A DNA stretch of 38,215 nt from an uncultured Eubacteriales bacterium. Its GTDB lineage: Bacteria; Bacillota; Clostridia; UBA1381; UBA9506. The notes beneath the pieces are model-generated. The model saw only the letters and a program-made list of their open reading frames with translations. It did not search any database and was not told the DNA's origin. The stretch lies in contig CASGBM010000004.1 of NCBI GenBank assembly GCA_949299615.1, forward strand, positions 1 to 38,215, in the 5' to 3' direction. Both the position numbers and the translations under genes were made by a program. Each line of letters starts with the position of its first letter. Position 1 is the first letter of the stretch. Positions 1-38,215 of this stretch are shown here, piece after piece.

Positions 1-92
1 AACCTAAAAATAGCATTTTAATGCTGTTTTTAGGTGTGAAATTGTAAATTTCACACAAATGGTTTCGCAAAACCATTTGTTCAGTAGACATT
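1..92 (+). repeat. Terminal triple-hairpin repeat, left copy
   Basis: The first 92 bases are an exact reverse complement of 38117-38208; pairing continues to base 97 with one mismatch. The repeat contains three successive perfect or near-perfect hairpins: stem 3-17/20-34 (15 pairs, one T-G), stem 34-43/47-56 (10 pairs) and stem 55-65/70-80 (11 pairs, CGCA loop), followed by a unique tail TTCAGTAGACATT. No ORF lies in it. It resembles a dispersed REP/MITE-like element. It may mark a contig break at a multi-copy repeat, which is inference. Confidence 0.9.
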
Positions 93-135
93 ATTTACAA
101 TAGGATTTGGAAAAATTCAGGAAAGCAAACCGATT

Positions 136-164
136 TTGGGTTGTATAATTTTGACGGGTATGAT
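136..164 (+). promoter_or_regulatory. Putative promoter of the U32-dut-maf run
   Basis: TTGGGT at 136-141 and TATGAT at 159-164 are separated by 17 bases, placing a start near 171 and the first gene about 35 bases downstream. An alternative -10 (TATAAT, 144-149) has no matching -35 at a good distance. This is inferred from consensus only. Confidence 0.35.
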
Positions 165-205
165 ATGATTTGATAGAGAATAAAACAGAAAGGGCGGAAA
201 AGCGG

Positions 206-2257
206 ATGGAACTGTTGTCTCCTGCCGGAAGTTATGATTCGTTGGTCATGGCGGTGCAAAACGGAGCAGATGCGGTATACGCTGGCGGAAATATGTTCAG
301 CGCACGGCGAAGCGCGGTAAATTTTGATATGGCAGAGCTTCGGCAGGCGGTGGACTACTGCCATCTGCGCGGTGTGAAATTGTATCTTGCCGTCAATACC
401 TTAATAAAAGAATTTGAGCTTGCAGATCTGTGCCGGTATCTGGAAACCGTTTACCGGCTGGGAATTGACGCGGTGATCGTGCAGGACATGGGCGTTTTGC
501 GGCTGGTGCGAAAATATCTGCCGGATTTGCCGGTAAACGGCAGTACGCAGATGACAGTATGCAGTAGCGCGGGCGTAAGAGAATTGGAACGGCTTGGCGT
601 TCGGCGTGTGGTGCTTGCGCGCGAGCTTTCGGCAAAAGAAATTGCCGCCATTCGTAGGGAGACAAAAGCAGAACTGGAGATTTTTGTACATGGCGCACTG
701 TGTATGAGCTATTCCGGGCAATGCCTGATGAGCAGTATGATCGGCGGCAGAAGCGGAAACCGCGGCGCTTGTGCTCAGCCGTGCCGCCTTTCGTATACGC
801 TTTTGGAAAACGGGCGTCAAATTGGCAAAACTTTGCCGCTGCTGAGCCCGAAGGATTTGTGCTTGGCGGAGCGCATGGCAGAGGTAAAAGCCAGCGATGC
901 AGATTCGCTGAAAATTGAAGGCAGGATGAAAAGCCCGGAATATGTGGGGATGGTGACAAGGGTATACCGCATGGCGCTGGACGGAAATCTCAATCATCAG
1001 GACGTAGAGGAGATGCTCCGGTTTTTCTCGCGCGGCGGTTCGTCAACCGGCTATTTTGACGGAAAGAAATTCCGGGCGATGATGGATTATGACGGCGGCG
1101 CGAAAATTTCTGCGGACCGCACGATGGAAAAGGAAATCCACAGCACTGTGCGCGGCGAGATACGAAAGCGCCCTGTTTCGATGGAGTTTTTTGCAGAGGC
1201 TGGCAAACCGGTTCGGCTTTCTGTACGCTGCGGTGATTGTGCGGCAGAAATAGCGGGCGAAACGGCAGAGCTTGCGCGAAACCGGCCGGCAGAAGAAGAA
1301 CGGGTGCGCGCACAGCTTGCAAAACTGGGAGAAACGCCGTTTCGTTTGGAAAAAGCGCACATCTTTGTAGACGGGCGCGCCGCAGTCAGTATATCTGAGA
1401 TAAACGCGCTTCGCCGGCAGGCGGCAGAGAAGCTGGAGAGGGATTTCAGCGAATCGTTTCGGAGAGAAGAACGAAAGGTAAACCTGCCGGACTTGCAGCC
1501 GTTAAAACCAGAAAAGCGAAAGACTGTATTATGCGCGCAGGTTTGGAATCAGGAGCAATACCGCGCGGTGAAAACCATGGGGATCGACGAAATTTATGTC
1601 CCCTACGATTTATTTCGCACAGGAGAATATCCGGATAGCGTCTGTGTTCTGCCGGAGCTTCCCAGACAGGGAGAAAAGCTGGATTTATCAAAAGCAGAGC
1701 TCGTGATGGTGAATCATCTCGGGCAGTTTGAGCAGGCAAGGGGAAAGGAAATTTTGGGCGGTCATCGGCTGAATGTATTGAACCGGGAGGCGGCAGAGCA
1801 ATATGCTGATCTTGGCGTCCGGAGCCTTACGGTTTCGCCGGAGCTGAACGCAAAAGAGATCCGTCAGCTTGCCGCTTCTTGCAGTCTTCCTTTGGAGATC
1901 ATCGGCTACGGGCGGATTCCGCTGATGACGATGGAAAACTGCGTCATTAAAAGTGCGTACCGCTGTGCGTGCAAAGAAAAAAGTTTTTCGCTTCGTGACC
2001 GCAAAGACGCGGAGTTTCCGATCCTCACGCAGGATTGCCGCAACATTTTGCTCAATTCCTGCCCGATTTATATGGCAGATCGGATGGCGGACATAAAAAA
2101 TTTACAAATTGACCGCGTAAGATTGCTTTTTACGGTTGAAAATCCTGAGATGTGTTGTATAATAATAAAGGAGTATCAAAAAGCGCTCGCGGGAGAGGAA
2201 ATTTCTCCGCCGCAGTTTGAATACACGCACGGACACTTTTACAGGGGGGTATTGTGA
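206..2257 (+). CDS. U32 family peptidase-like protein (RNA hydroxylation type)
   Basis: This 683-residue protein belongs to the U32 'collagenase-like' family. Members such as E. coli RlhA and TrhP are now known to take part in hydroxylation of rRNA or tRNA rather than clear proteolysis. The U32 signature is visible at about residues 158-176 (E-I-F-V-H-G-A-L-C...G-Q-C-L-M-S). Further cysteines of the family follow (GACAQPC), and a conserved block [11 protein letters not shown] lies near residues 569-579. The middle section matches the extra domain of the long U32 subgroup. I chose the ATG at 206 because it directly precedes the family N-terminus MELLSPAG and has AAAGGG upstream; an in-frame TTG at 170 is less likely. 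Its stop overlaps the dut start. The exact RNA target cannot be told from the sequence. Confidence 0.9.
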
Positions 2258-2712
2258 TGGAAATCCGGGTAGAAATCCAATATGTGAATGATCGGGCAAA
2301 AAAACCGTTTTACGCAACGCCGGGTTCTGCAGGCATGGATTTGTCAGCGGCAGTAGAAACACCGGTTGTGCTGAAAAAAGGAGAGCTTGCCTTAATTCCT
2401 ACCGGGATTGCCATCGGACTTCCCGATGAAACCTGCGTGGCGTACATTTATGCGCGCAGCGGTTTGGGAATTAAGCACGGAATTTGTTTATCGAACGGCG
2501 TCGGCGTGATCGACAGCGATTACCGCGGTGAAATCAAGGTAGGGCTGGTAAATTTAGGACCTGCGGATTATGTGATTGAGCCGGGCGAACGGATTGCACA
2601 AATGGTGTTTGCACCGGTTTTGCGCGCAAATCTCACAGCTGTGGAGTCGCTGGAGGAAACCGGCCGCGGTTCGGGCGGCTTTGGCTCGACAGGAAGGGGC
2701 GGCCGTGACTAA
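2257..2712 (+). CDS. dut: dUTP diphosphatase
   Basis: This is a trimeric-type dUTPase of 151 residues, which hydrolyses dUTP to dUMP and pyrophosphate, keeps uracil out of DNA and supplies dUMP for thymidylate synthesis. The conserved motifs appear in order: AGMDLSA near residue 25, RSGLG near 67, [11 protein letters not shown] near 83 and the glycine-rich C-terminal arm [11 protein letters not shown] that closes over the substrate. The ATG at 2257 shares one base with the preceding TGA and follows a run of six G. A GTG one codon upstream is an alternative start. Tight packing with both neighbours implies one transcript and coupled translation. Confidence 0.96.
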
Positions 2713-3073
2713 AATTGATAAACTGATTTTCGCTGTGCTGATTTTTACCTCTGTGCTGTCTATTCTTTTTACGAATTTAATTTTTGCCGGGCAAACGCCG
2801 CAAACAGCGGTGATTGAGGTGGACGGGAAAGAATATGGACGGTATTCGCTTTATGAAAAAAATGGAAAAACACTTGATGTTCAGACGCAGTTCGGCTATA
2901 ATAAAGTAGAAATAGCCGACGGGAAAGTGCGTGTGGCAGATGCAGACTGCCCGGATCGGCTGGATGTGAAATCCGGCTGGATTTCTTCTGCCGGTGAAAT
3001 GCTGGTTTGCCTGCCGAACCGCTTTGTCGTTCGAATCGAAGGAGATAAGGAAGTGGATGGCGTTGCGTACTAA
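2705..3073 (+). CDS. NusG domain II-containing membrane-anchored protein
   Basis: This is a 122-residue protein with an N-terminal hydrophobic segment (about residues 8-28), so it is probably anchored with the rest outside the membrane. The outer part resembles the NusG domain II family (PF07009), with VIEVDGKEY, a central 'cpdr/C..G.I...G..lVCLPN' region and a basic end. The start is GTG at 2705 behind AGGAAGGGG, overlapping dut by 8 bases. Its end overlaps the next gene by 17 bases. In Firmicutes this family is commonly paired with a Gx transporter gene, as here. The molecular role is not established; a link to flavin or quinone/isoprenoid-related membrane systems is inference. Confidence 0.8.
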
Positions 3074-3575
3074 GCTGACCGGCACCAAGAAAATTACCGT
3101 TCTCGGTTTGATGCTCGCCGCAGGAATTGTGCTGAATCTGGCAGAAAACACGATACCGGTGTTTACGGTTCTTCCGGGAGGAAAGCTGGGCTTAGCAAAT
3201 GTGGTGACGATGGCTGCGATGGTCTGGTTCGGACCGTGGACGGCGCTTTTGTTGGGAATTGTGCGTTCTGCCCTGACGGGAATGTTGTCGGGTATGGTGA
3301 CCATGGTTTTTTACGGCGGTGCCGGAACGCTTTTAAGCGTGGCGGCAATGTATGTTTTCAGCAGGATATTTCAAAACAAAATCAGCATGGTAGGACTTAG
3401 CATGCTGGGTGCGTTTTTTTTCAATATTGGACAGATTGCCGTGGCGGCGGCAGTCGTACACAACTTGCAGTTATTTCGCTATCTTCCGGTTTTGACACTG
3501 GTTTCAACGGCCTGCGGGCTGTTTACGGGACTGATTGCCGGGAAGATTGCGAAAAGACAAATGACGGAGGAGTAA
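3057..3575 (+). CDS. Gx transporter family protein (HepS-I-like)
   Basis: This is a 172-residue integral membrane protein with about five hydrophobic segments. It has the family pattern LPGGKLGLANVVTM, GIVRSALTGMLSG and a C-terminal TGLIAGKIAKR tail. The family (PF07456) was first annotated as heptaprenyl diphosphate synthase component I, but it looks like an ECF-type S-component or small transporter, and substrate predictions are uncertain. The ATG at 3057 follows AAGGAG and AAGGAAG, and the gene overlaps the NusG-II gene by 17 bases. The two are probably translationally coupled. Confidence 0.82.
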   Translation: MALRTKLTGTKKITVLGLMLAAGIVLNLAENTIPVFTVLPGGKLGLANVVTMAAMVWFGPWTALLLGIVRSALTGMLSGMVTMVFYGGAGTLLSVAAMYVFSRIFQNKISMVGLSMLGAFFFNIGQIAVAAAVVHNLQLFRYLPVLTLVSTACGLFTGLIAGKIAKRQMTEE

Positions 3576-3576
3576 A

Positions 3577-3846
3577 ATGGCAGTAGCAAGAAGAAGAGGC
3601 TGGGTTTATACGGTCGCTTTGATCGGCGGTCTGCTGATTGGGAGCCTGATCGGCAAGCTTTGCGAAGGGAGCCAGTATTTATGGTGGCTGGGATACAGTA
3701 TTGATTTTGGGTTTCATTTGCCGGAAAATGTGACGCTGGACATTTATATTATGCGGCTTACGTTTTCATTCGGCGTGTGGTTTCAGTTTAACGTAGCCAG
3801 CGTGCTGGGAATGTTAGCTTCGTTTCTGATCTTTCGAAAGTGGTAG
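3577..3846 (+). CDS. DUF4321 small membrane protein
   Basis: This is an 89-residue protein with two hydrophobic segments (about residues 11-27 and 66-86) around a polar middle containing the pattern 'YSIDFGFHLPENVTLDI'. This matches my recollection of the DUF4321 family of Clostridia, which is often encoded next to maf and mreB. The function is unknown. The start has GGAGGAG a few bases upstream, and the gene begins one base after the preceding stop. Its position before Maf and the Mre genes suggests an envelope or division link, which is inference only. Confidence 0.8.
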   Translation: MAVARRRGWVYTVALIGGLLIGSLIGKLCEGSQYLWWLGYSIDFGFHLPENVTLDIYIMRLTFSFGVWFQFNVASVLGMLASFLIFRKW

Positions 3847-3854
3847 GTGAGTTT

Positions 3855-4451
3855 ATGATACGATTTGTGTTGGCGTCGGGCTCGCCGCGCCGCAAAGAAA
3901 TTTTAGAAAGTTTAAGGCTTTCGTTTCAGATTGAAAAATCCGATGCGGAGGAAACCATTGAGGTGGCAATGCCGCCTGAGCTTACGGTAGAACAGCTTTC
4001 TCTGAGAAAAGCGGCTGATGTGGCAGCCCGGCAGACAGAAGATGCGCTTGTGATTGGAGCGGATACCTTAGTGGTGTTAGACGGGGAAATTTTGACAAAG
4101 CCAAAGGACCGCCAGGACGCAGTCCGTATGCTTTCGGCTCTTTCCGGCAGAATGCACCGTGTTTTGACCGGCCTCAGCGTGATTCGCACAAGCGACGGCA
4201 AGGGCGTTTCGGTGTATGAAGAAACAGAGGTTTATTTCCGAACGCTGTCGCAGGAACAAATTCTGCGTTATATCGAGACCGGAGAGCCAATGGATAAAGC
4301 GGGCGGCTATGGGATCCAGGGCAAAGGCAGTCTTCTGGTGGAAAAAATAAACGGCGATTATTTCAATGTGGTTGGATTGCCGGCGTGCCGTTTGGCGAAA
4401 CTTTTGGCAGAAGAATTTGATTGTGATCTTTTTGATTCTTCCTCGATATAA
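3855..4451 (+). CDS. maf: Maf family nucleoside triphosphate pyrophosphatase
   Basis: This is a 198-residue Maf/Ham1-fold protein. Maf enzymes hydrolyse dTTP, UTP or modified pyrimidine nucleotides to monophosphates, and overproduction in Bacillus subtilis blocks septum formation. The N-terminal signature LASGSPRRKEIL is at residues 5-16, GADTLVVLDGEILTKPKD near residues 69-86 and KAGGYGIQGKGSLLVEKING near the C-terminus. I chose ATG 3855, directly before IRFVLASGSPR, with TAGGTGAG upstream; the longer GTG start at 3840 would overlap DUF4321 and has no better site. The gene lies immediately upstream of mreB, the standard arrangement in Firmicutes. Confidence 0.93.
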   Translation: MIRFVLASGSPRRKEILESLRLSFQIEKSDAEETIEVAMPPELTVEQLSLRKAADVAARQTEDALVIGADTLVVLDGEILTKPKDRQDAVRMLSALSGRMHRVLTGLSVIRTSDGKGVSVYEETEVYFRTLSQEQILRYIETGEPMDKAGGYGIQGKGSLLVEKINGDYFNVVGLPACRLAKLLAEEFDCDLFDSSSI

Positions 4452-4543
4452 CAAGCGGCGGTTCTGATTTGAGTAAGCGAGCAGGGGATATTTCCCACTG
4501 TGATATAAAAGAGAAACGGTGTATGGAAGTTGTGTTGCAATTT
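4446..4543 (+). repeat. AAACGGTGT-hairpin repeat, copy 1
   Basis: Starting at the maf stop (ATATAAC), this stretch ends with AAACGGTGT (4514-4522) and a small hairpin AAGTTG/CAATTT with one G-T pair (4527-4532/4538-4543). The same 5' ATATAAC and 3' AAACGGTGT-plus-hairpin layout recurs at 19497-19560 and 35617-35743 in the same orientation, with different middle parts. It overlaps the region where the mreB promoter should be. Confidence 0.45.
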
Positions 4544-4559
4544 CATCCGTTGGTATAAT
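4530..4559 (+). promoter_or_regulatory. Putative mreB promoter
   Basis: A perfect TATAAT at 4554-4559 is preceded by TG one base upstream (extended -10) and by TTGTGT at 4530-4535 with an 18-base spacer. Transcription would start near 4566, leaving a very short leader with GGAGG at 4568-4572. Confidence 0.45.
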
Positions 4560-4583
4560 TTAATGTTGGAGGTATATTAGGAA

Positions 4584-5594
4584 ATGGGCAGCAGGGATAT
4601 TGGTATTGATTTGGGAACAGCAAATACGCTGGTATATATGAAAGGCAAAGGCATTATTTTGCGTGAGCCTTCGGTAGTAGCGGTGAATAAAACAACAGGG
4701 CAGGTGCTAAAGGTAGGCAATGAGGCAAAAGAAATGATCGGGCGTACGCCGGGGAACGTGGTGGCAATCCGTCCGCTCAAAGACGGCGTCATTGCGGATT
4801 TTGACGGGACGCAGGCGATGCTCAAGTATTTTATTAAAAAGGCGTATTCCGGCGGCTTTTTTAAACCGCATGTGGTGGTGTGTATTCCATATGGCGTGAC
4901 AGAAGTAGAACGCCGCGCAGTAGAAGAAGCGGTGGTGCAGGCGGGCGGAAGGCACGCATTTTTGATTGAAGAGCCCATGGCGGCAGCGATTGGCGCGGGT
5001 CTCCCGGTCAGCGAGCCAACGGGCAGCATGGTGGTTGATATTGGCGGCGGAACCAGCGAGGTTGCCGTCATTTCCTACGGCGGGATTGTAACCAGCCAGT
5101 CTCTTAGAATTGCGGGGGATGAGCTGGATTTAGATATTGTGAACTTTATTAAAAGAGAATATAACCTGATGATCGGCGAGCGCACGGCTGAAGAGGTGAA
5201 GTTCCAGATCGGTTCTGCGTATGAATATGAGTATGAAGAAGAAATGGAGGTCAAAGGGCGCGATTTGATTTCCGGCTTGCCGAGAACCATTTCTTTGACC
5301 AGCAAAGAGATCCGCGCGGCTATGTCAGAATCTATTTTTGCCATTGTGGATGCAATTAAGCAGACCTTAGAGAAAACGCCGCCGGAGCTTGCTGCGGATG
5401 TGATGAACCGCGGAATAACGTTAACGGGCGGCGGAGCATTGATCCGCGGGTTAGACATATTAGTATCCGAAGAGACGGGGATTCCTGTTACGGTTGCGGA
5501 AAATGCGCTTGACTGCGTGGCAGTTGGAACCGGAATGGCAATTGCTACTTTAGATAAAGCAAACCTAGAGCCGAAAAATAAGGCTTGGCTGTAA
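4584..5594 (+). CDS. mreB: Rod shape-determining protein MreB
   Basis: This is an actin-like ATPase of 336 residues that polymerises under the membrane and directs elongation-type peptidoglycan synthesis. The phosphate-1 motif [12 protein letters not shown] is at residues 7-18, the phosphate-2 motif [13 protein letters not shown] near residue 152 and the adenosine motif [11 protein letters not shown] near residue 282. The length is normal for the family. The start ATG has GGAGG 11 bases upstream. It heads the mreBCD-PBP2-min block, with mreC beginning about 50 bases downstream. Confidence 0.97.
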
Positions 5595-5645
5595 AACAGA
5601 CAGAGGGAAAGGATGTGATCCGCGACGGAAAGTAAGAAAAAAACA

Positions 5646-6473
5646 ATGTTGATTATAATTTTAATCATAACGGTTATTATTTTCATCTTGATGGGCATCT
5701 CGTTTGCATTGGTCAGCAATAATGCTACGATTTCCGGCACAAACGTTGCGGAGGCAGTCGTATCCCCGGTGCAAAAGTTTTTTTCGTCCATAGGCAGCAG
5801 TGTTGGTGGGTTTTTTGAATTTGTCGGCGATATGCGCGGCTATAAGGAAGAAAACCTGCAGCTGAAAGACGAAGTGGAGAAACAGGCGCAGCAAATCAGG
5901 GAACTCGAGTCATACAAACAGGAAAACCAGAGGCTGCGTTCTTTGCTTGAACTTAAGGACAACAACGCGGACAAAGACATGGTGGGCTGTGAAATTATTG
6001 CCAAAGACCCGGGGAATTGGTTTGACGTATTTACCATTGACAAAGGGAAAAATTACAACATAAAAAAAGATGATGTTGTTGTGACAAATAACGGCTTGGT
6101 TGGACGGATTACCGAAGTTGGTAGCAACTGGGCAAAAGTTGTGGCAATTATTGATACTGACAGTTCTGTTGGTGCGCAGGTGACCCGTACACAGGATATT
6201 GCCATTGTAGACGGTGATATGTCGCTTGCAGACAGCGGCCGCTGCAAGCTGAGCTCCGTCACAAACGGCACCAGTCTGGTGGTCGGCGATGAAGTGGAGA
6301 CTTCGGGACTGGGAGGTATTTACCCGAAAGGAATTTTGATTGGAACGGTGAGCGAAATTAAAAGCGATGCAACAGGGTATACACAGTATGCGATTATTGA
6401 TACGGCAGTAGATTTTGAGAGGATTCGGGAAGTTTTGGTTATTCGGATGGCAGATGAGGAGCCAGAAGAATAA
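5646..6473 (+). CDS. mreC: Rod shape-determining protein MreC
   Basis: This is a 275-residue bitopic membrane protein. A hydrophobic segment covers about residues 2-22, a coiled coil follows (residues about 62-105, rich in Glu/Gln/Leu heptads), and then comes the beta-domain with GLVGRITEVG and the C-terminal repeat that binds PBP2 and MreD. MreC links MreB inside the cell to the elongasome outside. The start is uncertain. The first in-frame ATG (5646) lacks a good ribosome site; a strong GGGAAAGGATG lies at 5604-5614 but faces only an out-of-frame GTG (5615). An ACG at 5625 would be in frame and at usable distance. Confidence 0.94.
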   Translation: MLIIILIITVIIFILMGISFALVSNNATISGTNVAEAVVSPVQKFFSSIGSSVGGFFEFVGDMRGYKEENLQLKDEVEKQAQQIRELESYKQENQRLRSLLELKDNNADKDMVGCEIIAKDPGNWFDVFTIDKGKNYNIKKDDVVVTNNGLVGRITEVGSNWAKVVAIIDTDSSVGAQVTRTQDIAIVDGDMSLADSGRCKLSSVTNGTSLVVGDEVETSGLGGIYPKGILIGTVSEIKSDATGYTQYAIIDTAVDFERIREVLVIRMADEEPEE

Positions 6474-6501
6474 AGGGATCCTGTCGGAGAGGAGGCGGAA
6501 G

Positions 6502-7023
6502 ATGCAGACGCAAAATATGATACGGTATGCGCTTTTGGTTGTTTTTGTTTTTTTGCTGACCGTGCTCCAGACAACCATCCTGCGGGCGGTGGAAATTTTT
6601 GGCGTCATCCCGAATCTGCTTTTTTCCGCCGTGGTTTGCTACAGCTTAACCAAAGGCGACTGGAAAGCGCTCGTCTTTGGGATTGTCTGCGGAATGATTT
6701 TGGACTTTTTCGGGGGCCGTGCGGTTGGAATGAATACCCTGCTGTGCATGTATACAGCATTGGTTTGCATTTTGCTGCATGGAGGATTGTTTAACAACAA
6801 TGCATTTGTCGCTATGATATTTGTATTTCTCTTATCCATTGCATATGAATTTTTTATTTATTTTTTCAGCTTGCTGATCTGGGGGCAGACTGATATTTTG
6901 TATGCATTACTTTTTAAGATTTTGCCCGGCTCTGTTTATACGGCGCTTGTCACGCTGTTTATATATCCGTTTGCACGCGCGCTTGCAAACCAATGGGTAC
7001 CGCGCCGGCACTCGCGGCGCTGA
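6502..7023 (+). CDS. mreD: Rod shape-determining protein MreD
   Basis: This is a 173-residue integral membrane protein with about five hydrophobic helices, as expected for MreD, which has an S-component-like fold. It partners MreC and modulates PBP2 and RodA in the elongasome. The N-terminal helix starts near residue 6 (MIRYALLVVFVFLLTVLQ), and the segment DFFGGRAVGMNTL matches the usual MreD loop. ATG 6502 follows GAGAGGAGG. An upstream ATG in the same frame would overlap mreC by some 60 bases and is not needed. The sequence is weakly conserved, so the call leans on position between mreC and PBP2 as well as topology. Confidence 0.9.
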   Translation: MQTQNMIRYALLVVFVFLLTVLQTTILRAVEIFGVIPNLLFSAVVCYSLTKGDWKALVFGIVCGMILDFFGGRAVGMNTLLCMYTALVCILLHGGLFNNNAFVAMIFVFLLSIAYEFFIYFFSLLIWGQTDILYALLFKILPGSVYTALVTLFIYPFARALANQWVPRRHSRR

Positions 7024-7104
7024 TGCCAGATGTTGTCGGTATAAAAAAGCGTAAGCCGCGGTTTGGGGGAGCGTTTTAGAAATAAACAATAAGGTGTGAA
7101 TTTT

Positions 7105-9165
7105 TTGCAAAAGAAAGGATTGCGAAATCGGTACAACATTTTATACATCCTTTTGGCGCTTTTGACGGTGCTTGTCATACAGCGTCTGTTTGTGCTACAA
7201 ATTTCTGACGGGGAAAATTACCGAGAAATATCCGATAGCCGCCTGGCGAGAAATATTCCGGTAAAAGCGCCGCGGGGGGAAATTTTAGACCGATATGGCA
7301 GAGCGCTCATCACCAATCGAATCGGTTATACAATAGCAATTGCTAAAATAGATGACGACACACAAAAACTAAATGATGTGGTGCTGAACCTTGCGTCTTT
7401 GTTTGACGCAAATGAATTGCCTTATGAAGATTCTTTGCCGATTTCCAAAAAGGAGCCGTATGCATTTGAGTTTTCGGCGGATACGCAGGAGCAGTGGCAG
7501 GAAAAAGAAACGGAATTTAAAAAAAGGTTTAAGTGCTCTGAGCAGGCCACGGTGCAGGAAGTTGTAGAAACGTTAAAAGAACGGTATGCGATAACGGACA
7601 CATATTCAGAAGAAGACGCAAGAAAAATTTTGGGAATCCGGTATGAAATGGAGCAGAGACAATTTTCCTCCAATAATCCATATGTGTTTGCAAAAGATGT
7701 CGATATTGGTCTGGTGACTCAGATAAAAGAGCAGAGGGACAATTATTCCTGTATCAGCGTATATCAAGAACCAATTCGGGAGTATACATGCGGGACCACT
7801 GCGGCGCACCTTTTGGGGCAGATCGGGATTATCAGCCAGACAGAGTATGAAAAACTGAAAGACCAAGGCTATGGCATGAATGATTATGTAGGGAAGCAAG
7901 GGGCAGAAAAGGCCTTTGAACAATATTTGAAGGGAACAGACGGGACAAACAGTATTGAGCGAAAAATTGAAGAAGGGAAGAGCGAAATTGTATATTCGCA
8001 GGACCCTGTTCCGGGCAATACGGTCATACTGACGATTGACCTTGACCTGCAAAAAGCGGCGGAAGAAGCACTGGAGAAGCATATTAAACGGATTGCATCT
8101 ACGTCAAAATACAATAATGGGAATGATGCGGATGCCGGTGCCGCGGTGGCAATCGATTTAAACAGCGGGGAAATCCTTGCGCTTGCCTCTTATCCGTCTT
8201 ATGATCCGGCAAGTTTTTATGAAAATTATAATGAAATTTTAAATTCGCCCGGAAACCCCATGTTAAACCGTGCAATCAGCGGGATTTATGAGCCGGGCTC
8301 CACTTTCAAGCTGGCTACATCTATTGCCGGACTGGAAGGGGGACATATTACGCCGACAGAAACCATAGTGACCAAAGGGCGCTATCATTATCTGGATCAT
8401 GACTTTGACTGCAATATCTATCGGTCATCCGGCGGCAATCACGGAACCATTAACATCTCTCAGGCGCTGCGCGATTCGTGTAACTATTTTTTCTATGAAG
8501 TAGGCAGACGGACCGGAATAGAGGAGATAGATTATTATGCTCAGATGCTCGGCTTGGGCGAATACACAGGAATCGAATTAAGCGAAGAGGTAAAAGGGCA
8601 GCTTGCCGGACCTGAGGAGCGGGAAGCTTCGGGAAGGCAATGGTATCCCGGCGATGTTCTGCAGGCGGCAATCGGTCAGTCGGACAATTTGTTTACCCCG
8701 CTGCAAATAGCCAATTATGTTGCTACGGTGGCAAATGGCGGAACCAATTATAAAGCGCATTTATTAAAAGCGGTAAAGTCAAATACGGAACAGAAAATAA
8801 TAGAAGAAGTTCAACCGGAGGTTCGGAATAAAATAGAAATTCAGCCGCAAAATCTGGAAGCTATTTTAAAAGGAATGGGAATGGTTACGGCAACCGGAGG
8901 AACGGCCAGCAGTGTATTTGCTGATTTTCCGGTAAAAACCGGTGGAAAAACAGGATCCGCCCAGGTCAGCAACGGCAGTGCAAATGGAATCTACGTAGGT
9001 TTTGCACCGTTTGATGATCCGCAGATTGCGGTAGCTGTTGTCGTGGAACACGGGGCGTCCGGTTCAGGCGTATCTCCCATTGCCAGAGATATTTTCGAGC
9101 AATATTTCTACGGGAAAGGGGAAGTTTCCGGAATTCATACACCGAAAAATGAACTGCTGCCATAA
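7105..9165 (+). CDS. mrdA: Penicillin-binding protein 2 (elongation transpeptidase)
   Basis: This is a class B PBP of 686 residues that cross-links new peptidoglycan during side-wall growth. It has an N-terminal membrane anchor (about residues 9-27), the PBP-dimer domain starting at RNIPVKAPRGEILDRYGR, and a transpeptidase domain with the three active-site motifs: S399-TFK402, S458-C-N460 and K615-T-G617. I chose TTG 7105 because AAGGTG (7091-7096) lies 8 bases upstream; GTG 7096 is the alternative but would overlap that site. A gap of about 80 bases separates it from mreD. It probably works with MreB, MreC and MreD and with a RodA glycosyltransferase encoded elsewhere. Confidence 0.95.
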   Translation: MQKKGLRNRYNILYILLALLTVLVIQRLFVLQISDGENYREISDSRLARNIPVKAPRGEILDRYGRALITNRIGYTIAIAKIDDDTQKLNDVVLNLASLFDANELPYEDSLPISKKEPYAFEFSADTQEQWQEKETEFKKRFKCSEQATVQEVVETLKERYAITDTYSEEDARKILGIRYEMEQRQFSSNNPYVFAKDVDIGLVTQIKEQRDNYSCISVYQEPIREYTCGTTAAHLLGQIGIISQTEYEKLKDQGYGMNDYVGKQGAEKAFEQYLKGTDGTNSIERKIEEGKSEIVYSQDPVPGNTVILTIDLDLQKAAEEALEKHIKRIASTSKYNNGNDADAGAAVAIDLNSGEILALASYPSYDPASFYENYNEILNSPGNPMLNRAISGIYEPGSTFKLATSIAGLEGGHITPTETIVTKGRYHYLDHDFDCNIYRSSGGNHGTINISQALRDSCNYFFYEVGRRTGIEEIDYYAQMLGLGEYTGIELSEEVKGQLAGPEEREASGRQWYPGDVLQAAIGQSDNLFTPLQIANYVATVANGGTNYKAHLLKAVKSNTEQKIIEEVQPEVRNKIEIQPQNLEAILKGMGMVTATGGTASSVFADFPVKTGGKTGSAQVSNGSANGIYVGFAPFDDPQIAVAVVVEHGASGSGVSPIARDIFEQYFYGKGEVSGIHTPKNELLP

Positions 9166-9193
9166 AGGAAACGGCAGAAAGGAAGGAAAAAGA

Positions 9194-9847
9194 ATGGTTA
9201 CAATTAAAGGAACAAAAGAGGGAATTCATGTTGTGCTCAGCGATGACATAACGGTTGAAGAGGCAAAAGAGGAATTAATCCAAAAATTTGAAGAGGCAAA
9301 AGCGTTTTTTAAGGGGGACAAAGTGTATATTCATTTGTCCAGCAATACCCTGTCAGAATTTGAACTGTTTTTACTGCAGGGAACCATTGAAGAGACGCTT
9401 TCTGAAAGTGAGGTTATATTTGAGGCAAAACCGCTCAGCGACAAAGTAAAGGCGGCAGCAGAAGAGCAGGCAAAAAAAGAAGCTGAACTTTATGGAATCG
9501 ACGAGGGAATGACCCGGTTTTATCAGGGCACTGTCCGCGCCGGGCAGTTGGTTGATGCGCGCGGCAATCTGGTCGTGATTGGTGACGCCAATCCGGGCTC
9601 AGAACTGGTTGCCGGGGGGAATATTATCGTGATGGGCGCGGTGCGCGGCATGGTGCATGCCGGCGCAGGCGGCAACCGCGGTGCAGTGGTTGTGGCATTA
9701 AATCTTTTGCCGACGCAGATTCGGATTGCAGACATCATATCCCGCTGCCCCGATGATGAGGTGGCACGTGCGGAGTGGATTCCAGAAATTGCTTATATTA
9801 AAGACGACGCCGTTTATATTGAGCAATATTTAACAAAAAAAAGCTAA
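9194..9847 (+). CDS. minC: Septum site-determining protein MinC
   Basis: This is a 217-residue FtsZ-assembly inhibitor. The N-terminal domain (about residues 1-100) carries the weakly conserved FtsZ-binding fold, a short acidic or charged linker follows, and the C-terminal beta-helix domain begins around residue 110. That domain has the characteristic YQGTVRAGQ, GNLVVIGDANPGSELVAGGNI and VMGAVRGMVHAGAGGN series. ATG 9194 has AAGGAAGG upstream. The gene lies 28 bases after PBP2, so it is probably on the mre transcript, while minD downstream seems to have its own promoter. Confidence 0.95.
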   Translation: MVTIKGTKEGIHVVLSDDITVEEAKEELIQKFEEAKAFFKGDKVYIHLSSNTLSEFELFLLQGTIEETLSESEVIFEAKPLSDKVKAAAEEQAKKEAELYGIDEGMTRFYQGTVRAGQLVDARGNLVVIGDANPGSELVAGGNIIVMGAVRGMVHAGAGGNRGAVVVALNLLPTQIRIADIISRCPDDEVARAEWIPEIAYIKDDAVYIEQYLTKKS

Positions 9848-9867
9848 AAATGTCGGCGTTTTTTATA

Positions 9868-9896
9868 TAGACTTAGCAAAAAAAATATGGTATCAT
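9868..9896 (+). promoter_or_regulatory. Putative minD promoter
   Basis: TAGACT (9868-9873) and TATCAT (9891-9896) are spaced 17 bases apart, with TG one base before the -10. It lies between minC and minD. Just upstream, ACGCCG (9807-9812) can pair with CGGCGT (9854-9859) followed by a T run, a possible weak partial terminator after minC. Together these suggest that minDE-mgsA can be transcribed separately. Confidence 0.45.
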
Positions 9897-9933
9897 AAAA
9901 ATTAGTTAGAAGAATGGCGCAAGGAGGAAAAAA

Positions 9934-10725
9934 ATGGCAGAGGTTATAGTAGTTACATCAGGAAAAGGCGGTGTGGGCAAAACAACGACCACTTCTAATA
10001 TTGGAGCGGCGCTTGCATCGCTGGGAAAAAAGGTTATTTTAATTGACACGGATATTGGGCTTCGGAACCTGGATTTGGTTATGGGGCTTGAAAATAGAGT
10101 GGTATTTAATTTGGTTGATGTTGTAGAAGGCAACTGTAAAATTAAAAGCGCAGCGATTAAAGATAAGCGTTTTCCAGGGCTTAGCCTGCTTCCGGCAGCA
10201 CAGACAAAAGACAAAGACGCTGTGAATGAAGAACAGATGAAAAAACTCTGTGACGAGCTAAGAGACAGTTATGATTACATTTTGCTTGACTGCCCGGCGG
10301 GAATTGAGCAGGGGTTTAAAAATGCAGTTGCCGGTGCTGACCGTGCGATTGTTGTAACAACGCCGGAAGTTTCCGCTGTCCGGGATGCGGACAAAATTAT
10401 CGGCATGTTGAATGCTTATGGAATCACAGATCATAAATTGCTTGTAAACCGCGTGCGTGTAGATATGGTGAAACGCGGTGACATGATCACCCTAGAAGAC
10501 ATGATTGATATTTTAGGGATCAAGCTGATTGGCGTTGTGCCCGATGATGAGGAAATCATTATTTCTACAAACAGGGGAGAACCGGTAATTTTAAATAACA
10601 AGTCGCAGGCGGGGATTGCATATTCCAACATTGCCCATCGAATTTTAGGCGAAGAAATCCCTCTGATGGAACTCAAAGACGGCAACAGTTTTTTTGGAAA
10701 ACTCAAGAAGCTGTTTTCTCGATAG
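9934..10725 (+). CDS. minD: Septum site-determining ATPase MinD
   Basis: This is a 263-residue ParA/MinD ATPase that recruits MinC to the membrane and, with MinE, restricts the Z-ring to mid-cell. The deviant Walker A motif is at residues 9-18 (SGKGGVGKTT, with both lysines). The switch regions DTDIGLRNLDLVMGLE and LLDCPAGIE are present, and the C-terminal amphipathic membrane-targeting helix ends SFFGKLKKLFSR. The start has AGGAGG seven bases upstream. minE follows after 12 bases. Confidence 0.97.
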   Translation: MAEVIVVTSGKGGVGKTTTTSNIGAALASLGKKVILIDTDIGLRNLDLVMGLENRVVFNLVDVVEGNCKIKSAAIKDKRFPGLSLLPAAQTKDKDAVNEEQMKKLCDELRDSYDYILLDCPAGIEQGFKNAVAGADRAIVVTTPEVSAVRDADKIIGMLNAYGITDHKLLVNRVRVDMVKRGDMITLEDMIDILGIKLIGVVPDDEEIIISTNRGEPVILNNKSQAGIAYSNIAHRILGEEIPLMELKDGNSFFGKLKKLFSR

Positions 10726-10737
10726 GAGGGTACTATA

Positions 10738-11019
10738 ATGATGGATTTTATCAATAAATTTTTTGCTAAGAATAAATCAAAAGATGTTGCAAAAGACAGG
10801 CTTAAGCTGGTGTTAATGGGCGACCGCGGCGTTAGTCCCGAGTTTTTAGATATGGTTAAAGGAGAAATCATGCAGGTTTTATCCAAATATATGGATATTA
10901 ATGATGATGAATTAGAGTTTAAGCTGACAAAAACGGATAATGAAGACGGAACGGCAGAAGTTCCTGCTTTGATTGCAAATATTCCGATTAAAAATATGAA
11001 AGGGAATCGTGGAAAATGA
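10738..11019 (+). CDS. minE: Cell division topological specificity factor MinE
   Basis: This is a 93-residue MinE. The amphipathic N-terminus MDFINKFFAK is the membrane-targeting segment. The following KDVAKDRLKLVLMGDR is the MinD-contact region that stimulates its ATPase, and the C-terminal part forms the dimerisation domain (IMQVLSKYMDINDDELEFKL). Presence of MinE with MinC and MinD implies an oscillating Min system of the E. coli type rather than the DivIVA-anchored type of Bacillus. Two adjacent ATG codons (10738 and 10741) follow AGGAGGG; either may be used. Confidence 0.94.
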   Translation: MMDFINKFFAKNKSKDVAKDRLKLVLMGDRGVSPEFLDMVKGEIMQVLSKYMDINDDELEFKLTKTDNEDGTAEVPALIANIPIKNMKGNRGK

Positions 11020-11038
11020 TGCTTTGGGGAGGTAGAGT

Positions 11039-11446
11039 ATGGTGAATATTGCATTGATTGCACACGACAAAAAGAAAGAACTGATGGTACAGTTCTGCAT
11101 TGCATACCGCGGAATTTTGGAAAAACACATGCTTTGTGCCACTGGGACGACCGGCGGATTGGTCAGCGAAGCAACGGGACTTAAGGTGCACCGTTTTCTT
11201 TCCGGACCGCAGGGAGGAGACCAGCAAATCGGCGCTCGCATTGCTTATAATGAAATTGATTTGGTTTTGTTTTTCCGCGATCCGCTGACAGCACAGCCGC
11301 ATGAGCCGGATGTATCCGCGCTGTTTCGCCTTTGCGATGTACATAATGTTCCTTTGGCAACCAATGTTGCAACGGCAGAAGTGTTGGTGCGCGGCTTGGA
11401 ACGCGGTGATTTGGATTGGAGAGATATTGTCAATCCCAAAAATTAA
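11039..11446 (+). CDS. mgsA: Methylglyoxal synthase
   Basis: This is a 135-residue enzyme that converts dihydroxyacetone phosphate to methylglyoxal and phosphate, a bypass of lower glycolysis when phosphate is short or sugar phosphates build up. Family motifs are [32 protein letters not shown] (with the catalytic Asp), [15 protein letters not shown] and [11 protein letters not shown]. The start has GGGGAGGTAGAG upstream, and the gene ends in front of a strong terminator, closing the mre-min block. Location after minE is common in Clostridia, although the functional link is unclear. Confidence 0.96.
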
Positions 11447-11664
11447 TTTCAGCAGATTTTTAACCGTCCGAACTTCCGGACGGTTATTTTATTTGGCTGC
11501 ATCCGGCGTAAAATGCCGTCAGGGCACAATTGACGGAAGACAGATGCACTGCTGGGAGCGGAAGATGATTTTATACATGTAACCTGTGCCCATCAGCGTG
11601 TCCTAAATGAAACATTTGCTTTATTCCAAACAGAAGCAAGATGAAATAAAAATAAAAGTTTCAC
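11447..11664 (+). other. Intergenic stretch between mgsA and the T-box promoter
   Basis: Apart from the mgsA terminator at its left end I see no supported gene here. Short ORFs run through it without ribosome sites. Confidence 0.5.
11462..11489 (+). terminator. Intrinsic terminator after mgsA
   Basis: A perfect 9-base stem (AACCGTCCG 11462-11470 with CGGACGGTT 11477-11485) with a 6-base loop is followed by ATTTTATTT. It ends the mre-min-mgsA transcript. Confidence 0.85.
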
Positions 11665-11693
11665 TTGAAAATATGGTTTCATTGTGATAGAAT
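11665..11693 (+). promoter_or_regulatory. Promoter of the pheST T-box operon
   Basis: TTGAAA (11665-11670) and TAGAAT (11688-11693) are separated by 17 bases. Transcription should begin near 11700, exactly where the T-box leader starts. Confidence 0.7.
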
Positions 11694-11699
11694 AATAGA

Positions 11700-11945
11700 A
11701 AACGAGGATGGAGCAAAGTAAGCGCGCACAACCTAAGGGAGAGAGGGTTCTTCGTCGGCTGGGAGGGAACCCGGTTAAGGCGGCAGCTGAAATTTCACTC
11801 CGGAGTTGTGTGGCTGAAAGAACAGTAGGTCATGCCGCTTAACAGGCGTAACCTGTTTTTGAGAGCTCCGCTTTGCGGGGAATCAGGGTGGTACCGCGGA
11901 TAGTATTTAGCTGTTCGTCCCTTAGGGACGAATGGCTTTTTTTGT
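11700..11945 (+). promoter_or_regulatory. T-box leader (tRNA-Phe type)
   Basis: The leader carries the T-box sequence AGGGTGGTACCGCGG (11885-11899), which pairs with the uncharged tRNA acceptor end. A terminator hairpin follows: TTCGTCCC 11914-11921 with GGGACGAA 11925-11932, then seven T at 11936-11942. The base of stem I can form between GCGCACAAC (about 11722-11730) and GTTGTGTGG (about 11805-11813). A UUC triplet at 11794-11796 on the 3' side of stem I fits the phenylalanine specifier, in agreement with pheST downstream. Uncharged tRNA-Phe would stabilise the antiterminator and switch on the operon. The specifier placement is inferred by eye. Confidence 0.92.
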
Positions 11946-12069
11946 TGCAAAACCACCGGTTTATTTCGAAAAACCGGGAAAAATAAAAATTTTATATCAA
12001 CGCGGAAGCTGCAGGACTGCAATATTCCGCAGACGTTGCGGCAGATGCCGCAGGAAAGGATGTTTGAAT

Positions 12070-13089
12070 ATGAAAGAACAGCTTCTGAAAATTCAGGAAG
12101 CAGCAAAGCTGGCGCTGGAAAATGCGCACACGGCGGCAGAACTGGAAGATGCGCGCGTGCGCTTTTTAGGGAAAAAAGGAGAATTGACAGCTGTTTTGCG
12201 CGGTATGGGCAAGCTGTCAGCCGAAGAACGGCCGGTGATCGGACAAATCGCAAACGAAGTGCGCGGACAGATTGAGAACATGATTGAAACGAAAAAAGCG
12301 GCGGTTTTCATGGAAGAACGCCAGGCTAAACTGAAAGAGGAAACCATTGATGTGACCATGGCGGGCAGAAAACCGCAGATGGGGAAACGCCATCCGCTGA
12401 CTACAGTTTTGGATGAGATAAAAGACATTTTCCTCGGAATGGGCTTTTCGATTGCGGAAGGACCGGAGGTTGAGCTGGATTATTATAATTTTGAGGCGCT
12501 CAATATCCCCAAGGACCATCCGGCGCGCGACACTCAGGATTCGTTTTATATCACGGACAATGTGATTTTGCGTTCGCAAACATCTTCGGTTCAGGTGCGC
12601 GTGATGGAACAGCAAAAACCACCGATCCGCGTAATTGCGCCGGGGCGTGTTTACCGCAGCGATGCAGTAGACGCAACGCACTCACCGGTGTTTCACCAGA
12701 TTGAAGGACTGGTAGTGGATAAGGGGATCACGATGGCAGACCTTAAGGGGACGCTCGACACCTTTTTAAAAACGCTGTACGGACCGGAGGCAAAAATGCG
12801 TCTGCGCCCGCACCATTTCCCGTTTACAGAGCCGAGCGCAGAGGTTGACGTATCTTGTTTTGTCTGCGGCGGCAAAGGCTGCCGCGTGTGCAAGGGCGAA
12901 GGGTTTATCGAAATCCTCGGCGCCGGAATGGTACACCCAAAGGTGCTGGAGCGCTGCGGAATTGATTCCAGCGTTTACAGCGGGTTTGCATTCGGAATGG
13001 GATTGGAGCGCGTTGTAATGCGCCGGATGAATATTGATGACCTGCGGTTGTTCTACGATAATGACCTCAGGTTTTTGAAACAGTTTTAG
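12070..13089 (+). CDS. pheS: Phenylalanyl-tRNA synthetase alpha subunit
   Basis: This is the 339-residue catalytic subunit of the alpha2-beta2 enzyme that charges tRNA-Phe. The N-terminal coiled coil is followed by the class II core, with motif 1 around [21 protein letters not shown], motif 2 [23 protein letters not shown] and motif 3 [15 protein letters not shown] (each given in part). ATG 12070 directly precedes the family start [11 protein letters not shown] and has AGGAAAGGATG upstream. An in-frame ATG at 11932 falls inside the T-box terminator and would add 46 unrelated residues, so I rejected it. A CxxCxxxxCxxC-like cysteine cluster ([16 protein letters not shown]) is seen near residue 260, as in some bacterial PheS. 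Confidence 0.97.
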
Positions 13090-13104
13090 GGGAGGAAGAT
13101 TGCA

Positions 13105-15477
13105 ATGAAAATACCCATGAGTTGGTTAAATGACTATACAGATATATCCGGGATCACGCCGGAGGAATATAACCACGCGCTGACGATGACAGGATCCAAA
13201 GTCGAAGGGATAGAGAACACAGGCGATGAAGTGCAGAAGGTTATAACGGCAAAAATCCTGTCGGTTGAGCCGCACCCAGACGCGGATAAACTGAAGATTT
13301 GCCAGGTAGATACGGGAACGGAAACCATTCAGATCGTAACCGGAGCAGACAATGTAAAACCGGGACAAATGGTTCCGGTTGCATTAGACGGCGCGATCCT
13401 TCCCGGAGGCAAAAAAATAAAAAAAGGAAAACTGCGCGGGGCGGAGTCCAACGGCATGATGTGCTCCTATGAAGAAATCGGAATGACGAAAGAAGATTTC
13501 CCGGATGCTGAATATGGGATTTTGATTTTAGATGAAAATTTGCCTTTGGGAAAAGACATCCGCGAAGTGTTTGGTCTGAATGAAAATATTGTAGAATTTG
13601 AAATTACATCAAACCGTCCGGATTGCCTGAGTGTGATTGGGCTGGCAAGAGAGACGGCAGTAACTTTTGGGCGTCCGTTTGCCGTAAAAGCACCGACCGT
13701 AAAAGGTAGCGGCGGGGACATTAATGACTATGTTTCCATTCATGTGCAGGATCCGCAAATCTGCCGTCGATACAGCGCCAAGGTTGTAAAAAATGTGAAA
13801 ATCGGACCTTCGCCGAAATGGATGGCAGACCGGCTGCGCGCGTGCGGTATGCGTTCAATTAATAATCTTGTTGATATAACAAACTATGTGCAGCTGGAGT
13901 ATGGGCAGCCCATGCACGCGTTTGACTTAAATTTCTTGGAGGGCAGTCAAATCAATGTGCGCCGTGCGACAGACGGCGAAGAAATGGTAACGTTAGACGG
14001 GGAAAAGCGGCTGCTTGACAGCTCTATGCTGGTGATTTGTGACGGGAAAAAACCAGTTGCAATTGCCGGCGTGATGGGCGGCGAAAACTCGGAAGTGAAA
14101 GAGGACACGCATGCCATTTTGTTTGAGTCAGCTAACTTTTTAGGCACCAGCGTTCGTAAAACGGCGCAGAAATTGGGCCTCAGAACCGAAAGCTCTGCGC
14201 GCTATGAAAAAGGGCTTGACCCAAATAATACAGAACCGGCGCTGTTGCGCGCTTGTGAACTGGTAGAAGAGCTGGGCTGCGGCGAAGTAGTTGACGGCTG
14301 GATTGACATCAATCATGCGGATGATAAGCCAAACCGGATTGCGTTTGATCCGGATGCGATTAACCGTTTTTTGGGCTGCGAGATCAGCCGCGGGGAAATG
14401 GTCAGCGCTTTGACTGCACTTGGATTTACCATTAGCGGTGCAGAGGCAATCGTACCTTCGTTCCGAGCCGATGTAGAAGGTTTTGCCGATTTGTCAGAAG
14501 AAGTGGTTCGGATTTACGGATATGATAAAATTCCATCGACACTCATGCGCAGTGAAACGGTTTCTGCCGTGAAAACGCGCCCGCAGAAGATAGAGGATCA
14601 GATTAAAAACCTTTTGACCGCATGCGGTATGTATGAGATTATCACGTACAGCTTTACCAATCCGAACATTTTCGATAAACTGTGTATTCCGCAGGACAGC
14701 AGTCTTCGCAGGGTTGTAAAAATTTCAAACCCGCTGGGAGAAGAAAACTCGATTATGCGCACAACGTCGCTGGCTTCTATGATGGAGACGCTGGCAAGAA
14801 ACGCAAACTTTAAGGCGGCAAATGCAAGGCTGTTTGAATTGGCTAAAATTTATCTGCCCGTAGATGGTGAGCCTCTTCCGAGCGAGGAGCAGGAAGTGAC
14901 GCTCGGCATGTTTGGCGGCTGCGATTTTTATGACTTAAAGGGCGTTTTAGAGGCGCTGCTAGATGGGTTGAATGTGAAGAAATACCGTTTTCTGCCGCTT
15001 ACGGATGCAGCGACCTTCCATCCGGGACGTGCTGCCGTTTTGATGATCGGCGGAGAAAAAGCAGGCGTGCTGGGACAGATCCATCCGCAGGTTTGCGACA
15101 ATTACGGAATGGATGGCGAAGTTTATGCGGCGCAGATTCATTTTGGAGCGCTGGTCGCCGGTGCGGCGGAGGAAAAACAGTATAAGCCGCTGCCCAAATA
15201 TCCGGCTGTGGTGCGCGACCTTGCATTGCTGGCGGATGAAAGCGTATTGGCGGCGGATGTTGAAGAAATTATAAAAAAGACGGCGAAAAACCTATTTGCT
15301 GGGCTTTCGCTGTTTGATGTGTATCAAGGCAAGCAGGTTCCGGCGGGCAAAAAGTCAATGGCATATTCTTTGACCCTGCAGTCAGAGGAAAAAACGCTGA
15401 CGGATGAGGATACCAATCAAACGGTTGCAGAAATTTTAAATGCGTTGAAAAAGAAACTGAACATCGAATTGCGCTAG
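13105..15477 (+). CDS. pheT: Phenylalanyl-tRNA synthetase beta subunit
   Basis: This is a 790-residue beta subunit. It has an N-terminal tRNA-binding EMAP-like domain (ILSVEPHPDADKLKICQVDTG near residues 50-70), then the B3/B4 editing domain that removes mischarged tyrosine, the B5 domain, a catalytic-like core (ARLFELAKIY) and a C-terminal anticodon-binding FDX domain (YPAVVRDLALLADESV and after). The length is standard. The start has GGGGAGGAAG upstream, and the gene follows pheS by 15 bases. No terminator is visible between it and aroA, so transcription may run on. Confidence 0.97.
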   Translation: MKIPMSWLNDYTDISGITPEEYNHALTMTGSKVEGIENTGDEVQKVITAKILSVEPHPDADKLKICQVDTGTETIQIVTGADNVKPGQMVPVALDGAILPGGKKIKKGKLRGAESNGMMCSYEEIGMTKEDFPDAEYGILILDENLPLGKDIREVFGLNENIVEFEITSNRPDCLSVIGLARETAVTFGRPFAVKAPTVKGSGGDINDYVSIHVQDPQICRRYSAKVVKNVKIGPSPKWMADRLRACGMRSINNLVDITNYVQLEYGQPMHAFDLNFLEGSQINVRRATDGEEMVTLDGEKRLLDSSMLVICDGKKPVAIAGVMGGENSEVKEDTHAILFESANFLGTSVRKTAQKLGLRTESSARYEKGLDPNNTEPALLRACELVEELGCGEVVDGWIDINHADDKPNRIAFDPDAINRFLGCEISRGEMVSALTALGFTISGAEAIVPSFRADVEGFADLSEEVVRIYGYDKIPSTLMRSETVSAVKTRPQKIEDQIKNLLTACGMYEIITYSFTNPNIFDKLCIPQDSSLRRVVKISNPLGEENSIMRTTSLASMMETLARNANFKAANARLFELAKIYLPVDGEPLPSEEQEVTLGMFGGCDFYDLKGVLEALLDGLNVKKYRFLPLTDAATFHPGRAAVLMIGGEKAGVLGQIHPQVCDNYGMDGEVYAAQIHFGALVAGAAEEKQYKPLPKYPAVVRDLALLADESVLAADVEEIIKKTAKNLFAGLSLFDVYQGKQVPAGKKSMAYSLTLQSEEKTLTDEDTNQTVAEILNALKKKLNIELR

Positions 15478-15549
15478 GAAAAACGAGCTGGAAAAATATC
15501 CATGCATACATCTTGCGTAAGAGTGTTGTTTGTGGATTCGGGAGGAAAT

Positions 15550-16770
15550 ATGGAACGTGTAGTCATTACGCCAGGAAAGCTTTCCGGTCATCTGGTTGTG
15601 CCGCCGTCTAAGAGCGCGGCGCACAGGCTGTTGATTTGCGCGGCGCTTGCGTATGGGGAAAGCCGGATTGAGAATGTGGATCTATCGGAGGATATTTCAG
15701 CTACAGTTTCTGCCATGCGTGCGCTCGGCAGCCAAATGGAGAGAAGCGGCAATGGCTTTGTGTGTGCGCGGGGTGTAGAAAAAGCACATCATGAAAATAC
15801 AGAAATTGACTGCTGCGAATCTGGTTCGACCTTGCGCTTTTTGATCCCAATTGCGCTGGCGCAGGGCGGTTCTTTTCGGTTTACGGGCAGAGGCAGGCTG
15901 CTGTCTCGCCCGCTTGAGCCGTATTTTACAATCTGCAAAAGAGATGGCATTTGTTATCACGCAGACAAGGACGCAATTTTGCTGGAAGGCCGCCTGCGCG
16001 GCGGCGAGTATTCCCTTTGCGGCAATGTCAGTTCGCAGTTTATCTCCGGACTTCTGTTTGCCTTGCCTATGCTGGAGAAAGACAGCGTGATTCGCATCAC
16101 AACACCGCTGGAATCGGTCGGCTATGTTGATATGACACTTTCTGCACTGGAGCATTTTGGAATTGTGGTGCAAAAACAGAATGACCGGACGTTTTTTATT
16201 CCCGGCGGGCAAAAGTATCAGCCGCAATGTGCGGCGGTGGAAGGCGACTATTCCCAGGCGGCATTTTTCCTGGTTGCCAACGCCTTGGGAAGCCGTGTAG
16301 AGCTTGAGGGATTGGATCCGCAATCGGTGCAGGGGGACAAAGAAATTATTTCTATTCTTGAAAAAATGGGATCTTTCCTTTGTGCGGCGGAAATTGACGT
16401 GAGCCAAATTCCGGATTTGGTGCCGATTTTGGCAGTTTTGGCAACGCAGGCAGAGGGAGTGACGCGCCTGTATCATGCGAAGCGGCTGCGCATGAAGGAA
16501 AGCGACCGTCTGCAAACGACGGCGCAGGAACTCAGCCGGCTGGGAGCGGACATCACCGAGCTTGACGATGAATTGGTGATCCGCGGCAGAACGCCGCTTT
16601 GCGGTGCGGTCTGCGATGCGCACAATGATCACAGAATCGCCATGGCACTGGCGATTGCGGCAACTGTTGCAGACGGCGAGGTGACGGTTTTGGGATCGGA
16701 ATGTGTGAAAAAATCATATGGGAATTTTTGGAGAGATTATCAGTCGTTAGGGGGTGTGCTTCGTGGCTGA
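15550..16770 (+). CDS. aroA: 3-phosphoshikimate 1-carboxyvinyltransferase (EPSP synthase)
   Basis: This is a 406-residue enzyme that transfers enolpyruvyl from PEP to shikimate 3-phosphate, step six of the shikimate pathway. PPSKSAAHRLLICAALA near residues 20-36 holds the Lys and Arg that bind both substrates, ESGSTLRFLIPIAL follows, and LRMKESDRLQTTAQELSRLGADI is the second signature. The motif where glyphosate binds reads as a shorter class II-like variant, so sensitivity should not be assumed. ATG 15550 follows GGGAGGAAAT. An in-frame ATG at 15502 lacks a ribosome site. The end overlaps aroC by 8 bases. Confidence 0.95.
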   Translation: MERVVITPGKLSGHLVVPPSKSAAHRLLICAALAYGESRIENVDLSEDISATVSAMRALGSQMERSGNGFVCARGVEKAHHENTEIDCCESGSTLRFLIPIALAQGGSFRFTGRGRLLSRPLEPYFTICKRDGICYHADKDAILLEGRLRGGEYSLCGNVSSQFISGLLFALPMLEKDSVIRITTPLESVGYVDMTLSALEHFGIVVQKQNDRTFFIPGGQKYQPQCAAVEGDYSQAAFFLVANALGSRVELEGLDPQSVQGDKEIISILEKMGSFLCAAEIDVSQIPDLVPILAVLATQAEGVTRLYHAKRLRMKESDRLQTTAQELSRLGADITELDDELVIRGRTPLCGAVCDAHNDHRIAMALAIAATVADGEVTVLGSECVKKSYGNFWRDYQSLGGVLRG

Positions 16771-17851
16771 TTCGTTTGGCAAATTATTTCGGGTGACGCT
16801 GTTCGGCGAATCCCATTCTGCGGCAATCGGCGTGGTATTAGATGGTGTTCCTGCCGGGCTGGAGCTGGATTTAGAAGAGATTAGCCGTGAAATGCGGCGG
16901 CGCGCGCCGGGGCAAAACTCCTTGTCCACGCCGCGCAAGGAGGCGGATCTTCCGCTGATTCAGAGCGGTTTTTTTGAGGGAAAAACGACCGGTACGCCGC
17001 TTTGCGCTCTGATTCAGAATACAAACACCCGTTCCGGCGATTATGAGCCCGATTTGCTTCGCCCGGCGCACGCGGACTTTACCGGAAAAATCCGGTATAA
17101 CGGCTGGAATGACTACCGCGGCGGAGGGCATTTTTCCGGACGTTTGACCGCTCCGCTGGTGTTTGCAGGCGCGGTGGCAAAGCAGTTTTTAAAACGGGAG
17201 GGTGTTACCATTGCTGCTCATTTAGCCAGCGTGGGAAACGTGAAAGACCAAAGATTTGACCCGTGTTTGGTGCCGTGTGAACTTGCTGAACAGATCGCCG
17301 GCAGGGAGCTTCCGGTGCTGGACGAGTCGGTGATTGCAGCGATGAAAGAGGAAATTTTAGCGGCAAAAAGCGCCGGAGATTCTGTTGGCGGCACGGTGGA
17401 GTGCGCGGTGCTGGGCGCAGCAGCAGGGCTTGGCTCACCGTTTTTTGAGTCGGCAGAGAGCCGCCTTTCGGCAATGCTGTTTTCCGTTCCGGCGGTAAAG
17501 GGCGTGGAGTTTGGCGCAGGTTTTGCAATCTCAGAAATGCGCGGCACGCAGGCAAACGACAGTTTTTATTTAGACGGTGCGCGGATCCGTACCCGGACGA
17601 ATCATAATGGCGGCATCAACGGCGGTATTACCAACGGTATGCCGATCCTTTTTCGCGTGGCAATTAAGCCCACGCCGTCGATTGCAGCGTTGCAGGATAC
17701 TGTGAATATCCGCACGCAGGCAGAATGTCAGATCCGCGTCCGCGGCAGGCACGACCCCTGCATTGCGCACCGCGCTGTTTGCGTGATAGAAGCGGCGGCG
17801 GCTGTGGTAATGGCGGATCTGGTATTGGAGGCAAGAACGTATGGCAGATGA
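16763..17851 (+). CDS. aroC: Chorismate synthase
   Basis: This is a 362-residue FMN-dependent enzyme that makes chorismate from EPSP. Signatures include FRVTLFGESHSAAIGVVLDG near the N-terminus (the GESH His is catalytic), a central RPAHADFTGKIRYNG, GGGHFSGRLTAPLVFAGA and the C-terminal RGRHDPCIAHRAVCVIEA. The start is GTG 16763, eight bases inside aroA, with TTAGGGGG upstream; the in-frame GTG at 16754 is possible but overlaps that site. The last bases overlap pheA (ATG 17841) by 11. Tight overlap of aroA, aroC and pheA indicates one translational unit. Confidence 0.96.
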   Translation: MADSFGKLFRVTLFGESHSAAIGVVLDGVPAGLELDLEEISREMRRRAPGQNSLSTPRKEADLPLIQSGFFEGKTTGTPLCALIQNTNTRSGDYEPDLLRPAHADFTGKIRYNGWNDYRGGGHFSGRLTAPLVFAGAVAKQFLKREGVTIAAHLASVGNVKDQRFDPCLVPCELAEQIAGRELPVLDESVIAAMKEEILAAKSAGDSVGGTVECAVLGAAAGLGSPFFESAESRLSAMLFSVPAVKGVEFGAGFAISEMRGTQANDSFYLDGARIRTRTNHNGGINGGITNGMPILFRVAIKPTPSIAALQDTVNIRTQAECQIRVRGRHDPCIAHRAVCVIEAAAAVVMADLVLEARTYGR

Positions 17852-18977
17852 GAAAAAAACCAAATTAGACGAACTGCGCGAGAAAATCAACCAAACAGAC
17901 TGGGAATTGGTAAAATTGTTTGAAAAGCGCATGGATCTTTGCCGTGCTGTGGGAGAATATAAACGGGCAAACGGGCTACCGGTTTTAAATCAGGCGCGGG
18001 AGAATGAAGTGATAAAGACGCGGCAAAGCTGGCTGGAAAACCCGGATTATGCCGAGTCGGCAGAAGAATTGTTTACGTGTGTCATGGGGCTTTCCCGAAA
18101 ATTGCAGCACCAACGGGTTTACGCGCGCAAACTAGAGTGTGCTGAGCCGGTTGCGCATCCGCGTGTGGTATACTGCGGCGTGCCCGGCTGTTATGCAGAA
18201 GAAGCGGCGAAAAAGTATTTTGATCATCAGCAGGATATGCTGTCTTGTGAGTCGTTTGCAGAGGTTTTTGAAATTCTGCGCCGGGGGCAAGCGGACTATG
18301 GTGTTGTCCCGGTGGAAAATACGTCTACCGGAGCGATTGACGACGTGCTGGACCTTTTGGCGGGAGGCGGGCTTTTTATCGTTGGGCAAACGGTTTTGGA
18401 AATTAATCATTGCCTTTTGGGGGCTTGCGGCGCAAAAATTTCGGATATTCGCGAGGTGTATTCCCATCCGCAGGGACTGGCGCAAAGCAAGGAGTATTTA
18501 GATACTTTAACACAGGCAAAAAAAATCCCTTATTACAATACGGCTGCGGCGGCAAAGCTGGTCAGCGAGACAAAAGACAAAACCAAGGCGGCTGTGGCGA
18601 GCGAATATGCCGCAGACCTTTACTCTCTGGAGGTTTTAGCGCGAGGCATTAACCGCAGGGAAAATAACCACACGAGGTTTGCCGTGATTGGGCGCGCGCT
18701 GGAGATTCCGAAAGATGCAGATACGGTGAGCATTGCATTCACGCTTCCGCACAAAAGCGGGACGCTGAAGCGGGTGCTTTCAGAATTTGCCCAGGCAAGG
18801 TTGAATCTTTTGCACATTGAGTCGCGCCCGCTGGCGGATAAAAATTTTGAATATTTGTTTTTCATTGACTTCAGCGGCAACCTCAAAAATCCAGAGGTGC
18901 TGGACGCGTTGGAAAAGGTAAGGGATGAGTGTCTGACACTGCTGGTTTTGGGTAATTTTAAAGAAAAATTAAACTAA
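17841..18977 (+). CDS. pheA: Bifunctional chorismate mutase / prephenate dehydratase
   Basis: This is a 378-residue fusion that converts chorismate to prephenate and then to phenylpyruvate, the committed branch to phenylalanine. An AroQ-type mutase domain covers about residues 5-95 (LDELREKINQTDWELVKLFEKR). A dehydratase domain follows from about 107 (VPVENTSTGAIDDVLDLL, SHPQGLAQSKEYL and the catalytic NHTRF). An ACT domain covers about 290-370 (LPHKSGTLKRVLSEFAQARLNLLHIESRP). The GALV-like and IESRP sites of the ACT domain bind phenylalanine and give feedback inhibition in the family. It follows a T-box for phenylalanine, so control is probably at two levels. Confidence 0.96.
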   Translation: MADEKKTKLDELREKINQTDWELVKLFEKRMDLCRAVGEYKRANGLPVLNQARENEVIKTRQSWLENPDYAESAEELFTCVMGLSRKLQHQRVYARKLECAEPVAHPRVVYCGVPGCYAEEAAKKYFDHQQDMLSCESFAEVFEILRRGQADYGVVPVENTSTGAIDDVLDLLAGGGLFIVGQTVLEINHCLLGACGAKISDIREVYSHPQGLAQSKEYLDTLTQAKKIPYYNTAAAAKLVSETKDKTKAAVASEYAADLYSLEVLARGINRRENNHTRFAVIGRALEIPKDADTVSIAFTLPHKSGTLKRVLSEFAQARLNLLHIESRPLADKNFEYLFFIDFSGNLKNPEVLDALEKVRDECLTLLVLGNFKEKLN

Positions 18978-18990
18978 GGGAGGAAAATGC

Positions 18991-19500
18991 GTGAGACGGC
19001 GGAAAAACATTGTGCTGATTGGAATGACCGGATGCGGCAAAACCACGGTTGGTCTTGCGCTTTCCTACCGGCTGAAAATGCCGTTTATTGACATGGATGC
19101 ATGGATTGAGAAAACTGCCGGAAAACCCATCCCGCAGATTTTTGCAGAGGATGGAGAAGAGGCGTTTCGTCAGTTGGAAACACAGATGTCAAAGCGGATG
19201 AGCCGCGAGCACGGAACGATTGTTTCCACCGGCGGAGGGGTTATCATGCGTCCAGAGAATATGAAGTATTTAAAGCGGCATGCGGTTGTGGTGTACATTA
19301 ACCGGAGCGTGGAAGATATTATGAAAAAATTGCGGCTGGAAAAACGGCCGATGCTCAAAGGCAAGACCGAAACGCTGTACCCAATGTATGAAAAGCGCCA
19401 CCCGCTCTATTTAAAATATGCGGATGTAGAAGTAAAAAACCAGTGTAATTTCCGCGAGGGCGTTGAAAATGTCTATCAGGCTGTGAAAGACCGGATATAA
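18991..19500 (+). CDS. aroK: Shikimate kinase
   Basis: This is a 169-residue P-loop kinase that phosphorylates shikimate at the 3-OH using ATP. Walker A GMTGCGKTTVG is at residues 11-21, the shikimate-binding DMDAWIE near residues 33-40 and STGGGVI near residues 80-86. The LID region VEDIMKKLRLEKRPML contains the arginine that contacts ATP. The start is GTG 18991 behind AAGGGAGGAAAA. It is 13 bases after pheA and is the last gene of the T-box unit. It overlaps with no other gene. Confidence 0.95.
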   Translation: MRRRKNIVLIGMTGCGKTTVGLALSYRLKMPFIDMDAWIEKTAGKPIPQIFAEDGEEAFRQLETQMSKRMSREHGTIVSTGGGVIMRPENMKYLKRHAVVVYINRSVEDIMKKLRLEKRPMLKGKTETLYPMYEKRHPLYLKYADVEVKNQCNFREGVENVYQAVKDRI

Positions 19501-19560
19501 CCTCGCTGAGATACAAACCGCTTCGCAAATTTAAAACGGTGTAGCAATTGCACTGCAATT
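19497..19560 (+). repeat. AAACGGTGT-hairpin repeat, copy 2, with weak terminator
   Basis: It begins at the aroK stop with ATATAACCTCGC, the same 12 bases that start the copy at 35617, and ends with AAACGGTGT (19534-19542) and the hairpin AATTGC-ACT-GCAATT (19546-19560). Four T follow directly (19561-19564), so this copy could act as a weak terminator for the phenylalanine operon. Confidence 0.5.
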
Positions 19561-19587
19561 TTTTATAAGATCATTTGTATATTCACC

Positions 19588-19770
19588 GTAGGGTGCGGCC
19601 CCTGGAGAGTCTGCCCCGTGGGGCACGCACCGCTAATTTTGCGCGGTATTGTGTGAAGAATACCGGATGTGCAATGAAAACGGGACGTGCCTTATGGAGT
19701 GGGCTTTCGGGGCGTCTTTTTTTGTGATGTCTGCGCGCCTTTTGCGGGACGTCGTGGCGCCGTCCCCTAC
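19588..19770 (+). repeat. GTAGGG-ended composite intergenic repeat, copy 1
   Basis: The left half is a hairpin from GTAGGGTGCGGC (19588-19599) to CGCACCGC (19626-19633). The right half is an imperfect palindrome GGGACGTCGTGGCGCCGTCCC ending CCTAC (19746-19770, 25 bases, given in part). The outer ends are therefore inverted GTAGGG/CCCTAC. The reverse complement of the same design, including AAAACGGGACGT, is found at 37838-37939, and a single half at 21227-21253. Confidence 0.7.
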
Positions 19771-19881
19771 AAACGGGTTTGTTTGGGTTATGTTCATTTT
19801 TTGAAATAGCGCTGTCCCCTACGGAAAAGCCGTTTGATGGTGCCGATGGAGTAGGAAGACACATAAAATCAAAATATAAAA

Positions 19882-19913
19882 AACGGGTAAGTCCCAAAAG
19901 GGACTTGCCCGTT
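19882..19913 (-). terminator. Intrinsic terminator of ddh
   Basis: A 14-base stem with one T-G pair (19882-19895 with 19900-19913) has an AAAA loop. On the minus strand it is followed by six T. It lies 17 bases beyond the ddh stop. Confidence 0.85.
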
Positions 19914-19929
19914 TATTCATTTTCAAAAA

Positions 19930-20916
19930 TTATAGCAGTTCTTTGCGCAGTGTTTCTCCGGATTTCGCAGACAGTAAAGCCGGTGCAACATCTAGCACAG
20001 ATTTTGCTCCGCAGTCACCGTTTTTGTTCATGCGGTAAGCTGCCCGCGCATAAGCGACCAAAACGCTGGAAGTAAACTGCGGATTCGAGCCGAGATTCAG
20101 CGCATATTCAATAATCTGCGGTGTTTCTCCGTTTGCGCCCGTTCTCCCGCTGCGGATCACAAATCCGCCGTGCGGCATCGCACTGTGGTCGCGGCGCAGT
20201 TCTTCTTCTGTAATAAAATGTACCGTTGTATCATAATCGGAAAAATAGTTTGGCATGGTTTTAATATCATGCTCAATTTGTGCTTTGTCTGCGCCTTCTT
20301 CTGCAACGACATAACATTCGCGGGTATGTTTTTCACGCGTAGTGAGCGCAGGATTGGTCCCTTTTCGCACTTCTTCAATTGCAGACGGCACAGGAACCGT
20401 ATACTGAATGGCATTTTTCACGCCTTTTACGCGCCGGATTGCATCTGAATGCCCTTGGCTGACACCTTTTCCCCAAAACGTGTAGGTGTTGCCGTCCGGC
20501 AGGACACAATCTGCATAAGCACGGCTTAATGAAAAGAGTCCCGGATCCCATCCAACAGAAATAATGCTTGTTTTCCCGGCTGCTTTTGCTGCCTTATCAA
20601 CTGCGGCAAAATATTCCGGAATTTTTGCGTGGGTATCAAAACTGTCAATCGTGTTAAACAGAGAAGCAAATTCCGGTCCCTGCACCGGCAGGTCTGTCGC
20701 GCTGCCGCCGCAAAGGATCAGCACATCAATCTCATCTTTTTTTGTTTTAGCATCATTTGTGCTGTAAACAGGAATACCGCTTGCCGGCTTAACCGTTTTA
20801 GGGTCGCGCCGTGTAAACAAAGCGACGAGTTCCATATCCGGATTTTGAGCGATGGCCATTTCAACACCGCGTCCCAAATTTCCGTACCCGGCGATTCCAA
20901 TTCTAATTTTATCCAT
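19930..20916 (-). CDS. ddh: meso-diaminopimelate D-dehydrogenase
   Basis: This is a 328-residue NADPH-dependent enzyme that reductively aminates L-tetrahydrodipicolinate to meso-diaminopimelate in one step, for lysine and for peptidoglycan cross-bridges. The Rossmann motif GIAGYGNLGRGVE is at residues 6-18, with LFTRRDPKTV binding the NADP phosphate, the DSFDTHAKIPEYFAAVD substrate loop near residue 90, and SVGWDPGLFSLSRAYAD typical of the family. ATG 20916 follows GGGAGG; a longer frame to 20976 has no better ribosome site. It is a lone gene on the minus strand with its own promoter and terminator. Confidence 0.94.
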   Translation of the reverse strand: MDKIRIGIAGYGNLGRGVEMAIAQNPDMELVALFTRRDPKTVKPASGIPVYSTNDAKTKKDEIDVLILCGGSATDLPVQGPEFASLFNTIDSFDTHAKIPEYFAAVDKAAKAAGKTSIISVGWDPGLFSLSRAYADCVLPDGNTYTFWGKGVSQGHSDAIRRVKGVKNAIQYTVPVPSAIEEVRKGTNPALTTREKHTRECYVVAEEGADKAQIEHDIKTMPNYFSDYDTTVHFITEEELRRDHSAMPHGGFVIRSGRTGANGETPQIIEYALNLGSNPQFTSSVLVAYARAAYRMNKNGDCGAKSVLDVAPALLSAKSGETLRKELL

Positions 20917-21012
20917 AAAAAAACCTCCCATGTTAAAGCTTAATGTACTCACTAGGAAATAACCAAGATTCTGCAATTATATTTTGTAAAAAAAACAATA
21001 AATATCAAAGAT

Positions 21013-21042
21013 ATTATATCATAAAGTTTAAAAAGTTGTAAA
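21013..21042 (-). promoter_or_regulatory. Putative ddh promoter
   Basis: On the minus strand, TTTACA (21042-21037) and TATAAT (21018-21013) are 18 bases apart, with TG one base before the -10. The leader would be about 90 bases. Confidence 0.4.
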
Positions 21043-21226
21043 TAAGGCAAAAGATGATTTTTTAATAAAGCAGATTGTAATTTGAAAATAAAGGCCATAA
21101 ACTGGTTTCGTTCAAAATAAGATAATTTTAAAATAGTGTTATAATGCAAAAATATCATTTGGATAGATTTTCTTACACAGCACAAAATATAACAGTAACT
21201 TTTATACCCTAAAAAACATGAAATCA

Positions 21227-21253
21227 GCGGTGCGCCTGGGAGCCGCACCCTAC
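21227..21253 (-). repeat. Half copy of the GTAGGG-type repeat
   Basis: The hairpin GGTGCG (21229-21234) with CGCACC (21244-21249) ends in CCTAC. It matches the left half of the elements at 19588 and, in the same orientation, 37895-37939. Confidence 0.6.
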
Positions 21254-21501
21254 AAAGGGAGTACGGAGTTATCAAGTAGCACAAAACCAAATCGCACGTA
21301 CCGATGAAATCAATTGTGTACAATCAAACGGGTTGCCATAGAGGACGGCGCTACGTTGTTCCCGTAAAAGCTGCTAAGGTTTGGATCGCAAAAGAAAAAG
21401 CCGCGGTATAATCATTTCGGCATAATGCTTCATTTTGAGCGCGCGAAAGCGACATTTTGCAGGGGCGTACTAAAAAAATTTGCTGTAATGAAAAATCCTG
21501 C

Positions 21502-21530
21502 TTGACATTAGAGAAATTATGTTTTAAAAT
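21502..21530 (+). promoter_or_regulatory. Promoter of the copper operon
   Basis: Perfect TTGACA (21502-21507) and TAAAAT (21525-21530) with a 17-base spacer. Start of transcription would be near 21537, just before the operator. Confidence 0.8.
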
Positions 21531-21545
21531 AAAAGCAGATAACAT

Positions 21546-21562
21546 ATACCCCACGGGGGTGG
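21546..21562 (+). promoter_or_regulatory. CsoR-type copper operator
   Basis: ATACCCCACGGGGGTGG contains the inverted repeat ACCCC-ACG-GGGGT (48-52/56-60 of 21500s). G/C-tract palindromes of the TACCCC...GGGGTA type are the known operators of CsoR family repressors. It sits between the promoter and copA, and a csoR gene is in the same operon, so autoregulation by Cu(I) is likely. Confidence 0.75.
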
Positions 21563-21578
21563 TGTGTGAGGTGATAAT

Positions 21579-24110
21579 ATGAAAGAAAAATATAAAGTGA
21601 CCGGAATGACATGCAGTGCGTGCAGCGCGCATGTGGAAAAGGCGGTGAGGGCACTAGACGGCGTGCAGGACGTTTCGGTCAGCTTGCTTACCAATTCCAT
21701 GCAGGTAGAGTTTGATGAGGGAAAAGCGAATCCAGAAGCGGTGATTCAGGCGGTGGAAAAAGCCGGCTACGGTGCAGCACCAGCCGAAAAAAAGGCAGAG
21801 CCGGTTCCCTCAAAATCTGCGGCCGCACAAAAGGATGAGCAAAAAGAGACAAAGATTCGGATACTCCTTTCCCTTGCTTTTTTAATTCCGCTGATGTATT
21901 TATCCATGGGGCATATGGTTGGTCTGCCCCTGCCTGGGTTTCTCAGCGGAGCAGAGAACGCGGTTTCGTTTTTAATGACGCAGTTTTTACTTTCGCTTCC
22001 GGTTGTTTTTGTAAACCGTAAGTTTTTTTCCGTCGGTTTTCGAAGCCTTTTTCGCGGCGCGCCCAATATGGATTCGCTGATTGCGGTTGGCTCCGGTGCA
22101 GCGCTTGCCTATGGCATTGCGGCGATCTATGCGGCTGGGTATGGGCTGGGGCATGGCGATATGGCGCTTGCACATCGTTTTATGATGGAAGTGTATTTTG
22201 AATCTGCCGTTATGATTTTGACTCTGGTGACGGTAGGAAAATATATGGAAGCGCGTTCTGCCGGGAAAACGTCAGAAGCAATTACCAAATTAATGGAGCT
22301 TGCCCCTCCAAAAGCGTTTGTCATTCGTGATGGTGAAGAAATAGAGGTACCGTTAGAAGAAGTGGCAGAAGGCGACATTTTGTCCGTAAAACCGGGCGGC
22401 AAAATTCCTGTGGATGGAGTTATTTTGGATGGACACGCCGTTGTGGATGAATCCGCGCTGACTGGGGAGAGCATTCCGATCGAGAAGCAGGCGGGCGACG
22501 CGGTGACAGGGGCGACGGTGAACCAATCCGGCGCGTTTACCATGCGTGCGCAAAAGGTTGGGGAAGATACAGCTCTCGCGCAGATTATCCGGCTGGTGGA
22601 GGAAGCCTCCGCTTCCAAAGCGCCGGTGGCAAAACTGGCAGACCGAATTAGCGGCGTTTTTGTTCCAATTGTAATTGGGATTGCGGCTGTGACGTTTTTG
22701 GCTTGGCTGATTTTGGGTCAGAATGTATCCTTTGCGCTGGCAAATGCCATTTCGGTGCTTGTAATTTCCTGCCCCTGTGCGCTTGGGCTTGCAACGCCCA
22801 CCGCCGTGATGGTCGGCATGGGCAAAGGCGCAGAAAACGGGATTTTATTTAAAAATGCACAGAGCCTGCAAATGGTTCGGGAAATGGATACGGTTGTGCT
22901 GGACAAAACCGGAACGGTGACAGAGGGCAGGCCGCGTGTGACGGATGTTGTGGCGGATGGCTGCACGGAAGAAGAACTTTTGACGCTTGCCGGAGCGGTG
23001 GAGCAAAAATCGGAGCACCCTCTGGCGCGTGCGGTTTTAGAGGAATGCCAAAAAAGGGGGATTTCTCTTTTGGCATGTTCTGATTTTTACAATGAACCGG
23101 GGTATGGTATCTTTGGTACCGTAGAGGGAAAATCGGTACTGGCAGGGAATGCGGCATGGCTGCGGCAGCATGAGGTTTCGCTTGGAAGCTTGGAAGGAAA
23201 AGCGTCCCGACTGGCAGAGGATGGAAAAACGCCGCTGTATTTCAGCCGAGAAGGCATGGCAATCGGCGTGATCGCCGTTGCGGATACGGTGCGAAAAACC
23301 AGCATCGGAGCCATCCGCAGGTTGCAGGAAATGGGCATGGAAGTGATCATGCTTACAGGCGATAATCGCCGCACAGCAGAAGCGATCCGGCGCCAGACGG
23401 GAATCAGCCGGGTTGTGTCAGAGGTTCTGCCGCAGGACAAAGAAAAGGAAATCCGCTCGCTGCAATCGGCTGGGAAAAAAGTTGCCATGATCGGCGACGG
23501 AATTAATGATGCACCGGCGCTGACCCGCGCGGACATTGGGTTTGCCATTGGCGCCGGGACGGATATTGCGATCGAGTCGGCAGACGTCGTTTTGATGAAA
23601 GATGATTTGTCCGACGCGGTAACGGCGATCGAACTGAGCCGGGCAACCATGCGTAATATTAAGGAAAATCTGTTTTGGGCATTTTTCTATAACTGCATTG
23701 GGATTCCGCTTGCGGCAGGCGTTTTTTATCCGCTGTTTGGGCTCAGGCTCAGCCCGATGATCGGAGCGGCGGCGATGAGCCTCAGTTCTGTCTGCGTGGT
23801 GTCAAACGCCCTGCGGCTGAAATTTTTCCGCCCGAAGCAAGATTCGGGCGAATATAGGAAACAGTCCATCGAATATAATCATACAATAGGAGGAGAAACG
23901 AAAATGGAAAAGAAAATCATGATTGAAGGAATGGCATGCGGGCATTGCACAAATAGAGTAGAACAGGCGCTTAATTCGATTCGCGGCGTGCATGCGAGCG
24001 TGTCGCTGGAGGACAAGTGCGCGACGGTTGTGCTTGAGCACGCGGTGACGGATGAAGAACTTCAAAAAGCGGTCACAGACGCAGGCTACAGCGTGATCTC
24101 CATTTCGTAA
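21579..24110 (+). CDS. copA: Copper-exporting P1B ATPase with C-terminal CopZ-like domain
   Basis: This is an 843-residue Cu(I) efflux ATPase. The N-terminal metal domain has [12 protein letters not shown] (residues 9-20), and eight hydrophobic helices follow. Visible motifs are TGES near 294, the transmembrane Cu site CPC (398-400), the phosphorylated D442-KTGT, the SEHPLA motif of P1B pumps, [10 protein letters not shown] (near 639-648) and the last-helix MSLSS. After residue 753 a polar linker runs in frame into a second metal domain, [18 protein letters not shown], the size of free CopZ. ATG 23904 at the start of that domain has AGGAGGAG eight bases upstream, so it may also be made as a separate chaperone. 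Length beyond the usual ~750 residues is explained by this fusion. Confidence 0.96.
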
Positions 24111-24122
24111 GAGGTGGTCTTG

Positions 24123-24389
24123 ATGAAAGCAGATAAAAAAACAATCAGCCGGCTTTTAAAAACCGCCCGGGGGCAGATTGACGGGATTTTAAAAATGATG
24201 GAAGAGGATCAGTACTGCATGGACATTTCCTGTCAGGTCATGGCGGCAGAGGCAATCTTAAAGAAAGCAAATAAAGAAATTATCCAAGCGCATATGCAAA
24301 GCTGTGTGCGTGAGGCGTTTCTTTCTGGAAATCCGCAGGAAGCGGAGAAGAAAATAGAAGAATTGACAAAAATCATTGGCAAACTGTGA
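24123..24389 (+). CDS. csoR: Copper-sensing repressor CsoR
   Basis: This is an 88-residue DUF156 (CsoR/RcnR) all-helical repressor. The Cu(I) ligand set is complete: C32, H57 and C61, with the same 25- and 4-residue spacings as known CsoR proteins. Cu(I) binding releases DNA and induces efflux. ATG 24123 follows GAGGTGG; an in-frame GTG at 24114 overlaps that site. It lies 12 bases after copA. Its operator is most likely the G/C palindrome before copA. Confidence 0.94.
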   Translation: MKADKKTISRLLKTARGQIDGILKMMEEDQYCMDISCQVMAAEAILKKANKEIIQAHMQSCVREAFLSGNPQEAEKKIEELTKIIGKL

Positions 24390-24406
24390 GAAGGGAGATT
24401 TATGCT

Positions 24407-24916
24407 ATGAAAAATTTTCGGAAAATTTCGCCGGAGGAAATCGGTAAAACGCCGTTTGAATGGATCGGAGAAGACTGGATGCTGGTTTGTGCGCAGAAGC
24501 CGGACGGCAGTGTGAACGCTATGACGGCGTCCTGGGGCGGCATGGGCGTGATGTGGGGGAAAAATGTAGCGTTTGTTGTCATCCGCCCGCAGCGCTATAC
24601 CAAAGAGTTTATTGACAGCGCCCAAACGTTTTCGCTGACTTTTTTTGCGCCGCAGTATAAACAAGAACTGGGCTATCTGGGAAAAGTGTCCGGCAGGGAT
24701 GAAGATAAAATTGCAAAAAGCGGCTTGCGCGTAGCGCATAGCGGAGAAACGCCGTATTTTGAAGAAGGAAAGATGGTCATGCTGTGCAAAAAGCTGTATG
24801 CGCAGCCGATGGAAAAAGATTGTTTTCTTTCGGCGGACATTCCGGAAAAATGGTATGCCGCCGGAGATTATCACACGCTTTATGTTGCAGAAATCACGTC
24901 TGTGCTGGCTGAATAA
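24407..24916 (+). CDS. Flavin reductase-like (FMN-binding split barrel) protein
   Basis: This is a 169-residue protein of the flavin reductase-like family. It has the usual pattern MTASWGGMGVMWGKNVAFVVIRPQRYT, in which the loop binds FMN, and a FSLTFF strand. These proteins reduce or shuttle FMN with NAD(P)H, or act as small flavoproteins in anaerobes. The electron partner is not indicated. ATG 24407 is preceded by GGGAG; an in-frame GTG at 24386 overlaps the csoR stop. It is the last gene of the copper operon by position, but a role in copper handling is inference only. Confidence 0.85.
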   Translation: MKNFRKISPEEIGKTPFEWIGEDWMLVCAQKPDGSVNAMTASWGGMGVMWGKNVAFVVIRPQRYTKEFIDSAQTFSLTFFAPQYKQELGYLGKVSGRDEDKIAKSGLRVAHSGETPYFEEGKMVMLCKKLYAQPMEKDCFLSADIPEKWYAAGDYHTLYVAEITSVLAE

Positions 24917-24945
24917 GCGCAGCATAAACCGGTTGTAATAGAAAC

Positions 24946-24986
24946 GGCTGATATTCCGAAGAAGATCGGAATATCAGCCATTTTTT
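24946..24986 (+). terminator. Intrinsic terminator after the copper operon
   Basis: A perfect 14-base stem (24946-24959 with 24966-24979) is followed by A and six T. It separates the plus-strand operon from the converging minus-strand hydrolase gene and may also slow that transcript. Confidence 0.88.
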
Positions 24987-24994
24987 GAGGGAGA

Positions 24995-25642
24995 TTATTT
25001 TTTTCCAAAATAGATTTTAGTATATTGTTCGGCGCAGTATTTTGCAATGCGGATATATCCTTCTTCCAGCAAATGAACGCCGTCGGGAGTGTATAAATTT
25101 GCATGATCTTTGATCAAAGAATAGAAATCAAACACAATTAAACCTTTTTCCTGGGCGATTTTTTTTGCAATTTCATTTCGCTCGATCACAGTTTGGTTTC
25201 TTACGTCAAATTCATTTAAGTTCTCTTTGCTTCGCACCGGCGTCGTTAAAGCGACAATCAGCGGAACGCTTTTGCATTGATTTTCTATAAAATCAATGGC
25301 TTTTCTGTAATATTTTTCATAGTCATCGTTTTTAAGATGCCATCCGTGCAGACCGTTGTTGATTTGAATGAGATCGGTTCTAGCTTGCTGAGCGAGGACA
25401 TTTTCTAAGGTTTTAAGAAAATAGCGGTTATCCAGCGCCTTAGAGGTTCCAAAGACGTCGGCGTACATCCTGCCGTTTAATTCTTTGTTTATAAGCTGAC
25501 GATAGCCGCAGGAGATAGAATCTCCCACAATTAACACTCGAGGCGGTTTAGAATCGTCGGCATGCTCCCACCAAATATTATCCCATTCATAGGTTTCCAG
25601 AGGATGATCGGTTAATGTTTCTTGGTATGTAAATGATTCCAT
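24995..25642 (-). CDS. SGNH/GDSL-type hydrolase, cytoplasmic
   Basis: This is a 215-residue SGNH-fold hydrolase without signal peptide. Block I is VGDSIS with nucleophile S42, the Asn block III is in INNGLHGWH, and the C-terminal Asp-His pair is in TPDGVHL near residue 190. SGNH enzymes cleave acyl esters on sugars, lipids or other small molecules; the natural substrate cannot be read from the sequence. AAGAAGG lies upstream of ATG 25642. It follows the AraC gene by 138 bases on the same strand and probably shares its transcript. A second SGNH hydrolase is encoded at 32433, in the nearby LacI-linked operon, which suggests related substrates. Confidence 0.88.
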   Translation of the reverse strand: MESFTYQETLTDHPLETYEWDNIWWEHADDSKPPRVLIVGDSISCGYRQLINKELNGRMYADVFGTSKALDNRYFLKTLENVLAQQARTDLIQINNGLHGWHLKNDDYEKYYRKAIDFIENQCKSVPLIVALTTPVRSKENLNEFDVRNQTVIERNEIAKKIAQEKGLIVFDFYSLIKDHANLYTPDGVHLLEEGYIRIAKYCAEQYTKIYFGKK

Positions 25643-25780
25643 AAAAATTCCTTCTTTCGCATATTTTTCTTTGTAATATATTCTGCAAAAAAAGTTTTTT
25701 TCCTTTTTATTTTATTTAATTTCTTGCTGCCTCTGCCATTGCATAAATGTTTTCCAAAGGAACGTCCGGCAAGATACTCT

Positions 25781-26503
25781 TTATATTCCTCCATGATATT
25801 GTTTTGGAGATACTCCAAATTTATTTTTAAATGCCTTTCCAAATGATTTTGCATCGGCATAGCCGATAGATTTTGCAATGGCAGAAATCTTCATATTTGA
25901 GCTTAAAAGCTTTTGTGATTCCTTAAGCCGCATATTCATTAAATACTGGTGAGGCGTTATGCCTAATTCTTTTTTAAACAGGCGTATAAAATATTCCGGA
26001 TGGTAGCCTGCCAGTTTGCTAAGCTGAGAAAGAGAAATATTTTGGCTTAAGTGGTTAGCGATATAATCTGTTGCAGTTTTAATGTCGGAAGCAGGTTCCT
26101 GCAAGAGATGGTTTTGGGATAAATAGATGCGAAACAGTTCACACAAAGCGCTTAATGACTGCACATGATTGTTTTTTATATCCATTTGAAATAATTCAAA
26201 TAGCTTTTGAATATAGCAGTTATTGCTTAAATCAATTTCTGATACCTTATGGAGCACTAAAGGATAAAAATCTACGTGTAAATACATGCAGTTGAGAGGC
26301 TTTTGCGGATTGTGGCATATTTCATACGGCTTTGAGGTGGGGAAAATATAAAGATGGCAAGATTTTAGCGGAAATTGCGTGCAATCATCACGATACCATG
26401 CCTCGCCGCCAAATACCTGGTATATTCTGCTAAATGGCGCCGGATGCATTTCTATGACATGCCAATTTGGCGGAGTAATGCAAGTCCCATAAATTAAAAG
26501 CAT
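25781..26503 (-). CDS. AraC family transcriptional regulator
   Basis: This is a 240-residue regulator. The C-terminal 95 residues form the double HTH of the AraC/XylS family (ISLSQLSKLAGYHPEYFIRLFKKELG and ISAIAKSIGYADAKSFGKAFKNKFG, given in part), ending GVSPKQYHGG. The N-terminal half looks like a cupin ligand domain with 'FPTSKPYEICHN...LHVDFYP', so a small ligand, perhaps a carbohydrate, is likely. ATG 26503 follows GGAGGGGAAAG. It is divergent from the URO-D-like gene at 26654 and upstream of the SGNH gene, so it is the obvious candidate to control both. The effector is unknown. Confidence 0.93.
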   Translation of the reverse strand: MLLIYGTCITPPNWHVIEMHPAPFSRIYQVFGGEAWYRDDCTQFPLKSCHLYIFPTSKPYEICHNPQKPLNCMYLHVDFYPLVLHKVSEIDLSNNCYIQKLFELFQMDIKNNHVQSLSALCELFRIYLSQNHLLQEPASDIKTATDYIANHLSQNISLSQLSKLAGYHPEYFIRLFKKELGITPHQYLMNMRLKESQKLLSSNMKISAIAKSIGYADAKSFGKAFKNKFGVSPKQYHGGI

Positions 26504-26533
26504 ATTACTTTCCCCTCCTTGATTTTTTTCTAT

Positions 26534-26562
26534 ACTTTATCACAAAAAATTTTAAAAGTCAA
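26534..26562 (-). promoter_or_regulatory. Putative promoter of the AraC gene
   Basis: On the minus strand, TTGACT (26562-26557) and TAAAGT (26539-26534) are 17 bases apart, about 30 bases before the start codon. Confidence 0.5.
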
Positions 26563-26592
26563 TTTTGGAGTATTTATTATATGTTTTTGTGG

Positions 26593-26620
26593 TTTACAAT
26601 AACAGATGTTTTGCTATAAT
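26593..26620 (+). promoter_or_regulatory. Putative promoter of the URO-D-like gene 26654
   Basis: TTTACA (26593-26598) and a perfect TATAAT (26615-26620) have a 16-base spacer and a TG one base before the -10. It faces away from the AraC promoter, leaving about 30 bases between their -35 elements for shared operator sites. Confidence 0.6.
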
Positions 26621-26653
26621 GAAATTACCAAAACGAGAAAGGTTGGGAGGCCG

Positions 26654-27901
26654 ATGAATTTAACACAAAAAGAAATCCAAACTTTAAGAGAATTAGCAAA
26701 ACAGTATATGGAGATTGCGTGTTTGCCGGTGCATAAAGAAAAAATTAAACTGTGGAAAGCATTAAACAGGGGAGATATGCAGCGCCCAATGGTTGTAATT
26801 GATCAGATCCCGTGGCACGAACTAAATGCCGGCGGCGAGTTAACTTGTGTATGCAGGGATCCGTTTTGGAAAAGTATTGAAAGCCAATGGAGAATGGATT
26901 TATACAAGTGGAAACATTTTGCAGTAGATATGGTCCTAGATCCATTTATTATGATTCCTAAAGTCATTTCGGATATGGGGTATGGCATTCAAATTTCGGA
27001 AAACATCTTGAAAACGGATGAAAACAATTCGGTTGTATCCCATTCCTATAAGAATCAAATTCAAACAGAAGAAGATATTGAAAAAATTAAAGATATGGTA
27101 ATTCAGTATGATGAAGCAGCAAGTATGGAGAGGCTAAACGAAGCAGAATTTATTTTCGAAGGAATTGCTCCTGTGCAGTTAAATGGAGGCATGGGACTGC
27201 ATTTAGGGCTATGGGACCATTTGTCTTTTTGGATGGGGCTTGAAGCTATTTTTTATGATTTTGTTGACCGTCCGGAATTTATACACAAAGTGTTAAGACG
27301 TATAACAGATGCAACAATAGCAGGAATTAAGCAAATCAACGATCAGAATATTCACGATAATTTTGCAAACACCTGCCATTGCTCATATATTTTTACTGAT
27401 GAGCTGCATCCAGATACGGGTGTTTGTAATAATTTTAAAACAAGCGGCGGCTGGGGATTTAGCATGGCGCAGCTGATGACGTCGACCTCGCCGGAGTGCA
27501 CAAAAGAATTTGAGGTTCCGTATATCAACCAATTGGCTGAGCACTATGGAATGATCTATTATGGCTGCTGTGAACGGCTGGATGATCGGCTCGATATTGT
27601 AAAACAAATAAAAAATGTAAAAAAAATTTCCTGCAGCCCGTGGAGCAATAAAAGAAATTTTGCAGAGCAAATCGGCAGTAAAATCATTATGTCGAACAAG
27701 CCGAATCCGGCATTTTTGGGCAATTCTTCATTTGACGAAGAAATTGTCAGAAAGGACCTTTTGGAAACCTGCCGCATTGCAAAAGAAAACCATGTGAATG
27801 TTGAGTTGATTTTAAAAGATATATCTACCGTAAAATATGACCCTAAAAGGCTTGACCGATGGGCGCAAATTGCGATGGAGGTTGTTTCTGATTTTGAATA
27901 A
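26654..27901 (+). CDS. URO-D/methyltransferase superfamily protein, subgroup with GCCE motif
   Basis: This is a 415-residue soluble protein that I place in the uroporphyrinogen decarboxylase / MtaA-like superfamily on its overall pattern: a TIM-barrel-sized protein with WDHLSFWMGLEAIFYDFVDRPE, then a Cys site in the C-terminal half. Instead of the His-x-Cys zinc site of MtaA it has Y-G-C305-C306-E307. A later block ISCSPWSN and ELILKDISTV occupies the position where the family closes its active site. The substrate is unknown; cobamide methyl transfer and non-cobamide decarboxylation are both possible. ATG 26654 follows GGGAGG. It stands alone behind its own promoter opposite the AraC regulator. 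It is not HemE. Confidence 0.7.
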   Translation: MNLTQKEIQTLRELAKQYMEIACLPVHKEKIKLWKALNRGDMQRPMVVIDQIPWHELNAGGELTCVCRDPFWKSIESQWRMDLYKWKHFAVDMVLDPFIMIPKVISDMGYGIQISENILKTDENNSVVSHSYKNQIQTEEDIEKIKDMVIQYDEAASMERLNEAEFIFEGIAPVQLNGGMGLHLGLWDHLSFWMGLEAIFYDFVDRPEFIHKVLRRITDATIAGIKQINDQNIHDNFANTCHCSYIFTDELHPDTGVCNNFKTSGGWGFSMAQLMTSTSPECTKEFEVPYINQLAEHYGMIYYGCCERLDDRLDIVKQIKNVKKISCSPWSNKRNFAEQIGSKIIMSNKPNPAFLGNSSFDEEIVRKDLLETCRIAKENHVNVELILKDISTVKYDPKRLDRWAQIAMEVVSDFE

Positions 27902-28295
27902 TATAGCATTTGAAAATGAAACAATTTTGATAGGAGACAAACCTTTCGCTGTGCGCAGAAATCATTTTTATGACGCAAAACTGTTAAAATAATAATTAAA
28001 GCCCAAATGTCTGGAGTTTGTTGGCCTGATGAAGGATGAATCTGCCGGGACGCAGGAAATAAAAGAAGTATTTCGTATGAAAAAGGATTAATGCGGTTTT
28101 TGCATATGCGAAAGAAAAATGCAGAGGAATCCAAAAACGAGAGCAGAAAAACCATCGGGGTTTGTTGTGAAACTGTGAAAAGAAAAAATATTTTTTGTGC
28201 AAAGCAGACAAAAACATAGAAAGTCATTTTGCGCTACTTGACATTTTAAAGTAATTATAATAAACTGATTACAATAATTCTGGGTGGGGTGCAGT
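27902..28295. other. Intergenic region before the LacI-type regulator
   Basis: This is 394 bases with no supported gene apart from the promoter at its right end. One plus-strand frame (about 27998-28091) encodes a stretch with GLMKDESAGTQEIKEVF but has no ribosome site; it could be a relic of a lost gene. No terminator is obvious after 27901. Confidence 0.5.
28238..28266 (+). promoter_or_regulatory. Putative promoter of the LacI-type regulator
   Basis: TTGACA (28238-28243) is followed after 17 bases by TAAACT (28261-28266). A TATAAT at 28256-28261 is too close to that -35 to be its partner. Confidence 0.55.
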
Positions 28296-29258
28296 ATGGC
28301 TACGATGAAAGAGATTGCAAAAAAAGTCGGCGTGTCGACTGCGGCAGTATCCTATGCAATCAATAATAAACCCGGAGTGAATGAAGAAACAAAGCAGAAA
28401 ATTTTGAATGCGGTAAATGAGCTGGGTTATACGCCAAACTCAATTGCGCGCAGTTTGAAAACAAAACGGACCGACATTATCGGGATCGTTGTGCCAAATA
28501 TTTCGAGTATTTATACTTCGAAATTTTTAGAGTATTTAGAACATGCGGCGAAACAGTCCGGAATGTATGTGCTGATCGGCTGTACGGACGGCAAAATTGC
28601 CAATGAAAAAAAAGTAATTAAAAGCTTTATAGAAAAAAATATTGACGGGATCATTTTATGTCCCGGCAATGGTTATAAAGAGGCGTCTTATCAATTTTTT
28701 AAACAGGAAGCGCTGGAATCTTCGGTTCCGTTTGTCGTTTTTGGGCTGAATATAGGAAATGACATCAGCTCTGTTTCCGTTGATTTAAAAAAAGCGCAAT
28801 ATCAGTTAACAAAAAGTGTGTTAAAAAAGCAGATTACGGATATTGTTTTTTTTGGCGGCAATAAAAAATATTGCTATTCTCAGTTTAAATTTTTAGGATA
28901 CCAGCAGGCGATGGAGCAGGCGGGCTTATCTGCACAGTTTTATAAAAGCGGCAATTTGTATATTTTTGAAGAAGGGTATCATGCTGCGCTGGAATATCTG
29001 CGCACTCACAAAAAGCCGCAATGCATTATGGCAGTAAATGATATTGTCGCTTGCGGCGCTTTGAAAGCTTTGCGCGAACTGCAACTGAGCGATATTATGG
29101 TAACAGGATTTGACGGGATTAAGGTAGAAGGATTGACGGATGACGCTATGCCTACGGTTGTTGTGCCTCTTGAGGAAATGGCGCAGAAGGTGATTGATAT
29201 TTTAAACAGCAGGCAATTAAAGATTTGCGAGGTATCGCCTAAAATCCGATGCAGCTAA
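28296..29258 (+). CDS. LacI family transcriptional regulator
   Basis: This is a 320-residue repressor-type protein. The HTH is at residues 3-25 (MKEIAKKVGVSTAAVSYAINN) with the hinge helix SIARSLKTKRT, then a periplasmic-binding-like sensor domain (IIGIVVPNISSIYTSKFLEYLE; VTGFDGIKVEGL near the end). The family usually senses sugars or their derivatives. ATG 28296 has GGGTGGGG six bases upstream; a GTG at 28284 overlaps that site. The gene lies just upstream of the dehydrogenase-URO-D operon, whose start region carries a LacI-type palindrome (29293-29306), so that operon is the likely target. Confidence 0.94.
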   Translation: MATMKEIAKKVGVSTAAVSYAINNKPGVNEETKQKILNAVNELGYTPNSIARSLKTKRTDIIGIVVPNISSIYTSKFLEYLEHAAKQSGMYVLIGCTDGKIANEKKVIKSFIEKNIDGIILCPGNGYKEASYQFFKQEALESSVPFVVFGLNIGNDISSVSVDLKKAQYQLTKSVLKKQITDIVFFGGNKKYCYSQFKFLGYQQAMEQAGLSAQFYKSGNLYIFEEGYHAALEYLRTHKKPQCIMAVNDIVACGALKALRELQLSDIMVTGFDGIKVEGLTDDAMPTVVVPLEEMAQKVIDILNSRQLKICEVSPKIRCS

Positions 29259-29261
29259 AAT

Positions 29262-29291
29262 TTGATATAAGTTTTATTTATTTTTTTATAA
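29262..29291 (+). promoter_or_regulatory. Putative promoter of the dehydrogenase-URO-D operon
   Basis: TTGATA (29262-29267) and TTATAA (29286-29291) are 18 bases apart; shifting by one gives TATAAA with a 19-base spacer. Transcription would start near 29298, inside the palindrome. Confidence 0.42.
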
Positions 29292-29292
29292 A

Positions 29293-29306
29293 CTTAAACG
29301 ATTAAG
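29293..29306 (+). promoter_or_regulatory. Putative LacI-type operator
   Basis: CTTAAACGATTAAG is symmetrical except for one base pair, around the central CG that LacI-family proteins contact. It overlaps the likely transcription start and touches the ribosome site of 29317. A neighbouring LacI-type gene supports the assignment. No second copy was found. Confidence 0.5.
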
Positions 29307-29316
29307 GAGGAGCGAA

Positions 29317-30312
29317 ATGAAAGCAGGATTTGTAAAAAAAGGGTTTCAATTTCAGGTAAAAGACGTGCCTCTTCGCGCGATTGAAGAAAACGAAGTGTTG
29401 GTTTCTGTCAAGACGTGCAGTCTCTGCGGGCACGATTTAATACTGGCAGGGTATGCTGCGGAAGATTTCATTCAGTTTGGGCATGAGGTTGCCGGTGTGG
29501 TAGAAGCTGTGGGCAGACTGGTCAAAAATGTGGCAGTGGGCGATAAGGTCGTGTTAGAAAGCGGCACATTTGACCGTTTTTCTGATGCTTGCCGCAACGG
29601 GCATCCGGAGCTAGACAACAAAGGCCCAAATTTTTGGGAGCGTCCGGGAGAAACGATGGGTTTTGCGGAAAAAATTATTGTTCCGATGGAAACCTGCGTA
29701 AAATTTAATGATCTTTCGTTCTTAGCGGCATGTAATATTGAGCCGATGGGCGTGGCGCTTGATTTGGTAAAAGCAGGAGATATCCGGCTGGGCGACCGCG
29801 TGTTGGTGATGGGTCTTGGACCAATTGGCTTAATGGCAGCTCGTTTGGCTCGGCTGAGCGGCGCAATTAAGGTGTATGCAACCGAAATGCCGGACTGCGA
29901 AGCAAAAATTAAATTAGCGAAAGAATGGGGCGTGGACGAAGTCTTTGCGCCGGATAATATCCCGGTTCGCGTAAATAAAGTGCTGGTAACGGCGCCTCCG
30001 GTTGTCATTAATCAAGGGATTGATGTGTGTGAAGTCGGCGGCACGGTTTCCTTCTTAGGCATCGCTTATGGCGAAGCAGGAGTGATTCCTCTTGATACAA
30101 CAAAAATTCACTTTGACAAAATTAAGGTCATTCCATCTCATGCAAGCCCGGCGCTGCATTTCCCGGAATGCATCAGCCTGGCAGAAGCCGGCATGATCAA
30201 TTTGGAGCAAGTGGTGACGCATCCGTTCAAAATAGACGACATGCAGGAAAAAATTGTAGAATTTAAACAAGACAAAAAGAATGGGATTAAGGCGGTGATG
30301 GTCAATGATTAA
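29317..30312 (+). CDS. Zinc-type medium-chain alcohol/polyol dehydrogenase
   Basis: This is a 331-residue MDR-family NAD(P)-dependent dehydrogenase. The catalytic zinc ligands are visible: C37 in SLCGHD, H56-E57 in GHEVAG, and the proton-relay region nearby. The Rossmann motif GLGPIG lies near residue 168. The four-cysteine structural zinc loop of most family members is missing; only one Cys is left in the stretch around residues 85-110. This pattern suits sugar or polyol oxidation, but the substrate is unknown. ATG 29317 follows AAGGAGGAG. The next gene overlaps its end by 8 bases. Confidence 0.88.
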   Translation: MKAGFVKKGFQFQVKDVPLRAIEENEVLVSVKTCSLCGHDLILAGYAAEDFIQFGHEVAGVVEAVGRLVKNVAVGDKVVLESGTFDRFSDACRNGHPELDNKGPNFWERPGETMGFAEKIIVPMETCVKFNDLSFLAACNIEPMGVALDLVKAGDIRLGDRVLVMGLGPIGLMAARLARLSGAIKVYATEMPDCEAKIKLAKEWGVDEVFAPDNIPVRVNKVLVTAPPVVINQGIDVCEVGGTVSFLGIAYGEAGVIPLDTTKIHFDKIKVIPSHASPALHFPECISLAEAGMINLEQVVTHPFKIDDMQEKIVEFKQDKKNGIKAVMVND

Positions 30313-31339
30313 GTATGGTATTATTGGGTGCGGCAATATTTCGCGTTTTCATTTTCATGGCATTGAAAAAGCGGGCGCAAAGGTTACATACATTGCAGAT
30401 ATTAACGAAGCTGCAGCAAAACCGTGGATCGAAAAAACAGGCGCGCGCTATACCAAAGACTATAAAGAACTGGTAGACAGCGACGAAGTGGATGTTGTTT
30501 CGATTTTAACCAATACAAAATTCCACAAAGAAATGGCGCTGTATGCGATCGCAAAAGGAAAAGCAGTTGTCTGCGAAAAGACGATGGCAAATAACGGGGA
30601 GGAAGCGTGGGAAATTGCACAACAAGTGCAAAAAGCCGGAACGCTGTTTTTTACCACCTATATGAAACGCTTTTTCCCGGCGGTGGTCAAAGGAAAAGAA
30701 CTGTATTCCAAGCTGGGCAGAGTGATTTCGGCTCAGGTCAGAAGCTATCAGTCATGGGGCGATTTCTTTACCGCGCCGGATATGGGATGGGCAGAAGGCG
30801 TTACTAAAAGCTTCGGCGGCGCAATTTTAAAATGCGCAGGTTCGCATATGCTGGATATGACGATGAACTTTTTGGGCAAACCGCAGAGCGTGTACGCGAA
30901 CATCGATTATTTCCCGCAGACGGATTTTGACCGCCGTGTGACTGCCGTGATGCGTTTTGCGGATAATATCGCGGCAACGTTTGAAACGATTCCGCACCCG
31001 CTTTCTAAAATCGGGTATGAGCGAAACAGCTGGGACGAAAAAATTGAAATCAACGGAACGGGCGGACGCCTAGAGATCTACACCGTAATGTGGGATGCGC
31101 CGGAAAATAACTGCGCGCTGTTGAAATTTTATGACAATGAGACGCAGACGGAGACAGAATACCGTTTTGACGCGGTAAATCCGTTTGATATTGAATTGTG
31201 TGAGATTACAAAAGCGGTAGAGCGCGGAGAACAAATTGCGCCCAGCGTGGTAGAAGGCTACCGCGTTGACGAGTTAATTTCCGCAATTGAAAAGAGCGCC
31301 AAGTTAAAAGCTGAGGTGGATATTGATTGGAAAATTTAA
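30305..31339 (+). CDS. Gfo/Idh/MocA family oxidoreductase
   Basis: This is a 344-residue NAD(P)-binding oxidoreductase. The Rossmann motif is GCGNIS (residues 8-13) and E91-K92-T93 replaces the usual EKP, with K92 conserved. In the active-site block 'D-x-G-x-H', H181 is present but the aspartate position is C177 (ILKCAGSH), so the catalytic pair differs from inositol dehydrogenase. The rest shows the usual beta-sheet domain with ERNSWDEKIEINGTGGRLEI. Such enzymes oxidise or reduce sugars, inositols and sugar acids or catalyse eliminations. Its start lies 8 bases inside the dehydrogenase gene; its end overlaps the next by 13. Confidence 0.9.
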   Translation: MIKYGIIGCGNISRFHFHGIEKAGAKVTYIADINEAAAKPWIEKTGARYTKDYKELVDSDEVDVVSILTNTKFHKEMALYAIAKGKAVVCEKTMANNGEEAWEIAQQVQKAGTLFFTTYMKRFFPAVVKGKELYSKLGRVISAQVRSYQSWGDFFTAPDMGWAEGVTKSFGGAILKCAGSHMLDMTMNFLGKPQSVYANIDYFPQTDFDRRVTAVMRFADNIAATFETIPHPLSKIGYERNSWDEKIEINGTGGRLEIYTVMWDAPENNCALLKFYDNETQTETEYRFDAVNPFDIELCEITKAVERGEQIAPSVVEGYRVDELISAIEKSAKLKAEVDIDWKI

Positions 31340-32436
31340 CTCCGAAACAAAGAATGCTGAACGCATACCGGGGACCGCAAAACGACCGTTTTGCAGTCGC
31401 TCCCGAATTTTGGTGCTATTATCCGGCAAAAGTGCTGGATGTGCCGATGATCGAATTTGAACGGGAGATCCCGTTTTGGAAAAGCTTGAAGTCCGTTTTT
31501 GAGCGGTATGACTGCGAGGGTTGGGGGATTTTTATTCCCAGTTTTCAAAATGAAAATTTGGAAACGAATGTTGTTTTAAACGGTTATGAAGAAACTACCA
31601 GCTATGATTATTGCGGCAAGCATTTTGAAGTGAAAAAAATGTATGATCAGGCAGAGTCTTGCTGGCAGACAAAGCATTTGGCAACAGAGGAAACGTTATC
31701 TGATGTGATTGATATGCTCTTAGATCCCAAAAACGTTTATGATTTTCATGCCGCACGGCAGGCACACGAAGCCGTAGGTGAAAGTTATCTGCTGGAACTT
31801 TGGATGGGAATGCCGTTTTTTGACTTTGTTGCAGAACTGATTGGATTTGAAAATGCAGTTTTGTATTTTGTAGATGAAGATAAAGCGGTTTTACGGTCTT
31901 ATCGGGAACGGTATACGCAGTATCAAAAAGAGTTTATCAAACAAGCGGCAGAACAAACGGATTATGAAAGTTTTATGATGGGCTGTTCGTATTCGTGCAA
32001 TTCCTTAATCGGTCAGCAGATGTGGAGAAAATGGGATAAACCGTATATCAAGGAAATTACCGATACAGTTCATCAATATCAAAAGCTGATCCACATTCAT
32101 TTTCATGGGAAAAGCATAGAAACGGCAGAGGACTTTGCACAAATTGGGCTTGACTGCGTCTGTCCGTTTGAACGGGGACCGGGCGGAGACGTTACCACCC
32201 GGGATGACTTAAAGTATGTCCGCTGCGCTTTGGATGACAAAGTAACGTTTAACGGAAACGTACACACGGTGGAATCGCTGATTCGGGGAGATGAAAAGAA
32301 AGTCCGCAGCGAGGTTCGGCAGATCAAAGAAGTGTTTGCAGCATCTAACAGGATTATCATCGGTACGGGAGATCAGGTAGGGCGAGAAACGCCGGAGGAA
32401 AATATAATAGCCATGATTGAGGAGGCAAAACGATGA
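31327..32436 (+). CDS. URO-D/methyltransferase superfamily protein, His-x-His type
   Basis: This is a 369-residue protein of the uroporphyrinogen decarboxylase-like superfamily, which includes the zinc-dependent cobamide methyltransferases MtaA and MtbA. Typical features are the N-terminal TPKQRMLNAYRG, a central LWMGMPFFDFVAELIGFENAVL and the C-terminal TPEENIIAMIEEAKR. In the usual zinc site (His-x-Cys, then Cys) it has H258-x-H260 and D349 in the place of the third ligand, so a different metal preference is possible. The start is TTG 31327, with GAGGTGG eight bases upstream, overlapping the preceding gene by 13 bases. Its substrate is unknown. It is not expected to be HemE because no haem genes are near. 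Confidence 0.8.
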   Translation: MENLTPKQRMLNAYRGPQNDRFAVAPEFWCYYPAKVLDVPMIEFEREIPFWKSLKSVFERYDCEGWGIFIPSFQNENLETNVVLNGYEETTSYDYCGKHFEVKKMYDQAESCWQTKHLATEETLSDVIDMLLDPKNVYDFHAARQAHEAVGESYLLELWMGMPFFDFVAELIGFENAVLYFVDEDKAVLRSYRERYTQYQKEFIKQAAEQTDYESFMMGCSYSCNSLIGQQMWRKWDKPYIKEITDTVHQYQKLIHIHFHGKSIETAEDFAQIGLDCVCPFERGPGGDVTTRDDLKYVRCALDDKVTFNGNVHTVESLIRGDEKKVRSEVRQIKEVFAASNRIIIGTGDQVGRETPEENIIAMIEEAKR

Positions 32437-33089
32437 TTAAACCAGGTTTATTTGGAAAAGCAGTAGCGGCGAATAACCGCAGAATGGAGTTTGATTTTAA
32501 AAACGAACAGCTGCTGCACTTAAATCAGCCGATTGATATTTTGTTCATCGGTGACAGCATAACAGAACTATGGGATATGAACGCCTACTTAAAAACGGAC
32601 GCCTTTTTCGTAAACCGCGGGATCGGCGGTGATGTTTCAGAATATCTGCTCAAGCGCTTTGACGCAGATTGTATCCAGCTAAAACCAAAGACCTGTATTT
32701 TAATGATCGGTACGAATGATATTACCAAAACGCATTTTGATCCGTGGTGGAAAGAACCGGGCGAAAGCGAAGAGAAAGTTTTATCAGACTATAAAAATAA
32801 TATTCTCAAAATGGTTGACAAATGCGACCGTGCGGGAATACAATTAATTTTGTGTTCTGTGATCCCTTCGGATATTGCGCCGCCGTATGAAAAAGAAATT
32901 CGGTGGAAGATGACGAAAGAAATGAATGAATTTTTACAGAGTCTGGGAAAAACGTATGTGGATTATCACAGCGTGCTCACCAATGACGGAAAACGGATCA
33001 AAGCAGGTTATTCGCTTGATGGAATTCATCCGAATGCAGTAGCATATGAATTAATGGCACAAAAACTGAAGGAGGTAGTGAAGCTATGA
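32433..33089 (+). CDS. SGNH hydrolase, GDSL type, cytoplasmic
   Basis: This is a 218-residue SGNH hydrolase of the PAF-acetylhydrolase-like group. Blocks are IGDSIT (nucleophile S42), GIGGD, GTND near residue 93 and LDGIHPN, with the catalytic Asp and His near residues 201-204. No signal peptide is seen, so it works in the cytoplasm, probably removing an acyl group from an imported or modified small molecule. The start codon overlaps the previous stop (ATGA), and its stop overlaps the next start (ATGA). This makes the four-gene core translationally coupled. Confidence 0.93.
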   Translation: MIKPGLFGKAVAANNRRMEFDFKNEQLLHLNQPIDILFIGDSITELWDMNAYLKTDAFFVNRGIGGDVSEYLLKRFDADCIQLKPKTCILMIGTNDITKTHFDPWWKEPGESEEKVLSDYKNNILKMVDKCDRAGIQLILCSVIPSDIAPPYEKEIRWKMTKEMNEFLQSLGKTYVDYHSVLTNDGKRIKAGYSLDGIHPNAVAYELMAQKLKEVVKL

Positions 33090-34114
33090 CCAAAAAAGAA
33101 CGCGTGATTAGCGCAATTTGTCATAAAACGGTGGACCGTGTACCAAAAGGGGAAACGTGGATTGACGGCAGTTTGGCAAACGCGATTTTAAAAGCCGATT
33201 ATCCGCTGGATTATTTTGATTTTGACCGTGATTTAGCAATCCGCAAACGCCTGAATATGGACTTAATCAACGTGGGCGACTGGCCGAGCAAACCAACCGG
33301 CAAAATGTATGATGGCTATCCGGTTTTTTTATCCAATTATGGGTATGAATTTATACAAGGCGTGTCAAAACACGTCATTAAGCCGCCGGTAGAGGATATT
33401 GAGGATGCGGCAAACTATGTAAAACCGGATATTCATCAGGTGAATCCGACGCTGGTAAAACGTTTTTCAACCGAATCCGATTTTTTTGTGTTCGCCCAAG
33501 TAGGCGGTCCGGTCAGTATGCTGGACGAAATGTTTGACATGGAGGATTATCTGGTTTATTGCATGACTAACACAGACGAAATCGCCCTCATTACGGATAA
33601 AGTCATGGAGTATGAAACAGAAAAGGCGAAGCTGTTTTTGGATAACGGCGCAGACGCAATTTTTGTCGCGGATGATATTGCCTTTAACACCGGAACCTTT
33701 TTGCCGCCGCATATTATGGATCAGCTGGTATTTCCGTATTATAAAAAGCTTGTCTGTGATATTAAGGCGTATAAGGATGTTCCCGTGTTTGCCCATTCAG
33801 ATGGAAACTTAAACGCCGTCTTGCCGCGCTATGTTGAAGCAGGGTTTGACGGGCTTCAAAGCCTTCAGCCTTCCGCCGGAATGGATATTGAAGCAATTAA
33901 AAAAGAATATGGAAACGACCTGTGCCTTTGGGGAAATCTCGATCTAGACCGCCTGATGAGTTTTGGCACTCCGGATGAGGTCAAAAAAGAGGTTCGCAGG
34001 ATCATTGATATTGCAAACCGTGACGGCGGCTTCATTCTTTCTACCTGCAATACGATGGTAGGTTCTATTCCGCCGGAAAACGTCCTGGCGATGATGGAAG
34101 AATCTGAACGTTAA
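33086..34114 (+). CDS. URO-D/methyltransferase superfamily protein, His-x-Asp type
   Basis: This is a 342-residue protein of the URO-D-like superfamily, close in pattern to the MtaA group. Motifs are KKERVISAICHKTVDRVP at the start, the FAQVGGPVSMLDEMFDMEDYL core, H237-S-D239-G and C321 (in STCNTMVG), and a C-terminal PPENVLAMMEE. In MtaA from methanogens the zinc ligands are His240, Cys242 and Cys319. The matching positions here are His, Asp and Cys, with similar spacing. I recall that the HSDG variant is common in bacterial relatives of unknown function. No corrinoid protein is encoded nearby. It is the last large gene of the operon. Confidence 0.85.
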   Translation: MTKKERVISAICHKTVDRVPKGETWIDGSLANAILKADYPLDYFDFDRDLAIRKRLNMDLINVGDWPSKPTGKMYDGYPVFLSNYGYEFIQGVSKHVIKPPVEDIEDAANYVKPDIHQVNPTLVKRFSTESDFFVFAQVGGPVSMLDEMFDMEDYLVYCMTNTDEIALITDKVMEYETEKAKLFLDNGADAIFVADDIAFNTGTFLPPHIMDQLVFPYYKKLVCDIKAYKDVPVFAHSDGNLNAVLPRYVEAGFDGLQSLQPSAGMDIEAIKKEYGNDLCLWGNLDLDRLMSFGTPDEVKKEVRRIIDIANRDGGFILSTCNTMVGSIPPENVLAMMEESER

Positions 34115-34173
34115 TGGAAACAAATAGATATGGTTTGTATGAAGATAGAAAATCAAAACGGGGAGGAATTAGG

Positions 34174-34269
34174 ATGCAATTTGCAGTTTGTAAAGAGGTA
34201 ATGACACCGAAAAATGTAAAATATCAATCCGGTTTTGCAAGAAACACTTTAAAAATTGTCAGAAGGTAA
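34174..34269 (+). CDS. Small ORF of 31 residues with a strong ribosome site
   Basis: ATG 34174 follows GGGGAGGAATTAGG, one of the better ribosome sites in the window. The reading frame codes for 31 residues (begins MQFAVCKEVMTPKN, ends KIVRR) and stops 32 bases before the shared terminator. I do not recognise it. The strong initiation site after a long operon suggests either a real small protein or the 5' remnant of a larger gene that once closed the operon. Codon use is too short to judge. Confidence 0.4.
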   Translation: MQFAVCKEVMTPKNVKYQSGFARNTLKIVRR

Positions 34270-34300
34270 ATTGTAGTTTCAAAACGAAACTGTGTAATAG

Positions 34301-34338
34301 GATAAAACGGATCGCATAAAAATGCGATCCGTTTTATC
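34301..34338. terminator. Bidirectional intrinsic terminator
   Basis: A perfect 17-base stem (34301-34317 with 34322-34338) with an AAAA loop. The A/T outer part gives a U-rich end in both directions (GTTTTATC), so it can stop the plus-strand catabolic operon and the minus-strand permease gene. Confidence 0.88.
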
Positions 34339-34351
34339 TTGTCGGAATAAA

Positions 34352-35602
34352 TTATTTTTGGGATTCATTATCATTTGCGTTGTTTTTGTCCGTAGACTGC
34401 TTCTGTGTTGTTTTCTCTTTTTCTCGTTTTGTAAGCACTGGCAAATGAAATTCCCATTTATTCGGAGAGACAGCACGTTTTTTAAGCCGCAAGGCAACCG
34501 CTTGGCGGAGCAGGCAATATAAAACCGAGCAAAGCGGCACACTGACGAGCATTCCTAAAACGCCGAACAAGCTGCCGCCTAAAGTGACGGCAACGAGCAC
34601 CCAGATGCCGGGAAGCCCAACGGAACTTCCGACAACGTGAGGATAGATCAAATTCCCTTCGATCTGCTGGAGAATAATAATAAAAAGGATGAACCACAGA
34701 GCCTGCATCGGGTTTACCATTAAAATTAGAAAAGCGCCAACGGAGATCCCAATAAACGCTCCAAAAATGGGAATAAGCGCGGTAAAGCCAATGAGAGCAG
34801 AAATCATGGGCGCATAGGGGAAACGGAAGATAGACATCCCGATAAAACAAAGCAAGCCTAAAATAACCGCTTCGGTAAACTGCCCGGCGATAAAGTTGGA
34901 AAAGGTTTGATTGGACAGCCGAGCAATTTCAATCATGCGGTCTGCCGCGCGCTCGGGAAGATAGGCGTACATAAGGCGCGTAACCTGAGCGGCGAGCTTT
35001 TCTTTCTGAAGCAGGAGATACAGGGAAAAAATCAGCCCCAAAAAGAAATTGACGAAAGAAGAGATCACGGAAAATGCGGCATTCATAGTGCCGGTTACCA
35101 AATTGGAAGCCCCGTTTTTGAAAAAGTCAAAAATCATGTTCCCGACTTCGTTCCAATTAATTTTAAAGGAAGAAAAAGAGTAAAACGTAATATCATAGCG
35201 CTTTGCAAGATCCGTCAGCCAATCGCGCGCCTCTTCGATAAAGACGGGGAATCGTTCGCTTAAAATACCAATTGTGCGTACCAGTTCTGGAATCACCATT
35301 AAAAGTACAAACAGGGCGATTCCAATGATCAGCAAAACGGTTAAAATAAGGCACACAGGGCGTTTTAGTTTTTTCCAGCGCGGGTTGTCCTTTAGCCGCC
35401 CAAACACTCTTGTTTCTAAAAAACGAAGCAGGGTGTTCATGACAAACGCCATGCTAAAGCCCAAAACCAGCGGCATTAAAATGCGGAAAAACCATTGGAA
35501 AAAGACGAAAACTGCATCCAAATGATCAACGGCAACAAACAATAATACAGCAAATGCAATGATGAATAAAATTTTCTGTATGTTGCGGCGATTCAGCTCC
35601 AT
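34352..35602 (-). CDS. AI-2E family transporter (PerM/YdbI-like)
   Basis: This is a 416-residue integral membrane protein with about eight hydrophobic helices and a long central coiled region, typical of the AI-2E exporter/PerM family. Recognisable segments are VIPELVRTIGILSERFP, ANQTFSNFIAGQFTEAVILGLLCFIG (given in part) and GALIGFTALIPIFGAFIG, with the family end GSLFGVLGMLVSVPLCSVLY. Members have been linked to autoinducer-2 export or to sodium/proton exchange; neither can be told here. ATG 35602 follows AAGGAGG. An in-frame extension to 35737 would cross structured repeat sequence and is rejected. The C-terminus is charged and soluble (about 35 residues). Confidence 0.93.
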   Translation of the reverse strand: MELNRRNIQKILFIIAFAVLLFVAVDHLDAVFVFFQWFFRILMPLVLGFSMAFVMNTLLRFLETRVFGRLKDNPRWKKLKRPVCLILTVLLIIGIALFVLLMVIPELVRTIGILSERFPVFIEEARDWLTDLAKRYDITFYSFSSFKINWNEVGNMIFDFFKNGASNLVTGTMNAAFSVISSFVNFFLGLIFSLYLLLQKEKLAAQVTRLMYAYLPERAADRMIEIARLSNQTFSNFIAGQFTEAVILGLLCFIGMSIFRFPYAPMISALIGFTALIPIFGAFIGISVGAFLILMVNPMQALWFILFIIILQQIEGNLIYPHVVGSSVGLPGIWVLVAVTLGGSLFGVLGMLVSVPLCSVLYCLLRQAVALRLKKRAVSPNKWEFHLPVLTKREKEKTTQKQSTDKNNANDNESQK

Positions 35603-35616
35603 AGAATTCCTCCTTA

Positions 35617-35743
35617 ATATAACCTCGCAAAGAAGCCCCCTCCTTTTAGGCGTGGGGTTCCGCTTGCTGTGAGCAAACGGCGGAAAAATCTTTCCTGTTT
35701 TGCGAGCTTGAAACGGTGTGAAGAAATTGCAGCGCAATTTCTT
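35617..35743 (+). repeat. AAACGGTGT-hairpin repeat, copy 3
   Basis: It starts with ATATAACCTCGC as at 19497 and ends with AAACGGTGT (35711-35719) and the perfect hairpin AAGAAATTGC-AGC-GCAATTTCTT (35721-35743). The middle has a separate stem from AAGCCCC (35633-35639) to GGGGTT (35654-35659) that resembles the ends of IS200/IS605-type elements, and an outer pairing CTCGCAAA/TTTTGCGAG. Confidence 0.5.
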
Positions 35744-35764
35744 CTGTTGTTATAACTTGGGGAT

Positions 35765-35793
35765 ATTATATCATAAACACTGCAAAGTGGCAA
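35765..35793 (-). promoter_or_regulatory. Putative promoter of the AI-2E permease gene
   Basis: On the minus strand TTGCCA (35793-35788) and TATAAT (35770-35765) are 17 bases apart with TG one base before the -10. The leader would be about 155 bases and include the repeat hairpins. Confidence 0.5.
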
Positions 35794-35868
35794 TGAAAAT
35801 CACGTTAGGTGAATCCGTTTATGGGATATTTAAAAACATGATGGAACGCAGTAACAATTTTTTCACGG

Positions 35869-35907
35869 CGGTAAAGAACAGTCTAAATGTAATTTACCGT
35901 TTTTTTT
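35869..35907 (+). terminator. Orphan intrinsic terminator
   Basis: A 7-base stem (35869-35875 with 35893-35899) is directly followed by eight T on the plus strand. No annotated gene precedes it on this strand. Confidence 0.6.
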
Positions 35908-36082
35908 AAGATTTATAACTATTTTTTGCTTGAAACCTAATTTAATAATTGATTACATTTTTTTCATTGTTTATTACAATTCAAAAACAATGTGATTAAG
36001 CCTTAGTAACATTGTTGTATTCCATATTATATTATGTTATCTTATTTAATAAGTAAATTAAAAATGTAAAGGAGTGGTTTTT

Positions 36083-37705
36083 TTGAAAAAGCTTTGTAGT
36101 ATTCTATGTATGATTGCCATGGTAATTCCTCTCGGGATTGGCGTTGGAGCTGAAAGTTTTTTTAAAGATGTCCCGGAAGATCATTGGGCGAATGAGGCCA
36201 TTTCTCATTTTTATCAGGCTGGGATTTTAGATGGAACCGGCGATGGCAATTTTGATCCGGACGGGAATGTGACGAGAGAGCAGTTTGCAAAATTATTGGC
36301 TCTTGTTTTTCAGACAACCGACTATGACAGTAACGTCCAAACCTTTTCGGACGTGTCTTACGAAAGATGGTCTTATCCGTACATCGAAGCAACCAAAGAA
36401 TATCTGACGGGGTATTTTCCCAATGACGCGCAGCCGTTTTTCAATCCAAACGCCAAAGCTGTGCGCGAAGATATTGCTTACGCGCTTGTGAAAATATCCC
36501 CATACCGCGACATGGAATTAAAAGACCCAAACATATTTGACAAGTTTTCCGACAGTGATCAAATTTCCCCGGCATTAAAAGATTATGTCGGGATTGCAAT
36601 GGAAAATAATTTGATTTTAGGTGACGATGAAGGAAAGTTCCGTCCTCAGGATGGAATTACACGAGCGGAAACCGTAACGATGCTGCTTCGTGTTTTAAAG
36701 ATGCCGGTGGAGCCGGAACCAACGGCGTCTTCCGAACCAACGGCGTCTCCTGCGCCGACAGAGTCTCCTGTGCCGACTGTTTCTCCTTCGCCGAAACCAA
36801 GCAAAGCGCCGGACGAGGAAGAACCGAATGAAATTGGAAATTACGCAAAGATGATAGAGTCTGATACGATTCTGAATTTTGGAGGTTATGAGGGCAATGA
36901 CGTAAAGGGCTCCCTTTGCTTAAAATGGACGCCGGGAACGAAAAAAGCGAATTTTGCGGCAGAAATCAGTGTCCGCAATCCAAATGAGTTTTCTTTTATG
37001 AATACTTACCGTATCGAATCCAGACAAATCATCGAATGCACGGAGGATTCCGTGACAGGCTATTTTGATGCCGTGTTGTCGGATTCTACTTCTGGCAATA
37101 AGCTCGTGGACAATGCAAAAGGTACCATTACTGGAATTGGTGAAGATGGCGGCGTATTGGAATTGGCTTTTGATATTCCCCAGGAAAGGGATATTTCTGC
37201 GGCTGACTGCAAGGTAGTCATCAATCCAAATTATGATGAAAAATTGGACCCGCCGGAAGAGAATACGGAGCTTAAGGTGGGGGATCATGTGAATGATGAA
37301 TATTTTGAGGATACCAGCAACAAGGACTACCCTAATTGCATCGTAATGCAAACTAGAAAGATTACGGCAGATGGTGTAACGAATGGTATGGAGATTCATA
37401 AGAATAATATTTTTGTCGCATTCGATCCAGCGGATCAGCGTGTCCATATAGGTGGAACTGCAAGGATTTCCCCTATAAACGAGGATGATATGGTATTCCA
37501 AATAAAAGCAGTAAAAATGCAGTCTGTTTCTGAATCGAAAATTACCGGAAGTTTTGACCTTGTTTGCAATGACGTGCTCATTCAAAAAGGGATTCCCGGG
37601 GAAATCACAGGCCTTGACGGAAATTTGGAGGATGATGTCACTATCCGTTTGGCTGACGGAAAATGGGTGTTTACGGGATTCATCGTGGAGATCACAAGTG
37701 AATAA
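36083..37705 (+). CDS. Secreted S-layer homology (SLH) domain protein
   Basis: This is a 540-residue exported protein. A signal peptide (KKLCSILCMIAMVIPLGIGV with cleavage after a small residue, given in part) precedes three SLH repeats at about residues 27-75, 88-140 and 155-205 that would bind the pyruvylated cell-wall polymer. Then comes a Pro/Thr/Ser linker with repeats of the type EPTAS-APTES-VPTVS, and two related C-terminal domains (about residues 265-385 and 415-540) sharing 'VTG.FD....KG.I.GI'. I do not recognise these domains; they may be adhesive. The start is TTG 36083 behind GGAGTGG; a GTG at 36074 overlaps that site. Confidence 0.88.
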   Translation: MKKLCSILCMIAMVIPLGIGVGAESFFKDVPEDHWANEAISHFYQAGILDGTGDGNFDPDGNVTREQFAKLLALVFQTTDYDSNVQTFSDVSYERWSYPYIEATKEYLTGYFPNDAQPFFNPNAKAVREDIAYALVKISPYRDMELKDPNIFDKFSDSDQISPALKDYVGIAMENNLILGDDEGKFRPQDGITRAETVTMLLRVLKMPVEPEPTASSEPTASPAPTESPVPTVSPSPKPSKAPDEEEPNEIGNYAKMIESDTILNFGGYEGNDVKGSLCLKWTPGTKKANFAAEISVRNPNEFSFMNTYRIESRQIIECTEDSVTGYFDAVLSDSTSGNKLVDNAKGTITGIGEDGGVLELAFDIPQERDISAADCKVVINPNYDEKLDPPEENTELKVGDHVNDEYFEDTSNKDYPNCIVMQTRKITADGVTNGMEIHKNNIFVAFDPADQRVHIGGTARISPINEDDMVFQIKAVKMQSVSESKITGSFDLVCNDVLIQKGIPGEITGLDGNLEDDVTIRLADGKWVFTGFIVEITSE

Positions 37706-37729
37706 ATAAAAAAATAAAATTGGTTTAAA

Positions 37730-37761
37730 AAGAACCGCATGGAGATTTCCATGCGGTTCTT
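37730..37761 (+). terminator. Hairpin terminator after the SLH gene
   Basis: A perfect 14-base stem (37730-37743 with 37748-37761) with a 4-base loop lies 25 bases after the stop. The T tract after it is short, so termination efficiency is uncertain. Confidence 0.65.
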
Positions 37762-37837
37762 AGACTGTCAAAAACTAAACGCAATGGATATTAATATATG
37801 TTTTTAAATGTATTTCCATAAGCAAATGGATTTGTCC

Positions 37838-37939
37838 GTAGGGGACGACGCCCACGACGTCCCGTTTTAATATCCGGGGGAAAACACTAACCCTGCGGTG
37901 CGTATCTTAAAGGGCAAGCCGTTGAGGCATCGCACCCTA
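37838..37939 (-). repeat. GTAGGG-ended composite intergenic repeat, copy 2
   Basis: The palindrome from GTAGGGGACG to CGTCCC (37838-37863) is followed by the hairpin GCGGTGCG (37895-37902) with CGCACCCTA (37931-37939). This is the reverse complement of the layout at 19588-19770, with a shorter middle. Confidence 0.7.
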
Positions 37940-38116
37940 GGAAGAAATGGCAAATCAATGAAAATTTAGCAAAGCTATGTACGAGGATTTAAAATTGTGG
38001 TAAAATGATAACAATTCATCATCGCTGTTTCTATTAATCATAAAAATATTTAATATTTTGAATGGATTCTCTGTTTTCAATCGTATTGTAAGTGAAGTTG
38101 GAAATGGCTACTAAAC

Positions 38117-38208
38117 AATGTCTACTGAACAAATGGTTTTGCGAAACCATTTGTGTGAAATTTACAATTTCACACCTAAAAACAGCATTAAAATGCTATT
38201 TTTAGGTT
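38117..38208 (-). repeat. Terminal triple-hairpin repeat, right copy
   Basis: This is an exact inverted copy of bases 1-92; the seven bases CACGACA after it are unique. The same three hairpins are present. Together with the left copy it brackets the whole window. Confidence 0.9.
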
Positions 38209-38215
38209 CACGACA

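Follow-up and report, generated by a model that had tools for sequence, protein, structure and literature searches.

A cross-phylum gene cassette with URO-D-fold proteins in Clostridia and Lentisphaerota points to a probable undescribed route of anaerobic sugar catabolism

We found that a row of genes controlled by a LacI-type regulator in a genome of the class Clostridia (G000) belongs to a cassette that is real and cross-phylum: its clustering exceeds chance, and the same families occur together in a second phylum. The window, that is, the whole stretch of 38,215 nt of DNA that was analysed, carries this row at positions 28296-34269, with an extension on the left to 24995. It is best explained as a LacI-controlled sugar-catabolic operon and as one form of a cassette common to more than one phylum. 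This cassette probably constitutes an undescribed anaerobic route that strips a substituent from a sugar, and we infer the chemistry of every catalytic step by analogy.

The row starts with the regulator gene (lacI, 28296-29258; forward strand, as all genes of the operon), encoding a PF00356 domain (62.8 bits) and a ligand-binding domain. The open frame of lacI begins at 28284, upstream of the ATG at 28296 supported by a ribosome-binding site. It is followed by genes for a zinc-type (MDR) alcohol/polyol dehydrogenase (ADH, 29317-30312; PF08240, ADH_N, and PF00107, ADH_zinc_N), a Gfo/Idh/MocA oxidoreductase of a rare clade (GFO, 30305-31339; PF01408, GFO_IDH_MocA, 77.8 bits), a URO-D-fold protein with an HxH..E..H..D site and a TTG start (uroA, 31327-32436), a cytoplasmic SGNH/GDSL hydrolase (32433-33089; PF13472, Lipase_GDSL_2, 72.5 bits), and a second URO-D-fold protein with an HSD..N site (uroB, 33086-34114). 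Both uroA (61 bits) and uroB (112.6 bits) exceeded the gathering score of PF01208 (23.9). The first-pass annotation had described five genes overlapping by 4-13 bases at 29317-34114. The open reading frames confirmed these positions, with successive overlaps of 8, 13, 4, and 4 bases, and Pfam agreed with the families then proposed (LacI, dehydrogenase, GFO, two URO-D-like proteins, SGNH). At 34174, a frame of 31 codons resembled a truncated N-terminus; it matched no family and was discarded.

A promoter match (TTGACA-17-TAAACT) and an overlapping imperfect palindrome (28253-28279), together spanning 28238-28279 on the forward strand, precede lacI; the promoter is a consensus match only, and the palindrome is a candidate LacI operator. 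Scanning the sequence between lacI and the ADH gene revealed no palindrome or promoter match, so that the transcript probably begins with lacI. The operon had been placed behind a LacI regulator and a palindrome, both of which are present, but the palindrome precedes lacI and not the ADH gene. On the other side, a perfect 17-bp hairpin (34301-34338) between the operon and an opposing gene is a probable terminator closing the region.

The gene set also reaches further left than had been noticed, to position 24995. This extension comprises a second SGNH/GDSL hydrolase (24995-25642, reverse strand; PF13472, 40.9 bits against a cut-off of 32.9), an AraC-type regulator (25781-26503, reverse strand; PF12833 and PF00165), and a URO-D-like protein, the third of the region and a very divergent one (urod0, 26606-27901, forward strand). 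We include these genes because their counterparts also adjoin the cassette of another genome, G744: the second SGNH hydrolase is 30% identical to a same-subtype SGNH gene inside the G744 cluster, and urod0 has an ortholog near it (35% identity, 283 bits). AraC genes flank not only the G744 locus but also those of G609, G467, G706, and G697. In Pfam, urod0 had no match to PF01208 or to any other family, and compared with the other URO-D proteins of the study it gave a weak profile match; its likely start is at 26654, behind a strong promoter match (26593-26620, 11/12 positions). The genus-mate G001 carries the right-flank gene (58% identical) without any other window gene around it, a pattern as compatible with an insertion as with rearrangement or loss.

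G000 encodes 10 PF01208 proteins and its three genus-mates none. Among 100 relatives, close uroA orthologs were detected only in G022 and G073, two members of the same taxonomic order (~64% identical), where uroA is located behind a V-ATPase operon and without the rest of the operon. A search of the contigs of 84,980 species with two stringent peptide patterns matched only three loci, one of them (L033) in a Victivallaceae genome (Lentisphaerota). There, four or five of the cassette families stand in one row again, in a changed order: ADH (30% identical), uroC (30% to uroB), GFO (46%), an SGNH hydrolase belonging to a different subtype, uroA (48%), and a D-lyxose isomerase. uroA proper occurred in 3 of 391 genomes of the window's class (G000, G022, and G164) and in 9 of 289 from the phylum to which the Victivallaceae genome belongs; a separate search recovered the GFO clade in 3/391 and 7/289, respectively. 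Four of these 289 genomes share uroA and GFO (Fisher p = 1.5e-5, a test counting genomes as independent, without correction for phylogeny), and in two of the four (G577 and G689) both genes are not neighbours. ADH directly adjoins GFO in the window, G164, G706, G697, G577, and G318, lies close to it in G581 (GFO at about L104 9532-10575), and is one gene apart in L033. The four structural-zinc cysteines are lost in the ADHs of the window and G164 and kept in the other ADHs of the alignment.

The richest version is that of G164, whose proteins are 60% (GFO), 57% (uroB), 55% (uroA), and 51% (ADH) identical to those of the window. It encodes an ABC substrate-binding protein, two permeases, an ATPase, a D-lyxose isomerase, ADH, GFO, uroA, uroC, and uroB, and continues with a PfkB kinase, a GH38 enzyme, and another URO-D, followed by an L-fucose isomerase and a LacI gene. 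The G744 cluster contains a SASA esterase, a GH141-domain protein, uroC, SGNH, a further URO-D, uroA, GFO, and YhcH, and that of G609 contains SGNH, uroC, a further URO-D, and uroA; the SGNH proteins in the G467, G609, and G744 clusters belong to subtypes other than that of the window's 32433-33089 hydrolase. At about half of the loci, uroA lacks partners of this kind. No uroA ortholog was found on plasmids, where the search returned one weak distant match. The co-occurrence that had been suggested as a check therefore holds for gene content, conserved across phyla in L033, G164, and G744, but not for gene order.

These richer versions are surrounded by genes of sugar transport, isomerisation, phosphorylation, and glycoside cleavage (ABC importer, PfkB, GH38, L-fucose isomerase, GH29, the GH141 domain), the GH29 fucosidase preceding the ADH-GFO pair in G318. 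The D-lyxose isomerase accompanies the cassette in two phyla. This context indicates that the cassette pathway acts on a sugar. The absence of transporters and glycoside hydrolases stressed in the first-pass annotation holds within the window operon, but its relatives possess an ABC sugar importer and GH38, GH29, and GH141 genes. The oxidation of a sugar-like acceptor with subsequent loss of a group, as proposed there, fits the sugar context of the relatives. We dropped a possible tie of GH141 to 2-O-methyl-fucose, since the 2-O-methyl fucosidase belongs to GH139 (PMC12282258). The literature that we searched on sugar O-demethylation in anaerobes and on URO-D proteins in sugar operons provided nothing direct, nor any description of this cross-phylum cassette.

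The two URO-D-fold proteins of the operon have altered metal sites, as previously proposed and as borne out by alignment with MtaA (4ay7): the zinc motif HIC..C of this enzyme reads HFH..D in uroA and HSD..N in uroB and uroC. Both proteins share the URO-D fold with MtaA/MtbA and the type 1 mlp clusters (uroB matches MtaA, 4ay7, by sequence and uroA by fold), but lack the His-x-Cys..Cys zinc motif of the S-type enzymes (MtaA/MtbA/Mlp). Moreover, a type 1 mlp cluster consists of Mlp2 and Mlp3 with a corrinoid protein and a Ram/RACE activase, whereas the window operon has neither a corrinoid protein nor an activase. Thirteen residues are invariant in 11 uroA orthologs (H256, H258, H260, D276, C277, C279, E282, R283, D288, H313, E316, D349, and Q350; the alignment has 12 rows for 11 distinct sequences, with one locus present twice). 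C220 and C63 are not essential, since L070 lacks the former and L069 the latter. uroA carries His at a Cys-ligand position of the MtaA motif, and its additional invariant His on strand 7, H313, corresponds to Ser in MtaA. Sequence searches of the PDB, whether by the single uroA sequence or by a uroA profile, retrieved no true relative; only the fold search with Foldseek found MtaA and UroD, as best matches of a model of low confidence (pLDDT 62.6, pTM 0.67). In this model, the last four barrel strands span 254-260, 277-281, 308-311, and 344-346, and the conserved residues lie on or just after them, as judged from sequence and strand order, not from geometry. The uroB model (pLDDT 50.7) was too poor for use, and the HSD..N site of this protein bears no clear likeness to a hydratase or eliminase pattern.

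Several known operons offer a parallel to this gene set. Those for puerarin, levoglucosan, and 3-keto-phlorizin run oxidation, elimination, hydration, and reduction, and the Agrobacterium tumefaciens operon (GlycDH/AtOGE/AtHYD/Gfo) pairs two oxidoreductases with two metal-barrel proteins (PMC10628242). In AtOGE, the eliminase of this operon, the Mn ligands are His132, Asp163, His189, and, weakly, Glu233, located on strands 5-8, and His134 is the catalytic residue (PMC10628242). Like the A. tumefaciens operon, the dgp operon of strain PUE, and the levoglucosan operon of B. smithii, the window operon combines two oxidoreductases, including a Gfo member, with two metal barrels. The match with these deglycosylation operons concerns their make-up; the barrels are not homologous, those of the known eliminases and hydratases being of the sugar phosphate isomerase/epimerase type whereas both window barrels match URO-D only. 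By residue type, and by strand order in its low-confidence model, uroA may follow the pattern of metal-dependent 3-keto-glycoside eliminases such as AtOGE, with His, acid, His, and acid in succession along strands 5-8 and an H-x-H motif in strand 5. We examined and rejected membership in the C-glycoside (Dgp) systems: GFO resembles DgpA, but it has no DgpB/C-like genes in its vicinity.

This common operon make-up, together with the corresponding residues and strands of uroA, leads us to prefer a redox-assisted elimination, which accounts for two dehydrogenases and two metal barrels at least as well as methyl removal does. The first-pass interpretation did not include this possibility. We tentatively propose, at somewhat less than an even chance, that the cassette first oxidises a modified sugar, then carries out elimination and hydration, and finally reduces the product, the URO-D-fold enzymes serving as eliminase and hydratase. 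Once a modified sugar or glycoside has been imported, ADH or GFO would oxidise one of its ring hydroxyls. By means of a metal bound to a subset of the residues H258/H260, E282, H313, and D349 (barrel strands 5 to 8), uroA would then stabilise the enolate and expel the neighbouring O-substituent, and uroB (or uroC) would add water back or finish the rearrangement. The second dehydrogenase would reduce the keto-sugar, although the assignment of these two roles to ADH and GFO is a guess, and the SGNH esterase may take off an acyl decoration. The URO-D barrels would thus take the role held by 'sugar phosphate isomerase/epimerase' barrels in known pathways. The broader idea is more tentative still: in a cross-phylum anaerobic pathway, the URO-D fold would have been recruited for the metal-dependent elimination and hydration of sugars, in convergence with barrels of the sugar-phosphate-isomerase type. 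To our knowledge, none of the described sugar eliminases has a URO-D fold, and the members characterised so far other than decarboxylases are corrinoid methyltransferases, which counts against elimination. Two further observations point the same way: almost every carrier of uroA possesses a corrinoid protein and RACo, and uroA often occurs without ADH, GFO, or uroB nearby.

Alternatively, uroA and/or uroB might demethylate an O-methyl sugar or cyclitol, passing the methyl group to an unlinked corrinoid protein kept active by RACo. The metal site would prefer oxygen and bind the methoxy oxygen, and the dehydrogenases and the esterase would process the rest of the sugar. In URO-D O-methyltransferases the Cys ligands are replaced by carboxylates or non-ligands (PMC10418091); the replacement seen in uroA and uroB is similar, but it is not specific and fits other functions. 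The methyltransferase I of corrinoid O-demethylases (MtvB, OdmB, VdmB, and CdmB type) likewise belongs to the URO-D superfamily with replaced Cys ligands, yet these systems encode a corrinoid protein and a methyltransferase II alongside, whereas the window operon encodes neither. Indeed, no cassette contains a corrinoid protein, MTII, or RACo, in agreement with the absence of a corrinoid protein from the operon already noted and unlike known O-demethylase operons (PMC13222342). The directly tested carrier genomes do have a corrinoid-protein domain (12/12) and RACo (11/12), and in the Victivallaceae phylum RACo is present in all 12 carriers of uroA or GFO, compared with 106 of the 289 genomes overall (p = 3.9e-6); anaerobic lifestyle and common ancestry confound this association, which may reflect no more than the former. 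In G609, MttB-type methyltransferases adjoin a uroA paralog. G000 has a single corrinoid locus, on contig C28, where a URO-D gene, a corrinoid protein, and RACo form a cluster related to the type 1 mlp clusters; this genome (97.7% complete) has no PF00809 protein and thus lacks the customary step of methyl acceptance. The additional histidines of uroA and the presence of two dehydrogenases, which demethylation does not need, also argue against this explanation. Methyl-group removal in this form, the main alternative, is somewhat less likely than elimination.

It is less likely still that the URO-D-fold proteins catalyse another metal-dependent step on an oxidised sugar, such as isomerisation, epimerisation, or retro-aldol cleavage. 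A context of sugar isomerase, kinase, and epimerising dehydrogenase would suit such a step, and the curated families closest to ADH and GFO are IolM (NF041097) and IolG (TIGR04380). However, both scores are far below their cut-offs (127 bits against 450 and 97 against 355, respectively), and the window operon lacks other inositol genes. Class II aldolases rank after URO-D and MtaA in the Foldseek search with uroA, with TM-scores of only ~0.25, and we identified no residue pattern specific to any of the three reactions. Finally, the varying gene order, the solitary uroA of several genomes (behind the V-ATPase operon in G022), and the many URO-D and Gfo genes of second-phylum genomes, which raise the probability of chance adjacency, might suggest a loose neighbourhood of families common in glycan-degrading anaerobes, gathered by chance and horizontal transfer, but this is improbable given that the same rare orthologs, and not merely families, occur together in two phyla, that uroA and GFO tend to be found in the same genomes whether linked or not, and that the window genes overlap.

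URO-D-like genes are usually annotated as porphyrin decarboxylases or methyltransferases. Some genomes of this study contain dozens of them and one corrinoid protein. If URO-D-fold proteins act as eliminases and hydratases, this could explain part of the URO-D expansions (33-50 copies) beside one or two corrinoid proteins, and a new chemistry would be added to the decarboxylation and methyl transfer for which this fold is known. If demethylation is correct instead, the cassette would be a candidate pathway by which anaerobes process methylated sugars. The cassette connects particular URO-D clades with one GFO clade, with a dehydrogenase, and with sugar genes, which makes the function of these URO-D clades testable with four purified enzymes.

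The reading in which the operon takes part in O-demethylation via an unlinked corrinoid locus is touched by a gene cluster on another contig of the same genome (C28; locus L085, 7209-10921). This cluster, separate from the window operon, encodes a URO-D protein, a corrinoid protein, a RACo activase and a DUF1638 protein, thereby resembling a type 1 mlp cluster, and its corrinoid protein carries the sole corrinoid-protein domain detected in the genome. At 97.7% completeness, this genome yielded no match to PF00809, the family that would include dihydropteroate synthase, MetH and methyltransferase II.

In the Gfo/Idh/MocA oxidoreductase of the operon (30305-31339), Cys177 lies four residues N-terminal of the conserved His181, and eight of nine members of its clade have Cys at this position, the remaining one having Met. 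The matching position in inositol dehydrogenases, four before the conserved His, is occupied by the catalytic Asp.

Downstream of uroB lies an open frame of 31 codons (34174-34269; MQFAVCKEVMTPKNVKYQSGFARNTLKIVRR), supported by a good ribosome-binding site, that matched no family but looks like the beginning of a sixth, truncated gene. Left of the operon, positions 24995-27901 hold genes for an SGNH hydrolase, a regulator of the AraC type and a URO-D-like protein that has diverged strongly; counterparts of these genes also occur near the cassette in the genome G744. Both G744 and another genome, G577, encode GH141-domain beta-helix proteins close to cassette genes, and on contig C38 of the window's own genome (L092, 2985-5987) a right-handed beta-helix protein gene adjoins another URO-D gene.

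Genes of the URO-D family also occur in other surroundings. Two genomes of the window's order, G022 (L002/L034) and G073 (L003/L035), have a uroA 64% identical to that of the window after a V-type ATPase operon, with none of the other cassette genes at these loci; in G073 the reading frame of this uroA is disrupted. In G609 (L073, 4527-11233), two MttB-type methyltransferase genes have as neighbours a distantly related paralog of uroA and one further URO-D gene. This genome encodes 50 PF01208 proteins against one corrinoid-protein domain, and G467 encodes 33 against two. The window's genome has ten PF01208 proteins whereas its three genus-mates (G001-G003) have none, a distribution that suggests gain of these genes in one lineage or their loss in the others.
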